Notes under the pieces: generated by a model
The model's database searches: none
What the model was told of the DNA's origin: nothing
What the model saw: the letters and a program-made list of their open reading frames with translations, nothing else
Position numbers and translations under genes: made by a program
From: Streptomyces sp. CG1
GTDB taxonomy: Bacteria > Actinomycetota > Actinomycetes > Streptomycetales > Streptomycetaceae
Direction: 5' to 3'
Assembly (NCBI RefSeq): GCF_041080625.1
Contig: NZ_CP163518.1
Span: forward strand, 5,084,001-5,148,000
DNA length: 64,000 bases
Shown: in pieces, positions 1-64,000 of the stretch
How positions within the stretch are numbered: position 1 is the first letter of the stretch
Layout: each line of letters begins with the position of its first letter

Positions 1-1107
1 GCGGTGCAGGTAGTCCTTGTGGTCGCCGGCCGGGTCCACGTTCAGGACCAGGTCGATGCCGTCGACGTGGATGCCGCGGGCGGCGACGTCGGTGGCGACC
101 AGGACGTTGACGTAACCGTCCTTGAAGTCGGCCAGGGTGCGGGTGCGGGCGCCCTGGGTCATGCCGCCGTGCAGCGCGTCGGCCTTCACGCCGGCGTCGC
201 GCAGCTGCTCGGCGACGCGGTCGGCGCCCAGCTGGGTGCGGACGAAGATGATCGTGCGGCCCTTGCGGGAGGCGATCGCGGCGGTGACCGGCGCCTTGTC
301 CTTGGGCTTCACGATGAGGATGTGGTGGGACATCGTCGTGACGGCGCCCTGGGCAGCGTCCACCTCGTGGGAGACGGGGCTGTTCAGGTAGCGGTCGACG
401 AGGGTCTGGATCTCGTTCTCCATCGTGGCGGAGAAGAGCATGCGCTGGCCGCCCGCCGGGACCTGGTCCAGCAGTTCGGTGACCTCGGGCAGGAAGCCCA
501 GGTCGGACATCTGGTCGGCCTCGTCGAGTACGGCGATCTGCACGTCCTCGAGCGAGCAGGCGCCGCGGTTGATGATGTCGCGCAGACGGCCGGGCGTGGC
601 GACGAGGACGTCGACGCCGCGCTCCAGGGCGTAGATCTGGTTGCCCATGGAGGTGCCGCCACAGACGACCTTCATTTTCAGGCCGAGGACGTCGCCGTAC
701 GGCTGGAGGGCGTCGGCGACCTGCATGGCCAGCTCGCGGGTCGGGGTCATGATGACCGCGCGGGGGCGCTTCTTCTCGGTGCGGCCGCCGGCCAGCGTGG
801 CCAGGGTCGGCAGACCGAAGGAGAGGGTCTTGCCGGAGCCGGTGCGGCCACGGCCGAGGATGTCCTTTCCGACCAGGGCGTCCGGGATGGTCGCGGCCTG
901 GATCGGGAAGGGGGTCGTCACGCCGTTCTGCGCGAGCTTGCGCACAACACCCTCGGGCAGGCCGAGGTCGGCGAAGGTGATCTGGGGGGTGGTGTCAGCG
1001 GCCTCGGGGGCCTCGTTCGTCACGTCGGCGAGTTCGCTGTCGAGCTCATTGAGTTCCTGGAGCTCGTTCTCGGACACGACAAACTGGTCAGTACTGGACA
1101 CGGACAT
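1..1107 (-). CDS. DEAD-box ATP-dependent RNA helicase, 3' end outside window
   Basis: Superfamily 2 RNA helicase that uses ATP to remodel RNA duplexes in the cytoplasm. The visible 369 residues start at an ATG (MSVSSTDQF) and carry the family motifs in order: a Q motif region (ITFADLGLPEGV), Walker A with GRTGSGKT, PTRELAMQ, ATPGRL, DEAD in its exact form (VLDEADQM), SAT (LFSATM), and the helicase C part with TIIFVRTQ and ATDVAARGIHVDGIDLV. The C-terminal end, often basic in actinobacterial members, is cut off by the window edge. An acidic stretch at residues 14 to 30 precedes the core. The paralogue cannot be told from sequence alone; position suggests the SCO4096 orthologue. Confidence 0.95.
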   Translation of the reverse strand, partial: MSVSSTDQFVVSENELQELNELDSELADVTNEAPEAADTTPQITFADLGLPEGVVRKLAQNGVTTPFPIQAATIPDALVGKDILGRGRTGSGKTLSFGLPTLATLAGGRTEKKRPRAVIMTPTRELAMQVADALQPYGDVLGLKMKVVCGGTSMGNQIYALERGVDVLVATPGRLRDIINRGACSLEDVQIAVLDEADQMSDLGFLPEVTELLDQVPAGGQRMLFSATMENEIQTLVDRYLNSPVSHEVDAAQGAVTTMSHHILIVKPKDKAPVTAAIASRKGRTIIFVRTQLGADRVAEQLRDAGVKADALHGGMTQGARTRTLADFKDGYVNVLVATDVAARGIHVDGIDLVLNVDPAGDHKDYLHR

Positions 1108-1354
1108 GCGAATGCGAAACCTTCCGGAGTCTCTTCGGCACGCGCCCGTCAACTCCGTGATTCGCTCACGACCGCCTCAATGCGGTCCGCCACGGCAAAG
1201 GAGAGTACGCGCCACACGGCGCGCTCTGCGGTGGCGCCGGGCAAATGGGATCAAACGATCTACCACCATACGCACTCACCACCCCTGAAGGCAAACCGAG
1301 TCTCGCGCCCGGAGGGTGAGCCTCATCACCGCGGGTCCGCTTCGGCTGGGCCGC

Positions 1355-1900
1355 TCACGCCGGTGCGCCCGCAGCCGGCGCCGGCTCGCGCTGGGCGAGC
1401 TGCGGTCCCGGATCCGCGTGCGCCGAGGAGGACGGCTCGGCCGACGGGGGCTCGGAGGTCGCCGGAGGCGGGGTGGAGGGCGGGGGCTCGGGCGGGGCGG
1501 AGGTGGCCGGTGGCGTCGGCGGGGCCTCGGTGGGCGCCGGGTCCCCGGGCTTGACGGTGCGGCCCGGCTTGCCGGGCTTCGCCGGGGCCGCGGGGGCGCT
1601 GCCCGCGTCGGACGGGGTGGACGAGGTGGAGGGCGACTTCTCCGCGTTCGCCTTGCCGCCGTGCTCGTGCTTGTTGTCCTCGCCCGCCTTGCCGCCGTGC
1701 CCGCCGAAGCCGCCGGGGCCGTCCACCGGGCCGCCGTCGGGCCCCTCGCCACCGTGCCGGCCCGCCGAGTGCGAGGGCCTGGCCGGGACCGCGTCGTCAC
1801 CCACGTTCACACAGCCGGCGGCAGCGGCGAGGGCCAGCACCGAGACGGTGAGCCGGACGGGTACGGACAAGGGGCGCACGGCGGCCACCTCCGGAGGCAA
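1355..1900 (-). CDS. putative lipoprotein, proline-rich
   Basis: Predicted 181-residue lipoprotein. The N-terminal signal sequence (SVPVRLTVSVLALAAAAGC) ends in a lipobox-like AAGC, so lipidation at the cysteine near residue 30 and anchoring on the outer face of the membrane is likely. The rest is low complexity: Gly/His-rich first (GGHGGKAGEDNKHEHGGK), then Pro/Ala/Ser-rich, with no domain I recognise. It lies between the helicase and the zincin peptidase genes, all on the same strand, but with gaps that argue against one tight operon. Function unknown. The start could also be the GTG of VRPLSVP a few codons later. Confidence 0.7.
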   Translation of the reverse strand: MPPEVAAVRPLSVPVRLTVSVLALAAAAGCVNVGDDAVPARPSHSAGRHGGEGPDGGPVDGPGGFGGHGGKAGEDNKHEHGGKANAEKSPSTSSTPSDAGSAPAAPAKPGKPGRTVKPGDPAPTEAPPTPPATSAPPEPPPSTPPPATSEPPSAEPSSSAHADPGPQLAQREPAPAAGAPA

Positions 1901-2040
1901 GGAACGGAGTCAACCTCCCCAACTCCCGCCGCCCGCAAGAAGACACGCGCCGCGTCCGCATCGACGCCCACCCACAAGCCGACGCACGTCTACGGCCCCC
2001 TCAGCCGTAGTACGTACCTCGTCATTCACCGCTACCGCAC

Positions 2041-2391
2041 TCACCCGTACCCAAGGGTGTGGAGCCGGGCGTCGTCGATGCCGAAGTGGTGGGCGATCTC
2101 GTGCACCACGGTCACCTCGGTCTCGGCGACCACGTCCGCGCGGCTGTCGCACATCCTCAGCGTCGGCCCGCGGTAGACGGTGATCCGGTCCGGCAGCACA
2201 CCCGCGTACCACTCACCGCGGTCGGTCAGCGGTGTGCCCTCGTACAGGCCGAGCAGCTCGGGGTCGGCGGCGGGTGGTTCGTCCTCCACGAACACCGCCA
2301 CGTTGTCCATGAGCCGCGTCAGCTCCGGCGGGATCCGGTCGAGCGCCTCGGCGACCAGTTCCTCGAACTCCTCGCGCGTCATCTCCAGCAC
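2041..2391 (-). CDS. zincin-like metallopeptidase family protein (DUF1025 type)
   Basis: Small 116-residue protein with a C-terminal HExxH motif (VVHEIAHHFGIDD), the signature of the actinobacterial minimal zincin family (PF06262). The two His and the Glu would bind and activate zinc, and the Asp after the motif may be the third ligand. The rest (LTRLMDNVAVFVEDEP, LLGLYEGTPL, YRGPTLR) fits the family along its whole length. The frame is open far upstream, but family members start MLEMTREEF, so I take the GTG at 2391; the ATG at 2382 is the alternative. Physiological substrate is not known. Confidence 0.85.
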   Translation of the reverse strand: MLEMTREEFEELVAEALDRIPPELTRLMDNVAVFVEDEPPAADPELLGLYEGTPLTDRGEWYAGVLPDRITVYRGPTLRMCDSRADVVAETEVTVVHEIAHHFGIDDARLHTLGYG

Positions 2392-2473
2392 ACGGTCATT
2401 GTCCGGTACGGGGGCTCGTACGAGAGCGGTGCGGCACCGCATATCCGCGGCCGGACTTGGGCATACGGCACCA

Positions 2474-4108
2474 ATGGTCCGCGTTCCCGTCGCAGCCCTC
2501 CGCACGATGACGCACCGCCTGCGCCACGCCGCCCGCGGCGCCCGCCCGCTCCCCGCGCCGAAGCGCGCCGCCCCGGAACCCGCCGCGCCGGAACTCGCCG
2601 CGCCGGAGGTCACCGCCCGCCCACGCCCCTGGCTGCGCGCCCTCGGCCTCACGGCCGTCGTCCTCGTCGGCGCCTGGCTGGGCCTGCTGATCGTGGGGAA
2701 CGTACGGGCCCCGGTCGGCCCCATGAACACGACGATGGCACTGCGCCCCTCGCTCGCCGGCGGCACGAAGATCAATATCTCGCCGCTGGGCGCGCTCACC
2801 CTGGACAGCCATGTGGCACCCGTCCGCCTGGACGTGAACGTGGACCAGCTCGACCCGCTCCGCTCCCAGGCCCTGGTCGACCACCCCGAGCGCATCTCCG
2901 GTCTGCAGGACGAGGTCGTCAAGGACGTCGAGCACGACACGCTGGACCTGGCCGTGCGCTCCTGTGTCGCCGTGGTCGCCGGGGCCACGGCCCTCGGCCT
3001 CGCCGTCTACCGCAGCCCCCGCCGGGCCCTCACCGCCGGCGGCCTCGCCCTGACCCTGCTGGCCGCGTCCGGGGCGAGCGCGGCCGCCACCTGGAACCCG
3101 AAGTCGATACTGGAGCCGAAGTTCTCCGGGCTGCTCAGCTCGGCACCACAGGTGGTCGGCAACGCGCGCAGCATCGTCTCCGACTTCGACGTCTACCAGA
3201 AGGAGCTGGCCCGCCTGGTGACGAACGTGACGAAGCTCTACGACGTCACCTCCACGCTCCCCGCCTACCAGCCGGATCCCTCCACCATCCGGGTCCTGCA
3301 CGTGTCCGACATCCACCTCAACCCGGCGAGCTGGAAGATCATCGCCTCGCTGGTGGAGCAGTACAAGGTGAACGTGATCGTCGACTCCGGCGACACGATG
3401 GACCATGGCATCGCGGCGGAGAACGGCTTCCTGGACCCGATCCGGGACCTGGGAGTGCCGTACGTCTGGGTGCGTGGGAACCACGACTCGCTGACCACCC
3501 AGCACTATCTGGAGCGGATGAAGAACGTGCACGTCCTGGACGACGGCCGGGCCCTGACGGTTGCCGGTCTGCGCTTCGCGGGCATCGGCGACCCGCAGTT
3601 CACCCCCGACCGTTCGGTGGAGCCCGGCGGCGACGCGGCCGAGCAGCTGGCGGGCGACCGGCTGGCCAGCACCCTGCGCGACCAGAAGGCCCGGCACACC
3701 CCGGTCGACATCGCCGTCGCCCACGAGCCGGCCGCGGCGCGCGAGACGGACGGCGAGGTGCCGCTCGTGTTGTGCGGCCATCTGCACCACGAGGGGGACG
3801 AGAAGCTGCCCTACGGCACGAGGCTGCGCATGGAGGGCTCCACGGGCGGCAGCGGGCTGCGTGCGGTGGAGCGCGCCTACCCCGCCCCCATCGAGGCCTC
3901 GATCCTCTACTTCGACCGCGACAGCCGCCGGCTGCAGGCCTGGGACGCGATCAAACTGGGCGGCCTGGGCGAGACGACGGCCGAGGTCAGCCGCCACCTG
4001 GCCGACGACGCCCCCCACCAGCGCACCCACCGCGGAAAGCCGAGCGCCACCCCCACCCCGACGCCCTCTTCCGCCGCCCCTTCCACCCCTTCCGCGCCGT
4101 CGCCGTAA
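2474..4108 (+). CDS. membrane-anchored metallophosphoesterase
   Basis: Protein of about 545 residues with an N-terminal transmembrane segment (ALGLTAVVLVGAWLGLLIV), an extracytoplasmic part, a second hydrophobic region (VAVVAGATALGLAVY and LALTLLAASGASAAATW) and a calcineurin-like phosphoesterase domain. The metal-binding motifs are complete: DIHLNP (D-x-H), DSGDTMDHG (GD), RGNHDS (GNHD) and GHLH near the end. The tail is Thr/Pro/Ala-rich. The family hydrolyses phosphoester bonds; the substrate cannot be predicted. Two starts are possible, ATG 2474 and ATG 2507, and neither has a clear ribosome binding site. It is divergent from the zincin gene. Confidence 0.88.
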   Translation: MVRVPVAALRTMTHRLRHAARGARPLPAPKRAAPEPAAPELAAPEVTARPRPWLRALGLTAVVLVGAWLGLLIVGNVRAPVGPMNTTMALRPSLAGGTKINISPLGALTLDSHVAPVRLDVNVDQLDPLRSQALVDHPERISGLQDEVVKDVEHDTLDLAVRSCVAVVAGATALGLAVYRSPRRALTAGGLALTLLAASGASAAATWNPKSILEPKFSGLLSSAPQVVGNARSIVSDFDVYQKELARLVTNVTKLYDVTSTLPAYQPDPSTIRVLHVSDIHLNPASWKIIASLVEQYKVNVIVDSGDTMDHGIAAENGFLDPIRDLGVPYVWVRGNHDSLTTQHYLERMKNVHVLDDGRALTVAGLRFAGIGDPQFTPDRSVEPGGDAAEQLAGDRLASTLRDQKARHTPVDIAVAHEPAAARETDGEVPLVLCGHLHHEGDEKLPYGTRLRMEGSTGGSGLRAVERAYPAPIEASILYFDRDSRRLQAWDAIKLGGLGETTAEVSRHLADDAPHQRTHRGKPSATPTPTPSSAAPSTPSAPSP

Positions 4109-4188
4109 ACCGTTTTGGCGATACTCCCCGCCATCCCATATGCTTCTCACGTCCCCGACGCGCTGAGAAGCGCCCAGGCGGGCCGATA

Positions 4189-4261
4189 GCCCTCATCGTC
4201 TAGCGGCCTAGGACGCCGCCCTTTCAAGGCGGTAGCACGGGTTCGAATCCCGTTGGGGGCA
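4189..4261 (+). tRNA. tRNA-Glu (UUC)
   Basis: Cloverleaf with a 7-bp acceptor stem (GCCCTCA with TGGGGGC), anticodon stem CCGCC/GGCGG around loop CTTTCAA giving anticodon TTC, and T arm GGTTCGAATCC. CCA is not encoded. First of three clustered tRNAs. Confidence 0.95.
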
Positions 4262-4297
4262 CGCAATACCGTGTGCGACACTGTTGCACGCACGCTT

Positions 4298-4372
4298 GGT
4301 CCTGTGGAGCAGTTTGGAGTGCTCGCCACCCTGTCAAGGTGGAGGCCGCGGGTTCAAATCCCGTCAGGACCG
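4298..4372 (+). tRNA. tRNA-Asp (GUC), copy 1
   Basis: Acceptor GGTCCTG/CAGGACC, anticodon stem CCACC/GGTGG around CTGTCAA giving GTC, T arm GGGTTCAAATCCC. Identical to the copy at 8839. No encoded CCA. Confidence 0.95.
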
Positions 4373-4377
4373 CTGGT

Positions 4378-4391
4378 GTTTCACGTGAAAC
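4378..4391. other. parS: parS centromere site (ParB binding)
   Basis: The 14-base palindrome GTTTCACGTGAAAC is a perfect match to the Streptomyces parS consensus bound by ParB. It sits in the short gap between tRNA-Asp and tRNA-Phe. Known parS sites cluster on both sides of oriC, so the site also suggests that this window lies in the origin-proximal core of the chromosome. Confidence 0.9.
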
Positions 4392-4396
4392 ACCGT

Positions 4397-4470
4397 GGCT
4401 GGGTAGCTCAGTTGGTACGAGCGTCCGCCTGAAAAGCGGAAGGTCGCCGGTTCGACCCCGGCCCCAGCCA
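4397..4470 (+). tRNA. tRNA-Phe (GAA)
   Basis: Acceptor GGCTGGG/CCCAGCC, anticodon stem TCCGC/GCGGA around CTGAAAA giving GAA, T arm CGGTTCGACCCCG. Third tRNA of the cluster. Confidence 0.95.
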
Positions 4471-4476
4471 CAGCCA

Positions 4477-4507
4477 CGAAGGCCCCGTTCAACGAACGGG
4501 GCCTTCG
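4477..4507 (+). terminator. terminator of the tRNA cluster
   Basis: Perfect 14-bp inverted repeat (CGAAGGCCCCGTTC and its complement, loop AAC) starting seven bases after tRNA-Phe. It lacks a long T run, as is common in Streptomyces. Confidence 0.8.
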
Positions 4508-4509
4508 TC

Positions 4510-4740
4510 ATGGGCGCTGCGGCCGTCGCGGTCTTCGGGGTGTGGCGGCTCCACGGGGACAAGTCCGTGATCGTCGGCGTCCTTACCGCCGCGTTCACTG
4601 CCGTGAGCAGCATGACCACCGCTTACCCGGGCATCAAGGCCGTCTCGAACACGGCGAAGCCGATCGCATCGGCCCAGCAGGGCGCTGCGCCGGCCTCGGC
4701 ACCGGCGGCCTCCGCGACGGCGGCTCAGCGGACTCCCTGA
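4510..4740 (+). CDS. small putative membrane protein, possible remnant
   Basis: Open frame of 76 codons from an ATG three bases after the tRNA terminator. It has two hydrophobic stretches (GAAAVAVFGVW and VIVGVLTAAFTAVSSMTTAY) and an Ala/Pro-rich tail. The middle (TAYPGIKAVSNTA) resembles small membrane proteins found in actinobacterial mobile elements, from memory only. There is no ribosome binding site other than the terminator stem itself, so it may be a leftover of an element that once used the tRNA, or not translated. Low confidence. Confidence 0.3.
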   Translation: MGAAAVAVFGVWRLHGDKSVIVGVLTAAFTAVSSMTTAYPGIKAVSNTAKPIASAQQGAAPASAPAASATAAQRTP

Positions 4741-4797
4741 GCTGCGCGGTCAAATCGTTCGCGTGTTTTTCGGACGGGGTGAGATCCTGGGTCGCGT

Positions 4798-7700
4798 ATG
4801 TCTACGCATCCCGCTCCTGTTCTCGGCACCCTCGCTCCCCGTCTGACCGAGTTGTCGCTGCGCGACGCGCATCGGCTCGGCCGGCGGCTCGAGGGCGCGC
4901 GCAAGATCCGTAAGCCGGAGGCCCGCGCCGCCGTCCTCGCCGAGATCGAGGCGGAGGTCGGCAAGGCCGAGGCACGGATCGGTGAACGGCGTGCCCGTGT
5001 GCCCGCCGTCTCATACCCCGAGCAACTGCCCGTCAGCCAGAAGAAGGACGTGATCGCGGAGGCCATCCGTGATCACCAGGTCGTCATCGTGGCCGGTGAG
5101 ACCGGGTCCGGCAAGACCACGCAGATCCCCAAGATCTGTGTGGAGCTCGGCCGGGGCGTGCGCGGCATGATCGGGCACACCCAGCCCCGCCGGATCGCAG
5201 CCAGGACTGTCGCCGAGCGGGTCGCGGAGGAGCTGCGAACGCCCCTCGGTGAGGCCGTCGGCTGGAAGGTCCGCTTCACCGACCAGGTGAACCCGGACGC
5301 CACCTTCATCAAGCTGATGACGGACGGCATCCTGCTCGCCGAGATCCAGACCGACCGCGAACTGCGCGCCTACGACACGATCATCATCGATGAGGCCCAC
5401 GAGCGGTCCCTCAACATCGACTTCCTGCTCGGCTATCTCGCGCAGCTGCTGCCGAAGCGGCCGGATCTCAAGGTCGTCATCACCTCCGCGACCATCGACC
5501 CCGAGCGCTTCTCACGGCACTTCGGCGACGCCCCGATCATCGAGGTCAGCGGCCGGACTTACCCGGTGGAGGTGCGCTACCGCCCGCTCCTCGAAGAGGA
5601 GTCGGACGACGCCGACCGCGACCAGATCACGGCCATCTGCGACGCGGTGGAGGAGCTCCAGGCCGAGGGACAGGGCGACATCCTCGTCTTTCTCTCTGGT
5701 GAGCGGGAGATCCGGGACACCGCCGACGCGCTGGAGAAGAAGAAGTACAGATTCACCGAGGTCCTGCCCCTCTACGCCCGGCTGTCGCACGCCGAGCAGC
5801 ACCGGGTCTTCCAGCCGCACACCGGGCGCAGGATCGTTCTGGCCACCAACGTCGCCGAGACGTCCCTCACCGTCCCCGGGATCAAGTACGTCATCGACCC
5901 CGGCTTCGCCCGGATCAGCCGCTACAGCCACCGCACCAAGGTCCAGCGGCTGCCCATCGAGGCGATCTCCCAGGCCAGCGCCAATCAGCGCAAGGGCCGC
6001 TGCGGCCGGACGAGCGACGGCATCTGCATCCGCCTGTACTCCGAGGACGACTTCGTCGCCCGCCCGGAGTTCACGGACGCAGAGATCCTCCGTACGAACC
6101 TCGCCTCCGTCATCCTGCAGATGACCGCCGCCGGCCTCGGCGACATCGAGAAGTTCCCCTTCATCGACCCGCCGGACCACCGCAACATCCGCGACGGCGT
6201 GCAGCTGCTGCAGGAGCTTGGCGCGCTCAACCCGGCCGAGAAGGACGTCCGCAAGCGGCTCACCGACACCGGCCGCAAGCTCGCCCAGCTGCCCGTCGAC
6301 CCGCGCCTCGCCCGGATGGTGCTGGAGGCCGACAAGAACGGCTGTGTCCGCGAGGTCATGGTCATCGCCGCCGCGCTGTCCATCCAGGACCCGCGCGAGC
6401 GCCCGTCCGACAAGCAGACCCAGGCCGACCAGCAGCACGCCCGCTTCAAGGACGAGACCAGCGACTTCCTCGCCTATCTCAACCTCTGGGGCTACATCCG
6501 CGAGCAGCAGAAGGAGCGGGGATCGTCTTCCTTCCGGCGGATGTGCAAGCAGGAGTACCTGAACTTCCTGCGCATCCGTGAGTGGCAGGACATCTACACC
6601 CAGCTGCGTACGGTCGCGAAGCAGATGGGCATCCACCTCAACGAGGAGGACGCGGCCGGCGACCGCGTCCATGTCTCGCTCCTCGCCGGCCTCCTCTCCC
6701 ACATCGGGATGAAGGACGTACGGGACGGCAACAAGAACGAGTACCTGGGCGCCCGCAGCGCCAAGTTCGCGATCTTCCCGGGCTCGGCGCTGTTCAAGAA
6801 GCAGCCGAAGTTCGTGATGTCGGCCGAGTTGGTGGAGACGAGCCGGCTGTGGGCGCGGGTCAACGCCAAGATCGAGCCCGACTGGGTCGAGCCGCTCGCC
6901 GAGCACCTCCTGAAGCGGACGTACAGCGAACCGCACTGGGAGAAGGACCAGGCGGCGGTGATGGCGTACGAGAAGGTCACGCTGTACGGCGTCCCGATCG
7001 TCGCCCAGCGCAAGGTGAACTACGGCCGGATCGACCCCGAGGTCAGCCGCGAGCTGTTCATCCGCAACGCCCTGGTCGAGGGCGACTGGCGCACGCACCA
7101 CAAGTTCTACGCCGACAACCGCAGGCTCCTCAGCGAAGTGGAGGAGTTGGAGCACCGGGCGCGGCGCCGGGACATCGTGGTCGACGACGAGACGCTCTTC
7201 GACTTCTACGACCAGCGGGTGCCCGAACACGTCGTCTCCGGCGCCCACTTCGACTCCTGGTGGAAGCGGAAGCGGCAGGAGCAGCCCGAGTTCCTGGACT
7301 TCGAGCGGGAGATGCTCATCCGGGAGTCGGCCGAGGCGGTCACGAAGGCCGACTATCCGGACTCCTGGCGGCAGGGGCGGCTCAAGTTCCGGGTGACCTA
7401 CCAGTTCGAGCCGGGCGCCGACGCGGACGGTGTGACGGTCCACATCCCGCTCCAGGTCCTCAACCAGGTCACGGACGAGGGGTTCGACTGGCAGATCCCG
7501 GGCCTGCGCGAGGAGGTCGTGACGGAGTTGATCCGTACCCTCCCCAAACCGATCCGCCGCCACTACGTGCCCGCGCCGAACTACGCGAAGGCCTTCCTGG
7601 AGCGGGCGGTACCCCTCCAGGAGCCGCTGACCGTGACGATGACGCGCGAGCTGAAGCGGATGGTCGGCGTCCCGTTCGAGGCGGAGGACTTCGACTGGAC

Positions 7701-8742
7701 GAAGGTCCCCGACCACCTCAAGATCACCTTCCGGATCGTCGACGAGCGGCGCCGGCAGCTGGCCGAGGACAAGGACCTGGAAGCGCTGAAGCTCAAGCTG
7801 AAGCCGAAGGCACGGAAGGCCCTGTCCCAGGCGGCCGCGGCGACGGCCTCCCGCGAGGGCGGCGAGTCCCTGGAGCGCAAGGGCCTCACCGACTGGACGA
7901 TCGGCACGCTCACCCGGGTCTTCGAGACCCGCCGCGCCGGTCAGCCGGTCAAGGCGTACCCGGCGCTGGTGGACGACGGCGACACGGTCTCGGTCCGCCT
8001 CTTCGACACGGAGGCGGAGCAGGCCGAGGCGATGTGGAAGGGCACCCGGCGCCTCATCCTGCGGAACATCCCGGTGAACCCCGCGAAGTTCGCGTCCGAG
8101 AAGCTCACCAACGCCCAGAAACTGGCCCTGTCCGCCAACCCCCACGGCTCCGTCCAGGCCCTGTTCGACGACTGCGCGATGGCAGCGGCGGACAAGCTGA
8201 TCGCGGACTTCGGCGGGCCGGCGTGGGACGAGGAGTCGTACCGGAAGCTCTACGACAAGGTGCGCGCGGAGATCGTCGACACGACGGTCCGCACGGTCGG
8301 CCAGGTGCAGCAGGTGCTGGCCGCCTGGCAGGCCTGTGAGCGCCGCCTGAAGGCCGTGAGCAGCCCGGTCCTCCTCGCCAACCTGACGGACGTCCGCAAG
8401 CAGCTGGACGCCCTCGTGAAGCCCGGTTTCGTGACGTGGGCCGGCATACGCCGCCTGCCCGACCTGATGCGCTACCTGGTCGCCGCCGACCGGCGCCTGC
8501 AGCAGATGCCGACGAACGTCCAGCGGGACACGACGCGCATGGAGAAGGTCCACGAGATGCAGGACGAGTACGCCTGGCTCCTGGAGCAGCTCCCCCAGGG
8601 CCGCCCGGTGCCGCAGCAGGTCCTGGACATCCGCTGGATGATCGAGGAACTCCGGGTCAGCTATTTCGCCCACGCCCTGGGCACGGCGTACCCCGTCTCC
8701 GACAAGCGGATCGTGAAAGCGATCGACGCGGCCGTACCGTAA
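4798..8742 (+). CDS. hrpA: ATP-dependent RNA helicase HrpA
   Basis: DEAH-box helicase of 1314 residues, the usual length for HrpA. Walker A is at residues 100 to 107 (GETGSGKT), DEAH at 198 to 201 (IIIDEAHERS), SAT at about 229 (ITSATID), followed by the motif V and VI region (LATNVAETSLTVPGI and QRKGRCGR). The helicase-associated HA2 part, an OB-like fold and the long C-terminal DUF3418 domain complete the protein. In E. coli, HrpA works on mRNA and on stalled or collided ribosomes; the role in Streptomyces is less studied. It is flanked by tRNA genes and read as a single transcription unit. The long minus-strand open frame over it is a GC-skew artefact. Confidence 0.97.
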   Translation: MSTHPAPVLGTLAPRLTELSLRDAHRLGRRLEGARKIRKPEARAAVLAEIEAEVGKAEARIGERRARVPAVSYPEQLPVSQKKDVIAEAIRDHQVVIVAGETGSGKTTQIPKICVELGRGVRGMIGHTQPRRIAARTVAERVAEELRTPLGEAVGWKVRFTDQVNPDATFIKLMTDGILLAEIQTDRELRAYDTIIIDEAHERSLNIDFLLGYLAQLLPKRPDLKVVITSATIDPERFSRHFGDAPIIEVSGRTYPVEVRYRPLLEEESDDADRDQITAICDAVEELQAEGQGDILVFLSGEREIRDTADALEKKKYRFTEVLPLYARLSHAEQHRVFQPHTGRRIVLATNVAETSLTVPGIKYVIDPGFARISRYSHRTKVQRLPIEAISQASANQRKGRCGRTSDGICIRLYSEDDFVARPEFTDAEILRTNLASVILQMTAAGLGDIEKFPFIDPPDHRNIRDGVQLLQELGALNPAEKDVRKRLTDTGRKLAQLPVDPRLARMVLEADKNGCVREVMVIAAALSIQDPRERPSDKQTQADQQHARFKDETSDFLAYLNLWGYIREQQKERGSSSFRRMCKQEYLNFLRIREWQDIYTQLRTVAKQMGIHLNEEDAAGDRVHVSLLAGLLSHIGMKDVRDGNKNEYLGARSAKFAIFPGSALFKKQPKFVMSAELVETSRLWARVNAKIEPDWVEPLAEHLLKRTYSEPHWEKDQAAVMAYEKVTLYGVPIVAQRKVNYGRIDPEVSRELFIRNALVEGDWRTHHKFYADNRRLLSEVEELEHRARRRDIVVDDETLFDFYDQRVPEHVVSGAHFDSWWKRKRQEQPEFLDFEREMLIRESAEAVTKADYPDSWRQGRLKFRVTYQFEPGADADGVTVHIPLQVLNQVTDEGFDWQIPGLREEVVTELIRTLPKPIRRHYVPAPNYAKAFLERAVPLQEPLTVTMTRELKRMVGVPFEAEDFDWTKVPDHLKITFRIVDERRRQLAEDKDLEALKLKLKPKARKALSQAAAATASREGGESLERKGLTDWTIGTLTRVFETRRAGQPVKAYPALVDDGDTVSVRLFDTEAEQAEAMWKGTRRLILRNIPVNPAKFASEKLTNAQKLALSANPHGSVQALFDDCAMAAADKLIADFGGPAWDEESYRKLYDKVRAEIVDTTVRTVGQVQQVLAAWQACERRLKAVSSPVLLANLTDVRKQLDALVKPGFVTWAGIRRLPDLMRYLVAADRRLQQMPTNVQRDTTRMEKVHEMQDEYAWLLEQLPQGRPVPQQVLDIRWMIEELRVSYFAHALGTAYPVSDKRIVKAIDAAVP

Positions 8743-8838
8743 TCGCGTGCGTACAGGGGGTGAGTTCGACCAGGCGGCCCCACCTCCTGTACAGTCTGTT
8801 CTCGCAGCGCAACGCACGAACCAAGCGCCGCGAAACCT

Positions 8839-8913
8839 GGTCCTGTGGAGCAGTTTGGAGTGCTCGCCACCCTGTCAAGGTGGAGGCCGCGGGTTCAAAT
8901 CCCGTCAGGACCG
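8839..8913 (+). tRNA. tRNA-Asp (GUC), copy 2
   Basis: Same 75-base sequence as the copy at 4298, anticodon GTC in loop CTGTCAA. It starts about 100 bases after hrpA. Its 3' end is partly repeated downstream at 8975. Confidence 0.95.
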
Positions 8914-8923
8914 CACAAGGAGT

Positions 8924-8955
8924 GAGGCCCGCGCCCGACAAGGGTGGCGGGCCTC
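8924..8955 (+). terminator. terminator after tRNA-Asp copy 2
   Basis: Inverted repeat GAGGCCCGC / GCGGGCCTC with a 14-base loop, ten bases after the tRNA. Confidence 0.7.
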
Positions 8956-8974
8956 AGTCATACCCCGGAGTGCC

Positions 8975-8992
8975 AATCCCGTCAGGACCGCA
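8975..8992 (+). repeat. direct repeat of tRNA-Asp 3' end (att-like scar)
   Basis: The 18 bases AATCCCGTCAGGACCGCA are an exact copy of 8898 to 8915, the T-arm 3' side, acceptor strand and first bases after tRNA-Asp. A tRNA 3' end repeated downstream is what integrase-mediated insertion leaves behind; here only about 60 bases remain between the copies, so it would be an old excision or deletion scar. Confidence 0.6.
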
Positions 8993-8996
8993 TAGC

Positions 8997-9021
8997 GAAG
9001 GGCTCCCTCGTGGGGCCCTTC
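8997..9021. terminator. hairpin terminator with T-rich tail
   Basis: GAAGGGC / GCCCTTC stem followed by TTCTGTTT, directly after the tRNA 3' end copy. It may be the original tRNA terminator displaced by the small insertion between the two tRNA ends. Confidence 0.6.
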
Positions 9022-9121
9022 TTCTGTTTCGCTGCAGGCGCCCGTCATCTTGACGGCGTCACATTCCGTCGGTACCCAAGGACCAGGGCCCGCTCCCCTG
9101 TGCGGTCCACGGAGGTGGGGT

Positions 9122-9313
9122 ATGGCGGCATCGGCCAGGCATGAGACGCGAGCGCTGCTCCGGGCCCATCTGTCGGCCGCCTCGTCCTACCGGCATCTGA
9201 CCCGCCACTGCCCGATCTGTCATCACCTGCAGCGGCTGGCGATGGACGCCGGCTCACGGGTCCGGGAGACGGGCGAGGAGGACGTGGAGGACGAAAGTCC
9301 CCGCAGCGCGTGA
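9122..9313 (+). CDS. DUF6274 family small protein
   Basis: Protein of 63 residues starting at the ATG 9122, which has a strong ribosome binding site (GGAGGTG) seven bases upstream; longer starts in the frame lack one. The sequence HLSAASSYRHLTRHCPICHHL has a CxxC pair with nearby histidines that could bind a metal, and the C-terminal end is acidic. It matches what I remember of the Streptomyces-specific DUF6274 family, usually found beside bldC. Function unknown. Confidence 0.8.
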   Translation: MAASARHETRALLRAHLSAASSYRHLTRHCPICHHLQRLAMDAGSRVRETGEEDVEDESPRSA

Positions 9314-9773
9314 CCAGCGCCCGCTCCAACAGCCCACCCGGCGTGGCACGCTGGAACAGGTCGCTCCACTAGCGCACACATGCCGCCGGCAACAACCAGC
9401 CGGGCGTGTGACGGGAGTCACCGCATGAGTTTTTGAAAGGGCGGAACTTACCCCCGGCCTACAACTGGTCAATTTAATATGTGCAATTGCACCCCCCTCG
9501 GGGGTCACGCACAGCGGTTCCGACAGCCCTGCCCAGACTCCGACAAGGCCGCTCACAGAGGCGCACCCCACCCCCGACCAGCGCACAAAAAAGATCGCGC
9601 TGGACCCGGCGGAGTCCAGCGCGATCTACGACGCACCCTGTGTCGCTGCCTACAACGTTCTCTTCGGCTTGGGCGTGGGCCCTGTTGGGGCAGGTCCCGC
9701 GTCGCTTGGAGCTAGGGTTCCGGGCGCCTCGGCGGGTTGGGGGACCAGCCGTTTTGCCCGGTTATGGAGTTGT
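9314..9773. other. intergenic region between DUF6274 gene and bldC
   Basis: No gene seen in 460 bases. It contains an AT-rich patch (about 9461 to 9490, with TCAATTTAATATGTGCAATT) unusual for this DNA, and a strong hairpin at 9593 to 9626 listed separately. The part next to bldC is the long 3' untranslated region of bldC if the hairpin is its terminator. Confidence 0.6.
9593..9626 (-). terminator. probable bldC terminator
   Basis: Perfect 13-bp stem GATCGCGCTGGAC / GTCCAGCGCGATC. Read on the minus strand it is followed by GATC then six T residues, so it works as an intrinsic terminator for transcription coming from bldC about 150 bases away. Confidence 0.75.
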
Positions 9774-9980
9774 TCAGGCCTCGCTGCGCTGCTGCGGGAT
9801 GCCCGCGAGCAGAGCGCGGACCTCGGCCTCGCGGTAGCGGCGGTGCCCGCCGAGCGTGCGGATGGAAGTGAGCTTGCCGGCCTTCGCCCACCGCGTGACC
9901 GTCTTGGGGTCGACACGGAACATGGTGGCGACCTCAGCCGGGGTCAGCAGCGGCTCGGCATCAGGGGTGCGAGCGGTCAT
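9774..9980 (-). CDS. bldC: BldC, MerR-like developmental regulator
   Basis: A 68-residue protein consisting almost only of a MerR-type winged helix-turn-helix (LLTPAEVATMFRVDPKTVTR, then GKLTSIRTLGGHRRYREAEV). It is identical in layout to S. coelicolor BldC, which has no effector or coiled-coil domain and binds head-to-tail along direct repeats. BldC represses entry into development and sustains vegetative growth, acting on many developmental genes. A 540-base leader region with inverted repeats lies upstream. Confidence 0.97.
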   Translation of the reverse strand: MTARTPDAEPLLTPAEVATMFRVDPKTVTRWAKAGKLTSIRTLGGHRRYREAEVRALLAGIPQQRSEA

Positions 9981-10518
9981 GAGCGGCCTCCTCGGGAGAA
10001 CCGAACCTTCTCGGTTCTTTCCTCTAAATTCTGCACCTTGACCCGCGTTGCCCGAAATGGCGGACGCGAGTCGAGTCGGTTATAGGACGAACGGCTTGTC
10101 CTCGGCACTACAACTACACCATCTGTCCAGCCGCGTCGGCCAAACCGATGGAATTGCCCTCCCAGGTGTTCATCAGCGACGGATGCCGATGGACCATGCC
10201 ATAGCGGACAGTCACGCCACTGTGACGATCAGTCACAGGGCGATCAGGAGCCACCAGACCCCCCAAAGCGTGCAATGCTGAGATTCCGCCCAAGGTGGAG
10301 CATAGTTGGACGGACGAAGCCCTCCCCGGACTCCTTGTCCTATTTTGGCATGAGGGGCGGCAAGAGACGCAAGGGCCGCGTAAGTGCCGTCCGTCACCCT
10401 TGAGACAAAAGTCCAGATCGGGACCAACGTCCCTTCACGGGGTCAAGTGCCGTAGACCGTACGTCGTTCGGCGCCGTTCGAGCCGTGACGTAGGTCACTT
10501 TCCCGCGTTTAGGGAACG
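9981..10518. other. bldC upstream region with inverted repeats
   Basis: No gene seen in 538 bases. It holds the bldC promoter region. Two palindromes stand out: TGTGAC-N5-GTCACA at 10221 to 10237, overlapping a second GTCAC/GTGAC pair that begins at 10211, and GTGAC-N4-GTCAC at 10485 to 10498, which fits the published Streptomyces Crp pattern GTG-N6-GNCAC. No ORF here shows coding third-position bias. Confidence 0.5.
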
Positions 10519-11361
10519 TCAGTTCGCGGAACGCCGGTCCCGGACCGCCCGCCACCGCTCCACGAGCCGCACATAGGCCTCCCCGGCCGCCGCCCCGTCG
10601 CCCCGGCGCAGCGCCTCGATGCCGTCGGCCACGTCCGCCGCCGAGTGGTCGCCCTCCAGTTCGCCGGCCGGCAGCACATGCACCAGACCGCCGTAGTCCA
10701 GCTCCACCAGCGAGCGCGGGTGGAACTCCTCCAGCCAGCGGCCGACGTCCACCAGACCGTCGATCAGCGGGCTCTCCTCGACGGTGTCCTTCAGCGTGCG
10801 CAGCGCCCGCGCCACCCGCCGCCGGGCCTGCACCATGGGCGTGCGGTAGCGCAGCAGCGGCGGCACCTCGGCCGTGCCCTTCTCGTACCGCCGCTCCTCG
10901 TCGGAGACCAGCACGAACCAGTTCAGCGGCACCTGCCAGGTCGCCGTACGGATCCACGGGCGGGCGTCGGGGTTGCGCGCGAGCCAGCGCTCGTAGTCCT
11001 GGGCCGCCTGGCGGCGCACGACCGGGGGCAGCACCGCGTCCAGGACCGGCGCGGGCAGCTCCTCCGCCAGCTCGCCGAGCGCCTGCCAGCCGCGCAGCCG
11101 GGTGCGCCAGGGGCACACACAGACCACGCCGTCGACCTCCAGCACGAAGGCGTCGCTGCTCTCGTGCACCGGCACCGCGACCGGCGGGGTGGGCAGCAAG
11201 TCAGCCAGGGAGCGCCGCAGTTCGTCCTGGTAGGAGGGGCGGTCGGGGCGGCGGGCGTAACGCGCCCAGTGGCCGCGTTCCGGCTCTGGGAAGGCGCCCA
11301 GCGGCTCGTACACGCGCAGATACGCGGCATAGGGGACGACCACGGAGGACACCTTCGGCAC
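10519..11361 (-). CDS. conserved Streptomyces hypothetical protein
   Basis: Protein of 280 residues read from the GTG at 11361 ([20 protein letters not shown]), which has GGGAGG upstream; the frame is open further but without coding character. No transmembrane segment or known domain is visible. It is rich in Trp, Arg and Pro ([38 protein letters not shown]). I recall close orthologues at this place between bldC and vdh in other Streptomyces. Function unknown. Confidence 0.8.
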
Positions 11362-11573
11362 GCCTGCTCCCTCCCCACCGGGCCCGGCTCGAAAACCGCT
11401 GCAAAACCACTGCAAATCGTCCCACGGACATGCGTGCACGAACGGCGCGCGAGAGTGATCCTGAACACTGCACGGATGGTGGTCGTACCGAGGCTCTACG
11501 CTCAGGGCACGGCGCCCCGCCACCCGTACGGGGTCCGTCCCCACTCGCCGCTATTTACACAGGAGTCACCACA

Positions 11574-12680
11574 GTGACCGACGTAACCGGCGCACCTGCT
11601 GATGTCCTGCACACCCTGTTCCACTCGGACCAGGGAGGACACGAGCAGGTCGTGCTCTGCCAGGATCGCGCCAGCGGCCTCAAGGCCGTGATCGCCATCC
11701 ACTCCACCGCCCTGGGCCCGGCCCTCGGCGGCACGCGCTTCTACCCGTACGCCACCGAGGCCGAGGCCGTCGCCGACGCCCTCAACCTCGCGCGCGGGAT
11801 GTCGTACAAGAACGCCATGGCCGGCCTGGACCACGGCGGTGGCAAAGCCGTGATCATCGGCGACCCGGAGCGCGACAAGACCGAGGAACTGCTGCTCGCC
11901 TACGGCCGGATGGTCGCCTCGCTCGGCGGGCGCTACGTCACCGCGTGCGACGTCGGCACCTACGTCGCCGACATGGACGTCGTGGCCCGCGAGTGCCGCT
12001 GGACCACCGGCCGCTCCCCCGAGAACGGCGGCGCCGGCGACTCCTCCGTGCTCACCGCGTTCGGCGTCTACCAGGGCATGCGCGCCTCCGCCCAGCACCT
12101 GTGGGGCGACCCCTCGCTGCGCGGCCGCAAGGTCGGCATCGCGGGCGTCGGCAAGGTCGGCCACCACCTGGTGAAGCACCTGCGCGACGAGGGCGCCGAG
12201 GTCGTCGTCACGGACGTGCGCACGGACGCTGTCCAGCGGATCCTCGAGCAGTACCCAGCGGGCGTGACGGCGGTCGCCGACACCGAGGCCCTGATCCGGG
12301 TGGAGGGGCTGGACATCTACGCCCCCTGCGCACTCGGCGGCGCGCTGAACGACGACTCCGTCCCGGTGCTCACCGCCAAGGTGGTGTGCGGCGCGGCCAA
12401 CAACCAGCTCGCGCACCCGGGTGTGGAGAAGGACCTCGCCGACCGCGGCATCCTGTACGCGCCGGACTATGTGGTGAACGCCGGCGGAGTCATCCAGGTG
12501 GCCGACGAACTGCACGGGTTCGACTTCGACCGGTGCAGGGCGAAGGCGGCGAAGATCTTCGACACCACGCTGGCCATATTCGCACGTGCGAAGGAAGACG
12601 GGATTCCGCCGGCCGCCGCGGCCGACCGGATCGCCGAGCAGCGCATGGCCGAGGCCCGCGCGGGACGCACCGCACACTGA
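11574..12680 (+). CDS. vdh: valine (branched-chain amino acid) dehydrogenase
   Basis: NAD-dependent oxidative deaminase of the Glu/Leu/Phe/Val dehydrogenase family, converting valine and related amino acids to 2-oxo acids; it feeds branched-chain acyl-CoA precursors to fatty acids and polyketides. The 368-residue protein has the catalytic region [11 protein letters not shown] and [18 protein letters not shown] with the active-site Lys, and a Rossmann dinucleotide site ([12 protein letters not shown]). The start is a GTG with AGGAG eight bases upstream. It is divergent from the hypothetical gene, so the 212-base gap holds both promoters. The sequence agrees with the S. coelicolor Vdh I remember. 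Confidence 0.96.
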
Positions 12681-12971
12681 CCCGATCGCACACGTGAGCG
12701 GTACCCGTCGGCGGGAACTTAGAGAGAACTCTCACTTCCACCGGCGGGTCGTTCCCCGATAAGTGGTTAAAATCGCCATTGACCAGCGAGGACAGGGCGC
12801 CTCGAAGGTCCTGTGCACACGCGCGTGGTGCGGGCGACGTACCGTATGGGCGCGGGCTCAGGTACCGTGGAAGCCCTACGGACCGGCCTCTCCACGGAGG
12901 GTCCGTTCCGGATCATGAACGCGTGTCAGACTCTGGGGCCGTTGAGCCCCTGTCACCGAGGGGGTCGAGCC

Positions 12972-13229
12972 ATGGGGCGCGGCCGGGCCAAGGCCAAGCA
13001 GACAAAGGTCGCCCGCCAGCTGAAGTACAACAGCGGTGGGACTGACCTGTCACGTCTGGCCAGTGAACTGGGCGCATCGACTTCGAGCCAGCCGCCGAAC
13101 GGCGAGCCGTTCGAGGACGATGAGAACGACGAGGACGATCTCTACTCTCGTTACGCCGACCTCTACGAGGACGACGACGAGGAAGAGGACGACAAGGATC
13201 CTCACCAACAGCACCGTCGCGGCGCTTGA
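12972..13229 (+). CDS. DUF3073 domain protein
   Basis: Small 85-residue acidic protein typical of actinobacteria: a basic N-terminus (MGRGRAKAKQTKVARQLKY) followed by SGGTDLSRLASELG and a highly acidic tail (DENDEDDLYSRYADLYED). This layout is the DUF3073 family. Start chosen at the ATG that begins the conserved MGRGRAKAKQ motif. Located between vdh and the converging purM, and closed by the terminator at 13246. Function unknown. Confidence 0.88.
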   Translation: MGRGRAKAKQTKVARQLKYNSGGTDLSRLASELGASTSSQPPNGEPFEDDENDEDDLYSRYADLYEDDDEEEDDKDPHQQHRRGA

Positions 13230-13245
13230 CCTTGCAGTGACCAGT

Positions 13246-13272
13246 CCGGTCGGTGGCAGAGCCACCGACCGG
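13246..13272 (+). terminator. terminator between DUF3073 gene and purM
   Basis: Perfect 12-bp stem CCGGTCGGTGGC / GCCACCGACCGG, loop AGA, followed by TTTCTGTG. It serves the plus-strand gene and may also stop transcription from converging purM. Confidence 0.85.
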
Positions 13273-13307
13273 TTTCTGTGCTGTCGACACGGTCACCGCA
13301 CGCCGTA

Positions 13308-14381
13308 TCAGGCGGAGTAGTCCCCGACCAGCTCGGCGCCGGTCTCCTTCGTGCCCCGGTCCGTGATCTCGCCGGCCACCCATGCCTCGACACCACGGTC
13401 GGCCAGGGTCGCGAGCGCCACCTCGGTGGACTCCGCGGGGACGATCGCCATCATGCCGACGCCCATGTTCAGGGTCTTCTCCAGCTCCAGGCGCTCGACG
13501 CTCCCGGTCCGGCCGACCAGGTCGAAGATCGCGCCCGGGGTCCAGGTGGAGCGGTCGACCGTGGCGTGCAGCGTGTCCGGGATCACCCGGGCCAGGTTGG
13601 CCGCGAGGCCGCCGCCGGTGATGTGCGAGAACGCGTGCACCAGGGTGGTGCGGGTCAGCGCCAGGCAGTCCAGCGAGTAGATCTTGGTGGGCTCCAGCAG
13701 TTCCTCGCCGAGGCTGCGGCCCAGCTCGGCGACCTCTGCCTCCAGGGCGAGGCCGGCGCGGTCCAGCAGGACGTGCCGGACCAGGGAGTACCCGTTCGAG
13801 TGAAGCCCGGAGGACGCCATGGCGATCACCGCGTCACCCTTACGGATGCGATCCGCGCCGAGCAGCCGGTCGGCCTCCACGACGCCCGTACCGGCACCGG
13901 CGACGTCGAAGTCGTCCGCGCCCAGCAGGCCCGGGTGCTCGGCCGTCTCGCCGCCCACCAGGGCACACCCGGCGAGCACACAGCCCTCCGCGATGCCCTT
14001 CACGATCGCCGCGACGCGCTCGGGGTGGACCTTGCCGACGCAGATGTAGTCCGTCATGAACAGCGGCTCGGCACCGCACACCACGATGTCGTCCATGACC
14101 ATGGCGACCAGGTCGTGGCCGATGGTGTCGTAGACGCCCATACGGCGGGCGATGTCGACCTTCGTGCCGACGCCGTCCGTGGCGGAGGCGAGCAGCGGGC
14201 GCTCGTAGCGCTTGAGGGCGGAGGCATCGAAGAGCCCGGCGAAGCCGCCGAGACCGCCGAGGACCTCGGGGCGCTGGGTCTTCTTCACCCACTCCTTCAT
14301 CAGCTCTACGGCGCGGTCGCCCGCCTCGATGTCGACACCGGCAGCCGCGTAGGAAGCACCGGTGGAACGGCTCTCAGACAT
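13308..14381 (-). CDS. purM: phosphoribosylformylglycinamidine cyclo-ligase
   Basis: AIR synthetase, step five of purine synthesis, closing FGAM to aminoimidazole ribotide with ATP. The 357-residue protein shows the PurM family motifs: SYAAAGVDIEAGDRAV, LLASATDGVGTKVDIA, the metal/ATP region MVMDDIVVCGAEPLF, GGETAEHPG and the C-terminal HITGGGLAANLARV and MGVGMMAIV. It starts with an ATG and lies 35 bases downstream of purF, in operon with it. Confidence 0.97.
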   Translation of the reverse strand: MSESRSTGASYAAAGVDIEAGDRAVELMKEWVKKTQRPEVLGGLGGFAGLFDASALKRYERPLLASATDGVGTKVDIARRMGVYDTIGHDLVAMVMDDIVVCGAEPLFMTDYICVGKVHPERVAAIVKGIAEGCVLAGCALVGGETAEHPGLLGADDFDVAGAGTGVVEADRLLGADRIRKGDAVIAMASSGLHSNGYSLVRHVLLDRAGLALEAEVAELGRSLGEELLEPTKIYSLDCLALTRTTLVHAFSHITGGGLAANLARVIPDTLHATVDRSTWTPGAIFDLVGRTGSVERLELEKTLNMGVGMMAIVPAESTEVALATLADRGVEAWVAGEITDRGTKETGAELVGDYSA

Positions 14382-14415
14382 TGCCTGGGATCTTTCGGGT
14401 TGGTTTCTACGAGGC

Positions 14416-15945
14416 TTACGGGCGACGGATCGCGTCGGCCGCGGCCGTGGCGGCGGGACCGGCGGCCAGCTCGGTCTCCAGCAGCTGCTTGCCGAGCAGC
14501 TCGGGGTCCGGCAGCTCCATCGGGTACTCGCCGTCGAAGCAGGCGCGGCACAGGTTCGGCTTGGCGATGGTGGTCGCCTCGATCATGCCGTCGATGGAGA
14601 TGTACGCGAGCGAGTCGGCGCCGAGGCTGGTGCCGATCTCCTCGATGGTCATGCCGTTGGCGATCAGCTCCGCGCGCGTGGCGAAGTCGATGCCGAAGAA
14701 GCAGGGCCACTTCACGGGGGGAGAGGAGATCCGGATGTGGACCTCGGCCGCGCCGGCCTCGCGCAGCATCCGCACCAGGGCCCGCTGGGTGTTGCCGCGC
14801 ACGATCGAGTCGTCGACGACGACCAGGCGCTTGCCCTTGATGACTTCCTTCAACGGGTTCAGCTTCAGGCGGATGCCGAGCTGGCGGATGGTCTGCGAGG
14901 GCTGGATGAAGGTCCGGCCGACGTAGGCGTTCTTCACCAGGCCCGCGCCGAAGGGGATGCCGGAGGCCTCCGCGTAGCCGATGGCGGCCGGGGTGCCGGA
15001 CTCCGGGGTGGCTATGACCAGGTCGGCCTCGACCGGGGCCTCCTTGGCGAGCCGCCGGCCCATCTCCACGCGGGAGAGGTACACGTTCCGGCCGGCGATG
15101 TCGGTGTCCGGGCGGGCCAGGTACACATACTCGAAGACACAGCCCTTCGGCTTCGCTTCTGCGAATCGGGAGCTGCGCAGACCGTTCTCGTCGACGGCGA
15201 TGAACTCGCCCGGCTCGATCTCCCGCACGAAGCTCGCGCCGGTGATGTCCAGGGCGGCGGTCTCGGAGGCGACCACCCAGCCACGCTCCAGGCGGCCGAG
15301 GACCAGCGGGCGGATGCCCTGCGGGTCACGGGCGGCGTAGAGGGTGTGCTCGTCCATGAAGACGAGGGAGAAGGCGCCGCGCACCTTCGGGAGCACCGCG
15401 TGGGCGGCCTCCTCGATGGTCAGCGGCTTGCCGTCCTCGTCGACCTGGGCGGCCAGCAGGGCCGTCAGCAGGTCGGTGTCGTTGGTGGCCGCGACCCGGC
15501 TGGAGCGGCTGTTGTTGTCGTTCGGCAGGTCGGCGACCATCTCGGCGAGCTGGGCCGTGTTGACCAGGTTGCCGTTGTGGCCGAGCGCGATCGAGCCGTG
15601 CGCGGTGGCACGGAACGTCGGCTGGGCGTTCTCCCACACGGAGGCGCCGGTGGTCGAGTAGCGGGCGTGTCCGACCGCGATATGACCCTGGAGCGAACCG
15701 AGCGAGGTCTCGTCGAAGACCTGGGAGACCAGGCCCATGTCCTTGAAGACGAGGATCTGGGAGCCGTTGCTGACCGCGATTCCCGCGGATTCCTGACCCC
15801 GGTGCTGGAGGGCGTAGAGCCCGAAGTACGTGAGCTTTGCGACCTCTTCACCCGGAGCCCAGACGCCGAAGACGCCGCAAGCGTCCTGGGGGCCCTTCTC
15901 GCCGGGAAGCAGATCGTGATTGAGTCGACCGTCACCACGTGGCAC
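14416..15945 (-). CDS. purF: amidophosphoribosyltransferase
   Basis: First enzyme of purine synthesis, making phosphoribosylamine from PRPP and glutamine. Class II glutamine amidotransferase domain with the nucleophile at Cys-23 (PQDACGVFGVW), exposed after removal of a 22-residue propeptide, then HRGQESAG, HARYSTTG and GHNGNLVN. The phosphoribosyltransferase domain carries the PRPP loop VVVDDSIVRGNT. Cysteines in the C-terminal half (PCFFGID, NLCRACFDGEYP) fit an iron-sulfur cluster type PurF. Start is a GTG. Upstream of purM in a two-gene operon. Confidence 0.97.
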   Translation of the reverse strand: MPRGDGRLNHDLLPGEKGPQDACGVFGVWAPGEEVAKLTYFGLYALQHRGQESAGIAVSNGSQILVFKDMGLVSQVFDETSLGSLQGHIAVGHARYSTTGASVWENAQPTFRATAHGSIALGHNGNLVNTAQLAEMVADLPNDNNSRSSRVAATNDTDLLTALLAAQVDEDGKPLTIEEAAHAVLPKVRGAFSLVFMDEHTLYAARDPQGIRPLVLGRLERGWVVASETAALDITGASFVREIEPGEFIAVDENGLRSSRFAEAKPKGCVFEYVYLARPDTDIAGRNVYLSRVEMGRRLAKEAPVEADLVIATPESGTPAAIGYAEASGIPFGAGLVKNAYVGRTFIQPSQTIRQLGIRLKLNPLKEVIKGKRLVVVDDSIVRGNTQRALVRMLREAGAAEVHIRISSPPVKWPCFFGIDFATRAELIANGMTIEEIGTSLGADSLAYISIDGMIEATTIAKPNLCRACFDGEYPMELPDPELLGKQLLETELAAGPAATAAADAIRRP

Positions 15946-16193
15946 GCCACCGAGTGTAGGCGAGGTCGACCACTGGTCCGAATTGGGGATACGTGCTTCT
16001 AACGGATGACCTGGTGTCGATCTCCTTGTTGTTTTCCTCGTTTACGCTGGTCAGCCAAGGTGTTTATGACTTTCGGGCGGACGCACGGGGCCTGCGGTAC
16101 GGCGGTCACGGACCCGTTCGGGGCGTGCCCGAGTGAGGCGTCGCACATCATTCGGGCGTACGGCGGGTGATCATCCGGGCGCGCCGCACGTGA
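15946..16193. other. purF upstream region
   Basis: No gene seen. AT-rich stretch near 16020 to 16065 (TCCTTGTTGTTTTCCTCGTT on the plus strand) is a likely promoter region for the purF-purM operon. Three short CATTCGGGC or ATCATTCGG repeats occur at 16149 to 16201, next to the end of the META gene. Confidence 0.4.
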
Positions 16194-16646
16194 TCATTCG
16201 GCGCTGCGGCTGAGCTGGATGCGGTCGCCGGCGCCGTCGGTGAGCGTCAGCTTCCCGGCGTCGGCCTTGGCGACCAGCGTGCCGGTGGTCAGGGCCCGGG
16301 AGAGGGCACGCTCGAAGGCCATCCGGTCCGGGGCGCAGGCCATCCTGGTCGTGCGCAGGGCGCCGAAGGTGATGTGGTCGCCGTGGACCGTGGCCCGGGC
16401 GCTGAACTGGTTGCAGCCGAGGTTCCCGGCCGCGGTGCCGTCCTCATCGATGCGGAGGTGGGCGGCGGCGGGTGCGTGCCGGGTCGTACCGGTGACGGTG
16501 AGGCTGTCGACCCGCCAGTCGACGCCGGTCACGGGCTGCTGGACGCTCACCGATCCACTGTCCGCCTTTCCGGTGCCACAGGCCACCGCGAGCGGGACGA
16601 GCCCGGCGGCCACCGTCAGGATCATGCGCTGCTTGTACCGGTTCAT
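16194..16646 (-). CDS. META domain lipoprotein
   Basis: Predicted 150-residue lipoprotein: signal MILTVAAGLVPLAVACG with a lipobox-like VAC, then a META/HslJ-type domain (GTAAGNLGCNQFSARATV, then ITFGALRTTRMACAP). The conserved GCNxF and the second Cys in TRMACAP are hallmarks of the family and may form a disulfide. In other bacteria these domains are linked to heat-shock or antibiotic stress proteins, but a molecular role is not established. ATG start; it lies 60 bases from the preceding same-strand gene. Confidence 0.88.
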   Translation of the reverse strand: MNRYKQRMILTVAAGLVPLAVACGTGKADSGSVSVQQPVTGVDWRVDSLTVTGTTRHAPAAAHLRIDEDGTAAGNLGCNQFSARATVHGDHITFGALRTTRMACAPDRMAFERALSRALTTGTLVAKADAGKLTLTDGAGDRIQLSRSAE

Positions 16647-16706
16647 GCCGGTTCGACGGCCCGGCGGTACAGCTGGTTCCGCTACCGGTTCGCTACGACG
16701 GGTTCG

Positions 16707-17504
16707 CTACGACATCAGCGGCAGCAGCCCCCCGATGTCCGCCCGCTCCCCGCTGGCGCTCACCTTGGCCTCCTCCACGGCGTCCTTCCAGCTCACGCGC
16801 CCGGCGGCGAGCCGGATCCACGTCAGCGGGTCGGTCTCGACGACGTTGGGCGGGGTGCCGCGGGTGTGCCGGGGCCCCTCGACGCACTGCACGACGGCGT
16901 ACGGCGGCACGCGCACCTCGGTGGAGCCGCCGGGCGCCTTCGCGGCGAGGGCGTCGGCGAGCAGCCGGGTGGCGGCGGCCAGGGCCTGGCGGTCGTACGG
17001 CACCTGAAGGCCGGGCACCGCGGCGTTGAGGTCGTCGGTGTGGACGACGAGTTCGACGGCGCGGGTGACCAGGTAGTCGTCCAGGGGCAGCGCACCCGCA
17101 TTGGTCTCCAGCAGCCGGCCGCCGGAGTGCTCGGCGAGGAGGGCGCGCAGGGACGCGTCGACGTCCGCGAGATAGGCGCCGAGGTCGGGCTGGTCCGCGG
17201 CGAGGCCGCGGGTGAACTCGTCGATGGCGGAGGCGCTCGCGGCCGTGGCGAAGGGCCACTGGACGACCGTCACGTCCTGCTTCGGCGGCGCCGGCCGATC
17301 GAGGGCACGGTGCACGGCGGTCACCGCCATGCCGATGTGCGCGATCAGATCCCGTACGGTCCACCCGCCGAGCCGCGTGGGCAGGGCAAGCTGCTCGGGG
17401 GCGAGCCCGCGCACGGCCTCCCGCACATTGCCGAGCTGGGCGAGAACGGCGGCGCGGGTCTTGGCGGGGTCGTAGCTGCGGGCGCGCTTCTTGGCCGGGG
17501 GCAT
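16707..17504 (-). CDS. maleylpyruvate isomerase family / SCP2 sterol-carrier protein
   Basis: Protein of 265 residues with an N-terminal DinB-like MDMPI fold (GGWTVRDLIAHIGMAVTAVH, where the His is a usual metal ligand, and ELVVHTDDLNAAV) and a C-terminal SCP2-like region (WIRLAAGRVSWKDAVEEAKV and SGERADIGGLLPLM). This pair is common in actinobacterial mycothiol-dependent enzymes. The substrate is unknown. Basic N-terminal tail KKRARSYDP. The gene follows closely the end of a minus-strand frame at 17515. Confidence 0.85.
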   Translation of the reverse strand: MPPAKKRARSYDPAKTRAAVLAQLGNVREAVRGLAPEQLALPTRLGGWTVRDLIAHIGMAVTAVHRALDRPAPPKQDVTVVQWPFATAASASAIDEFTRGLAADQPDLGAYLADVDASLRALLAEHSGGRLLETNAGALPLDDYLVTRAVELVVHTDDLNAAVPGLQVPYDRQALAAATRLLADALAAKAPGGSTEVRVPPYAVVQCVEGPRHTRGTPPNVVETDPLTWIRLAAGRVSWKDAVEEAKVSASGERADIGGLLPLMS

Positions 17505-17514
17505 GGCGGTGAGC

Positions 17515-17769
17515 CTATGCCTTCACGGCGTAGCCGCTCAGGCCGTTTTCCACCGGGCCGAAAGCGCGGCGCGCCCAGTCGATCGGCTGGCCGATCGCCT
17601 CCCGGGCCGTGCGGGGCAGCGGGGCGGGCGGGCTGATGAGCGTGACGACGGTGGTGATCGCCCAGCGCAAGGGGCCCGGCAACACGAAGGACAAGGGCGC
17701 CGGTACGGGCGGGATCGTCGCGGGCGCCTGTATGACGACGGCCGGCCCCTGGCTCGGCGGCTTCGTCAC
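17515..17769 (-). CDS. C-terminal gene fragment or short hypothetical protein
   Basis: Minus-strand frame ending ten bases before the MDMPI gene. From about 17695 to its stop it has strong coding third-position bias (RWAITTVVTLISPPAPLPR, then REAIGQPIDWARRAFGPVEN). Upstream of about 17695 the opposite strand instead encodes part of a transporter, so I read this as the 3' end of a gene broken at that point. I do not recognise the family. Confidence 0.35.
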   Translation of the reverse strand: MTKPPSQGPAVVIQAPATIPPVPAPLSFVLPGPLRWAITTVVTLISPPAPLPRTAREAIGQPIDWARRAFGPVENGLSGYAVKA

Positions 17770-17890
17770 CGACCGCGCGAGCTGGCGCTGAGCCTTCTAC
17801 GTCAACCTGCCGCTCGGCATCGCCGCCCTCGCCGCCGCGTTCCCCGCCGCGCTGCTCCTGGTCACCGAGTGGGACGGCAAGCAGTACGCC
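17690..17890 (+). pseudogene. remnant of DHA2-type MFS drug transporter
   Basis: Plus-strand reading gives TAGPWLGGFVTDRASWR, stop, AFYVNLPLGIAALAAAF, then LLLVTEWDGKQYAW. This matches the TM5-TM6 region of EmrB/QacA-type exporters, where GPLLGGF..SWRW-FYVNLPLG is conserved. The stop at 17789 to 17791 is TGA where the family has Trp (TGG). Both ends of the gene are missing, so it is a decayed internal fragment. Confidence 0.6.
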
Positions 17891-17977
17891 TGGGTTCTTG
17901 TGCGGGGCGGGGGTGGTGGCGCTGCCTCTGGGACGCGGCAGAACCCGGCCGACCGGCGCGTGAGGAGGAACTTGGAT

Positions 17978-18011
17978 GACGGCTCCGCCCGTCGAAACAA
18001 GCGGAGCCGTC
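17978..18011 (-). terminator. purL terminator
   Basis: Stem GACGGCTCCGC / GCGGAGCCGTC with a 12-base loop, 14 bases after the purL stop codon. Confidence 0.75.
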
Positions 18012-18024
18012 GGAGCCGTAGGGA

Positions 18025-20283
18025 CTACGCCAGCAGCGCCGGGATGGTCTCCTCGTGTGCCTTTCGCAGGTCCTCCAGCGGGAGCGCGAACTCGCCCTGG
18101 ATCTCAACCGCGTCACCGTCGACGACACCGATGCGGGTGGCCGGCAGGCCGCGCGCGCCGCACATGTCGTTGAAGCGGACCTCCTCCGAGCGCGGCACGG
18201 CGACGATCGCGCGGCCGGCCGACTCGGAGAACAGGAAGGTGAACGCGTCCAGGCCGTCCGGTACGACCAGCCGGGCGCCCTTGCCGCCGAGGAGCGCGGA
18301 CTCCACGACCGCCTGGACCAGGCCGCCGTCGGACAGGTCGTGCGCGGAGTCGATCATGCCGTCGCGGGAGGCCGAGATCAGGATCTCGGCCAGCAGCCGC
18401 TCGCGCTCCAGGTCGACCTGCGGAGGCAGACCGCCGAGGTGGTCGTGGACCACCTGCGACCAGGCCGAGCCGCCGAACTCCTCGCGGGTGTCGCCCAGGA
18501 GGTAGATCAGCTGGCCCTCCTCCTGGAAGGCGACCGGGGTGCGGCGCGCGACATCGTCGATCACGCCCAGGACCGCGACCACCGGGGTCGGGTGGATCGC
18601 CGCCTCGCCCGTCTGGTTGTAGAGCGAGACATTGCCGCCCGTGACCGGCGTGCCCAGCTGCTGGCAGGCGTCCGCCAGTCCGCGCACCGCCTCCGCGAAC
18701 TGCCACATCACCGCCGGGTCCTCGGGCGAGCCGAAGTTCAGGCAGTCCGACACCGCGAGCGGCCTGGCACCCGTCGTCGCCACGTTCCGGTAGGCCTCCG
18801 ACAGCGCCAGCTGGGCGCCCGCGTACGGGTCCAGCTTGGCGTACCGGCCGTTTCCGTCCGTGGCGATCGCGACGCCGAGGCCACTCGACTCATCGATGCG
18901 GATCATGCCCGAGTCCTCGGGCTGGGCCAGCACCGTGTTGCCCTGCACGAAGTGGTCGTACTGCCGGGTGATCCACTTCTTGGAGGCCTGGTTGGGGGAG
19001 GCCACCAGCTTCAGGACCTGGTCCCGCAGATCCTCCGAGGTGGCCGGGCGCTCCAGCTTGTTCGCGTCGTCGGCCTGGAGGGCGTCCTGCCAGTCCGGGC
19101 GGGCGTAGGGGCGCTCGTAGACCGGGCCCTCGTGGGCCACCGTGCGCGGGTCGACGTCGACGATCTTGCCGCCGTGCCAGTAGATCTCCAGGCGGTCGCC
19201 GTCGGTGACCTCGCCGATGACCGTGGCGATGACGTCCCACTTGGCGCAGATCTCCAGGAAGCGGTCGACCTTCTCCGGCTCGACCACGGCGCACATGCGT
19301 TCCTGCGACTCGCTCATGAGGATTTCCTCGGGAGACAGAGTCGAGTCACGCAGGGGTACGTCGTCCAGGGTCACGCGCATGCCGCCGGAACCGTTCGACG
19401 CCAGCTCGCTCGTCGCACACGAAAGACCGGCCGCGCCCAGGTCCTGAATACCGACGACGAGCTTCTCCCTGAACGCCTCCAGGGTGCACTCGATGAGCAG
19501 CTTCTCCTGGAAGGGGTCGCCGACCTGCACCGCCGGGCGCTTGCTCGGCTTGGCGTCGTCGAAGGTCTCACTCGCCAGGATCGAGGCGCCGCCGATGCCG
19601 TCGCCGCCGGTCCGGGCGCCGTACAGGATCACCTTGTTGCCCGCGCCGGAGGCCTTCGCGAGGTGGATGTCCTCGTGCTTCATGACGCCGATAGCACCCG
19701 CGTTGACCAGCGGGTTTCCCTGGTAGCAGGAGTCGAAGACGACCTCGCCGCCGATGTTGGGCAGGCCCAGGCAGTTGCCGTAGCCGCCGATGCCCGCGAC
19801 CACGCCCGGCAGGACGCGCTTGGTGTCCGGGTGGTCGGCGGCGCCGAAACGCAGCGGGTCGACCACCGCCACCGGGCGGGCGCCCATCGCGATGATGTCG
19901 CGGACGATGCCGCCGACACCCGTGGCCGCGCCCTGATAGGGCTCGACGTACGACGGGTGGTTGTGCGACTCGACCTTGAAGGTGACCGCGTACCCCTGGC
20001 CGACGTCCACCACGCCCGCGTTCTCGCCGATGCCGACGAGCAGCGCGTCCGACTGGGGCGCCTTCTCGCCGAACTGGCGCAGATGGACCTTGGAGGACTT
20101 GTACGAGCAGTGCTCGGACCACATGACCGAGTACATGGCGAGCTCGGCGCCGGTCGGGCGGCGGCCGAGGATCTCCACCACCCGCTCGTACTCGTCCTTC
20201 TTCAGGCCGAGTTCGGCCCAGGGCAGCTCGACGTCGGGGGTCGCGGCCGCGTGCTCGACCGTGTCCAGAGGCGTCCGGCTCAT
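18025..20283 (-). CDS. purL: phosphoribosylformylglycinamidine synthase, large subunit
   Basis: Synthetase subunit of FGAM synthase, which with PurQ and PurS converts FGAR to FGAM using glutamine and ATP. At 752 residues it is the short PurL of the three-subunit complex. Motifs include [86 protein letters not shown] and [14 protein letters not shown]. Last gene of the purS-purQ-purL operon; its ATG overlaps the purQ stop by four bases. Confidence 0.97.
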
Positions 20284-20984
20284 GCGTTGACCAGCTTCTT
20301 GAGGATCGAGGTGAAGAAGGGGAGGCCGTCGGTGCGACCGGTGCCGATGAGCGGCTCCACGGCGTGCTCCGGGTGCGGCATGAGGCCTACGACGTTCCCG
20401 GCCTCGTTGGTGATGCCCGCGATGTCCCGCAGCGAGCCGTTCGGGTTGCCGCGTTCATCAGCGACTCCGTCGCGGGCCAGGTAACGGAAGACCACGCGGC
20501 CCTCCGCCTCCAGCTTGTCGAGCGTGTAGTCGTCGGCGACGTACCGGCCGTCCATGTTCTTCAGCGGGATGTGGATCTCCTGGCCGGCGCGGTAGTCACC
20601 GGTCCAGGCGGTCTCCGCGTTCTCCACCCGCAGCTTCTGGTCGCGGCAGATGAAGTGGAGGTGGTCGTTGCCGAGCATCGCGCCCGGGAGGAGATGGGCC
20701 TCGGTGAGGATCTGGAAGCCGTTGCAGATACCGAGGACCGGGAGGCCGGTCCTCGCCTGCTCAATGACCGTCTGCATCACCGGGGAGAACCGGGAGATGG
20801 CACCGGCGCGCAGATAGTCGCCGTAGGAGAAACCGCCGGGGAGGACGACCGCGTCGACCTGATGGAGGTCCTTGTCCTTGTGCCACAGGGCGACGGGTTC
20901 GGCGCCGGCGAGGCGGATCGCACGCTGGGTGTCCCGGTCGTCGAGGCTGCCCGGGAAAGTGACGACGCCAATACGAGCGGTCAC
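20280..20984 (-). CDS. purQ: FGAM synthase, glutaminase subunit
   Basis: Class I glutamine amidotransferase that supplies ammonia to PurL. The 234-residue protein has the nucleophile Cys in [15 protein letters not shown], the oxyanion region [17 protein letters not shown] and the catalytic His/Glu in [14 protein letters not shown]. It overlaps purL and purS by four bases on each side (ATGA), so the three are translationally coupled. Confidence 0.97.
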
Positions 20985-21259
20985 TTGGCCGCCTCCGCGA
21001 CTTCCGCCACCTCTTCCACCTTGACGGTGAAGTCCTCGATCACGGTGTTGGCGAGGAAGGATTCCGCAAGATCGTGGATGCGGGCGAGCGTTGCCTGGTC
21101 GACCGGCCCGTCAACTTGAAGTTCGAAACGCTTTCCCTGACGTACGTCGGAGATCCCTTCGAAACCCAGGCGCGGCAGCGCACGCTGGACCGCCTGGCCC
21201 TGGGGGTCGAGGATCTCCGGCTTGAGCATGACGTCGACTACGACGCGTGCCACTGGCAC
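20981..21259 (-). CDS. purS: FGAM synthase, PurS subunit
   Basis: Small 92-residue subunit that joins PurQ to PurL and helps channel ammonia. Typical PurS sequence: [56 protein letters not shown]. The C-terminal tail is Ala/Glu-rich ([10 protein letters not shown]). First gene of the purSQL operon; its promoter lies in the divergent gap shared with lsrL. Confidence 0.95.
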
Positions 21260-21563
21260 TCCCGGTGTGTGGTGCTGAGCAGGTTCCTTCAGACTACCCG
21301 CACAAAATTTCTACGCGGGTAGAGTTGGAGGAAAGTACGTGAGGCGCATCACGATCCGGTGTCGAGGCCGTACGGCCATGAAAAGTTCTGGGAAAGTTCG
21401 ACGGTCCGCCCGGGTCCACCTATTGTGTTCGGACACGCGGAGGGATTTAGTCGGGCTTCACTTTGCATTGCCGGGCACTGTACAAATGAATTGGCAATAG
21501 CCGATACTCGGCACGTCATCGCTGTGAGCTGTATCGACGTGCCGCACGAAGGGACCGATATTC
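21260..21563. other. divergent promoter region purS / lsrL
   Basis: 304 bases without a gene. The part toward lsrL is AT-richer than its surroundings (for example ACAAATGAATTGGCAATAGC at about 21482), as is common near Lsr2 genes, which bind AT-rich DNA and may autoregulate. Confidence 0.45.
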
Positions 21564-21881
21564 GTGGCGCAAAAGGTCGTGGTCACTCTCTTTGACGACA
21601 TCGACGGCTCGGAAGCGGCGGAAACGATCGCCTTCGGACTCGACGGCAAGTCGTACGAGATCGACCTGAACGAATCCAACGCCAAGAAACTGCGCAAGGC
21701 GCTCGCGCCCTACGTCGACGCCGGCCGCAAGCGGTCGCGGTCCGGCAAGGCGTACCGGCAGACCGAGGTCGCCCCCGACCCGGCGGCCGTCCGCGCCTGG
21801 GCCCAGGCCAACAAGATGGACGTCCCGGCCCGCGGCCGCATCCCCAAGAAGGTCTACGAGGCCTTCAGCGCCGCGCAGTGA
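21564..21881 (+). CDS. lsrL: Lsr2-family nucleoid-associated protein
   Basis: Lsr2-type DNA-bridging protein of 105 residues that silences AT-rich, often horizontally acquired DNA. The N-terminal dimerisation part (AQKVVVTLFDDIDGSEAAET) and C-terminal DNA-binding part (RAWAQANKMDVPARGRIPK, with the minor-groove RGR) are both complete. Streptomyces carry two paralogues; by position beside purS this is the LsrL (SCO4076) type rather than the main Lsr2. GTG start with AAGGGA nine bases upstream. Confidence 0.9.
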   Translation: MAQKVVVTLFDDIDGSEAAETIAFGLDGKSYEIDLNESNAKKLRKALAPYVDAGRKRSRSGKAYRQTEVAPDPAAVRAWAQANKMDVPARGRIPKKVYEAFSAAQ

Positions 21882-21913
21882 CGTCCGCGCAGTGAAGCCC
21901 GCGAAGGGGCAGT

Positions 21914-21941
21914 CCTCAGGGTCCGTCAGCGGGCCCTGAGG
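21914..21941 (+). terminator. lsrL terminator
   Basis: 12-bp stem CCTCAGGGTCCG / CGGGCCCTGAGG with one T-G wobble, 33 bases after the lsrL stop. Confidence 0.7.
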
Positions 21942-22074
21942 GCCGTGCACTTGGCCGGCGGCGGGCGCCTACGGGGTCGCGCGGGAGCCGACTTGCGCTA
22001 CCCCCCTGCTGATCAGCTAGTGTCTGGGACACGCCGAGGGGCGAGGCCGAAAGGACCAAAACCCTGAGGACCGT

Positions 22075-22146
22075 GCGGGTGTAGTTCAGTAGCAGAACAT
22101 CCCCCTTCCAGGGGGAAGGCGCAGTGTGCGATTCCTGTCACCCGCT
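22075..22146 (+). tRNA. tRNA-Gly (UCC)
   Basis: Acceptor GCGGGTG/CACCCGC, anticodon stem TCCCC/GGGGA around CTTCCAG giving TCC, T arm GCGATTCCTGT. No encoded CCA. Confidence 0.92.
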
Positions 22147-22225
22147 CTGGCACCGGTCAGAACCACTGTTGTGGATCAGGTAGGCTGGTGCTCGCACCGA
22201 TCGGTGGGAGCCGGTCGGGAGCAGT

Positions 22226-22298
22226 GCGGACGTAGCTCAGTTGGTAGAGCGCAACCTTGCCAAGGTTGAGGTCGCGAGTTCGAGCCTCGTCGTCCGCT
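22226..22298 (+). tRNA. tRNA-Gly (GCC), copy 1
   Basis: Acceptor GCGGACG/CGTCCGC, anticodon stem CAACC/GGTTG around TTGCCAA giving GCC. The discriminator T is followed directly by an encoded CCA (22299 to 22301). Same sequence as the copy at 26279. Confidence 0.95.
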
Positions 22299-22307
22299 CC
22301 ATGAAAG

Positions 22308-22334
22308 AGACCCCGGTCCACTGGACCGGGGTCT
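22308..22334 (+). terminator. tRNA-Gly terminator, copy 1
   Basis: 12-bp stem AGACCCCGGTCC / GGACCGGGGTCT, loop ACT, then TTTCG. Repeated at 26361 behind the second tRNA-Gly. Confidence 0.85.
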
Positions 22335-22356
22335 TTTCGTGTGCCCCGCCCTTCTC

Positions 22357-22384
22357 TGACATTTGTCATGCCGAGCGATGACAT
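22357..22384. promoter_or_regulatory. candidate operator of the ABC/two-component operon
   Basis: TGACAT occurs twice in the same orientation, at 22357 and 22379, exactly 22 bases (two helical turns) apart, with an inverted GTCAT at 22365 between them. The arrangement gives both a TGACA-TT-TGTCA palindrome and a GTCAT-N8-ATGAC palindrome. It lies 43 to 70 bases before the ATPase start codon and is a plausible site for the LuxR-type regulator encoded at the end of the operon. Confidence 0.5.
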
Positions 22385-22426
22385 CGCGCACTGCCGACCC
22401 GCTCCGGCCGCCGGGACGCTGGGTTC

Positions 22427-23536
22427 ATGCACTACGACGAACACGAAGACGTGATTGAGGTCACCGATCTCAGGCGTGTCTACGGGGGCGGGTTCGAGGC
22501 CGTACGCGGAATCAGCTTCTCCGTGGCGCGCGGGGAGATCTTCGCCCTGCTCGGCACGAACGGAGCGGGCAAGACGTCGACGGTCGAACTGCTGGAAGGC
22601 CTCGCCGCACCCGCCGAGGGCCGGATCCGGATTCTCGGCCACGACCCCTACCGCGAGCGGGCCGCCGTACGGCCCCGCACCGGTGTGATGCTGCAGGAGG
22701 GCGGCTTCCCGGCCGAGCTGACCGTCGCCGAGACGGCCCGGATGTGGGCCGGATGCACCAGCGGGGCCCGGCCCGTCGCGAGTGGGCCGAAGGGGCGCGC
22801 CGGTGTCGGGGGTGCATGGGGGTCCCCCCGCTCGAGCGAAGCCGGGAGTGGGGGAGCGCGGAGGCCCGAAGGGCTGAGCACGGTCGCGGCCTCGACACCG
22901 GCTGGAGCGCCCCGGAGGCGAACGAGCCATAGGACGGCCGAGGTACTGGAGCTGGTCGGGCTCGCGGACCGGCACGAGGTGCGGGTCAAGCAGCTGTCCG
23001 GCGGCGAGCGGCGCCGGCTCGATCTGGCGCTCGCCCTGCTCGGCGACCCCGAGGTGCTCTTCCTCGACGAGCCGACGACCGGGCTCGACGCGGAAGGCCG
23101 CCGGGACACCTGGGAGTTGGTGCGGGCCCTGCGCGACGCGGGCACGACCGTACTGCTCACCACGCACTACCTGGAGGAGGCCGAGGGTCTCGCCGACCGG
23201 CTCGCCATCCTGCACGAGGGCCGTATCGCGGTCTCCGGAACCCCGGCCGAGGTCACCGCGGGCCGGCCGTCCCGGATGTCCTTCGAACTGCCCGACGGCT
23301 ACTTCCTCGGCGACCTTCCGCCACTGGCCGACCTCGGTGTCTGCGGCCACGAGAGCGACGGCAGGGTCGTACGGCTGCGCACGAACCAGCTGCAGCGGAC
23401 CGCGACCGGCGTACTGACCTGGGCCGAGCGGACCGGAGTCGAGCTGCGCGGCCTGGACGTGCGCTCCGCCTCCCTGGAGGAGGCGTTCCTCGGAATCGCA
23501 CGCGAACAGGCACAGGCACGGGGGGTGGCGGCATGA
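22427..23536 (+). CDS. ABC transporter ATPase with in-frame insertion
   Basis: ATPase of a DrrA/NatA-type exporter, 369 residues. Walker A is GTNGAGKTST (residues 43 to 52), Q loop GVMLQEGGF, signature LSGGERRRLDL, Walker B VLFLDEPTTGLDAEG, and switch His in LLTTHYLEEAEG. Between TSGARP and AEVLELVGLADR, residues 118 to 170 are a Gly/Ser/Arg-rich stretch absent from the family; without it the sequence would read straight through as a normal helical subdomain. The inserted DNA (22778 to 22936) contains a common Streptomyces palindromic repeat but keeps the frame open. First gene of a four-gene operon with permease, kinase and regulator. Confidence 0.93.
   Translation: MHYDEHEDVIEVTDLRRVYGGGFEAVRGISFSVARGEIFALLGTNGAGKTSTVELLEGLAAPAEGRIRILGHDPYRERAAVRPRTGVMLQEGGFPAELTVAETARMWAGCTSGARPVASGPKGRAGVGGAWGSPRSSEAGSGGARRPEGLSTVAASTPAGAPRRRTSHRTAEVLELVGLADRHEVRVKQLSGGERRRLDLALALLGDPEVLFLDEPTTGLDAEGRRDTWELVRALRDAGTTVLLTTHYLEEAEGLADRLAILHEGRIAVSGTPAEVTAGRPSRMSFELPDGYFLGDLPPLADLGVCGHESDGRVVRLRTNQLQRTATGVLTWAERTGVELRGLDVRSASLEEAFLGIAREQAQARGVAA
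22817..22856. repeat. interspersed palindromic repeat inside the ABC ATPase gene
   Basis: The 40-base segment starts TGGGGGTCCCCCCGCTCGAG and ends AGCCGGGAGTGGGGGAG. It folds into a long hairpin and matches a short repeat that I remember as widespread in Streptomyces intergenic DNA. Here it lies in coding sequence, within a 159-base insertion (22778 to 22936) of a length divisible by three. Confidence 0.75.
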
Positions 23537-24366
23537 GCGGAGCCGAAGTGGGGACCAGGAGCCGTGCGGTGCGCGGGGTTCGGGTGGCCGAGCGCGGCGG
23601 GGGGACGTCGGCGGGCCGGCGGCTGTGGGCGCTGGGGCGGGCCGAACTCACCCTGCTCGGCCGCAACCGCGGGGTCGTCCTCACCGCGCTGGCCGTGCCG
23701 CTCCTGCTGCCGTTCAGCGTGCGGCCGGCCGTGGACCAGCTGGATCTGAAGAAGCAGGGGCTGACGCTCGGCTCCACCCTGCTGACGGCCGCGATCGGGT
23801 TCTCCTTCCTCTTCGCCGTGTACACCTCGCTGGTCAACGCCTACGTCGCCCGCCGCGAGGAACTCGTCCTCAAGCGGCTGCGCACCGGTGAGCTGTCCGA
23901 CGCGGAGATCCTCACCGGCACCGCGCTGCCCGCGCTCGTCATCGGCCTGGCCCAGGCGCTGGTCCTGTGCGTCGGGTGCGCGGTCCTGCTGCACCTCGGC
24001 GCGCCCAGGGCGCCGTATCTGATCCTCCCCGGGCTGGTGGCCGGTTACCTGGTCAGTGCCGCGCTCGCCGCGCTCACCGCGTCCTTCACCCGGACCGTGG
24101 AGAGCGCCCAGGTGACCGCGCTGCCGCTGATGTTCCTGTCGATGCTCGGCTCCGGGATCACGTTCCCGACGGAGGTCCTGCCGGACAAGCTGGCCCGCGT
24201 CTGCGAACTGCTTCCGCTGTCCCCGGCGATCCGGCTCGTCCGCGGCGGCTGGACCGGCCACTTGAGCGGGTACGAGGCACTCGGCGCCCTGGCGACCGCG
24301 CTGGCCTGGACGATCCTGGCCGTGTTTGCTGTACGACGGTGGTTCCGCTGGGAACCGCGGCGCTGA
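23533..24366 (+). CDS. ABC-2 type transporter permease
   Basis: Membrane subunit of the exporter, 277 residues with about six transmembrane segments (VVLTALAVPLLLPFSV, TLLTAAIGFSFLFAVYTSLV, VIGLAQALVLCVGCAVLL, LILPGLVAGYLVSAALAAL, LMFLSMLGSGITFP, ALAWTILAVFAVRRWF). The LPDKLARVCELLPLSPAIRL region before the last helix is typical of ABC-2 permeases. It overlaps the ATPase gene by four bases (ATGA). The exported substrate is unknown; lipids, antibiotics or peptides are usual for this type. Confidence 0.93.
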   Translation: MSGAEVGTRSRAVRGVRVAERGGGTSAGRRLWALGRAELTLLGRNRGVVLTALAVPLLLPFSVRPAVDQLDLKKQGLTLGSTLLTAAIGFSFLFAVYTSLVNAYVARREELVLKRLRTGELSDAEILTGTALPALVIGLAQALVLCVGCAVLLHLGAPRAPYLILPGLVAGYLVSAALAALTASFTRTVESAQVTALPLMFLSMLGSGITFPTEVLPDKLARVCELLPLSPAIRLVRGGWTGHLSGYEALGALATALAWTILAVFAVRRWFRWEPRR

Positions 24367-24399
24367 GGCACCTGAGGTACGTGAGGTACGGGGGAACAC

Positions 24400-25644
24400 A
24401 TGGTGGGCCGGATACGGCGGTGGCTGCAGCGGCACTGGGGGGAGCGCAGCAAGGCCGAGCGGGTCGAGCTGAACAGCATCGTGACCTGGCACTGCACGAT
24501 CTGGTTCATCCTGGGCTGCTGGCTGCTGCTGCCGCTGACCGACGGTCTCGCGCACCGGCCCGTGGCGCTGGTCCTGGGCGCCCTCCTCGTCCTCGTCGGG
24601 ATCCTGCAGAGCGTCCTCGCGAACCGGCGCACCAGGACCGCGCTCGACCACTACCTCGGGCGCGCCGAGATGCCGGCCGGCACGCACCGCGCACCGGCCG
24701 TCCTGCTGGGGCTCGCACTGGGGCTGATCGTGGCGCTCGCCGCGACGCATGCGGCCACTGCGATAGCGGTCCGGTTCACCATCGGCGGTGTCGTGCTGCC
24801 GTTCGGGCTGCTGTACGGACTCACGGCGCCGGTCGGGGTGTTCCTGCGCCGGTCGGCGGCGTTCACGGTCCTGCTCACGGCGGCCGTCGGGCTCGCCGAT
24901 CACGATGCCCCGGGCCTGGTGGCGACCGCGGCGATGGCCGGCTTCCAGGCGGTGTTCGCGCTGCTCGCGGGCCGCTGCGGCGCCTGGACGCTCTCCGTGC
25001 TGTGGGAGGCGGAGCGGGCCCGTGAGGCGGAGGCCCGGCTCGCGGTCGCCGAGGAGCGGCTGCGGTTCGGCCGGGATCTGCACGACGTGCTGGGCCGGAA
25101 CCTGTCGGTGATCTCGCTCAAGAGCGAGCTGGCGGTGCAACTGGCCCGGCGCGGGCGGCCGGAGGCCGTGGAGCAGATGATCGAGGTGCAGCGCATCGCG
25201 CAGGAGTCCCAGCGGGAGGTGCGGGCCGTCGTACGCGGCTACCGGGAGGCCGATCTCAGGGCCGAACTCACGGGCGCACAGGGTGTGTTGACGGCCGCCG
25301 GGATCGCGTGCGAGGTCAGCGCGGAGACCGCGGGGCTGCCCGCCGACGTGCAGTCCGCGCTCGGCTGGGTGGTGCGCGAGGCCACCACCAATGTGCTGCG
25401 GCACGGGGACGCCGGACGCTGCACGCTGTGTCTGCGGGTGCGCGAGGGGCATGTGGTGCTGACGGTGGAGAACGACGGCGTGTCCGGAACCCCCGACGGG
25501 GGTGGGGGTTCCGGGCTCGCCGGGCTGCGGGAACGGCTGGCCGTCGTGGCCGGGACACTGGAGGCGGAAGCCGTCGCCGAGGGCCGATTCCGGCTGGTGG
25601 CCGAAGTGCCACTGAGCGAGAAAGTGAGCGACATCACATCATGA
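24400..25644 (+). CDS. sensor histidine kinase (DesK/NarL type)
   Basis: Membrane kinase of 414 residues. Five or six hydrophobic segments fill residues 28 to 200, with hardly any extracellular domain, so it probably senses the membrane. The HisKA_3 domain has the phosphorylated His-228 in FGRDLHDVLGRNL, followed by a dimerisation helix and the HATPase motifs (WVVREATTNVLRHGDA for the N box and GGGGSGLAGLRERL for the G box). Located 33 bases after the permease and overlapping the regulator gene by four bases. Confidence 0.95.
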   Translation: MVGRIRRWLQRHWGERSKAERVELNSIVTWHCTIWFILGCWLLLPLTDGLAHRPVALVLGALLVLVGILQSVLANRRTRTALDHYLGRAEMPAGTHRAPAVLLGLALGLIVALAATHAATAIAVRFTIGGVVLPFGLLYGLTAPVGVFLRRSAAFTVLLTAAVGLADHDAPGLVATAAMAGFQAVFALLAGRCGAWTLSVLWEAERAREAEARLAVAEERLRFGRDLHDVLGRNLSVISLKSELAVQLARRGRPEAVEQMIEVQRIAQESQREVRAVVRGYREADLRAELTGAQGVLTAAGIACEVSAETAGLPADVQSALGWVVREATTNVLRHGDAGRCTLCLRVREGHVVLTVENDGVSGTPDGGGGSGLAGLRERLAVVAGTLEAEAVAEGRFRLVAEVPLSEKVSDITS

Positions 25645-26255
25645 CTACTCCGGTACGGCTGTTGCTCGCCGACGACGAGCATCTGATCCGGGGCGCGCTG
25701 GCCGCGCTGCTCTCACTGGAGGACGATCTCCTCGTCGTCGCCGAGGCGGCCAGCGGGCCCGAGGCGCTGGCGATGGCACGGGCCCATGAACCCGACGTGG
25801 CCGTACTGGATCTCCAGATGCCGGGGGCCGACGGTGTGAAGGTCGCCACAACCCTGCGCGCCGAACTGCCCGGCTGCCAGGTGCTGATCGTCACCGGTCA
25901 CGGGCGGCCCGGCCATCTGAAACGGGCACTCGCGGCCGGTGTGCGCGGGTTCGTCCCGAAGACCGTCAGCGCCCAGCGGCTGGCCGAGATCATCCGTACC
26001 GTGCACGCGGGAAACCGTTACGTCGACCCGGAGTTGGCCGCCGACGCGATCTCCGCCGGGGACTCCCCGCTGACCGCGCGGGAGACCGAGGTGCTGGAGC
26101 TGGCGGCCGACGGGGCGCCGGTCACGGAGATCGCCGAACGGGCCGCGCTGTCGCCGGGGACCGTGCGCAACTACCTCTCGTCGGCCGTCACGAAGCTCGG
26201 CGCCGAGAACCGTCATGCGGCGGTGCGTCTCGCACGCGAGCGAGGTTGGGTATAG
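25641..26255 (+). CDS. LuxR-type response regulator
   Basis: Regulator of 204 residues. The receiver has the acidic pair D11-D12, the phosphorylation site Asp-57 (VAVLDLQMPG), the switch Thr in LIVTGHG and Lys in FVPKTV. The C-terminal LuxR helix-turn-helix is complete (PLTARETEVLELAADGAPVT, then GTVRNYLSSAVTKLGAENR). Start ATG overlaps the kinase stop. It probably controls its own operon through the TGACAT repeats at 22357, in the way described for other DesR-like systems. Confidence 0.96.
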   Translation: MTTPVRLLLADDEHLIRGALAALLSLEDDLLVVAEAASGPEALAMARAHEPDVAVLDLQMPGADGVKVATTLRAELPGCQVLIVTGHGRPGHLKRALAAGVRGFVPKTVSAQRLAEIIRTVHAGNRYVDPELAADAISAGDSPLTARETEVLELAADGAPVTEIAERAALSPGTVRNYLSSAVTKLGAENRHAAVRLARERGWV

Positions 26256-26278
26256 TTGCTCTCGCGCCACGGCGCAAT

Positions 26279-26351
26279 GCGGACGTAGCTCAGTTGGTAG
26301 AGCGCAACCTTGCCAAGGTTGAGGTCGCGAGTTCGAGCCTCGTCGTCCGCT
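26279..26351 (+). tRNA. tRNA-Gly (GCC), copy 2
   Basis: Identical to 22226 to 22298, including the encoded CCA after the discriminator base (26352 to 26354). It begins 23 bases after the response regulator gene. Confidence 0.95.
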
Positions 26352-26360
26352 CCATGAAAG

Positions 26361-26387
26361 AGACCCCGGTCCACTGGACCGGGGTCT
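26361..26387 (+). terminator. tRNA-Gly terminator, copy 2
   Basis: Same 12-bp stem and ACT loop as at 22308. It also separates the tRNA from converging purC, whose stop is 11 bases away. Confidence 0.85.
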
Positions 26388-26397
26388 CTTCGTGTCG

Positions 26398-27297
26398 CTA
26401 GCTCCAGCTCAGGCCCGTCAGGCGCTCGTACGCCTCGACGTACTTCTGCCGGGTCTGCTGGACCACCTCGTCCGGCAGCGCCGGCGGGGGCTGCTCGCTC
26501 CTGCGGTCCCAGCCCGAGGCCGCCGAGGTCAGCCAGTTCCGGACGAACTGCTTGTCGTACGACGGCTGGGCGCGGCCCGGCTCCCACAGGTCGGCCGGCC
26601 AGAAACGGGAGGAGTCCGGGGTGAGGACCTCGTCGGCGAGGACGAGCGTCTCGCCGTCGAAGCCGAACTCGAACTTGGTGTCGGCCAGGATGATCCCCCG
26701 GTCCCGGGCGACGTCCCGGGCGCGCGCGTACACGGCGAGGGTGGCCTGGCGCAGCTGGGCGGCGGTCTCGGCGCCGACCTGGCGGGCGACCTCCTCGTAG
26801 GAGACGTTCTCGTCGTGCTCGCCGACCTCGGCCTTGGTGGCCGGGGTGAAGATCGGGGCGGGGAGTTCCGATCCGTCGACGAGGCCTTCGGGGAGGGCGA
26901 GGCCGCAGACCGTACGGGACTCGTTGTACTCCAGCAGGCCCGAGCCCGTGAGGTAGCCGCGCGCCACGCACTCGACCGGGACCATCCTCAGGGACCTGCA
27001 GACCAGCGTGCGGCCCGCCCAGTCGGCGGGGGCGCCCTCGGGGACCTCGGTGCTGATGACGTGGTTCGGGACCAGATCCCGCAGCTGGTCGAACCACCAC
27101 AGGGAGAGCTGGGTGAGGACGCGGCCCTTGTCGGGGATCTCCGTGGGCAGCACCCAGTCGTAGGCGGACATACGGTCGCTGGCGACCATCACGAGGTCGC
27201 CCGCCTCGTTCTGGTACAGCTCGCGCACCTTTCCGGTGTGCAGGTGCACCAGGCCCGGAACCTGGATCGGCTCGGGCTTTTCTACGAATCCGGACAC
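26398..27297 (-). CDS. purC: SAICAR synthase
   Basis: Phosphoribosylaminoimidazole-succinocarboxamide synthase, 299 residues, joining CAIR and aspartate with ATP. Motifs include LHTGKVRELYQNE, MVASDRMSAYDWVLPTEIPD, CRSLRMVPVECVARGYLTGS, IFTPATKAEVGEHDENV and DRGIILADTKFEFGFDG. The length and C-terminal part (SYDKQFVRNWLTS) are those of the longer, eukaryote-like PurC found in actinobacteria. ATG start. Stands alone on the minus strand. Confidence 0.97.
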   Translation of the reverse strand: MSGFVEKPEPIQVPGLVHLHTGKVRELYQNEAGDLVMVASDRMSAYDWVLPTEIPDKGRVLTQLSLWWFDQLRDLVPNHVISTEVPEGAPADWAGRTLVCRSLRMVPVECVARGYLTGSGLLEYNESRTVCGLALPEGLVDGSELPAPIFTPATKAEVGEHDENVSYEEVARQVGAETAAQLRQATLAVYARARDVARDRGIILADTKFEFGFDGETLVLADEVLTPDSSRFWPADLWEPGRAQPSYDKQFVRNWLTSAASGWDRRSEQPPPALPDEVVQQTRQKYVEAYERLTGLSWS

Positions 27298-27403
27298 GGT
27301 TCCTCCCCGTGGTTCTGTCCAAGTGCCCCCGATTCTCCCTTATCGGAAGGATCGGTTTCGGACAGGGGTCGGTGACGAGCGGTCGGGGAACGGTCGCCGA
27401 GGC

Positions 27404-28900
27404 TCAGTCGCGCTTGCAGATGCGGTCCAGCAGGTTCGCCGTGGCGCGCTGGATACGGGGGTCCACATGGCCGGGGCGGTCCAGGGCCGGGGACCAGGCG
27501 AAGGTGCCGGAGGCGAAGACCCAGGCGCCGGACGGGGCGCGGTAGAGCGAGGTCTCCTGGTGGCGGATGGCCCCCTCGGTGTCGGTGTAGGGGGAGTGGG
27601 CGAGCAGGATGCGCTCCTCGTGCGCGGGCAGCGCGGTGCGCGGGAAGTACCGGTCGGCCTCGCCGGCGACCAGGCCCTCGATCTCGTCGCCCTCGTGCGC
27701 GCCGGTCGACTCCCACAGCCAGTGGCCGCCGTTGCGGACGATCAGCGGGTGCGGCTCGGGCACCCGGCCCGCGTACTGGATGCCGACCACCTGCTGCTCG
27801 GGCCGGTCGATCTCGCGCCACAGCACCGGCTTTCCGGGGCCCTTTCGCTTGCGGCAGGTCAGCAGCCGGTCCGGTACGCCGGACGGGGACGGGCCCAGAT
27901 CCACCTGCCAGTACATGGTGTTGGCGGAGAGGAAGACCAGCGAGGTGCCGCGGTCGCGAGCGTCCTCGACCGCCCGGCGCATCGGCACCGACCAGTACTC
28001 GTCGTGGCCGGGGAAGACCAGGCCCCGGTAACGGCCCGGGTCGACCCGGCCGGCATGCAGGTCGCGGGCGTCGGCGTAGGCGATGTCGTAGCCGTAGCGC
28101 TCGGCCCAGCGGATGAAGTCGTAGGCGTGGCCGACATGCAGGGGCAGGCCCGCGCCCGCGTAGGGACGGTCGAAGGAGACCGTGGTCGCCGCGTCGGCCT
28201 CGCCGAGCAGCCGGCCCTTCTCGTCCCAGGCGTGATAGAGGCTGGCGCCGGTACGGCCGTCCTCGGGATACAGGTTGTACGCCTGCCAGGTGATGTCCGG
28301 CAGCAGCAGGAGAAGATCGGCGGGGTGGTCGTCCCGGACCGTGAACGGCACATGGGAGCGGTAGCCGTCGACGGTGGTGAGGACGGCCACATAGGCGCCG
28401 ATGCGCCAGTGCGGGGGCACCTGCAGCCGCCAGGACAGCCACCAGTGATGGCAGGAGACCGTACGGTCGGCGGTGAGCGGCGGGGACTGGACGATGCCGG
28501 ACAGACGCGGGCTGGTCGTGATCTGGGCGGCGCCGTCGCCGCCGTAGTGCCCGATGCGGTAGATGTCGACGCTGAACTCCTGGGGCGGGTCGACCGTGAT
28601 GTGGAAGTCGATCGCCTGGCCCGGCGCGACCGCGCCGGTGGAGGTGAAGCCCTTGATCTGACGGTGCACGTCGTCGGCCGAGCGGGGTCCGGTGCCGCCC
28701 GAACGCTGCGCGGGCACCCGGCGCCTGTCGTCGGCGAGCTGCTGCGGGCTCGGGTCGACGTACCAGGGCACGACATGACCGGTGTCGTCGAAGTACGTCT
28801 CACTGCCGCGCAGCCAGGGCACCGGGCCCTGCCCGAAGGGGTCGGTGACGGCGTGTGCGAGCGCTCCGGACTCCCAGCGGCGAATGTGGTCCGAGGCCAT
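27404..28900 (-). CDS. N,N-dimethylformamidase beta-subunit-like protein
   Basis: Protein of 498 residues. The C-terminal two thirds (LLLLPDITWQAYNLYPEDG, YGYDIAYADARDLHAGRVD, LVFPGHDEYWSVPMRRAVED, LVFLSANTMYWQVDL) have the pattern of the DMFA2_C domain, a glutamine-amidotransferase-like fold. The N-terminal part looks like a beta-sandwich (VAPGQAIDFHITVDPPQEFS). No signal peptide is visible. The start ATG has AGGGGAG six bases upstream. Despite the family name, DMF hydrolysis is not established for Streptomyces members, so function is open. Confidence 0.82.
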   Translation of the reverse strand: MASDHIRRWESGALAHAVTDPFGQGPVPWLRGSETYFDDTGHVVPWYVDPSPQQLADDRRRVPAQRSGGTGPRSADDVHRQIKGFTSTGAVAPGQAIDFHITVDPPQEFSVDIYRIGHYGGDGAAQITTSPRLSGIVQSPPLTADRTVSCHHWWLSWRLQVPPHWRIGAYVAVLTTVDGYRSHVPFTVRDDHPADLLLLLPDITWQAYNLYPEDGRTGASLYHAWDEKGRLLGEADAATTVSFDRPYAGAGLPLHVGHAYDFIRWAERYGYDIAYADARDLHAGRVDPGRYRGLVFPGHDEYWSVPMRRAVEDARDRGTSLVFLSANTMYWQVDLGPSPSGVPDRLLTCRKRKGPGKPVLWREIDRPEQQVVGIQYAGRVPEPHPLIVRNGGHWLWESTGAHEGDEIEGLVAGEADRYFPRTALPAHEERILLAHSPYTDTEGAIRHQETSLYRAPSGAWVFASGTFAWSPALDRPGHVDPRIQRATANLLDRICKRD

Positions 28901-28938
28901 GGTCGCTCCCCTCCCTCAGCCCCCGTGTCGTCCTGTCT

Positions 28939-29012
28939 CGGTGGTGCTCACGGTGCTCGGTAGTGCTCGCCGTGCTCAGTGGTACACGCGGTGCTCGCTG
29001 TACTCGGCAGTG
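28939..29012. repeat. degenerate GTGCTC tandem repeats
   Basis: In the gap before the DMFase-like gene, GTGCTC or close variants recur about eight times in 74 bases (GGTGCTCACGGTGCTCGG, AGTGCTCGCCGTGCTCAG and so on), with irregular 9 to 15 base spacing. Origin unknown; simple slippage is the likely cause. Confidence 0.5.
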
Positions 29013-29128
29013 CTGTCGTATGTCGCACGCCTTTGCCAGGTGCGTGGCCGCTCCCAGCACATCACATAACGCACGGGCTCGGTCACTAGTCGTTGCGAAT
29101 TGACCTGAAGTGGAAGACCGAGCTCCCG

Positions 29129-31045
29129 TTAAACGAGCCGAACCGGCTTCTCGGGACGTATCCCGGAGGCGGCCAGCCAGTCCCGCAGCGGGCCCGGGTC
29201 TCCCTCCTCGATCAGGCTGAGCACCTTGGGCGTGAGGTCGGCGGCGCGCTCACCGTCGAGCAGCAGGGAGGGGCCGTCCAGCCAGTCCAGGGCGGGGACC
29301 GCGCCGGCCGTGTCCACGGCCGCGCAGCACACCATCGCCGTGACGTGCTCGGTGAGCAGGTCACGGGCCGTACGCGGGGGCTGCAGCGGGAAGAGCGGGA
29401 GTCCTCCGTCGTCCCACAGGGCGCTCTCGGGACTCTGGCCGGTGGCCGTCGCACCGGCTCTCGGCGCACCGGCCTCCTCACGGGCCAGCTCGGCGCTCAG
29501 GCCCGCGGCGAGGACGGCGCTGCGCTCGGTGCCGGGGTCGTCCTCGGCCGGTTCCGCCGCGGCTTCGCGTATTGCCTGCGGCGCTTCGGCAGGGGAGGCA
29601 GGGGAGGCGTCCGCCTCGGCTTCACATTCGGCGGGGATTGTGTTCGCACCCGCACCACCCGTGCGGCTCTCATCGGCGGGTGCGGGTGGCCCCTGCGGTG
29701 GGGGGTTCTCGCCGTCGGCGGCTTGCCGGTGATCCTGCAGGACTTCCGGTGCTGTTGCCTCTGTGCCGGGCTCGGTGAGGTGGTCCAGGACTCGGGCCAG
29801 GGTGGGCCCGCCCGGGTCGGGGGCCGCCGGGTCGAGGGAGGGGCGGACACCCAGGGAGTCCAGGACGCGGTGCAGGCGGGCCGCGCCGACGCGCCAGGTG
29901 CGGTCCACGACCTCCTCCGGATATGCCTGCCAGTCCACCGGCGCCCAGTCCGGGCCGCACTCCGCGGGGCCGCCGTGGAAGAGGCGCGCCGCGAGCAGCG
30001 AGGCGGCCTCGTCCATCGCGCCGGGCTCCTCCAGCAGGTCACAGGCGGGGCGCTCGCCGAGCCGGGAGGTGAAACCCTCGGCCAGGCGGTCGCGCCGGGA
30101 CAGCTCGGTGAGCGCCGCCACCACACCCGCGTCCAGCCGGGCGGGCCAGCGGCCCATGCGCCAGGCGGGCAGCGCGACCCGGGTCAGCAGCCGGTCCCAG
30201 CCGGCGTAGGCGAGGCCGACCTGCTCCTGGGCGACGATCCGCAGGCCGTAGTCCACGGCCTGGGCCCGCTCGGCCGCCGCCGCGGCGACCCCGCGCTCCA
30301 TCTGCGTGGCATGCTCCCGGCAGCCGCGCAGCAGCAGCCGGACGACCCAGCCGAGGGCCGCGCAGCCGGCGCGGGTCAGCGGGCAGCGGCCCGGTGTCGC
30401 GGCGACCGCGACGGCCGCGTCCAGGCCGCGCACAAAGCGCCGGGCAGCAGCTATGTCCGGGTGCGCCGCAGGGCCCGTACCGGCGATGACCGGGGCGAGG
30501 ACCGCGCGCAGCTCGCCGACCCGCATCCACCACAGGAACGGGGAGCCGATGACGAGCACCGGTGCGACGGGGACGCGGCGGCGGTCGGGACCCGCTATCT
30601 CGTCCTCGTCGGGCTCGGGGCGCTGGGGCGAGCCGTCGGCATGCGCGCGGTCCTCCAGCCAGCTGTCGCAGTCCGGGGTGAGCGCTATGGCCGAGGGCGT
30701 CGGCACGTCCAGCCGGTCGGCGAGGTCGCGCACCATCCGGTACAGGTCCGGGGCGGACTCCTCGGCGACCGGCACCGTCGGGACGACGGCGGGGCGGGCC
30801 CGGGCCACGACCAGGGCGACACCGGCCGCGGCCAGCAGCACCAGCACGGCGAGCACGCCCACGGTCCAGCGGGCCGTGTCCCAGCCCCGGCCGACGAAGT
30901 GCCCGGTGGAACCCCCGGCCAGGAGGATCACCGCGGCAGCCGCGGGCAGCAGGGCCACGGCCAGCGCCCGGCCCCGGACCCGCAGTACGGCAAGGGCCCT
31001 GGAGCGCGCTGCCTGCGCGCCCGCCTCTGCTCCGATTCCGCTCAC
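29129..31045 (-). CDS. membrane protein with degenerate M48-like peptidase region
   Basis: Protein of 638 residues, GTG start. Two transmembrane segments lie near the N-terminus (ALAVALLPAAAAVILLAGG and WTVGVLAVLVLLAAAGVALV). The next region (LADRLDVPTPSAIALTPDCD, PVLVIGSPFLWWMRVGELRA then VLAPVIAGTG) has the layout of M48 zinc peptidases, in which LRAVLAHELAH carries HExxH; here PVIAG stands in that place, so the zinc site is lost. The second half is a disordered Ala/Pro/Glu-rich linker followed by a short folded tail (TARDLLTEHVTAMVCCAAVD). Conserved near purD in Streptomyces from memory; role unknown. Confidence 0.75.
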   Translation of the reverse strand: MSGIGAEAGAQAARSRALAVLRVRGRALAVALLPAAAAVILLAGGSTGHFVGRGWDTARWTVGVLAVLVLLAAAGVALVVARARPAVVPTVPVAEESAPDLYRMVRDLADRLDVPTPSAIALTPDCDSWLEDRAHADGSPQRPEPDEDEIAGPDRRRVPVAPVLVIGSPFLWWMRVGELRAVLAPVIAGTGPAAHPDIAAARRFVRGLDAAVAVAATPGRCPLTRAGCAALGWVVRLLLRGCREHATQMERGVAAAAAERAQAVDYGLRIVAQEQVGLAYAGWDRLLTRVALPAWRMGRWPARLDAGVVAALTELSRRDRLAEGFTSRLGERPACDLLEEPGAMDEAASLLAARLFHGGPAECGPDWAPVDWQAYPEEVVDRTWRVGAARLHRVLDSLGVRPSLDPAAPDPGGPTLARVLDHLTEPGTEATAPEVLQDHRQAADGENPPPQGPPAPADESRTGGAGANTIPAECEAEADASPASPAEAPQAIREAAAEPAEDDPGTERSAVLAAGLSAELAREEAGAPRAGATATGQSPESALWDDGGLPLFPLQPPRTARDLLTEHVTAMVCCAAVDTAGAVPALDWLDGPSLLLDGERAADLTPKVLSLIEEGDPGPLRDWLAASGIRPEKPVRLV

Positions 31046-31263
31046 GTCCCGCCCTCACCCCCTCGCCGCCGAAGCCGTGCTGTCCTGGTGGTGCTCACTC
31101 CCCCACTGTGGCACCCGCCACTGACATCGCAATGCCGGTGGGCCAAGTGCCGGAACGCTTGCGCGGCACCCTAGTTGGGGCCCCGGCCCCCGTCAGCCGT
31201 ATGGCTGATTGCTCACTCGATGGAATGGCTCTGGTCAGAGGTGGGTGACAGACAGCAAAGATC

Positions 31264-31291
31264 AGGCCCCGGATTCGGAGATCCGGGGCCT
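31264..31291 (-). terminator. purD terminator
   Basis: 11-bp stem AGGCCCCGGAT / ATCCGGGGCCT with a 6-base loop, 18 bases after the purD stop. Confidence 0.8.
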
Positions 31292-31309
31292 TGATCAGGA
31301 GAGGTCGGG

Positions 31310-32575
<1,266 letters not shown>

Positions 32576-33071
32576 GGGGGTCAGCCTAATGGCAAGGTTG
32601 CCGAAGGTTGGGAGCCGGGTTTGTTGGGCTTTCCTCCAAGCGCCCCGGTGCCAGGTGTGGCCGTCCCTGGGGGCTCCGCCTTCCAGACCCCCGACTCTCG
32701 CCCGCCCACCCGCCCACTCGCCCACCCGACTCGGTTGGCTGGGAGGGTGCCGTTCGGGGACGGGGGTGGGTTGGGGTGTGTGGTGGGCTGCAGGCCGGGG
32801 GCGGGGAGAGTTGGCTCGGTCCGCTACTCGTTCCCGACTCAGGTGCGGCGAGTCGGGTGTGTGGTGCGGTGCGGCAAGGCGGGGAGAGTTGTTGCTCGAC
32901 GACTCGCGCGCCGACCCGGGCTCAGTCCGGTCATTCGCGTGCCGCCCCGGCTCGGTCGGCTGCAAGCGCGCACGGCTGGGGTCGACTCCAGGTTGGGGCG
33001 TCTCGGTCGGCCACTGGTTCCCGGTCCGGTGGTTCCCGGTCCGTTCGGCTACTCACCCCCAGCACGGTCGG
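32576..33071. other. low-complexity intergenic region purD / dnaX
   Basis: 496 bases without a convincing gene. It is strongly G/T-rich on the plus strand and repeat-rich: GCCCACCCGCCCACTCGCC at about 32700, a 13-base tandem repeat GGTTCCCGGTCCG around 33017 to 33044, and TCGGCTACTC twice near 33046 and 33069. Frames across it lack codon bias. It holds the purD promoter. Confidence 0.5.
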
Positions 33072-35432
33072 CTACTCGTTCGAGAACTCCTCCACCACCG
33101 TCGCGCCCAGTTCCCGCACGATCAGTTCGTGGCCGGAGAGGGCCGACTCGTCCAGGTCCGGGTCGTCGTCCTCGGGGATGTCGTCCTCGGGGGCGGTGGT
33201 GCGCTGCGGCGCGGGAGGGTTGGGCGTCGACGGAGCCGCTGCGGGGCCGGGCCGCGCGGGCGCGGGGGGCTGCGGGGCGACCGGCTGGGGAGCCGCGGGG
33301 CGGGGGGCCGCCGGGGCGCCGTAACCACCGCTGCCCGCGGCGGGCGAGCCGCCGTACCCACCACCGCCGCCGAAGCCCGAGCCGCCCGCGGACGGGGGTG
33401 CGGATCCGCCGCCGGACGGGTCGACGACCGCCTCGATCTTCCACTGCACGTTGAACTGCTCGGCCAGCGCCGCCCGCAGCACGTCCTCGCTGCCGCTGCC
33501 GGCGAAGTTGTCACGGGCACCGGCGTTCACGAAGCCGAGCTGGAGGGTGGTGCCGTCGAAGCCGGCCACCTGGGCGTTCTGGCTGAGCAGGATCCAGGTG
33601 AAGCGGCGGCGGTTCTTGACGGCCTCCAGGATGTTCGGCCAGAGCATGCGGGGGTCGAGGCCACCGGCCGGGGGGGCTGCGGCCGGTGCGGGGGCCGGCG
33701 GAGCCGTGGCGGCCGTCGGCGCGGGGCCCGCTTGGTGCTGCGGCTGGGCGGGCTGTCCGCCCGCCGGAGCGGCGGCCGTGGGCCAGCCGCCCGGGCGCCG
33801 ACCGCTTCCGGCGGAAGCGGCGGTGGGCCAGGCGCCGGGAGCGGCGGTGGAACCCGCCGGGGCCGGGGCGGACGGCGGCACCGGAGCCTGGGCGGCGGGG
33901 GCCGCCGGGGTGGCGGAGGCAGCCGCTGCCGGGGCCGAGGCCGGGGCCGGTGCGGGCGCCGACGGAGCCGTGGGGGCCGTAGGAGCTGTGGGGGACGCAG
34001 GAACCGTAGGCGCGGGGGCAGCCGGAGCCGGACCACCGCCGACATCGGAACCACCGACACCAGGCTCGCCGGCACCAGGAATACCTGCCCCCGGACCGCC
34101 GGCACCAGGACCAGCGGCCCCCGGACCCCCCGCCCCTCCCGGACCGTTGGACGCACGCACGGCCGCCCGAGCTGCGGCCGGGCCGCCGCCCGGTGGGACG
34201 GGGGCGGCGCCGGGGTGGGCCTCGGGGCCGGGGACGTACCCCATGGCCGGGGTGCCGGCGCCGCCCGAGAAGTTGACACCGCGCTCGAGGCGGTCCAGGC
34301 GGGCCATCACCGAGCGCTCGTCGCCGTAGGCGGCGGGGAGCAGCACGCGGGCGCAGATCAGTTCCAGCTGGAGGCGGGGCGAGGTGGCGCCACGCATCTC
34401 CGTGAGGCCCTCGTTGACGAGGTCGGCGGCGCGGCTCAGGTCGGCGGCGCCGAAGGTGGAGGCCTGGGCCTGCATACGCTCCAGGACGTCGGCCGGGGCG
34501 TCGATGAGCCCCTTGTCCACGGCGTCCGGAACAGCGGCGAGGATCACCAGGTCGCGCAGCCGCTCCAGCAGGTCGGCGACGAAGCGGCGCGGGTCGTTTC
34601 CGCCCTCGATGACGCGGTCGACGACCTCGAAGGCCGCGGCACCGTCACCGGTGGCGAAAGCCTCGACGACGGAGTCGAGAAGAGAGCCGTCGGTGTAGCC
34701 GAGGAGGGCGGTGGCCATGGCATACGTCACACCCTCCGCGCCTGCGCCTGCGAGGAGCTGGTCCATGACGGACATGGAGTCACGCACGGACCCGGCGCCC
34801 GCACGCACGACGAGCGGGAGTACGCCCTCTTCGACGGGGATGTTCTCCTGCCCGCACACCTCGGCGAGATAGTCCCGCAGGGTACCCGGCGGGACGAGCC
34901 GGAAGGGGTAGTGATGCGTACGCGACCGGATGGTGCCGATGACCTTCTCGGGCTCGGTCGTGGCGAAGATGAACTTGAGGTGCTCCGGCGGCTCCTCGAC
35001 GACCTTCAGCAGTGCGTTGAAGCCGGCCGACGTGACCATGTGGGCCTCGTCGATGATGTAGATCTTGTACCGGCTGCCGGCGGGGCCGAAGAAGGCCTTC
35101 TCGCGCAGCTCACGGGCGTCGTCCACACCACCGTGCGAAGCCGCGTCGATCTCGATGACGTCGATGGACCCCGGGCCGTTCCTGGCCAGGTCCCGGCAGG
35201 ACTGGCACTCGCCGCACGGGGTCGGAGTGGGACCTTGCTCACAGTTCAGACAGCGGGCGAGGATGCGCGCGCTGGTCGTCTTGCCGCAGCCGCGCGGACC
35301 GCTGAACAGGTACGCGTGATTGACCCGGTTGTTCCGCAGCGCCTGCTGCAGCGGGTCGGTGACATGCTCCTGCCCGATGACCTCGGCAAAGGTCTCCGGG
35401 CGATAGCGGCGGTACAGCGCGAGAGACGACAC
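33072..35432 (-). CDS. dnaX: DNA polymerase III subunits gamma/tau
   Basis: Clamp-loader ATPase of 786 residues. The AAA+ module is at the N-terminus: YRRYRPETFAEVIGQEHV, P-loop at residues 45 to 52 (GPRGCGKT), zinc cysteines C64, C73, C76 and C79, Walker B IYIIDEAHM, sensor 1 (FATTEPEK) and arginine-finger region GSVRDSMSV. Residues 420 to 620 are a Pro/Ala/Gly linker with imperfect GAGGPGAG-type repeats, then a folded tau domain (RFTWILLSQNAQVAGFDGTT) and a second linker. The GTG at 35432 (VSSLALYRRY) is the start. The 4.5S RNA gene lies 85 bases upstream, as in other Streptomyces. Confidence 0.96.
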   Translation of the reverse strand: MSSLALYRRYRPETFAEVIGQEHVTDPLQQALRNNRVNHAYLFSGPRGCGKTTSARILARCLNCEQGPTPTPCGECQSCRDLARNGPGSIDVIEIDAASHGGVDDARELREKAFFGPAGSRYKIYIIDEAHMVTSAGFNALLKVVEEPPEHLKFIFATTEPEKVIGTIRSRTHHYPFRLVPPGTLRDYLAEVCGQENIPVEEGVLPLVVRAGAGSVRDSMSVMDQLLAGAGAEGVTYAMATALLGYTDGSLLDSVVEAFATGDGAAAFEVVDRVIEGGNDPRRFVADLLERLRDLVILAAVPDAVDKGLIDAPADVLERMQAQASTFGAADLSRAADLVNEGLTEMRGATSPRLQLELICARVLLPAAYGDERSVMARLDRLERGVNFSGGAGTPAMGYVPGPEAHPGAAPVPPGGGPAAARAAVRASNGPGGAGGPGAAGPGAGGPGAGIPGAGEPGVGGSDVGGGPAPAAPAPTVPASPTAPTAPTAPSAPAPAPASAPAAAASATPAAPAAQAPVPPSAPAPAGSTAAPGAWPTAASAGSGRRPGGWPTAAAPAGGQPAQPQHQAGPAPTAATAPPAPAPAAAPPAGGLDPRMLWPNILEAVKNRRRFTWILLSQNAQVAGFDGTTLQLGFVNAGARDNFAGSGSEDVLRAALAEQFNVQWKIEAVVDPSGGGSAPPSAGGSGFGGGGGYGGSPAAGSGGYGAPAAPRPAAPQPVAPQPPAPARPGPAAAPSTPNPPAPQRTTAPEDDIPEDDDPDLDESALSGHELIVRELGATVVEEFSNE

Positions 35433-35517
35433 GCATACGAGGTTATAGGCGCCCACTGACAACCGGTCCCGGCCGCGGACTCCAGAAACGCAAGGGTCCG
35501 GTCCCGGAAACGCAAGG

Positions 35518-35603
35518 GCCCCCCACGCACCCGCCAGAGCCAACCTACCCTTGCTGCCTTCCGGCCCTGGGGGAGTTCAGTCAGATAGCGCCGCGTGAGG
35601 GGC
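35518..35603 (-). ncRNA. ffs: signal recognition particle RNA (4.5S, scRNA)
   Basis: On the minus strand the sequence holds the conserved SRP apical motif (CAGGGCCGGAAGGCAGCA) and its ends pair over 11 bp (GCCCCTCACGC with GCGTGGGGGGC). Length about 86 bases fits the small bacterial SRP RNA; the S. lividans scRNA is about 82 bases and is likewise next to dnaX. It binds Ffh and guides membrane proteins to FtsY. Ends are estimated from the terminal stem. Confidence 0.92.
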
Positions 35604-35726
35604 TGCGCTCAACACTACCCGATCGCGGCCCGCGGTCAGTACCCGGTCACCGCCACGACAGCACCCGATCCGGGCCTGCGGGAACGAGTTCGCGAGCACT
35701 CCCCTCGGTCATGTAATGTTTCCGGC

Positions 35727-35811
35727 GGAGGATTCGCCTAGAGGCCTAGGGCGCACGCTTGGAAAGCGTGTTGGGGGCAACCCCTCACGAGTTCGAATCT
35801 CGTATCCTCCG
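35727..35811 (+). tRNA. tRNA-Ser (GGA)
   Basis: Long variable arm tRNA: acceptor GGAGGAT/ATCCTCC, anticodon stem CACGC/GCGTG around TTGGAAA giving GGA, T arm GAGTTCGAATCTC. An encoded CCA follows the discriminator G (35812 to 35814). The accessory region starts right behind it. Confidence 0.95.
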
Positions 35812-35830
35812 CCACGGCTGAACAGCCGAA

Positions 35831-35867
35831 ACGAAGGTCCCGACCGCTCAGTGGTCGGGACCTTCGT
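35831..35867 (+). terminator. tRNA-Ser terminator
   Basis: Perfect 15-bp stem ACGAAGGTCCCGACC / GGTCGGGACCTTCGT with a 7-base loop. Confidence 0.85.
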
Positions 35868-36507
35868 CGTTGCGTGGTTGCAGTTTTGGTTGCGTTTCCC
35901 TGGCTGTCGGCGCCCAGTCGATGCTGACTGCAACCGGGGGGCGGCCGACGACCGCACCCGGCGGGTATTGCGGGGCGGCCCGCTTTGTCGCCCGGCTTCC
36001 ACCGGCCGACCGCGCGCACAGCTGACGGCCGGCCGGTGAAGTAAGTCACGGCGTCCTCCCACCGACAGCACTTACTGGATGCGGCCAGCGCACACCCTTG
36101 TCGAACGTGCCGAGGATCCGTGGCGTTCTCGAACGTCTGGCTATGCAAGCGGTCCCAGGATCTCCTGGGACTCGATGAGCCCCTGGTCGCTGGGCGCCTC
36201 ACCGTCGCCGAAGACGCTGCGGCTTGCCGGGCCTGGAAGTCGAGATGGGCTTCGGCGGGCCTGGCGTAGCCGTGGCGGCCGCGGACTTCGGCCGGGGTCA
36301 GCACTTCCTCGCAGAGTGTCCCGCCTTCCGGCACAGTGGACTGCCGGTAGCGCCACCCTGGACGGCTGCGGCTGCCGGACCTCGTACAGCTCCGTCCGTT
36401 CCTGGCGGGACGCCCGGGGTGTGCGCCCTGGCGGTACGCGCACCGACACCTACACTGGGTGCGTGTGCGTGTGTCGACTGTGACTTGCGAAGCGGCGGGA
36501 GAGGGCC
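35868..36507. other. gene-poor junction after tRNA-Ser
   Basis: 640 bases with no gene I can support; the frames on both strands lack steady codon bias. It begins with a T/G-rich stretch (TGGTTGCAGTTTTGGTTGCG), atypical for core Streptomyces DNA and suggestive of an old insertion boundary. The last 60 bases are the promoter of the ArsR gene. Confidence 0.45.
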
Positions 36508-36921
36508 ATGACGGTTGACGTCGGTGGCCTTCAGGACCTTCCCTCCGAAGTGCTAGCGCAGGCAACCACCGCGTTCGGGCTGCTTGCCGCACGGTCCAGA
36601 CTGCACATCATGTGGGCTTTGTCCCAGGGTGAGAGCGATGTCACCGGCCTGGCCGGCCGGATGGACATGGCACTGCCCGCGGTCAGCCAGCACCTGGCGA
36701 AGCTCAAGCTCGCCGGTCTGGTCGCCGCCCGCCCCGAGGGCCGGCGGCAGGTCTACTACGTTGATGACCCCGACATTGCCGCCACCATCGGCGCGATGAT
36801 CGCACTGCTGGCCGCGCGGGCAGAACAGAGACCACTTCAGCCGTTGTCACCGCTGGAATTCACCCTGGGGAGACTGGACCGTAAGGCGGCATGGCGTTCG
36901 CCTGCTACGGCAGCGGACTGA
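36508..36921 (+). CDS. ArsR/SmtB-family regulator, copy 1
   Basis: Winged-helix repressor type of 137 residues. The recognition region (SDVTGLAGRMDMALPAVSQH then LAKLKLAGLVAARPEGRRQV) and the wing ending YYVDD are typical. The usual metal ligands are missing: there is no CxC in helix 3, and helix 5 (PDIAATIGAMIALLAARAE) lacks the His residues of the zinc/nickel sensors, so the signal may not be a metal. It shares most of its length with the protein at 47761 and differs by a longer C-terminal tail. RBS GGAGAGGG before the ATG. Candidate regulator of the TTGCGCAA sites. Confidence 0.92.
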   Translation: MTVDVGGLQDLPSEVLAQATTAFGLLAARSRLHIMWALSQGESDVTGLAGRMDMALPAVSQHLAKLKLAGLVAARPEGRRQVYYVDDPDIAATIGAMIALLAARAEQRPLQPLSPLEFTLGRLDRKAAWRSPATAAD

Positions 36922-37146
36922 TGCTGGGACGCTCGAACCTGACGTATGCCTCGGGCGGCTGACGGAGTGTCTTACGGCGTTGTCCGAGGTGCGGGCATCG
37001 TTGGCCGCGCAGACGTGTACCGCAAGTCGGAGTCGAGCGGGCTGCCGCTCGAGTCCCCGGACGCCGGAGAAGACCCGCGCCAGCAGAGGGGTGGACCTCG
37101 GCATCGTGCGCCAGGCCGTTGTGTGGCCCGTTGACGGGGGTGTGGG

Positions 37147-38766
37147 TCAGTTGACGCAGGGGATGCCGCCCATCTTCACCGAGTCGCCCGCGAAGGCCGT
37201 CGAGGGGACGGGCGAGGGCTCGCTCGCCGGTGTCGTGGCCTGCGTGGATCCGGAGGGCCCGGCCGAGGTCGTGGCGGGCGGGGTGAAGTCCGTGCCGAGG
37301 GTGATCTGGACTCGGCCGGCCGGGACGGAGGGGGCGGCGACGGGTGCCGCAGCGCCCAGGCGGTCGGCGATCTGCTGGGCCGCCGCCTGCGCGCCGGAGC
37401 CGTAGGCGATCATTGCGCTCGGCTGGGTGGCAGCGTTGGACGTTCGCCCGGCTGTGTAGCCCAGGGCCGCAAGGGCTCTGAGTTCCGCTGCGGCGGCGCC
37501 GGTTCTGCCGGAGCCGTTGAGGACATCCACGGTGGCGGGGGCTGCAGACACGGCCGGGGACGGCTTCCCGGCCTCCGCGCCGGCGCTGGGCGAGGCGGAC
37601 GCATCATGTCCGATCATCGCCTGGACGATCGCCCTTACCCGCTCGGGATCGACGAGGTTGACCTCCTCGTTGTTGCGGTGGCCGAAACCGGCGATCGGCA
37701 GGGTGTGGAACTCCACCTTCCCGCCGGTGAGGTTGGTGGCCTGCTGGGCGAAGTCCAGCACGTTCAGCTTGCTGTCGATGACCAGGTCCTTCTTCACGAC
37801 GCCGAACAGGCCCTGGAGCTTGCCGAGATCGCCGAACACCCCGTCGGTCTTCAGCTTGTGCGTGACGGAGGACAAGAACGCCTGCTGGCGGTGGGTGCGG
37901 TCGAGGTCGCCCATGGGGAGCCCGTGGCGCTGGCGTACGAAGGCCAGGGCCTGTTTGGGGTTCAACTCGTGCAGCCCGGCGGGGAAGTTGGCGCCGGAGT
38001 ACCTGTCGTGCACCGGGTGCTTGAGGCAGACCTGGATCGGCTGGAGGACCTTGGCGATGTCGTAGAAGCCCAGAAGATTGACCTCGGCGAAGTGGTCGAC
38101 GGGCACATCGAGGAACTTCTGCATCGTGACCAGGGTGGCTTCCCGCCCGGCCTCCCTGCTCTGCGCTTCCAGGTCAGAGCCTTTGACACCCTGCGCGCTC
38201 AGCCGGTCGTGCACGCTGGTGTAGGCGTTGGCATAGGCTTCCTTGATCTTGTAGTGGCCCTGGACGGATCCGTCGCCGTTGAACGTCTGGACGTAGTCGT
38301 CACGCGGGACGGAGAACGCCGTGACCTTCCCGCCGTCGGCCGGGATGTGCATCAGGATCAGCGTGTTGGTGTTGTAGTACCCGATGTCGCTCGATCCGGC
38401 GTGCAACTGGTCCTGCACGAACTGCCTCGGCAGATCGTTGCCGTTCATGTCCTTGCGCGAGTCCAGGCCGATCAGCAGCAGATTCACCGAGTTGTCCAGA
38501 TGCCGAGGAGCCCCCTTGTTGGCCGCGTCCAGCGCATCAGAGGTGTTCAGGCCGCCGTTGATCCAGGAGTACGTGGCCCAGGTGACCCCACTGGCCAGCA
38601 GAACTGCCGCCGACGCCACACCGACCACGACCCGCGCCGCGACCACCCACGGCGAACGCCGTGCCGACCTACGACGGCGCGCCGGCCCACCGCCCACCGC
38701 AGCGTTGCTGCGCCGACCCCGCTCCGCCCTGCCCCGGCTCGCTACGCTCCGGTGTACCTCAGGCAC
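37147..38766 (-). CDS. LCP family glycopolymer transferase with LytR_C domain, copy 1
   Basis: LytR-CpsA-Psr protein of 539 residues, which attaches teichoic-acid-like or other polymers to peptidoglycan from lipid carriers. Basic cytoplasmic N-terminus, one transmembrane helix (VVVGVASAAVLLASGVTW), then the LCP domain with NLLLIGLDSRKD, TNTLILMHIPAD, AFSVPRDDYVQ and ALAFVRQRHGLPMGDLDRTHRQ, which hold the conserved Asp and Arg residues of the pyrophosphate pocket. C-terminal LytR_C domain (VDVLNGSGRTGAAAAELRAL) and a Pro/Ser tail. GTG start overlapping the DUF6542 gene end by eight bases. Confidence 0.93.
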   Translation of the reverse strand: MPEVHRSVASRGRAERGRRSNAAVGGGPARRRRSARRSPWVVAARVVVGVASAAVLLASGVTWATYSWINGGLNTSDALDAANKGAPRHLDNSVNLLLIGLDSRKDMNGNDLPRQFVQDQLHAGSSDIGYYNTNTLILMHIPADGGKVTAFSVPRDDYVQTFNGDGSVQGHYKIKEAYANAYTSVHDRLSAQGVKGSDLEAQSREAGREATLVTMQKFLDVPVDHFAEVNLLGFYDIAKVLQPIQVCLKHPVHDRYSGANFPAGLHELNPKQALAFVRQRHGLPMGDLDRTHRQQAFLSSVTHKLKTDGVFGDLGKLQGLFGVVKKDLVIDSKLNVLDFAQQATNLTGGKVEFHTLPIAGFGHRNNEEVNLVDPERVRAIVQAMIGHDASASPSAGAEAGKPSPAVSAAPATVDVLNGSGRTGAAAAELRALAALGYTAGRTSNAATQPSAMIAYGSGAQAAAQQIADRLGAAAPVAAPSVPAGRVQITLGTDFTPPATTSAGPSGSTQATTPASEPSPVPSTAFAGDSVKMGGIPCVN

Positions 38767-39286
38767 CGCTGACCCTCCTGCTCCGCCGGGACCGGATCAT
38801 GCGCACCGCCAGCACAGCGATCACCGCGAGCTCGGCCCCCGCCATCGCCGGGAAGGCGTCGACGGCCCAGTGCACAGCCGACGTGGCCAGCGTCTTGCCG
38901 GATCCTGCACCCGCGACCTGCTCGGTGACGACGGCGACCGCCATCACCACCAGCGGAGGCGCGCACACCACCCACCAGGCACCGGCCCGGGAACACGCCC
39001 GCGCGGCCACGGCCCCCGCGAGCACCGCGGTGATCATGAACGCCCATCCCGGCGTCGATCCGAGCAGCTCATCCACGACGGCGCCGACGACCGGCAGACC
39101 CCAGGCCAGCAGTCCCGGCCGACCAGACCTCGCCGGGCGCCCGCCCGCTCTGTGGCGTGACGACGCTGCCCCACGGGCCCGCGGGCCTGGCACACCGCGT
39201 GCTCCGCGGGATGTCGCAGAAGATCTCACGCCGCTGCGGGAGAGATACGTGTCCACGCCCACAGCGCCGGCGCGCTGACCTGTCAT
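38759..39286 (-). CDS. DUF6542-type membrane protein
   Basis: Protein of 175 residues with four hydrophobic segments (GLLAWGLPVVGAVVDELLG, WAFMITAVLAGAVAARAC, WWVVCAPPLVVMAVAVVTE, AELAVIAVLAVRMI) after a basic N-terminal part. The helix order and the WVVxAPPLVxxAVA pattern fit DUF6542, found beside LCP proteins or alone in actinobacteria. I take the ATG at 39286 because AAGGA lies six bases upstream; ATG 39292 is the alternative. First gene of a two-gene operon with LCP copy 1 and preceded by the strongest TTGCGCAA palindrome. Confidence 0.75.
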   Translation of the reverse strand: MTGQRAGAVGVDTYLSRSGVRSSATSRGARGVPGPRARGAASSRHRAGGRPARSGRPGLLAWGLPVVGAVVDELLGSTPGWAFMITAVLAGAVAARACSRAGAWWVVCAPPLVVMAVAVVTEQVAGAGSGKTLATSAVHWAVDAFPAMAGAELAVIAVLAVRMIRSRRSRRVSGA

Positions 39287-39400
39287 CCGCATTCCTTGTC
39301 CGAATCCGCTGACGCGTCGTGGTGGACCGGGCCCGACTCGCATGCGCGGCGCGCCCCGACTCGCGCCCTCGGGTTCCAAGACGTTCCGCACCCACCCGAA

Positions 39401-39428
39401 GCTTGCACAGTTGCGCAATATTGCAAGC
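39401..39428. promoter_or_regulatory. TTGCGCAA operator, site A (DUF6542-LCP1 operon)
   Basis: 28-base palindrome: GCTTGCA, 3-base spacer, TTGCGCAA, 3-base spacer, TGCAAGC; all 22 non-spacer bases are symmetric. It lies 115 bases before the DUF6542 start codon. The half-site TTGCA..TGCAA is of the kind bound by ArsR/SmtB dimers. Confidence 0.65.
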
Positions 39429-39823
39429 GTGGAGGCTATTTCATGCGAGCGAACAGCGGCAATTCCTGCAGGTCAATGTCGCAGGGTCCCAGTGATGAGA
39501 GTGAATAGTGGGGGTACGCGGCGACCCTCGCAGAGGACAGGGGCGAGGACTGTCCGAGGAGGCGGTCTGCGCTAGCGGCAGTCCTCCTTCAACCTGCCGA
39601 TATCGCCCATCCGCCTGCACAGCACGTAACTTTTGACGCTACACCAAGGGCAGTCAGCCAGCATCTGGCCAGGCTCAGCAGCCCTACGCCGGCTACTCGA
39701 CAGGGTTGGCCAAGCGGCTTCGAGTTGACAGTCCAACGGCAGGCCAGGTGCCGACACGGCGGGCATCCCGGGCGGGCCATCCGCCATGTCTGAAGACGGC
39801 AGGCGCGCTTGTGTGGTCGGCCA
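39429..39823. other. intergenic, no supported gene
   Basis: 395 bases between site A and a small membrane protein gene. A 71-codon minus-strand frame (39572 to 39787) ends with a Cys-rich stretch (LADCPWCSVKSYVLCRRMGD) but has weak codon bias and no ribosome binding site, so I do not call it. Confidence 0.4.
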
Positions 39824-39997
39824 TCACTTCGGGCCGCGGTAGCCGCGCAACAGGAGCCAGCCGACCAGCGGGAGGCCAATGAGCAGCGCGCCGAGGGTGA
39901 TCGACAGGAAGTGCGAGCCGAACGGCGCAGGGTCATGGCCGCCCGCAGCAACAGCGGAGAGGTGGTTCACGGCGGTGGGCAGCGCGGCAGAGTGCAT
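39824..39997 (-). CDS. small single-span membrane protein
   Basis: Frame of 57 codons with good third-position GC: short N-terminal part rich in His/Ala, a hydrophobic segment (FLSITLGALLIGLPLVGWLL) and a short basic tail (LRGYRGPK). This is the layout of a small C-in or N-out membrane peptide. No family recognised. RBS weak (GGTAGG). It lies alone between DUF6542-LCP1 and LCP copy 2, on the same strand. Confidence 0.5.
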   Translation of the reverse strand: MHSAALPTAVNHLSAVAAGGHDPAPFGSHFLSITLGALLIGLPLVGWLLLRGYRGPK

Positions 39998-40229
39998 GCC
40001 GTCAACCTACCCGGCTTGCTGCAGCACCCCCGGGGGGATCGTGCCCAGCAGAATGAGGAAAACATCAGCGTCCACTCAGCCATGGTCGCCGTCCAAGTGC
40101 GGCGGCTCCCACGAGGCGTGGGGCTGCCGATATCCGCACTTGCAGTGCAGTCGCGAGGTGTCCTTCTCGGTCGTCGCGCACTGAGAGTGGCCACCCTTGC
40201 TCCTTGTGCGCAGCGATCCCTTGGAATCA

Positions 40230-41477
40230 CTAGCCGGCCACGGGTTCGTCGTTTTGGAGCTTGTTGAAGAGGACCTTGGCTTCGGTCTGGTTCCACAGGA
40301 GGGAATCGCCGTCTGCCGTTGGGTAGTTGGGGTTGGCGACCGGGACGACTGTCGAAGTGCCCTGGCCGCCGGAGACGTCCTTCATGGCGAGCGCCAGCTT
40401 CGCCAGGTCGTACAGGCTCATGCCCTTGTCGACGCTCAACGTCTCCAACCCCGCACCCAGGACGGGGTACAGCTTGAACGGGTTCAGCAACGTCCCCGGA
40501 GTCGCCGTCTGCTGGGCGACCGCGTGCAGGAACTGCTGCTGGTGCTTCTCCCGGCCCAGGTCCTGGTTCGCCTCCTGGTGCCGCTCCCTGACGAACGCCA
40601 GCGACTGCGCCCCGTTGAACTCCTGGCAGCCCGCCTTGAAGTCCGAGCCCGAGTCCTTGTCCTTGATCGGCTTGTCCAGGCACAGGTTCACCCCGCCCAG
40701 CGTGTTCACCAGGTTCACGAACCCGCCGAAGCCGATCTCCGCGTAGTGATCGATGTGCAGGCCCGTGTTGTACTCCACCGTCTGCGCGAGCAACTGCCCG
40801 CCGCCCCACGAGAACGCCACGTTCAGCTTGTGCTTCGACGCCGGATAGTGCTTGCCCGTCTGCCCGGTGAACGCCGGGATCGTCACATAGCTGTCCCGCG
40901 GCAGGCTCAGCAGCGTGTCCCCGTTCGACCCCACGTGCAGGACCATCATCGTGTCGCTGTTGCCGAACTGCCCCTCGTCGTCGCTGCCGACATGCAGCGC
41001 CTGCTGCTGCGCGTGCGTGAGGTTGCCGCGATTGTCGGAACCCGCGATCAGATAGTTCGTACCCTGGTCCTGCGGCGGACGGTTCGCCAGCGCGCCAAGA
41101 TCGATCGTCCGGGCCAGCTTGCTGTCCGCCCAGAAATACGTCCCCACCGACGTGACCAGCAGCACAACCACCAGCGCCAGCACGCCGTACCCGATCCGCC
41201 TGCGCCAGCTCTTCCGGCGGCCCGAACCCACCCGGCGGCCCGCCCGGTACGTACCGTCGCCGTCGCCTCGCACCTGCTGCGGTACGCCACCGCGCGCCGC
41301 CGCCCCGCGCGGCGACAGCTCAGGCGGCAGGAGCGGCTCGGCGGGGGAGCCCTGCGGCGCACCGGAGTACCGCCGCGCCTGCGGTGCGTATCCGTCCCGC
41401 GGCCTCCCCACCTGCGGCATCACACGAGAGCCTTCCGGCTCGCCATCCTCGGTCCAGCCTCCTGGCCATCCGTTCAT
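40230..41477 (-). CDS. LCP family glycopolymer transferase, copy 2
   Basis: LCP protein of 415 residues without the LytR_C domain. Disordered N-terminus of about 95 residues, a transmembrane helix (IGYGVLALVVVLLVTSVGTY), and the LCP domain with NYLIAGSDNRGN, SDTMMVLHVGSNGD, LLSLPRDSYVTIP and SLAFVRERHQEANQDLGREK. It ends soon after the LCP domain. There is no TTGCGCAA site upstream, unlike copies 1, 3 and 4; an AT-rich promoter-like stretch lies at about 41530 to 41590 instead. Confidence 0.93.
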   Translation of the reverse strand: MNGWPGGWTEDGEPEGSRVMPQVGRPRDGYAPQARRYSGAPQGSPAEPLLPPELSPRGAAARGGVPQQVRGDGDGTYRAGRRVGSGRRKSWRRRIGYGVLALVVVLLVTSVGTYFWADSKLARTIDLGALANRPPQDQGTNYLIAGSDNRGNLTHAQQQALHVGSDDEGQFGNSDTMMVLHVGSNGDTLLSLPRDSYVTIPAFTGQTGKHYPASKHKLNVAFSWGGGQLLAQTVEYNTGLHIDHYAEIGFGGFVNLVNTLGGVNLCLDKPIKDKDSGSDFKAGCQEFNGAQSLAFVRERHQEANQDLGREKHQQQFLHAVAQQTATPGTLLNPFKLYPVLGAGLETLSVDKGMSLYDLAKLALAMKDVSGGQGTSTVVPVANPNYPTADGDSLLWNQTEAKVLFNKLQNDEPVAG

Positions 41478-41823
41478 GACCGGCAGTGTGCCCGTCGAAC
41501 CCGACCGAGACTGTGGCCGACGTCATTTTGTAGCAGTACTGATGGATTGGTCATAGCACTGCCATTTATCTATACGAGTAATTTTGATCTACGCCTTGGC
41601 ACGAATCGATGTCAAGCGCCGACGGTGGCCGCAGGCAGTGTGGCGGGGGTCGAGGAGGCGGCGCCGTTACTGACCTTGTTAGCGTGAGGCGCTCGGAGGT
41701 CTGGCCCTGCTGGCAAAAACGAAGCCGGCTCCTCGATGACACTGCCCACCGGCTGCCGCGTCTCGCAGCGGCAGGAGTTGATCCGCATGACTTCCTGTTT
41801 TCATCCTGAGGAAGGCCGCGCCG
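41478..41823. other. intergenic between LCP copy 2 and STAS gene
   Basis: 346 bases, no supported gene. The half near LCP copy 2 is AT-rich for this genome (CATTTATCTATACGAGTAAT) and is its likely promoter region. Confidence 0.45.
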
Positions 41824-42255
41824 TCACGGAGACTGGCTGTCTGGTGTGCCGTTTTCGGGTGCGCCCTCTTCGTGAATGTCGAGCAGGTGGGTCAGGCCGA
41901 GCCGTTGGAACGTGGTACGGGCCTGGGCGCTGGCGTGGGTGACGATGACCCTTGTGCCGTACCGCTGCGCCCTGAGCAACGCGGGGAGGAAGGCACGGCC
42001 GCCGTCACTGGCCATGAAGGTGACACGTTGGAGATCCACTTCCACGATGCGGGGATGCGTCCGGAGAGCGTTGCGCAGGCCCTTGCCCACCCGCTCGGCG
42101 TTTGTCGCGGTGATCTCCCCCGACAGCCGGACCACGACGTGATCCTCTGCCTGCCTCGTGCGGACCGTGCGCCGCCGGAACCGCTGCAGCGCGCCGCGTG
42201 CGGTTCCCCAGAGACTGCGGTGTCCGCGTGGTGGGGCGGGTGTGGGATCCGGCAT
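41824..42255 (-). CDS. STAS domain protein (anti-sigma antagonist-like)
   Basis: Protein of 143 residues with a C-terminal STAS domain (HVVVRLSGEITATNAERVGK, IVEVDLQRVTFMASDGGRAF). The Ser in FMASDGG lies where anti-anti-sigma factors are phosphorylated, though the usual DSSG is changed to ASDG. A basic N-terminal segment (RFRRRTVRTRQ) is extra. It may take part in partner switching with an anti-sigma kinase not present in this window. Same strand as, and 18 bases after, the next unknown gene, so probably co-transcribed with it. Confidence 0.8.
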   Translation of the reverse strand: MPDPTPAPPRGHRSLWGTARGALQRFRRRTVRTRQAEDHVVVRLSGEITATNAERVGKGLRNALRTHPRIVEVDLQRVTFMASDGGRAFLPALLRAQRYGTRVIVTHASAQARTTFQRLGLTHLLDIHEEGAPENGTPDSQSP

Positions 42256-42273
42256 TGAGTGTCCCCAATCGCA

Positions 42274-42570
42274 TCAGGGTGTGTTCCGTCCGTGGCGCTG
42301 GATGATCCAGGCTGCGCCCTGTTCGGCCAGTGCTCTCCGCCGTTCCCGACGCGTGCGTCTCCGGGGCGCGGGCGAAATGCCGCGTCTCTGGCCCGGAATT
42401 ACCACGAGCGTTGCAAGTCGTTCCGCGGCGCGCGCCAGTTCGGCCTGCAGTCGCTGATGCCGTCCAGGGGATGTGGTCCTCAGCAGGGCCGTGTAGAGCC
42501 CTTCGACCTCGGCCACGGCGGCTCCCAGCCGGAGATTCGCGTCGCGTCGTTGAGCGTCGCCGTGCGGCAT
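42274..42570 (-). CDS. hypothetical protein, helical and basic
   Basis: Protein of 98 residues from the ATG 42570, with GGAGAGGG about nine bases upstream. Mostly helical and charged (LGAAVAEVEGLYTALLRTTS, then ELARAAERLATLVVIPGQ), with a very basic C-terminal half (RRRTRRERRRALAEQ). No domain recognised. It lies between a STAS gene and another unknown gene on the same strand. Confidence 0.6.
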   Translation of the reverse strand: MPHGDAQRRDANLRLGAAVAEVEGLYTALLRTTSPGRHQRLQAELARAAERLATLVVIPGQRRGISPAPRRRTRRERRRALAEQGAAWIIQRHGRNTP

Positions 42571-42665
42571 GGATGTTTTCCCTCTCCGGGCATTTCCAGG
42601 ACATTGCGACCCCAGGCCGATATCGATTGATGTGCTACGGCTGGCCTTCTCGACGGCCGGGACCA

Positions 42666-42935
42666 CTAGATGCCGTCCTGGACCAGCAAGGCGATCCGGT
42701 CGGGGTCGTAGACCGCCCAGCGCGGCGCTGGGACGCCGGACAGGCGCAGGCGGCACAGGGTGGTGCCACGGGGGTCGGTCCACCAGGCGGTGATGGTGCC
42801 CGGCCACGGCCATCCGGCGGGGTCGGACACAGTCACGGGCCGGTAGGTGTGCCGGATCAGGTCGTCCGGGCCTGGTAAGGGGCATCCTGTCGCCAGTTCT
42901 TCCAGCAGATGCTTCGCCGCGGACTCGCCTCGCAT
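42666..42935 (-). CDS. hypothetical protein with TTGCGCAA site upstream
   Basis: Protein of 89 residues from the ATG 42935, preceded by GAGGGGGAGGG. It is Trp- and Pro-rich (PAGWPWPGTITAWWTDPRGT, then APRWAVYDPDRIALLVQDG) and looks like a small beta-strand protein. The family is unknown to me, though similar short proteins occur in other Streptomyces accessory regions. The frame runs further up through the operator, but that start lacks an RBS. Confidence 0.65.
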   Translation of the reverse strand: MRGESAAKHLLEELATGCPLPGPDDLIRHTYRPVTVSDPAGWPWPGTITAWWTDPRGTTLCRLRLSGVPAPRWAVYDPDRIALLVQDGI

Positions 42936-42968
42936 GGTCCGGCCCTCCCCCTCGGCTCGGTCTACAAC

Positions 42969-42996
42969 AGTTTCATTATTGCGCAAGTGACGCACT
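42969..42996. promoter_or_regulatory. TTGCGCAA operator, site D
   Basis: TTGCGCAA at 42979 to 42986, in the opposite orientation to the other three (CACTTGCGCAATAA on the minus strand). Outer half-sites are poorly conserved. It lies 44 bases before the start of the 89-residue protein. Confidence 0.4.
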
Positions 42997-43016
42997 TTTC
43001 TGGGGTTTCATCTGTG

Positions 43017-44597
43017 TCAGCGGACGCTGCCTGCCCGGGGTTGGCCGTAGGAGAGGTCGGAGCACGGGTCGTCGTCGGAGCGGGTGCTGTCTGCACTGGG
43101 AGCGGGACCGGATGTGGGTGGCTGCGTGACCGGTGTGGTGTTCGTCCGGCCGAGGATCACGGTGATGCCCGGGTCGGCGGTCGGTTGGAGCTGTGCGCCA
43201 GGGAAAAGCGGGGCGACCGTCTCGGCCTCGGTCCTGTGGCCTGGGCCGTACCGGACGAGTGTGACGGGGTAGTCCTCGCCCTCGTTGCCAATCCCGGTGA
43301 CCGTGAAGCCGTGTCCGCTCAGGGTCCTGGCCGCCTGGGAAGCGAGGCCGGCGACCGGCGTGCCGTTGTGGACCCGTACGGCGATCCCGTGTCCGAAGAC
43401 GGACGGGCCGCCGGCGCTCGATGCCGGGGTGGTCGTGGTCGCCGCGGGTGGCGTCCGCGTCGCAGGGCCGGTTTTCCGGCCGTCGACCGGGCGGTCCGCC
43501 CGCAGTGCCGCCCACAGCCGGTCGGCGTCGGGGCGGACGACGGCAACGCGTGAACCCTGGTAGCGCCAGGGCAAGGTGACGAACTTGGTGTTGTGCAGGT
43601 CGATGTCCTTCAGGGTCATGGCGAAGGAGACGAGCTTGTCCGCCGTGCCCAGTCCCGGGTCGACGGTGAGCGACTGGACGGCTGCCTCGGCGAGGGGCAG
43701 GAGGTTCGCCGGGGTGATGCCATCGCTCCTGACTTTCTTGATGAGGCTCGCGACAAAAGCCTGCTGCCGTTTGATGCGCCCGATGTCGGAGCCGTCGCCG
43801 ATACCGTGCCGGATGCGGACGTAGTCGAGGGCTGGCCCTCCGGCCAGAGTCTGGACGCCTTTGTGGAAGAGGAGAGCGCCGCGGGTGGCGCGGTTCGGGT
43901 TGAGGTCTTTCTGGTAGACGTCCTGCGGGACGCACACGCTCACGCCGCCGACCGCCTCGGTCAGCTTCGCGAACGCCTTGAAGTCGACGACGACTGTGTG
44001 GTCCACCCGCAGCCCGGTCAGCTTCTCTACGGTGTTCTGGGTGCAGACGGGGTCCCCTTTGGGGGTCTGGCCGACCGAGTAGGCCGCGTTGAACACGGTG
44101 TCGGGCCGCGGTGCGCTCCAGGATCCGTCGGGCAGGCGGCATGGCGGGATGGTGACCAGTGTGTCCCGGGGGATCGACACGACGACGGCGTGCCGGTGGT
44201 CGCCGTAGAGGTGCAGCAGGAACGCGGTGTCGGAGCGGCCCACGTCGTCCTTGTTCCCCCCACCCAGCGCGTTGTTGCCGCCCACGCGTGCGTCGGACCC
44301 GATGACCAGGACGTTCTCCCCGTTCCCCGCTCCGCCCGGCCGATTACTGGAGACGCCTCCCGCATCGAACGTGCCGATGCCCCCGGCCAGCGCCAGACAG
44401 ATCCGGCCCACCCCGGCCGTGGCCAGCACCAGCAGCGACAAGCCCATGGCCAGGGCCCGGAACCGGCCGCGGCACCCGGGCCGAGGCCCGCGTGCGACAT
44501 CGCGCGCCGGGCGTCTGGACGGCGTGCGCCGGGGGGAGCCGGGAGCCGTGAGGCGGCGGCTTCCCGGAGCCGTCGGCACCCGATGACTGGTCGGCAT
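43017..44597 (-). CDS. LCP family glycopolymer transferase with LytR_C domain, copy 3
   Basis: LCP protein of 526 residues. Arg/Pro-rich cytoplasmic tail, transmembrane helix (MGLSLLVLATAGVGRICLAL), LCP domain with NVLVIGSDARVGG, DTAFLLHLYGDHR, VVSIPRDTLVTIPPC, VCVPQDVYQKD and YVRIRHGIGDGSDIGRIKRQ, then a LytR_C domain (AVRVHNGTPVAGLASQAART). Extra Cys pairs in the LCP domain (PPCRLPDG, DPVCTQN) fit a disulfide outside the cell. Start ATG 44597, with TTGCGCAA site B 36 bases upstream. Confidence 0.93.
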   Translation of the reverse strand: MPTSHRVPTAPGSRRLTAPGSPRRTPSRRPARDVARGPRPGCRGRFRALAMGLSLLVLATAGVGRICLALAGGIGTFDAGGVSSNRPGGAGNGENVLVIGSDARVGGNNALGGGNKDDVGRSDTAFLLHLYGDHRHAVVVSIPRDTLVTIPPCRLPDGSWSAPRPDTVFNAAYSVGQTPKGDPVCTQNTVEKLTGLRVDHTVVVDFKAFAKLTEAVGGVSVCVPQDVYQKDLNPNRATRGALLFHKGVQTLAGGPALDYVRIRHGIGDGSDIGRIKRQQAFVASLIKKVRSDGITPANLLPLAEAAVQSLTVDPGLGTADKLVSFAMTLKDIDLHNTKFVTLPWRYQGSRVAVVRPDADRLWAALRADRPVDGRKTGPATRTPPAATTTTPASSAGGPSVFGHGIAVRVHNGTPVAGLASQAARTLSGHGFTVTGIGNEGEDYPVTLVRYGPGHRTEAETVAPLFPGAQLQPTADPGITVILGRTNTTPVTQPPTSGPAPSADSTRSDDDPCSDLSYGQPRAGSVR

Positions 44598-44622
44598 GGA
44601 TGACGCCCCTCATCCGCCCTGT

Positions 44623-44650
44623 GATCGCACAGTTGCGCAATGTAGCAAGC
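44623..44650. promoter_or_regulatory. TTGCGCAA operator, site B (LCP copy 3)
   Basis: TTGCGCAA at 44633 to 44640 with flanks ATCGCACAG and TGTAGCAAGC: each outer half-site differs from the perfect palindrome of site A by one or two bases. CAGTTGCGCAAT is identical to site A. Confidence 0.6.
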
Positions 44651-44793
44651 GTTGCTCGCGGGGCCGCGCTGAACACTCCGGCGGTGTACCCGACGCTTCG
44701 GCCGGCCGCCTGGCGTCAGGTCACCAGTCGCCGCCGAAGTCGCCACCGCCGTCGGAGCCCGGGACACCCACGGTGCCGACCGAGGGGGCCTGG

Positions 44794-45327
44794 TCAGGGT
44801 TGCGGCACGCTGCCCATCTCGGCGGTGAAGGTCACGGGGTCACTGTCGTAGCCGCGGATCATTTCGTGCATGCGCCACTGCCCGGAGTCGTCACGGACGA
44901 ACTCCGCGACCGTCGTGGCCGTGGATTCCGCCACCTGCGCAAAGTCGTCCTTCAGTAGTTCGGTGTACTTCTCGGCGACCAGCACACCGGCGTTGCGGAT
45001 GTCGCCGAAGGTGCGCGGGCCCCCGTCCTGGTGGATGGCAACCCCGACCACGACCCTGCCGTAGACAGGTGCCAGCCGGTCGAACTCCAGGACCATCACC
45101 TCGACGAAGCCGAATCCCATACCGGTCTCGCTGTGCCGGGGCATGGTGATGGTGCCGTCCGGTGACCGGCGCTCGTAGTCGACCACATACACGGGACGCC
45201 CGTACAGATCGTCCACGGAGTAGGTCGCAGCGATGATGTCCAAGTGCCGGGGCGGCTCCCCCAACGGGCTGGGATCCCACTTGAGCTTGACCTCGACCTT
45301 GCCCAGCCCCGCGCTGGTAGTGCTCAC
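44794..45327 (-). CDS. TerD family stress protein
   Basis: TerD-like protein of 177 residues from the GTG at 45327 (VSTTSAGLGKVEVKLKWDPS), which has GGGGAAGG upstream. Conserved parts: HLDIIAATYSVDDLYG, GFGFVEVMVLEFDRLAPVYG, TFGDIRNAGVLV, and DDFAQVAESTATTVAEFVRD. TerD proteins bind calcium and act in tellurite, phage and envelope-stress responses, probably as membrane-linked scaffolds. This is the shorter, divergent actinobacterial type. It lies between LCP copies 3 and 4 on the same strand. Confidence 0.88.
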   Translation of the reverse strand: MSTTSAGLGKVEVKLKWDPSPLGEPPRHLDIIAATYSVDDLYGRPVYVVDYERRSPDGTITMPRHSETGMGFGFVEVMVLEFDRLAPVYGRVVVGVAIHQDGGPRTFGDIRNAGVLVAEKYTELLKDDFAQVAESTATTVAEFVRDDSGQWRMHEMIRGYDSDPVTFTAEMGSVPQP

Positions 45328-45538
45328 CGTCGGTGCCTTCCCCGCGTCTCTTGGCCGCGCCGACACTCGTACGCGGCCCACATACGGCATGTGACCGTCA
45401 ATTTGATGCTTCCTTAGCAGGCTACGTGGCGCAGGTGCAGGTGGAGTTGCGGATCACACCGGCCTGCGCAATCCCACCGTGAGGGCCGGTCAGTCACAGA
45501 GCGATCGCCGCTGCTGCCCGCCAAGGCTCGTCCCGGCG

Positions 45539-47221
45539 TCAGGAGTCTGAGTCCGGCTGGCTGCTCGCGGCTGCGTACGCCTGGGCCGGGGTCATGCTGA
45601 CGCCGTTGAGCGAGACCGTCTTGTACGGACTGACCTTCGCGCAGGTCTTGGACTGGTCGGCGGTCTCGGCGTGAGCGTTGGACACGGCTGCGTGGGTGTC
45701 GGCGGGCGCCGGGGAGCTGCCGCCCGACCCGGAGCCGTACGTAGTGCCGCCGGGCCAGTCGCTGCCGATGACCAGGGTCAGTCCGGTGCCGCTGCCCTGC
45801 TTGAGGTGCGAGGCGGGCACGTCGAGGGCGTGGGCCACGGCCTCGGCCTGCGGCTTCAGGCCGCTGCCGTAGGTGAGGGTGGTGGATGTCGTACTCAGCC
45901 CGTTGCCCGAGTTCGTGGCCGAGCTGAAGCCCTTGTCGGTGAGAGCGGTAGCGATCTCGGAGGCGCGGCCGCCGATGCCGGTGCCGTTCTCGACCTTCAC
46001 CGCGATCGAGGCGGTGTCGACCGGCGTCGGCGTCGCGGAGCCCGTGGCAGGGGACTTCTTGCCCGACGTATCGCTCAGCGATTGGTCGCCCGCGATAGCG
46101 GCGAACAGGGACTTGGCACCGGGGCCGGGCACCACCCGTTCCTTGTTGTTGGGATCGGGGGCGGTCTGCATGGTGGTGAAGGTGGTCGCCTTCGGCGGAA
46201 CCTTGTTCAGGTCGGATGCCAGCCCGATGAGTTTGCTGACGCTGCCCAGGCCGTCGTCGACGGTGAGTGCCTTGGTGGCCGCATCCGCGAGGCCGTAGAC
46301 GGCGGTGGGATCGGTCAGCGTGCCCGCGCTCTTGAACTTGCGGATCATCGAGCCGAGGAACATGTGCTGCGCGTAGGTACGGCCCAGGTCGCTGCCGTCA
46401 CCGAAACCGTGCCGGGAACGGACGAACTCCAGCGCCCCGACGCCCTTGAGGGTGTGGGTGCCCTTGGACAGCTTCAGGTGGGAGTAGGTGTCGTAGACGT
46501 TGTCGCTGACGCAGACCGACACGCCGCCGACGGCGTCGGACATGTTCACCACACCGGCGAAGTCGAGCTTGACGAAGTGGTCGATCGGGATGCCGGTGAG
46601 CTGGTGGACAGCGGCCACCTGACAGGCCGGACCATACGAGAGGGCACTGTTGATCATGCCGTAGTAGCCGGACGTGCTCTGCTTCGATGTGGGGTCGGTG
46701 CAAGCCGGGACCTTGGTCATGGTGTCGCGGGGAACGCTCATCACAGTGGCGTTGGAGCGGTCGGCGGCGATGTGCACCACCATCTCAACGTCCGCGTTGC
46801 CCCAGCCGGACTCCACGCCGGTCTGTGAACAGCCGCCGCCCAGCTGGCAGTCGGTGGCGCTGGTGCGGCCGTCCGAGCCGATCACCAGGATGTTGATCGG
46901 CGTACGGCCGAAGGCGTCCGCCTTCTCGCTGCCGCCGCTGCCTTCGAGCCCGAAGCTGTGGATGTTGCCGTTCAGGTGCTGGTAGAGCCACCACCCGCCG
47001 CCGGCGGCGATCAGCAGCAGCAGGGACAGGCTTATTCCGGTGATCCGCAGCGCGCGTTTGCCGCGCCTTGCCGAACGCCCCCGGCCTCGCCCTCGGCGCC
47101 GCGTCTGCGTCCGGCCGCCCGAGGAGCGTCGGCTGCCGGGTTCGTCCATGCGCTGACGGGGCACTTGGCCCCTGCGGTTACGCGTGGCCTGGCCGGCCGG
47201 GTCGTCCCGCAGGTCGCTCAT
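45539..47221 (-). CDS. LCP family glycopolymer transferase with LytR_C domain, copy 4
   Basis: LCP protein of 560 residues from the ATG 47221. Very basic N-terminus (RRRGRGRGRSARRGKRALR), transmembrane helix (ITGISLSLLLLIAAGGGWWL), LCP domain with NILVIGSDGRTSA, NADVEMVVHIAADRSNATV, MSVPRDTMTKVPAC, VCVSDNVYDTY and FVRSRHGFGDGSDLGRTYAQ, and a LytR_C domain (AVKVENGTGIGGRASEIATA). A short C-terminal module follows with SKTCAKVSPYKTVSLNG. Preceded by TTGCGCAA site C. Confidence 0.93.
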   Translation of the reverse strand: MSDLRDDPAGQATRNRRGQVPRQRMDEPGSRRSSGGRTQTRRRGRGRGRSARRGKRALRITGISLSLLLLIAAGGGWWLYQHLNGNIHSFGLEGSGGSEKADAFGRTPINILVIGSDGRTSATDCQLGGGCSQTGVESGWGNADVEMVVHIAADRSNATVMSVPRDTMTKVPACTDPTSKQSTSGYYGMINSALSYGPACQVAAVHQLTGIPIDHFVKLDFAGVVNMSDAVGGVSVCVSDNVYDTYSHLKLSKGTHTLKGVGALEFVRSRHGFGDGSDLGRTYAQHMFLGSMIRKFKSAGTLTDPTAVYGLADAATKALTVDDGLGSVSKLIGLASDLNKVPPKATTFTTMQTAPDPNNKERVVPGPGAKSLFAAIAGDQSLSDTSGKKSPATGSATPTPVDTASIAVKVENGTGIGGRASEIATALTDKGFSSATNSGNGLSTTSTTLTYGSGLKPQAEAVAHALDVPASHLKQGSGTGLTLVIGSDWPGGTTYGSGSGGSSPAPADTHAAVSNAHAETADQSKTCAKVSPYKTVSLNGVSMTPAQAYAAASSQPDSDS

Positions 47222-47266
47222 CTCCCACTCCCATGACGGGTCGGGCCCCGGCAGGCCGGCACCCTC

Positions 47267-47294
47267 ACTTGCAGAGTTGCGCAATCGTACAGAG
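47267..47294. promoter_or_regulatory. TTGCGCAA operator, site C (LCP copy 4)
   Basis: TTGCGCAA at 47277 to 47284, left half-site ACTTGCA well conserved, right half-site degenerate (TACAGAG). It lies 56 bases before the LCP copy 4 start. Confidence 0.55.
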
Positions 47295-47760
47295 TGATGG
47301 CTCGTACGGTACAGGTCCGGCCTGAATTCACAGCGTGAGTGATCTCATGGAACCGCCGCCGTGGTCATTGAGCCGCCGTACGTACCCGGTGCCGCTGGCC
47401 GAGCTGATCGCGTGACTGCCGCGCGGTGAGCCGTGTCACGGGCGCAGCCCCGGTATGGAACATCCGTCCGTGACGGCTTTCGACACCGCATCCGGAGTCT
47501 CGACATGGCTCCCCGGCAACGGATCTCCAGTCGACCGTCGGCGGTCGGGCGCAACCGTACAGAGAAAGCCACGATCACCAACAGCAGCAGGGCAGCGGTC
47601 GCCTCTTCGGCATCGTTGTGCTGATCGGCGTCAGCGCGGTGTGTATGACGGTCCCTGGTGGGGCGACGGGCCGCGCGCCCTGGTCGTTTTAGTACCGGTC
47701 CTTACACTGGGTGCGCGTATGCGGGTCGGCTGTGACGTGTGAAGGGGGCGTGCGAGGACC
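47295..47760. other. intergenic with ArsR copy 2 promoter
   Basis: 466 bases without a supported gene. TACACTGGGTGCG at 47703 to 47715 is repeated exactly in front of ArsR copy 1 (36451 to 36463), 58 and 57 bases before the two start codons, with further similarity up to CTGTGAC. TACACT may be the -10 element. Confidence 0.5.
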
Positions 47761-48120
47761 GTGGCGGTTGACGTCGGTGGTGTTCAGGACCCTCCCGCCG
47801 AAGTGATGGCGGGGGTGGCCGCCGCGTTCGGGCTGCTTGCCTCACCGGCCAGGATACGCATCATGTGGATCTTGTCCCAGGGCGAGAGCGACGTCACCGG
47901 CCTGGCCGGCCGGGTGGGCGTGGCTCTGCCTGCGGTCAGTCAGCACCTGGCGAAGCTCAAGCTCGCCGGTCTCGTCGCCTCCCGCCCCGAGGGCCGGCGA
48001 CAGGTCTACTACGTTGATGACCCCGACATTGCCGCCACCATCGGCGCGATGATCACACTGCTGGCCGCGCGGGCAGGAGAGTCGTCACTGCGGCGAAGGC
48101 TGGACCGCAAGTCGGCATGA
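47761..48120 (+). CDS. ArsR/SmtB-family regulator, copy 2
   Basis: Winged-helix regulator of 119 residues, GTG start. Almost the same as copy 1 from the start to helix 5: SQGESDVTGLAGRVGVALPA, VSQHLAKLKLAGLVASRPEG, YYVDDPDIAATIGAMITLL. As in copy 1, the known metal-binding residues of ArsR sensors are absent. It lies 616 bases before a CadD-like permease gene on the same strand, and beyond LCP copy 4. The shared recognition helix means both copies probably bind the same DNA sequence. Confidence 0.92.
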   Translation: MAVDVGGVQDPPAEVMAGVAAAFGLLASPARIRIMWILSQGESDVTGLAGRVGVALPAVSQHLAKLKLAGLVASRPEGRRQVYYVDDPDIAATIGAMITLLAARAGESSLRRRLDRKSA

Positions 48121-48736
48121 CCTTCAGCTGCGAGGGCACCGGGCTCCTGCCGGACGGCCTCTCCTGCGGCCGCCGACTCGACCAGGACGTGCGCGGAGAG
48201 GACGTCGGCGCGGGGCGAAGCCCGGCAGGACGACGATCAGCGCAGCTATGCCAGTGCCGATGAAAGCTAACAGGCACCGAGGAGCCCCGTTCAACACTCG
48301 CATCGCGGAATGTCTGCACGGCCACGCTGGCTGTTGTCGACGTCATGCGGCAGCTTTCCCGGCATCGGAACCGTCCTGGCGGCGATCCTAAAGAGTGTTG
48401 CAGTAGGCCATGATCTGGGCATTTCCCTTGTATGGGTGGGGTGTTGAGGGCTGAGCGGGTGTGGGTGGAGACGTTCACCGGTTCGCCTCCCGGACCGGCT
48501 GTCCTCGCGGGAGGGACTGGCTCCGCGGGTGGCCTTTGGCAGCGTCAAGGCCCTGGCGGGTGCAGTCGTGTCTGGGTAGCTTGTCCCCGCGCCCGTGATG
48601 ACACAAATCCGGAGGATGGTGTGCGCCAGCCCATCCAGCGGCGTTCGCTGGTCTCCCTCCCCCGTGTGATCCGGCCATGACCTGTGCTTTGGTGGGCGTC
48701 GGCTCTGCCGGTCTGCTTGCCGTCGGGCGGGTCTAG
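48121..48736. other. intergenic, possible transposase remnant
   Basis: 616 bases with no intact gene. At about 48424 to 48590 the plus strand reads VLRAERVWVETFTG and, after a frame change, VRLPDRLSSREGLAPRVAFG, then a stop. The first piece recalls the N-terminus of a Streptomyces IS5-type transposase, but the match is short and from memory only. Confidence 0.3.
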
Positions 48737-49342
48737 GTGGCCGGGGTTGTCGCGACCGCGGCCACGGCGGTGGGGCTGTTCGCCGGGACCAATATCGATG
48801 ACCTCGTCGTGCTGGCGGTGCTGTTTCTGTCGAGCCGGGCGACCGGGGTGCTCAGGGCCGGGCAGATCTGGGTGGGGCAGGCCGCCGGGTTCACCGTTTT
48901 GGTGGCTGTCTCGGTGGGTGCCGCGCTCGGCCTGGGCATCGTCCCTGACCGGTGGGTCGGGTTACTTGGCCTGCTCCCACTGGCGTTGGGGGCCTTGGGC
49001 CTGGTCAGAGCCGCTCGGGCACAGCGCTCCGGGGAGCCGGTCCCGGCGGTTGCCGCCACAGGCCCGGCCTCGGTGATGGCCCTGACCGTCATCAACGGGG
49101 CCGACAACCTGACCGTCTACCCTCCGGTCTTGCGGACCATCGGCGTCGGCTCGGCCGTGGTCACCGTCGTGGTGTTCGCCGCCGGGGTGGTGGTGTGGTG
49201 CCTGCTGGGCTCCTGGCTCGGCTCCCATCGGAAGATCGTCGAGGTCGTCGGACGGTGGGGACACTGGATCATCCCCGCCGTCTTCGTCATCATCGGGGTC
49301 ATCATTCTGCTCGGTTCCGGCGTCCTGAGCACGATCCGCTGA
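48737..49342 (+). CDS. CadD-like cation permease
   Basis: Membrane protein of 201 residues with six hydrophobic segments, of the cadmium-resistance transporter family (PF03596). Family marks: VGLFAGTNIDDLVVLAVLFL near the N-terminus with the acidic IDD pair, and the internal counterpart VMALTVINGADNLTVYPPVL with an acidic residue in the second half. Probably moves a cation or small ion; cadmium is a guess from the family name. GTG start. It contains a TTA codon (48962 to 48964, residue 76), so translation needs the bldA tRNA. Converges with the DUF1003/RyR gene. Confidence 0.85.
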   Translation: MAGVVATAATAVGLFAGTNIDDLVVLAVLFLSSRATGVLRAGQIWVGQAAGFTVLVAVSVGAALGLGIVPDRWVGLLGLLPLALGALGLVRAARAQRSGEPVPAVAATGPASVMALTVINGADNLTVYPPVLRTIGVGSAVVTVVVFAAGVVVWCLLGSWLGSHRKIVEVVGRWGHWIIPAVFVIIGVIILLGSGVLSTIR

Positions 49343-49406
49343 GCCGTCCGGTTCCGTGGGGGGAGAGGGACCGGTGGATTACACGGGGGCACCGACGCGC
49401 CTGCGG

Positions 49407-51200
49407 CTACGACGCCTGCTCCCGACCCGCCGAAGTGGAGGAATCTTCCGCCTGATCGAGCTCTGTCGCCGCTTTGACGGCTTCCATGGCCGCGACCTCG
49501 TTGGGTACGCGGGGCCGCGCGCCGAGGCCCAGGAAGCCGCCTTCGTTGTTGGCGTCGGCGACGGTCGCGGTGATGTCCATCAGGAATGCGCGGAAGTCGG
49601 CGAGTTCGTCCGGCGCGGCGTGGGCGACGATGCCGGTGGCCTCACGGATCACCTGCAATGCGGGGCGCCAGTAGTCGGTGTACCTGGTGCCTGGCCGGAG
49701 TCCGGTGTCGAAGGTGGACGCCTCCGCGAGCTCGCGGATCAGTCGCTTGGGATGGCTGATGCTGGCTTCCCGCAGCAGTTTTACCAGTGCGAAGATCTCC
49801 TCGGGATCGGCGACGCCCTCGGCGAGCGCTACCAGTACTCCTGCGGCCATCAAGGACTTCCCCAGCGTCGCCCATTCCTCGGGGGTGAAGTCCAACTCCC
49901 CCGCGCCGTCTGCGCTCTGGCCGGTGCGCAGGACCTGGAAGCCGACGTCGGCCAGCACAGCGGGAACGCGCCGGACTGCTTCCACGGCCTGCGCCCGTGT
50001 GTGATCGGAGAGCTCATCCCAGGGCACCAGGTCGGATTGCCGGCCATCACGCTGACCGGGCAGGCTTGCCGCTCCATCGGCGCCGCGTTCGAGCGACCGG
50101 TGCTCGTGCTCCAGCCGGGCCAGCACCTGTGCCTCCTCCTCGGTGAAGGCGACGGTGAGGTCCGGGTCGGAGGTGGGAACCATCAGGCAACCGATCGCGG
50201 CCAGCCGGTCACCGAGCTGGCGCGCCTGAAGTAGGTTTGCCTCCTTCTGTACTTCCGGCAGCTCGTGCCAAGGGCGCTGCGCGGTCCGGCTGCCCGGCTC
50301 CTGGCCGTCGTCGAGGGCGGCCTCCAGTCTGCTCTGATGGATGGCCCGCGCCAGGTGTCCGGTGACCTGGGCGCTGGTGTAGTCGGCAAGGCTGTCGATG
50401 ACGCGGTCCTGCGCAAGCAGACGTGACTTCATCCGGCGGCACTCGTGCAGGATGGCCTCGGCGTCGAGGAGGGTCTGCTCCGAGCGGCGGTCGGCGGCCT
50501 GGCCCAGCACGTCCTGCCCGACCATGATCACGATCATGAAGATGAGCTGGGTCAGGGTGGACAGGAAGCTCATGAAAGCGAACGGGTACGGGTCGAACCG
50601 CTGCAGGCCCAACTGCGCCATGCCGATCCAGACCACCTGGGTCCCGGCGGCGATGTAGAAGGCCCACATGCTGCTCAGCCGCTGCGTCAGCCAGGCGGCG
50701 ATCCGGCCGTTGACACCTGTGACCTGGTCGATGGCCTGGGGCGGCGGCTGCACCCGGTGCCGCTCGATCCATGGGTGCGGACTCGATTCGAGCAGGCTGA
50801 CCCCACGGCCGAGCGTGCGGTCGTGCCGGTCCAGGTGTGCCTGCAGGTCCGCGACCCGCTCGAAGATCGCCTCGGCGTTCTCGTACGTCTGGACCGCCCG
50901 CCGGTCGGCAGCCGCGCCCAGCACGCGTTGACCGACCATGATCACAAGGCAGAGAACCAGCTGGACCACGTTGTCCAGGAACAGCAGGAACCCGAACGGA
51001 TAGGGATCCACCCGGTGCAGCGGCCCCCAGGTCGCCAGGGCCATCCACCCGCCGACGACGGCCAGCGTGACGTATAAGGCGGGCATCGAACCTGCCGCTC
51101 GCGTCAGTGCGGCCGCGAAGGCACCGTTGAAACCGACCTGTTCGTCGGCGATCGTCACCGGCTGCTGCTGCAGATCCGTCACCGTATCGGCTGTGCTCAT
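49407..51200 (-). CDS. DUF1003 x2 / RyR x2 membrane protein
   Basis: Protein of 597 residues with an unusual order of parts. Residues 41 to 101 and 175 to 239 are two DUF1003-like membrane hairpins (VDPYPFGFLLFLDNVVQLVL and RFDPYPFAFMSFLSTLTQLI, each ending in VGQ and ADRR). Residues 309 to 343 (RPWHELPEVQKEANLLQARQ) and 390 to 426 (DLVPWDELSDHTRAQAVEAV) resemble ryanodine-receptor RyR repeats. Residues 436 to 597 are a helical domain that may be TerB-like (LDFTPEEWATLGKSLMAAGV, DANNEGGFLGLG). Codon 42 is TTA (51075 to 51077), so expression depends on bldA. ATG 51200 chosen; function unknown, perhaps membrane-linked stress or defence. Confidence 0.75.
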   Translation of the reverse strand: MSTADTVTDLQQQPVTIADEQVGFNGAFAAALTRAAGSMPALYVTLAVVGGWMALATWGPLHRVDPYPFGFLLFLDNVVQLVLCLVIMVGQRVLGAAADRRAVQTYENAEAIFERVADLQAHLDRHDRTLGRGVSLLESSPHPWIERHRVQPPPQAIDQVTGVNGRIAAWLTQRLSSMWAFYIAAGTQVVWIGMAQLGLQRFDPYPFAFMSFLSTLTQLIFMIVIMVGQDVLGQAADRRSEQTLLDAEAILHECRRMKSRLLAQDRVIDSLADYTSAQVTGHLARAIHQSRLEAALDDGQEPGSRTAQRPWHELPEVQKEANLLQARQLGDRLAAIGCLMVPTSDPDLTVAFTEEEAQVLARLEHEHRSLERGADGAASLPGQRDGRQSDLVPWDELSDHTRAQAVEAVRRVPAVLADVGFQVLRTGQSADGAGELDFTPEEWATLGKSLMAAGVLVALAEGVADPEEIFALVKLLREASISHPKRLIRELAEASTFDTGLRPGTRYTDYWRPALQVIREATGIVAHAAPDELADFRAFLMDITATVADANNEGGFLGLGARPRVPNEVAAMEAVKAATELDQAEDSSTSAGREQAS

Positions 51201-51589
51201 GCCCGCCCCCACGAAAGATCCCGAGACGGCTGCCGCAGCTTCGCACATGATGGCAGCTGCCGTCTGGCCAGCTGACCACCGAACTTGTTTTCTGGTGGTC
51301 CGTCAACACCCCTTCTTCAGCCAGTGCTTGGCGTAATGCCGTCGATCTCGGCAGCCGGTCGCAGGTCTGACCGGAGGACGATGGCGGTGATGAGACTCGA
51401 TGACATTGAGAATCGCCGCCCCTGCTTACTTCGTTTGGGTGTAGCTCACCCGTGGGCCCGAACCCGGGTTGTACCGCACCGACGGAGCAGGGGCGGACGG
51501 ACCTCTGATCGGTTCCCGGTACGGAAGCCGCACCGGGAACCACCGCCGTTGTCCAACTATGGGGATATGTTGGCTTTTCGGTTGAGTGG
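51201..51589. other. intergenic between RyR gene and GH92 gene
   Basis: 389 bases without a gene; contains the promoter of the DUF1003/RyR gene and the GH92 terminator at 51511 to 51541. Confidence 0.5.
51511..51541 (-). terminator. GH92 gene terminator
   Basis: Perfect 10-bp stem GGTTCCCGGT / ACCGGGAACC with an 11-base loop, 48 bases after the GH92 stop codon. Confidence 0.65.
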
Positions 51590-54500
51590 TCAGCCCCGGT
51601 ACCCAAGGGCGAACAGGCCGCCCGTTCCCCCGCTCATCGACGGGAGCGTCATCGATGCGACCTGCTTGCCCGCATCGAGCGGGATAGTGGTGGCGTAGAC
51701 GTAGGCGGGTGTGGCGTCCTTGTCGCCGCTGCTCGTGTCGCGGTACCGAGTGGTGATTGCCTCAGTGTCGCCGGCGATCGGCTGGTACTTTCCCGCGCCG
51801 AGCGTCCAGTCGGACAGGCCGATAGTGGCTGTGGACGTGCTGCCGTCGGTGTAGTGGATGGTGAGCTGGCCGGTGGCACCGGATGCACGCGCGTTGGTGG
51901 CCGCGCCGAGCAGCCCCAGCGTCGTGGCTCCTGCGGGGGCGTTGAGCGGGATGGTCTGGCCGGCCATGGTGATGTGGTCAGGCCGGCCCGCCGTAGTGGT
52001 CGGCCAGGTATAGGTGATCCCGTCCGATGTCGCCGTGCCCCCGCTTGGTGCGCCGGCCGCGGTGAGCGCGTCCTGCGAGTAGGCGAACCCGCCGCCGTTG
52101 AAGCCGCTGCGGAAGGTGCTGCCGTCGGGGTAGATGCCCTGGTAGGTCTCGTACGGCCACAGCTCGCCCGGTTTGGCTACTGCCACGCTCATCGAGACGT
52201 CGGGCAGCTTCGTGCCGTCGGCGGTCTTCATGTGGAAGGTCACCTGGTCGCGGCCTTCGGTGGTGCCGGCGGTGAGGGTGACCGGTGCGGTGCCGTCGGA
52301 TCCGGGGGCCGTGGACAGGGTCCCGTGGGCGGGGCTGACCGTGACCCCGCCGGATGCGGTGGCGCTCCAGGTGACGGTCTGCTTGGTGCCGGTGGCATCG
52401 CGTGCCCCGAGGGTGGCCTGGGTGGTGCTGTTCGGGGTGATGACCTCCGACTGGCTGGAGAGGTACCCCAGTGCGGGCAGTTCACCCTGACGGTAGGACG
52501 GGGGTGCGTCTTGCGGTCCGGCTCCCCACTTGGTGTTGGGGGTGGAGCCGAGGGTGAAGTCGAGGGTGGCGCCGGTGGTGAAGACGGAGCCGGGCAGCCA
52601 CGGCGCGGTGTGTGACGTGCCGTTCAGCTGCATCGACTGGATGTAGATGTTGCTGTCCGAGGCGTTGGGCGCGTTGAAGGTGAGGGTGTGCCCGTTGGCC
52701 AGGTGGATGATCTCCAGGGGGAACTCGGGGCTGTTGAGGGTGACGTCCGCGGTGGAGGTGTACTGGGGGAAGAAGCCGAGCATGGTCAGCACGCCCATGG
52801 AGGCGGTGGCGCCGAGGTCGTCGTTGTCGCCTTCGCTGTGCTGGGGCGAGTCCAGGTACAGCTGGGTGCGGATGCGGTGGACCAGCGCCTGCGTCTTGTA
52901 CGGCTCGCCGGTGAAGTCGTAGTTCCATGGGTAGGCGTACTCGAACTGGTTGTCCCAGAAGGAGTAGGGGGAGCCGGGTCCGTCGTTGAGATCGGTCCAG
53001 AAGGTGTCCAGGGTCGGGTTGACGGCCTTGTTGCCGCCCATGGCGTGGAACAGCCCGGCCTGGTTCCAGCCGACCTCCCACCGGTACTGGGAGGCGTTGC
53101 CTTCGACGTAGTTGCTCTGGGTGGTGGGGGTGACGGGCACCCATGCGCCGGAGGCGGTCTTGGGCTGGATCAGGCCGGTGGCCGGGTTGAACAGGTTCTG
53201 CCAGTTCTGTGATCTCCGGGTGAGCCTGGCCGCGTTCGTCTTGTCGCCCAAGGCGGAGGCGAAGTGGGCGAGCGCGAAATCGGCCCCCGCGTACTCCAGC
53301 GTGGTGGCAGCCGATCCGTAGAAGTTGCAGCAGCCGTAGGTGCCGTCGGAGGGCAGGTAGCCGAGAGAGGAGTAATAGTTCAGTCCAGGTCGGATGGTGC
53401 TGGGCTTGTCGGCCTCGGCCAGCGCGTAGGACAGGGCGCTCTTGGTGTCGAAGTTCCGGGCGCCGAAGGCGTAGTAGCCGCCGAGGATCCCGTCGGCGGG
53501 GTCGCCGTTCATCACATAGGACTCGCCGTTGGCCAGCGCCCATTTGGGCAGCATCCCGTTGTTCTGCGCGGCGTCGTTGACCATCGACTGCGCCGAATCG
53601 GACGCTGCCTGTGGGTCGACGAGGGCTTCGAGCTGGGCCTGGGAGCGGTAGATGTCCCAGCCGGAGTAGTTGGCCATCTGCACGTGCCCGGACTGGATGG
53701 TGTGGACCTTGTTGTCGAAGCCCATGTACTGCCCGTTGGCGTCCGAGAAGATGTTCGGGTGCAGCAGGGAGTGGTACAGGGCGGTGTAGAACACCTGCTG
53801 TCGGCCTGCCGGTCCTCCACCGATCTGGATTTTGGACAGCGCCTTGTTCCAGTCGGCGACCGCCGCGGCATGCATGGCATCGAAGCCGAAACCTTGCACG
53901 GTTTGCGCGTTACGGGCTGCGTTGTCCGTGCTCACGAAGGAGATGCCCACCTTGGCCTGAACCCTCTGATTCTGGGTCGTGTCGAAGGTCAGGTAGACAC
54001 CATCCGGTCCCGAGGCTGCCGGCTTGAGAGACCGCCCGGTCGGCGCCGTCCCCTGGTACGTCGGATGCGGCTGCGCGGGGCTGGCCCCACCCTGGCTCCC
54101 GCCCGCAACAGCGGCGGACTTGGTGGCCTTGGTGTTCACCTGCTGACTGCCCGGCGTGATGGTCGAGCCCGTCCAGGTGCCGTGGGCGGTGAAGGGATGG
54201 TCGAAGGTGATGTCGAAGTGGACGGTGTAGGTGTCCGGGCCACCGCAGAAGTGCCCGCTGCTCACGCTGCCCTGCACCTCATTGCTGCCGATCACCTGAG
54301 CGTTCGTGGCCAAGTTGCCGGCCTGCGAGCCGGCCAGTTTCAGCAGCAGATTCGCCTGCGTCGTGGCGGGGAAGGTGAAGCGGCCGAGCGCGCTGCGCGC
54401 CGAGGTGCTCAGCTCGGTCCTCACCGCCGGCGAGCCGGTCCGCACCTCGTAGTATCCGGCCGACGCGGACTCCTCCGAGTGGCTGAACGGTTCAGTCGCC

Positions 54501-54901
54501 GAGCCCGGACGGGACGGCAACGCGCCCACCGTCGGCAGGATCGGCACATCCCCGAACGCCTTGCATCCCGGGCCGTCGAGGTGAGTCAGACTGAACCCCT
54601 GGATCTGACGGTCGCCGTAGTAGCCCCCGCCTTCCTGCCGGTGAGGAGAGGTGTCCGGACCGAACTGGACCATCCCGAACGGCACATCCGGACCCGGGAA
54701 GCTGTTCACACTCCCCCCAGCACCACCATCACCTGTGTCGAGGAACGGATTGACCAGCGACGCCGGATTCCCAACCGCGGTGACCCTTGAGGGAGCCGCG
54801 GCCGACGCCGAGTTGGCTGCACCACCCGCGATGATCGTACTCAGTGCGCTGACTGCTGAGATGAACGCAAACGCGAAGCGTCTGTGAAAGCCACGCGCCA
54901 T
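51590..54901 (-). CDS. secreted GH92 alpha-mannosidase
   Basis: Exo-alpha-mannosidase family of 1103 residues that, with calcium, trims mannose from glycans such as fungal or yeast mannoproteins. Sec signal peptide at residues 1 to 35 (RFAFAFISAVSALSTIIAGG). N-terminal sandwich and catalytic (alpha/alpha)6 domains: SLVNPFLDTGDGGAGGSVNS, PDVPFGMVQFGPDTSPHRQE, HLDGPGCKAFGDVPILP, FYTALYHSLLHPNIFSDANG, GWDIYRSQAQLEALVDP, YVEGNASQYRWEVGWN and EGDNDDLGATASMGVLTMLG. C-terminal Ig-like and beta-sandwich modules follow, perhaps for binding. ATG 54901 chosen, with AAGGAG seven bases upstream. Confidence 0.93.
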   Translation of the reverse strand: MARGFHRRFAFAFISAVSALSTIIAGGAANSASAAAPSRVTAVGNPASLVNPFLDTGDGGAGGSVNSFPGPDVPFGMVQFGPDTSPHRQEGGGYYGDRQIQGFSLTHLDGPGCKAFGDVPILPTVGALPSRPGSATEPFSHSEESASAGYYEVRTGSPAVRTELSTSARSALGRFTFPATTQANLLLKLAGSQAGNLATNAQVIGSNEVQGSVSSGHFCGGPDTYTVHFDITFDHPFTAHGTWTGSTITPGSQQVNTKATKSAAVAGGSQGGASPAQPHPTYQGTAPTGRSLKPAASGPDGVYLTFDTTQNQRVQAKVGISFVSTDNAARNAQTVQGFGFDAMHAAAVADWNKALSKIQIGGGPAGRQQVFYTALYHSLLHPNIFSDANGQYMGFDNKVHTIQSGHVQMANYSGWDIYRSQAQLEALVDPQAASDSAQSMVNDAAQNNGMLPKWALANGESYVMNGDPADGILGGYYAFGARNFDTKSALSYALAEADKPSTIRPGLNYYSSLGYLPSDGTYGCCNFYGSAATTLEYAGADFALAHFASALGDKTNAARLTRRSQNWQNLFNPATGLIQPKTASGAWVPVTPTTQSNYVEGNASQYRWEVGWNQAGLFHAMGGNKAVNPTLDTFWTDLNDGPGSPYSFWDNQFEYAYPWNYDFTGEPYKTQALVHRIRTQLYLDSPQHSEGDNDDLGATASMGVLTMLGFFPQYTSTADVTLNSPEFPLEIIHLANGHTLTFNAPNASDSNIYIQSMQLNGTSHTAPWLPGSVFTTGATLDFTLGSTPNTKWGAGPQDAPPSYRQGELPALGYLSSQSEVITPNSTTQATLGARDATGTKQTVTWSATASGGVTVSPAHGTLSTAPGSDGTAPVTLTAGTTEGRDQVTFHMKTADGTKLPDVSMSVAVAKPGELWPYETYQGIYPDGSTFRSGFNGGGFAYSQDALTAAGAPSGGTATSDGITYTWPTTTAGRPDHITMAGQTIPLNAPAGATTLGLLGAATNARASGATGQLTIHYTDGSTSTATIGLSDWTLGAGKYQPIAGDTEAITTRYRDTSSGDKDATPAYVYATTIPLDAGKQVASMTLPSMSGGTGGLFALGYRG

Positions 54902-54940
54902 GCCCAAGGCTCCTTCCGAGAGCGGTGACTGCTGCGTGAC

Positions 54941-54972
54941 GGAGGCGGCCCCTATAAATAGGGACCGCCTCC
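54941..54972. promoter_or_regulatory. long inverted repeat upstream of GH92 gene
   Basis: GGAGGCGG, one base, CCCTAT, AA, ATAGGG, one base, CCGCCTCC: 28 of 32 bases pair. It lies 40 bases before the start codon, so it would form a hairpin in the leader RNA or serve as an operator. The core TATAAATA is notable in such GC-rich DNA. Confidence 0.5.
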
Positions 54973-54988
54973 GCCGGACGTTCAGTGC

Positions 54989-55022
54989 CGAGTGACAACG
55001 CTTTTAGTGACAAATAGTCACT
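54989..55022. promoter_or_regulatory. candidate sugar-regulator operators, GH92 promoter
   Basis: AGTGACAACGC (54991) followed by the palindrome AGTGAC-N5-GTCACT (55006 to 55022). TGACAACG half-sites are common in LacI-family operators of Streptomyces sugar genes. Located 90 to 121 bases before the GH92 start. Confidence 0.4.
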
Positions 55023-55219
55023 TTGTTCGAGACATGTCAATAATGGGGGGCTGGGCCTGGGAGAGGCGACGGTGAAGTCGGCCACTACACGGCCGTACGA
55101 CGGGCAGCACCGCCACGCAATCCGCGACCACCGTCGTTTACGGGGCAGCTCGGCAGCCCTCGATGGCCAACACCAGGGCGGCGCCTGGCCGGACATGCCC
55201 GTCGCGTTAGATTGATCCC

Positions 55220-56011
55220 GTGTTCTCGCGCCTGACGCATCTTCAGGCAGTCGCCGTCTGCGCCCTGCCTGTCGTGGCGCTGCTCGCCACGGTGGCGTTC
55301 GCGCCGCTGCCGTTCGTCGTGGCGCAGCCCGGGATGACGGCGAACGTCCTTGGCGCGAACAAAGGCGAACCGGTGATCACGATCAGCGGTGTCGAGACCC
55401 GCACGACGAACGGCCAGCTGCGGATGACGACCATTGTGGCGACCGGGCCGAACGCGAGCGTCAAGCTCTCCGACGTCATCGACGGCTGGTTCCGCACGGA
55501 CCAGGTCGTCGTGCCGCGCGAGGCCGTTTACCCGAGCGGCGAAGGCGCCAAGCAGATAGAGCAGCACAACGCCGAGCAGATGAAGCAGTCCCAGGACGAT
55601 GCGACGGCTGCGGCACTGAAGTACCTGGGCGACAACCCCGACAAGGTGAAGGTCACGCTGAAGCTTGCCGACGTCGGCGGCCCCAGTGCCGGCCTACTCT
55701 TCACGCTCGGCATCATCGACAAGCTGGACGGCGACGGCAGTGGCGGCGACCTCACCGGCGGCCGGACCATCGCCGGTACCGGGACCATCGACGCCGACGG
55801 CAAGGTCGGCGCGGTCGGCGGCCTCGCCCTCAAGACACAGGCCGCCCGGCGTGACGGGGCGACCGTGTTCCTGGTACCGAAGACAGAATGCTCGGACGCG
55901 AAGGCGGCGCTTCCGACTGGGCTGCGGCTGGTTCCGGTCACCACCCTCAAGAGTGCGGTGAGCGCGCTGACGGCACTGGAGAAGGCGAAGGGCTCGGTCC
56001 CAAGCTGCTAG
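55220..56011 (+). CDS. Lon-type S16 family serine protease, secreted or anchored, no PDZ
   Basis: Protein of 263 residues with an N-terminal membrane segment (AVAVCALPVVALLATVAFAP) and a C-terminal Lon proteolytic domain: nucleophile Ser-156 in VGGPSAGLLFTLGIID and the general base Lys-205 in GKVGAVGGLALKTQAA. The YlbL family to which it is related normally has a PDZ domain before the protease domain; here only about 75 residues lie between, too few for a PDZ. GTG start. It probably cleaves proteins outside the membrane; substrate unknown. Confidence 0.85.
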   Translation: MFSRLTHLQAVAVCALPVVALLATVAFAPLPFVVAQPGMTANVLGANKGEPVITISGVETRTTNGQLRMTTIVATGPNASVKLSDVIDGWFRTDQVVVPREAVYPSGEGAKQIEQHNAEQMKQSQDDATAAALKYLGDNPDKVKVTLKLADVGGPSAGLLFTLGIIDKLDGDGSGGDLTGGRTIAGTGTIDADGKVGAVGGLALKTQAARRDGATVFLVPKTECSDAKAALPTGLRLVPVTTLKSAVSALTALEKAKGSVPSC

Positions 56012-56264
56012 GGACGCTGCCTCCCGTCGTGATCAAGGTCCGGGCGGCAGCCTCCGAGGCGGTCGCTGGCGTATGAAATCCAGGGTAAGGCGTGAGGAAC
56101 CTGTGCCGGCAGCACGTGTGCAAGGGGTTGCGCACCGACGGCTGATCAACCGGTTGAAGATCTCCCGGGCCGTTGCGACACGCTTCGACAAGCGAGCGTT
56201 TGCCTTTCACGGCACCGTGGCTGCCGCAGCCGTCCGCCTGGCTCCGTGACCCACCGGACAGAAC

Positions 56265-56474
56265 CTAGCGTGTGAACAGTTCCTGGGCGCGCTGGAAGAG
56301 CTGGGTGAGCGCGCGGTCGCCGGTGGCCGCGTGGGCGTCCGACGGGTTGAGTATCAGCGCAAGCAGGGTGACGAAGGCGAGCGCCGACAGGGCGAGGGCC
56401 CACCAGGGCAGCCGGATGTCGGCGCCGCCGCCTGTGGTCGCCGGGTGGGACCAGGTGTGCGAACAGGCCGACAT
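56265..56474 (-). CDS. small single-span membrane protein
   Basis: Protein of 69 residues with one transmembrane helix (LPWWALALSALAFVTLLALI) followed by an outside-type helix (DAHAATGDRALTQLFQRAQE). Cys and His residues occur at the N-terminus (MSACSHTWSHP). Good codon bias. Related small proteins occur next to SGM_5486-type genes, but I cannot name the family. Confidence 0.65.
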   Translation of the reverse strand: MSACSHTWSHPATTGGGADIRLPWWALALSALAFVTLLALILNPSDAHAATGDRALTQLFQRAQELFTR

Positions 56475-56639
56475 GATTGCTCCGCAGGTTTCGAGTGGTC
56501 CGGCGTCCGCCTCTCGCGGTCACATCTCGAAGTTACAGAATCGGTGGCCCCGATCCATCCGGTGATCCACCCACTTGACCCTGACCCTCGCCCCTAGGGG
56601 ATGGGGGGTAACCCCGCCATCGGCGCTGAGAGGTGCGGG

Positions 56640-56756
56640 TCACGGCGAGGCGAGCGTCGCGACGATGGCGATGATCACGAGGATGGCGAAGAACGAGCCG
56701 AAGACGAGCAGCATCTTGCGCTGGCCGTTCTGGGGGTTGGGTTCGAGCACTGGCAT
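56640..56756 (-). CDS. SGM_5486 family transporter-associated small protein
   Basis: Peptide of 38 residues, one of the smallest recognisable Streptomyces proteins: MPVLEPNPQNGQRKMLLV followed by a hydrophobic tail (FGSFFAILVIIAIVATLASP). It agrees nearly residue for residue with the SGM_5486 family I remember, which is often beside transporter genes. Single membrane helix with the N-terminus inside. Start at ATG 56756; longer starts in the frame are not conserved. Role unknown. Confidence 0.85.
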   Translation of the reverse strand: MPVLEPNPQNGQRKMLLVFGSFFAILVIIAIVATLASP

Positions 56757-56846
56757 ACGACCACTCTCGCACCCCGTACCAGGGGCGTGGCGTGCCAGGG
56801 CCCGCCACGCCGACATGACAACCACCTGGCTCCCAATGTCGGCCAG

Positions 56847-57323
56847 TCACTTCCACGTGATGTAGGTGCCCGCCGAACCCTCGACACCCCCGTCTTGCCC
56901 GGACGAGAGGTGGGCGGCGTAGTCGTAAGTCCCGGCTGCCTGCCGAGCTACCGACACCTGGCACGTGGTGCCTGCCCCGCACCGAGCAAGGACAGTCCCG
57001 GTGGCGACGTCCTCAATGGTGATCCACAAAGGCGTGGCACCGACGTCCTGATTGGTTCTCGCTGTCAGTCTCGTGTACTGCTCCGGCGACGGGCGTTTGG
57101 GCGAAGCGGTGAGTTCCAGCGCACGCCATGGGGGCACCGGTGCAGTCGCCGACGGGGTCTGGACCGGCTTGGGTACAAGGCGAGGACCAGTCGCCGGATC
57201 GTAGGCATCTGGTGGTGGCGGGACAGAAGCAACCGCACCTGCGGTCATCGGGCCGAGCAGCACAGCGACCGTTGCAACGGGCAACACCGCCCAGCGGCGG
57301 GCTCCACGTCCAATCCCTGACAT
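56847..57323 (-). CDS. secreted protein of unknown function
   Basis: Protein of 158 residues with a Sec signal peptide (RRWAVLPVATVAVLLGPMTA, then GAVA), a Pro-rich stretch and a small beta-sandwich-like domain (YTRLTARTNQDVGATPLWIT, then CGAGTTCQVSVARQAAGTYD) with two cysteines likely in a disulfide. The domain resembles Ig-like folds seen in secreted actinobacterial proteins. ATG 57323 chosen, with GGGGAG upstream. Confidence 0.7.
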   Translation of the reverse strand: MSGIGRGARRWAVLPVATVAVLLGPMTAGAVASVPPPPDAYDPATGPRLVPKPVQTPSATAPVPPWRALELTASPKRPSPEQYTRLTARTNQDVGATPLWITIEDVATGTVLARCGAGTTCQVSVARQAAGTYDYAAHLSSGQDGGVEGSAGTYITWK

Positions 57324-57474
57324 GCCTACTCCCCATCGGTGGTTCGCCACCCACGGCACTTCTTCCGCTTCCCAGGATCGCCCTTGCGCGCATCCCCGTT
57401 TCGAAGCCACCCGCAGGCATACGGGTGGTGTGCACGCATGTCGCCACCACCGCACAGCTCGTGCACTGCGGCCC

Positions 57475-57710
57475 AGAAATCCGGTCTTCTCCCGGCGGGT
57501 CTTCTCCCATCGGGGGAACAGCTATACGGGGTTCAATACCGGCCCGACCGTCGGCACGGCCCGTACGACTACAGCGATCTGTACATGTACGGGGAGGGGA
57601 TCCGTACGCGGCCACGGCCCAGCAGCTGTGGCAGCAGCACCAAGCGGCCCGGGCAGATGACGATGGACGACGTCGTCGCGCGCACTGCCATGACGCTGGC
57701 GACGTAGTCC
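57475..57710 (+). pseudogene. 5' remnant of a Bax inhibitor-1/YccA family gene
   Basis: Pieces in three frames add up to the N-terminal cytoplasmic region of Streptomyces Bax-inhibitor-1-like proteins: RNPVFSRRVFSHRGNSYTG, then DPYAATAQQLWQQHQ, then MTMDDVVARTAMTLAT and a stop. The order and spacing are right, but at least two frameshifts separate them and the membrane domain is missing. The family normally has seven transmembrane helices after the MTMDDVV motif. Confidence 0.55.
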
Positions 57711-57881
57711 GCCGGGTGGAGGCGTACCCCTGTTCGGAGGCGCCAAGGAGCCGTTCCCGAGGCGCCCTCCAGAGAGCGCCGCCCACTGGGCCCCGGCCTG
57801 TGCCCACCCTCCGTCCGACTCGGTCGGCTGAATTGAGCCACCGTACGGGGCACAGCCGCAGGTGTCTTTGGAGTCGGCGCG

Positions 57882-58598
57882 TCATTCGCCCTGCACGAAC
57901 AGCCGTGCCAGCCGTTCCCCCGTCCTCACCGCCGCCCGCCGGTCCTCGATGGGCTCCGCGCGGGAGTTCTTGAAGACGATGTAGGTGACGCCGGAGGGCG
58001 CCCCGCCGTCGCGTGGATCGGGGTGGATGCCGAGGCCCCGGGCGGTGGCGTAGGAGGCTTCGCCAATGAGGTCGTGCGGGCCGATGTCGCCGACGACGGC
58101 GTACTGCACCCGGTTGCGGTAGACGACGGCGGCGACGGAACCGCCCTCGATGCCGTACGTGTGATGGTCCCAGATGCGGCTCGGGGCAGGGATCACGATG
58201 TAGGGCAGCCATGCGGCGTTCAGGTAGCGGCCGTCGGACTGCAGGTAGGCGGTGGTCTCGGAGAACTCCGGGTCGGCGCGGGGGCTGCAGTGAGCTGTGG
58301 GCCGGCCGTCGCAGTCGATGGCCAGGCCGGCCTTCCAGTACACGGCATCGTGGGTCCCGCAGACAGGGACGCTCGACCGGGCGTCCTCATGGGTGCGGTA
58401 CAGGCCCAGCGACACCTGGGCACAGTCACGCACCCGGGCCAGCAACTCGGCGGCGCTCACATCGCCTCCGCTGCGGACCACCGTCCCCCGGGGTGGAGGG
58501 AACGGTGCGACGGGGGTGGACAGCGCCGTCGGGACGAGAAGGGCCGCACCGGCCGCGGCCAGGGTCAACGACCGTACCCGCACGATCTGGACACGCAC
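57882..58598 (-). CDS. secreted GH75 chitosanase
   Basis: Glycoside hydrolase of family 75, endo-acting on chitosan. About 238 residues: signal peptide (VRSLTLAAAGAALLVPTALS), then the catalytic region with GLAIDCDGRPTAHCSPRADP, LNAAWLPYIVIPAPSRIW, GGSVAAVVYRNRVQYAVVGD, GPHDLIGEASYATARGLGIH and GVTYIVFKNS. The Asp of AIDCDG and the Glu of IGEAS match the conserved acids I remember for the family. Start uncertain: GTG 58598 fits the signal peptide, ATG 58625 is nine codons longer. Confidence 0.85.
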   Translation of the reverse strand: MRVQIVRVRSLTLAAAGAALLVPTALSTPVAPFPPPRGTVVRSGGDVSAAELLARVRDCAQVSLGLYRTHEDARSSVPVCGTHDAVYWKAGLAIDCDGRPTAHCSPRADPEFSETTAYLQSDGRYLNAAWLPYIVIPAPSRIWDHHTYGIEGGSVAAVVYRNRVQYAVVGDIGPHDLIGEASYATARGLGIHPDPRDGGAPSGVTYIVFKNSRAEPIEDRRAAVRTGERLARLFVQGE

Positions 58599-58729
58599 GA
58601 ATGAGGACCCACTCCTGAGGTGCATGAAGGACACCCGGCCCAGAGTGGCCGAGGGTGGTGCATGTCCCTGGGTACGGCAAACCCAAGAGGAGCCGGACGG
58701 AGCAACGTCTGACGCCCCATGAGGGGCGA

Positions 58730-59040
58730 ACATAGACTGTCTAGAGCGGGCACGCGCACGTCCACGCGCCATGTGCCCTGAGTGCTGCGGAGCTCGGCGT
58801 CGCACACGGCGGCCCTGCGATACATGTCCAGACCCTCGCCGTCCGGGCCCGACGTGCCCTCCATGAGGCTGCGGACGTGCCCGGCTTCCCAGGAGCCGGA
58901 GCGTTCGCGCAGTACCTCCTCGATGCCGCCCTCGTCCGCAGCGACCTGACACAGCGCGTGGGCGACGAACTTGTTGACGTCGCGCCCTTCGTCCAGGGCC
59001 TCGGCGATGTTCAGCGAGCTTTTCGGCGAACATCGGCAGG
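58730..59040 (-). pseudogene. truncated gene beside the integrase
   Basis: A minus-strand frame with strong codon bias (LNIAEALDEGRDVNKFVAHA, GGIEEVLRERSGSWEAGHVR, DMYRRAAVCDAELRSTQGTW) that has no start codon of its own with an RBS and fades out toward 58730. The coding signal begins abruptly at about 59035, close to the integrase gene. I do not recognise the protein. It looks like a gene whose 5' part was lost at an insertion boundary. Confidence 0.4.
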
Positions 59041-59053
59041 TTGCACCACAGTG

Positions 59054-59098
59054 AAGCCCGACGGAGCCTCGACCGGTCGTCGACGCCCCGCCGGGCTT
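59054..59098 (-). terminator. complex hairpin after integrase gene
   Basis: AAGCCCG / CGGGCTT outer stem enclosing TCGAC-N5-GTCGA, starting 26 bases after the integrase stop. Probably the terminator, but the inner palindrome could also be part of an attachment site. Confidence 0.5.
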
Positions 59099-59123
59099 GT
59101 CAGGTGGCGCAGAAGACCTGCGC

Positions 59124-60899
59124 CTAATCCGGCATGTCGCCGTACTTCTGCGGGTTCTTGGCTCGGTCCACAGCCTGTGAACACGCCTCGAGGAAAGCGG
59201 CAGCGACAGCTTCCTCGTCGGTGCCACGGACCTGCGCCTCGACCTCCTGACCGGGACGGCGGGTGGTGTGCCAGCGGACCGGCAGATCCGTGTAGAGGTC
59301 GGTCTCGAACTCCCAGGCTGGGACCGACCATTGCTCGTCGCGGCCCACGTTCAACCGGACTCCGCCGGGCAGAAAGACCGCATGGCCATGGTGAACGATG
59401 CGGCGATCGGGCATGCGGTCACGGATAGCCGGCAATCCGCCCGGGCCGTCGGTCTCCCACGTCGGCCGTGCCCACTCCTCGACCTCGGCCGGGCGGTCAG
59501 GGTGGTGCGCCGCCCACTGAGTAACCAGGGCTTCGGCATGCTCATGGTGCACGAATGGGACAAGGCGTTCGCCGAGGCGTGCCACGTACACCGTCACCTG
59601 ACCTGACGCGGGGTCTCGGCTGGGAGCAGGCAGGGATCGTCCCTGGGACGTTCGGATCGTCTGCGCTGCTGTCCCCCACAGCAGACCGCCGACCTTCGCG
59701 GCGGTCTGCTGGAGCACGGGACTGGTGAGGTGCTGGTACCGGCTGCGCATCCGGGCGGACTTGCCGGGCTCCCAGCCCATGATCCGGTCGACGACCGTGT
59801 CGGGGACGCCGAGGAGGAGCAGGACGGTCGCAGCGGTGTGGCGGGCGTCGTGGAGGCGTCCGTCGCGGACCTTCGCCGCCTTCAGCAGGTCTTTCCACCT
59901 GTGGAAGTCGGTGTTGGGGTTGAGCGGCTCGCCGGTCGGCGAGGTGAACACGTACCCCTTCTCCACCCACAGGTCGCGTGCGAGTACCCGCTCGCGATCC
60001 TGCTGCTCCTTGTGCAGGCGCAGCAGTTTCAACAGTTCCTCGGGCACGCCGATCGGGCGTTTGCCAGCGCGGGTCTTGGTGTCCTTCGTCTCGCGCCGGA
60101 TGCTGATCTTCTGCGGGCAGTAGCCGGGCTTGCGTCCGCACTTGTCGCCGCAGCCGTGCTGGTAGCGGGGCCGCAGGCGGCCTCGGCGGACGAGGACCAC
60201 GCCCGCGTCGAAGTCGACGTCCTCCCACTTCAATCCGAGCGCCTCACCTTGGCGGAGGCCGAGGGCGAGCGCGATGACCCAGCGGGCGGTGTTGCGGTGC
60301 TTGTCCGCTTCGAGGAGAAGGCGTTGGACCTCCTCGACCGTGTACGGCTCGACTTCCTCCTCTTCGATCTTGGGGGCCTTGGCGATGGAGGCCGGGTTGG
60401 TGGCGAGGTGGCGGCGGCGTACGGCCTCGTTGAGTGCCGTGCGGACCGTGCGGTGGGCCTGATGGGCGGTGCCTGCGGAGCTGCCGCCTGCCTGCATTTT
60501 CCGGTAGAAGCGCTCCAAGTGCTCGGGCTCGAGCTTCTCCAGGCGGTGGGCGCCCAAGCCGGGGACGAGGTGGTGGTATACGGCGACGCGGTAGCCGTCG
60601 ATGGTGTTCTCACCGACGCTGGGTGCGGCGATGTTCTCCACCCAGTGGGTCAGCCAGGTCTCGACGGTCCAGGTCTGCCCGACCTTGGCAACACCGGTGG
60701 AGTCGCGCTGCTTCTCCATCTCGCGTACGGCCTTCGTGACCTCGGCGCGGGTCTTGCGGCTGATGTGGCGGCGGTCGGGGCGGCCGTTGTCCTTGACGCC
60801 GACGGTGACGTAGCCGTGCCAGCGGCCGTCCTTCCCGAAGAAGATCGAGGAGGCGCCGTTGGGCTGACGGGACGTGCGGGGCTTCTTCGTGTCTGCCAT
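59124..60899 (-). CDS. tyrosine recombinase (integrase) with C-terminal extension
   Basis: Phage-type integrase of 591 residues that would insert and excise the element to its right. An AP2-like arm-binding start (GRWHGYVTVGVKDNGRPDRR), core-binding domain (residues 75 to 170) and catalytic domain with Arg-216 (GLRQGEALGLKW), His-350 and Arg-353 (LHDARHTAATVLLLLG), Trp-376 and the nucleophile Tyr-388 (MRSRYQHL). Residues 250 to 261 hold a Cys cluster (CGDKCGRKPGYC) seen in Streptomyces integrases. Unlike usual members of about 400 residues, it goes on for about 185 more (VTVYVARLGERLVPFVHHEH, EWSVPAWEF type), a possible extra domain. Downstream of the HTH gene in one operon. Confidence 0.93.
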   Translation of the reverse strand: MADTKKPRTSRQPNGASSIFFGKDGRWHGYVTVGVKDNGRPDRRHISRKTRAEVTKAVREMEKQRDSTGVAKVGQTWTVETWLTHWVENIAAPSVGENTIDGYRVAVYHHLVPGLGAHRLEKLEPEHLERFYRKMQAGGSSAGTAHQAHRTVRTALNEAVRRRHLATNPASIAKAPKIEEEEVEPYTVEEVQRLLLEADKHRNTARWVIALALGLRQGEALGLKWEDVDFDAGVVLVRRGRLRPRYQHGCGDKCGRKPGYCPQKISIRRETKDTKTRAGKRPIGVPEELLKLLRLHKEQQDRERVLARDLWVEKGYVFTSPTGEPLNPNTDFHRWKDLLKAAKVRDGRLHDARHTAATVLLLLGVPDTVVDRIMGWEPGKSARMRSRYQHLTSPVLQQTAAKVGGLLWGTAAQTIRTSQGRSLPAPSRDPASGQVTVYVARLGERLVPFVHHEHAEALVTQWAAHHPDRPAEVEEWARPTWETDGPGGLPAIRDRMPDRRIVHHGHAVFLPGGVRLNVGRDEQWSVPAWEFETDLYTDLPVRWHTTRRPGQEVEAQVRGTDEEAVAAAFLEACSQAVDRAKNPQKYGDMPD

Positions 60900-60910
60900 G
60901 CGCGCCCCGC

Positions 60911-61207
60911 TCAGGCCGCAGCGTCGAAGTCCGAGGGCCGGTAGCGGCGGGCTAGGAATTCTCCGACCGCCTCGGCAGGTATGCGGCGCAGACTGCCGAT
61001 CTTGACGGAAGCGATCTCACCGGACGAGACGTACTCGTACAGCTTGGTGCGGCCGATGCCGATCCGGCGGGCGGCTTCGGCGACGGTGAGGGCGACCAGG
61101 GTTGTGTCGCCGGCGGACCGCCGCTCGGCCATCAGGGTGCGCAGGGCGTCTTCGGGGACGTCCAGAAGTTGGGCTATCTGGGAAATGGGCAGGACGGGCT
61201 GCGACAA
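60911..61207 (-). CDS. excisionase-like helix-turn-helix protein
   Basis: Protein of 98 residues with a MerR/excisionase-type winged helix (VALTVAEAARRIGIGRTKLY, EYVSSGEIASVKIGSLRRIP), placed 11 bases before the integrase gene as xis genes are. An extra N-terminal segment of about 40 residues (LPISQIAQLLDVPEDALRTL) may be a second small HTH. The best ribosome binding site (GGAGGAG) points to the TTG at 61207; ATG 61228 is possible. Probably directs the integrase toward excision. Confidence 0.85.
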   Translation of the reverse strand: MSQPVLPISQIAQLLDVPEDALRTLMAERRSAGDTTLVALTVAEAARRIGIGRTKLYEYVSSGEIASVKIGSLRRIPAEAVGEFLARRYRPSDFDAAA

Positions 61208-61368
61208 GGGTGCTCCTCCCGCCGGCATCGCGGCGTCGCGGGAGCGGCAACTCCCGTCGGCCTGGCCGGTGGTGTCGTTCAGGGATGGATGGGTGATCGT
61301 CGGCGACGGAGGTCGCCGCGCGTGAGATTTCTCGGCGTTCGTAGCGCCGCGAGAGGGGCAATGGCCGG

Positions 61369-61908
61369 CTACTCGCCTGCGGGGGGCTGCCCCTGGTGTC
61401 GGAGGTGGGCTTGAGACGGGTGCAGGCTTCTCATCGCGGCTCGTTCTTCGAGCCGGAGGAGTTCGTCGACCTGACCTCTCTGCTCGGGCCCCTTGTCCCC
61501 GTAAGCGTCGAGTTCCATCTGGATCTCGTGCAGGTGCATCTGGTTCCGGTCGATCGCCGCTCGCAGTTGGCGGTACTCCAGCGTCATCTGGACGTACTCA
61601 CGGGCGAGCTGGCGGATGCGGGGCGTGGCCAGCTCTCCTGGCGGTCCGATCAGGTCCTGCATGGTGATGTCGAAGACCTTGCAGAAACCGAGCGCCTCGT
61701 CGAGGTTGACCCTGCGACGAGGTTTGCCGCTCTCGATGCGCCAGATCGCCGACTGGTTGATCGGATGGCCGGCAGCAGCCATCTCCTCGGCGAGCTTCAC
61801 CGTGCTCCAACCGCGGACCTCGCGCTCCAGCTTGATACGTGCGGCAACGTGATCCTCCGGCACCGGACGACCGGGGCCGGCGCGCTCCGCACCTTCCTCA
61901 CCGCTCAT
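61369..61908 (-). CDS. XRE-family transcriptional regulator
   Basis: Protein of 179 residues: N-terminal Cro/CI-type helix-turn-helix (RGWSTVKLAEEMAAAGHPIN, QSAIWRIESGKPRRRVNLDE) with LGFCKVFDITMQDLIGPP after it, and a C-terminal coiled-coil part (LEYRQLRAAIDRNQMHLHEI). Likely the element's repressor, controlling the divergent helicase gene and perhaps xis-int. ATG 61908 chosen, with GGGAGG upstream. Confidence 0.9.
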   Translation of the reverse strand: MSGEEGAERAGPGRPVPEDHVAARIKLEREVRGWSTVKLAEEMAAAGHPINQSAIWRIESGKPRRRVNLDEALGFCKVFDITMQDLIGPPGELATPRIRQLAREYVQMTLEYRQLRAAIDRNQMHLHEIQMELDAYGDKGPEQRGQVDELLRLEERAAMRSLHPSQAHLRHQGQPPAGE

Positions 61909-62189
61909 TCGCACCTCCCTTCACGCGACAACCGGGTCCACTGGGGCCAGCGTCCACAACTAAACATCATTGCGGAGTGAAATGCAAGGCGTTGCGCTTC
62001 CGAAAATCTGGGCTATGGTCGTAGTCCGCCGTACAGCGGTGGACGGATCCGCACACGCAAGCGGCCCCGGTGCTACGAACACCGGGGCCGAAGTAGAGGC
62101 TCCACCGCACAACCATCCATCCCTGAACGATCGAAACCGGCGCCGGCCGGGGTTGCCGCCCCGTAATGGCCTGCCGGGTGAGGAGCTCT
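61909..62189. promoter_or_regulatory. divergent control region of the element
   Basis: 281 bases between the XRE gene and the helicase gene. The first half is AT-richer (AACTAAACATCATTGCGGAG; GAAAATCTGGGCTATGGTCG), a likely promoter/operator area. The second half has the hairpin at 62063. Confidence 0.5.
62063..62089 (+). terminator. leader hairpin upstream of helicase gene
   Basis: Perfect 10-bp stem GGCCCCGGTG / CACCGGGGCC with a 7-base loop, about 100 bases before the helicase start. It has no T run, so it may be an attenuator or a regulator-controlled terminator rather than an end of a transcript. Confidence 0.5.
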
Positions 62190-63710
62190 ATGCCTCAGGG
62201 TACGACCCTGCCGCCCCAGATGCCATCCCGCCTCGGCGACGGCCCCACACCGATGGAGCCTCCCTTCAACGTGGACGCCGAGCGCGCGGTCCTCGGCGCC
62301 TGCATGCACAAAGCCGACATCATCGACGAGGTCCGGCCCATCCTGGGGGACGAAGCCTTCTACCGGCCCGCCCACGAGACCATCTGGCGCGCGCTCCTCG
62401 CCCAGCACCGCGAGGACAGGCCGACCGACCCGATCGTTCTCACCGAACTGCTCCAGCAGCAAGGTGACCTGCAGCGCGTCGGTGGTCACGCCTACGTGTT
62501 CCAGCTCGCCGACGCGCCCTATGGCACCGGCAGCGCGGAGCACCACGCGGAGATCGTCCGCGAGAAGGCCGACCTGCGCCGCCTGTTGACCTCCGCCGTG
62601 CGCACCCTCCAGCGGGCCCAGGAGCCGGGCGCGGATCCCGAGGCGATACGCAGCGAGGTCGAAACGGAAGTGCGCGCCGAGCGCGAGCGCGCACTCGCCT
62701 CGGGTCAGGGACGCCTGTCCCGCTTCGCCACCGACGGGTGGTCGTTCGTCAAAGAGACCGGTGCGGACGCCGAGCCTTTGTGGGGCACGCGGGAGAAGAC
62801 CGTCTGGGCACCGGGTGAGAGTCTGATGATCGTCGGTGCCCCGGGTGTCGGCAAGACCACCCTGGCCCACCAGGTGATCTTCGCCCGCCTCGGCCTGCAG
62901 GAGACAGTCCTGGAGATGCCGGTCGCCCCCAGCAGGCGGGTGCTCTACCTGGCGATGGACCGCCCGAAGCAGATCGCCAAGGCCATGAACCGCCGTGTCT
63001 TCCCCACCGACGAGAAGATCCTGCGCGACCGGCTCGTCGTCTGGCAGGGCCCGCTGCCCACCACCCTGGACAAGGAGCCCGACCTCCTCGCCGATCTCGC
63101 AGCCGCCCACCGGGCCGACACGATCGTGATCGACAGCCTCAAGGACGCAGTGAGCACAATGGTCGACGACAGCCTCGCGGTCGCCTTCCACAACGCCCGC
63201 ATGCGCGCCCTGCGAGGCGGCGTGGAGATCCTGGAGCTGCACCACCAGCGCAAGGCCACCGCCGACGCCCCGCGCGGCCAGCGCCCCAGCCTGGACCAGG
63301 TCTACGGCTCCACCTGGATCACCGCCGGCGCAGGCAGCGTCCTCTTCGTCACAGGCCGGGCAGGCGACCCCGCCGTCACCCTGCACCACCTCAAGACCCC
63401 CACCGGGGAGATCGGCCCGCTGGACGTCACCCACGACCACGTGCGCGGCACCACCACGGTCGACCCCACCAAGGACCCCGCCGTCCTGCTCCGCAACGCC
63501 CCGAACGGGCTGACGGCCCGCGACCTGGCAGCCGTCCTGGTCGGCGGCGGCGAGCCCGAGCGCGCCGACGTCGAGAAGGCACGGCGCCACCTGGCCCGGC
63601 TTGTCGACAGCGGCCTGGCCGCCAAGGCCGACGGGATCGCCGGAGGAGCCGGAGGCGGGCAGCAGACCCGCTACTACGCCACCGCACGCCACCTCGCCGC
63701 CGTGGGCTGA
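62190..63710 (+). CDS. DnaB-like replicative helicase / RepA-type ATPase
   Basis: Protein of 506 residues with a DnaB N-terminal domain (FNVDAERAVLGACMHKADII, DEAFYRPAHETIWRALLA, VGGHAYVFQLAD) and a RecA-like ATPase domain: Walker A at residues 216 to 224 (GAPGVGKTT), Walker B DTIVIDSLKD, and the motif 3 to 4 region QVYGSTWITAGAGSVLFVTG. The C-terminal part looks like a winged helix (GLTARDLAAVLVGGGEPERA). It would unwind or load at the element's own origin. ATG 62190 chosen because of GGTGAGGAG upstream. The repeats behind it fit a replication origin. Confidence 0.88.
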   Translation: MPQGTTLPPQMPSRLGDGPTPMEPPFNVDAERAVLGACMHKADIIDEVRPILGDEAFYRPAHETIWRALLAQHREDRPTDPIVLTELLQQQGDLQRVGGHAYVFQLADAPYGTGSAEHHAEIVREKADLRRLLTSAVRTLQRAQEPGADPEAIRSEVETEVRAERERALASGQGRLSRFATDGWSFVKETGADAEPLWGTREKTVWAPGESLMIVGAPGVGKTTLAHQVIFARLGLQETVLEMPVAPSRRVLYLAMDRPKQIAKAMNRRVFPTDEKILRDRLVVWQGPLPTTLDKEPDLLADLAAAHRADTIVIDSLKDAVSTMVDDSLAVAFHNARMRALRGGVEILELHHQRKATADAPRGQRPSLDQVYGSTWITAGAGSVLFVTGRAGDPAVTLHHLKTPTGEIGPLDVTHDHVRGTTTVDPTKDPAVLLRNAPNGLTARDLAAVLVGGGEPERADVEKARRHLARLVDSGLAAKADGIAGGAGGGQQTRYYATARHLAAVG

Positions 63711-63733
63711 CCCCGCACCGCGCCCGTGTGAAG

Positions 63734-63920
63734 CGTTCACGCGACCGTTCACGCGGCCCTCACGCGCACACGCCCCGAAAAACCGCTCACATCGTGCACG
63801 CTGACCGTAAAACCGCAGGTCAGGCGATCACGCGAGCGTTCACGCCGTACACGCGCCCAGGCGATCACGCGCGGGGCCCCCTTTAGAAGGGGGCCCGCGT
63901 GAACGCCCCCTGCGTGAACG
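63734..63920. repeat. iteron-like TCACGCG repeats, candidate replication origin
   Basis: Seven forward copies of TCACGCG or a one-base variant start at 63737, 63749, 63760, 63828, 63840, 63849 and 63865, and two inverted ones (CGCGTGAACG at 63896, GCGTGAACG at 63912). Several are spaced 9 to 12 bases apart, close to one helical turn. The longer core is GTTCACGCG. They begin 24 bases after the helicase gene, and a hairpin splits forward from inverted copies. Confidence 0.6.
63874..63896. terminator. strong hairpin within the iteron cluster
   Basis: 10-bp stem GGGCCCCCTT / AAGGGGGCCC with loop TAG. It can end transcription of the helicase gene or be a structural part of an origin. Confidence 0.55.
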
Positions 63921-64000
63921 CCCCTCACCCCCACCTCACAAGCCCCACCGCACCACCCCGGAGCCCGCCCTTGCACTCCCCTGCCCCGAGCGCCCCGGCA

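What the first reader, a model, noticed from the sequence alone, without database searches (positions are those of the whole stretch)
39401..47294. A palindromic TTGCGCAA motif marks a possible ArsR-controlled cell-envelope regulon
Four copies of TTGCGCAA, three with the identical context AGTTGCGCAAT, lie in front of minus-strand genes: the DUF6542-LCP1 operon (39411), an 89-residue unknown protein (42979), LCP copy 3 (44633) and LCP copy 4 (47277). Distances to the start codons are 36 to 115 bases. The best copy is a 28-base palindrome with perfect outer half-sites GCTTGCA / TGCAAGC. Two ArsR-type regulators with nearly the same recognition helix flank the group. That ArsR dimers bind TTGCA-type palindromes is family knowledge; that these two control LCP transferases is my inference and, as far as I know, not described.
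Basis: partly seen in the sequence, partly recalled or inferred. Interest (0 to 1): 0.82.

Follow-up and report, generated by a model that had tools for sequence, protein, structure and literature searches.

The report
ArsR-linked operator for cell-wall genes
A 28-base palindrome in front of cell-wall-building genes looks like a conserved switch site that travels with one family of small ArsR-type regulators in Streptomyces, which points to an undescribed circuit that may link magnesium transport and cell-envelope upkeep.

Summary
In detail: four TTGCGCAA copies against 0.4 expected, each upstream of a minus-strand gene. The real element is a palindrome of about 28 bp, TT-N6-TTGCGCAA-N6-AA; one of the four window sites fits it exactly, three miss one outer letter. 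A matrix built from other genomes ranks the four window sites 1-4 (27-38; next unrelated hit 6). The genome has six arsR genes of one subfamily, all near such sites. Strict operator and ArsR subfamily co-occur in 61 genus genomes as 22 both, 1+1 mixed, 37 neither, and in 40 of a second draw as 14/0/0/26. Sites precede LCP, DUF6542-LCP, TatA, TerD, GlsB-like and arsR genes, some unlinked to arsR. ArsR often sits beside an MgtA-type Mg2+ ATPase gene. Best reading: an ArsR repressor with a multi-locus cell-envelope regulon. Binding, direction and signal are not shown; the classical ArsR/SmtB metal ligands are absent, so the signal is open (Mg2+, acid or envelope stress are candidates).

The parts
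39401..39428 (.). Operator 1, perfect 28-bp palindrome, upstream of the DUF6542-LCP1 operon
   Evidence: matrix score 38.3, rank 1 in the window; fits the strict pattern
42969..42996 (.). Operator 2, upstream of the 89-aa unknown gene
   Evidence: matrix score 29.3; one outer letter off the strict pattern; 2 of 2 homologues in other genomes have a site (L101, a matrix locus, and L129, fetched because it carries an operator)
44623..44650 (.). Operator 3, upstream of LCP3
   Evidence: matrix score 33.6; one outer letter off the strict pattern; LCP3-type genes elsewhere have a site in 32 of 37 cases
47267..47294 (.). Operator 4, upstream of LCP4
   Evidence: matrix score 26.9; one outer letter off the strict pattern; LCP4-type genes elsewhere have a site in 23 of 24 cases
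36508..36921 (+). ArsR-type regulator, no cysteine, 78% identical to the second copy
37147..38766 (-). LCP1 (LytR_cpsA_psr + LytR_C), second gene of its operon
   Evidence: Pfam PF03816 E 3.7e-35
38759..39292 (-). DUF6542 protein, first gene of the LCP1 operon (start 39292 or 39286)
   Evidence: PF20177; start codons
40230..41477 (-). LCP2, no operator upstream
   Evidence: PF03816; no matrix hit upstream
41824..42255 (-). STAS-domain protein
   Evidence: PF01740
42666..42935 (-). 89-aa protein of unknown function
   Evidence: No Pfam or NCBIfam match; homologues with a site
43017..44597 (-). LCP3 (LytR_cpsA_psr + LytR_C)
   Evidence: PF03816 E 1.1e-39
44794..45390 (-). TerD-domain protein
   Evidence: PF02342
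45539..47221 (-). LCP4 (LytR_cpsA_psr + LytR_C)
   Evidence: PF03816 E 3.5e-41
47761..48120 (+). ArsR-type regulator, no cysteine
   Evidence: PF01022 42.3 bits; NF033788 76.3 bits, cut-off 55

Best explanation
TT-N6-TTGCGCAA-N6-AA is the operator of one ArsR subfamily (six paralogues in this genome, two of them flanking the island). An ArsR dimer, or two dimers side by side, binds this palindrome in the promoters of cell-envelope genes and most likely represses them. When an intracellular signal weakens binding, LCP transferases (which attach wall glycopolymers), DUF6542 and the 89-aa protein are made together, and in related loci also TatA, TerD, a GlsB-like protein and, through the arsR-ATPase gene pair, an MgtA-type Mg2+ ATPase. 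Shown here: the operator, its conservation, its co-occurrence and clustering with the ArsR subfamily, and the genes behind it. Inferred: ArsR binding, repression, control of the ATPase, and cross-talk among paralogues. Unknown: the signal. The classical metal-binding Cys/His residues are absent. Mg2+ shortage, acid or envelope damage are candidates suggested by gene content and by one published acid-stress transcriptome.
For: Four sites against 0.4 expected. 10 of 10 exact 11-mers in the genome lie within 8 kb of the six arsR genes. A matrix from 39 TTGCGCAA copies in 25 arsR neighbourhoods of other genomes finds the four window sites first and shows symmetric outer TT/AA (84-88%) that was not selected for. 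Strict operator and ArsR (E <= 1e-25) split 22/1/1/37 in 61 genomes (p 2e-14); in 40 genus genomes of a second draw, with ArsR counted from 168 bits, 14/0/0/26 (p 4e-11). 29 of 31 arsR loci have a strict operator within 12 kb. 64 of 76 named arsR loci outside the matrix have a site scoring 18 or more. 12 of 19 unlinked strict operators lie in front of TerD, LCP, TatA, DUF6542-LCP1 or two unnamed recurrent families. Sites precede LCP4 23/24, LCP3 32/37, DUF6542 3/3, TerD198-like 5/7, unrelated genes 4/338. Among 33 LCP3-type promoters aligned on the site, the 28-bp block stands out and the flanks do not. Distant ArsR relatives (L154-L156 of one genus, L159 of another family) have similar sites upstream of arsR itself. 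The recognition helix is nearly invariant.
Against: No binding or expression data. Three of the four window sites miss one outer letter of the strict pattern. Neither window arsR has a site in its own promoter. One genome has the ArsR without a strict operator (G028), one the operator without the ArsR (G005). The 168-bit line of the second draw was set after seeing the gap; at the call's own cut-off (1e-24) three more genus genomes count as ArsR without operator, 14/3/0/23. 12 of 76 named loci have no site. Two of 25 genus neighbourhoods have no TTGCGCAA (L085, L095) and in L099 the only copy lies inside a called gene. 7 of 19 unlinked operators are not clearly at a recurrent target. Outside the genus 26 further genomes without a close ArsR have the strict pattern against 12 with the reversed control. 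Genomes are related, so p-values overstate independence. A different ArsR-like regulator also has TTGCGCAA beside its gene (L021, L103, L106).
Confidence: 0.85

Rival explanations
1. The palindrome is a real operator but another regulator binds it, for example the second ArsR-like protein next to hisF/priA, which has paired TTGCGCAA words beside its gene.
For: Such a gene with AAGTTGCGCAA...TTGCGCAACTT lies at L106, the same paired words beside hisF at L103, and a similar arrangement in the own genome at L021. It explains some AGTTGCGCAAT copies in genomes that lack the subfamily.
Against: Its site has a different layout (two cores 14 bp apart). The strict operator is absent from 37 of 38 genus genomes that lack the subfamily, including G013 and G032, which have the other regulator's site.
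Confidence: 0.08
2. The sites look alike only because the island arose by recent duplication of LCP genes with their promoters.
For: LCP genes are paralogous, and a similar STAS/89-aa/LCP block with sites exists at 297-315 kb in the same genome.
Against: Sites precede unrelated genes (TatA, TerD, GlsB-like, DUF6542, 89-aa) and in LCP3-type promoters the 28-bp pattern stays while the flanks differ. The four window sites share little beyond the palindrome.
Confidence: 0.03
3. The sites belong to this ArsR, but it activates rather than represses, or acts only locally with no physiological regulon.
For: Direction cannot be read from sequence. Sites lie 35-124 bp upstream of the start codons, where either mode is possible.
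Against: Recalled family knowledge: most characterised ArsR/SmtB proteins are repressors. Unlinked sites at a coherent set of genes argue for a physiological regulon (12 of 19).
Confidence: 0.12

Closest known systems
ArsR/SmtB family one-component regulators (PDB matches: 13ct/6o8k ArsR-family entries, SmtB, NmtR, CzrA)
   Same: HTH_5 winged-helix protein of about 120 aa; these solved relatives match the subfamily profile; palindromic site near targets
   Different: No Cys in either window protein and no SmtB-like His pair in the consensus; the targets are cell-envelope genes at several loci, where the recalled norm is one metal-efflux operon
Sigma-E envelope-stress regulon of Streptomyces coelicolor (PMC6767563, passages seen)
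   Same: Controls LCP genes (sco3044, sco5358) and other wall genes
   Different: Sigma-factor promoters, not a repressor palindrome; the words ArsR and TerD do not occur in its main text
PhoPQ-MgtA type Mg2+/envelope control of enterobacteria (recalled)
   Same: Pairs an MgtA-type ATPase with envelope remodelling
   Different: A two-component system sensing outside the cell; here a one-component ArsR is the only recurrent regulator that I labelled

Membership tests
ArsR/SmtB regulator family | ArsR-type winged helix-turn-helix | tested here: met
   Window 47761 copy: PF01022 42.3 bits (cut-off 22); NF033788 76.3 bits (cut-off 55)
ArsR/SmtB metalloregulators (metal-sensing subset) | Cys ligands at the alpha-3 (ELCVCDL-like, recalled) metal site | tested here: not met
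   The two window proteins hold no Cys; the position reads GESDV, with GECDV in 4 of 31 aligned members (L078, L081, L093, L098)
ArsR/SmtB metalloregulators (metal-sensing subset) | Asp/His alpha-5 zinc site (ligand positions recalled) | tested here: not met
   The profile aligned to SmtB shows DDPD and no His pair in the consensus
ArsR/SmtB regulator family | Binds a palindromic operator | not testable with these tools
   Co-occurrence, clustering and conservation only; no binding assay
ArsR/SmtB regulator family | Autoregulation: operator at its own promoter | tested here: inconclusive
   Not met for the two window genes; 26 site-to-arsR assignments within 300 bp in 79 named loci; sites upstream of some distant arsR genes
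LytR-CpsA-Psr (LCP) transferases | LytR_cpsA_psr domain above curated cut-off | tested here: met
   4 of 4 LCP genes in the island
MgtA-type (P3B) Mg2+ ATPase beside arsR in other loci | TIGR01524 above curated cut-off 610.75 | tested here: met
   4 of 4 tested: 705, 703, 650.5 and 708.5 bits; none lies beside the window arsR genes
Sigma-E regulon | Sigma-E promoter upstream of the LCP genes | not tested
   No scan for the sigma-E consensus was made

The most novel reading that the evidence does not exclude
An ArsR subfamily without the classical metal ligands is a one-component sensor of low Mg2+, acid or envelope damage that co-ordinates Mg2+ import (MgtA-type ATPase) with attachment of anionic wall glycopolymers (LCP), Tat export and TerD proteins: a one-component Gram-positive analogue of PhoPQ, expanded in this genome to six regulators with partly divided targets.
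Probability: 0.25. Interest if true: 0.78.

Novelty: new variant of a known kind. Interest (0 to 1): 0.64.

Why it matters
LCP transferases attach glycopolymers to the wall of Gram-positive bacteria, and this island alone carries four copies whose division of labour is unclear. A named 28-bp operator plus a named regulator subfamily makes the control of several of them directly testable. It would tie wall assembly to TerD proteins, whose role is a long-standing puzzle (recalled), and perhaps to magnesium transport, and would give an ArsR branch a role outside heavy-metal resistance.

Tried and rejected
Chance: rejected (and the matrix built from other genomes). Random spread over the genome: TTGCGCAA itself is not enriched (65 against 108 for the reversed word) and the 11-mer with one mismatch only weakly (63 against 47); the exact 11-mer is confined to arsR clusters. 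Simple duplication: rejected by the differing flanks. A metal sensor of the classical kind: weakened by missing Cys/His. The CadD-family gene downstream of the second arsR (48737-49342) as key partner: no gene of the 79 named loci got that label, so treated as incidental. Own-genome TTGCGCAA sites away from arsR (11 loci looked at, L020-L030): 9 of 11 lie inside a called gene, one beside another ArsR-like gene, one between two unlabelled genes. UppP and PAP2 as direct targets: they are neighbours in L017 and UppP also in L129, but no site stands directly in front of them, so they are left out of the regulon as shown. Literature: nine searches; no listed title or abstract start describes this operator or an ArsR-LCP regulon. 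I opened two papers, as passages only (PMC7317143, PMC6767563); the library holds open-licence papers only. PHROGs gave one unnamed family.

Weak points of method: genes were called with a home-made GC-frame script and labelled by BLAST to own-genome references, so start codons and small genes are uncertain, and one site can be assigned to two genes. The 39 matrix sites were not cleaned; two (L079 12978, L081 13070) lie at the start of TatA coding sequence and one (L099) inside a gene, which dilutes the matrix. One search took all 79 named loci as independent of the matrix; one search showed that three (L175, L178, L200) are the same stretches as matrix loci and that one DUF6542 gene had been counted twice, so the rates given are those. 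Loci fetched because they carry the operator were kept out of those rates. The promoters were included only if they had a site scoring 18 or more.
Full report
Observation. TTGCGCAA occurs four times in the window, at 39411, 42979, 44633 and 47277; shuffling gives a mean of 0.40 and no shuffle of 100 reaches four. Three copies share AGTTGCGCAAT. All four lie upstream of minus-strand genes; gaps to the likely start codons are 35, 43, 55 and about 118-124 bp. Pfam confirms four LCP genes, DUF6542, STAS and TerD genes, an 89-aa protein without a Pfam match, and an ArsR protein for the copy that I scanned, 47761. The other ArsR (36508) is 78% identical to it.

Genome context. The window lies in an 11.1-Mb genome. 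TTGCGCAA alone is not enriched: 65 copies, against 108 of the reversed word. The exact 11-mer AGTTGCGCAAT occurs 10 times, in four clusters at about 305-307 kb, 5123-5131 kb (the window), 5412 kb and 9546-9552 kb; its reversed control has none. With one mismatch allowed the counts are 63 and 47. A protein search with the window ArsR finds six close copies including itself (63-99% identity), then a drop to 49%. Five lie in those four clusters, and each of the ten 11-mers is at most 8 kb from one of them. The sixth, at 948 kb, has a TTGCGCAA 1.4 kb away that scores 34 with the matrix. The other clusters again hold LCP genes; the one at 5.41 Mb also holds UppP, PAP2, an M48 peptidase, TatA and, next to arsR, a P-type ATPase.

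The operator. I fetched the neighbourhoods of 25 subfamily arsR genes from other genus genomes; 23 of 25 hold TTGCGCAA. A symmetric matrix from the 39 copies shows outer TT and AA (84-88%) at 10.5-11.5 positions either side of the centre, which the selection for the core did not impose. Scanning the window with it puts the four sites first (38.3, 33.6, 29.3, 26.9); the next non-overlapping hit scores 6.3. In 132,637 control positions one scored 14 or more. The operator is therefore a palindrome of about 28 bp, TT-N6-TTGCGCAA-N6-AA. Of the four window sites one fits this strict form and three miss one of its four outer letters.

Link to ArsR. The strict pattern was sought in the same 61 genus genomes, own genome included: 23 have it, 23 have the ArsR (E <= 1e-25), 22 have both, 37 neither (Fisher p 2e-14); the reversed pattern was found in one genome. 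In a class-wide draw of 394 genomes, 40 are of the same genus; with ArsR counted from 168 bits, where the scores leave a gap, they split 14 both, 26 neither, none mixed (p 4e-11). That line was set after seeing the scores; at the call's own cut-off three more genus genomes (98-109 bits) count as ArsR without operator. The own genome, G013 and G056 are in both draws. Outside the genus one genome (G219) has a close ArsR (182 bits), and it has the operator. Another 26 genomes outside the genus have the strict pattern against 12 with the reversed control; 20 of the 26 are of 2.5 Mb or less, and I take most of these as chance. The p-values ignore relatedness. 39 of 58 strict operators lie within 12 kb of an arsR, and 29 of 31 arsR loci have one that close.

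Targets. Of the 19 strict operators not within 12 kb of an arsR, 12 lie in front of a recurrent family: TerD (four), LCP (three), the 75-aa family (two), TatA, a 252-aa-type protein and, in G060, a DUF6542-LCP1 pair matching the one in the window. Seven do not clearly do so, two of them in the own genome (587314, 8556155). In 79 loci found by the ArsR profile in named genomes (75 Streptomyces, 3 Streptantibioticus, 1 Nonomuraea; the best 80 of 489 hits were kept), 67 have a site scoring 18 or more, 159 in all; assignments to genes starting within 300 bp include LCP 46, GlsB-like 30, arsR 26, TatA 24, TerD 19 and the 75-aa family 18, with 46 unlabelled (a site can count for two genes). Three of the 79 loci turned out to be matrix loci; without them 64 of 76 have a site, 152 in all. 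In these 76, sites lie upstream of LCP4 genes in 23 of 24, LCP3 in 32 of 37, DUF6542 in 3 of 3 and TerD198-like in 5 of 7; LCP1, the second gene of its operon, 0 of 4; STAS 0 of 1; unrelated genes 4 of 338. Among 33 distinct LCP3-type promoters, chosen for having a site and aligned on it, the 28-bp operator is the one strongly conserved block. Among 22 LCP4-type promoters an upstream block is conserved as well, so that set is less diverged.

The regulator. The recognition helix is nearly invariant across the subfamily. The two window proteins have no Cys, and the consensus lacks a His pair like that of SmtB in alpha-5 (ligand positions recalled), so the classical metal sites are not there; 4 of 31 aligned members do have one Cys in the alpha-3 region. 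Distant relatives L154, L155 and L156 (one other genus) and L159 (another family) have related sites upstream of their own arsR, which suggests that the operator logic is older than the genus. L153, L160, L162, L163 and L165 show none, L152 only a weak hit (13), L157 and L158 a different palindrome on the downstream side, and for L151, L161 and L164 the script found no reading frame.

Mechanism. Most likely the ArsR dimer represses envelope genes and releases them on a signal. An ATPase label occurs in 42 of the 79 named loci, and 4 of 4 such ATPases tested in other loci pass the curated Mg2+-ATPase model. No site was assigned directly to an ATPase gene in the named loci; control would run through the arsR-ATPase pair and is inferred. 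Wall glycopolymers bind Mg2+ (recalled), so joint control of Mg2+ import and LCP enzymes would make sense. In Streptomyces albulus at low pH a LytR-family gene (MAGL008579), a TerD gene with a nearby number (MAGL008582), HtpX and a cation ATPase with a distant number (MAGL005340) rise, while an ArsR-family gene (MAGL002769) falls (PMC7317143, passages). Whether any of these is an operator gene could not be checked here, and that paper assigns lytR to sigma-E, a rival for that data set.

Verdict. What remains is proof of binding, the direction of control and the signal.

Noticed in passing
L103, L106 (other genomes), L021 (own genome, 3093-3107 kb): A different ArsR-like HTH gene (seen at L106 and L021), next to hisF/priA-type genes, has two TTGCGCAA-type words about 14 bp apart, probably a separate operator; L103 has the words beside hisF.
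   Followed up: partly
L016 5626-6464: The P-type ATPase beside this arsR is present only as pieces in two frames; described only.
   Followed up: no
window 48737-49342: CadD-family (PF03596) gene downstream of the second arsR; no gene of the 79 named loci got that label.
   Followed up: partly
L157, L158: Distant ArsR genes of the same genus have a palindrome of TGTGCGCAAGC type nearby, a possible sister operator with another specificity.
   Followed up: no
L017 6271-6498 and homologues in many arsR loci: A 75-aa family without Pfam or NCBIfam match is a frequent operator target (18 assignments).
   Followed up: partly
LCP4-type promoters: A second conserved block (CCTCACCTGTGAA) lies upstream of the operator in LCP4-type promoters, possibly a promoter element or another binding site.
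   Followed up: no
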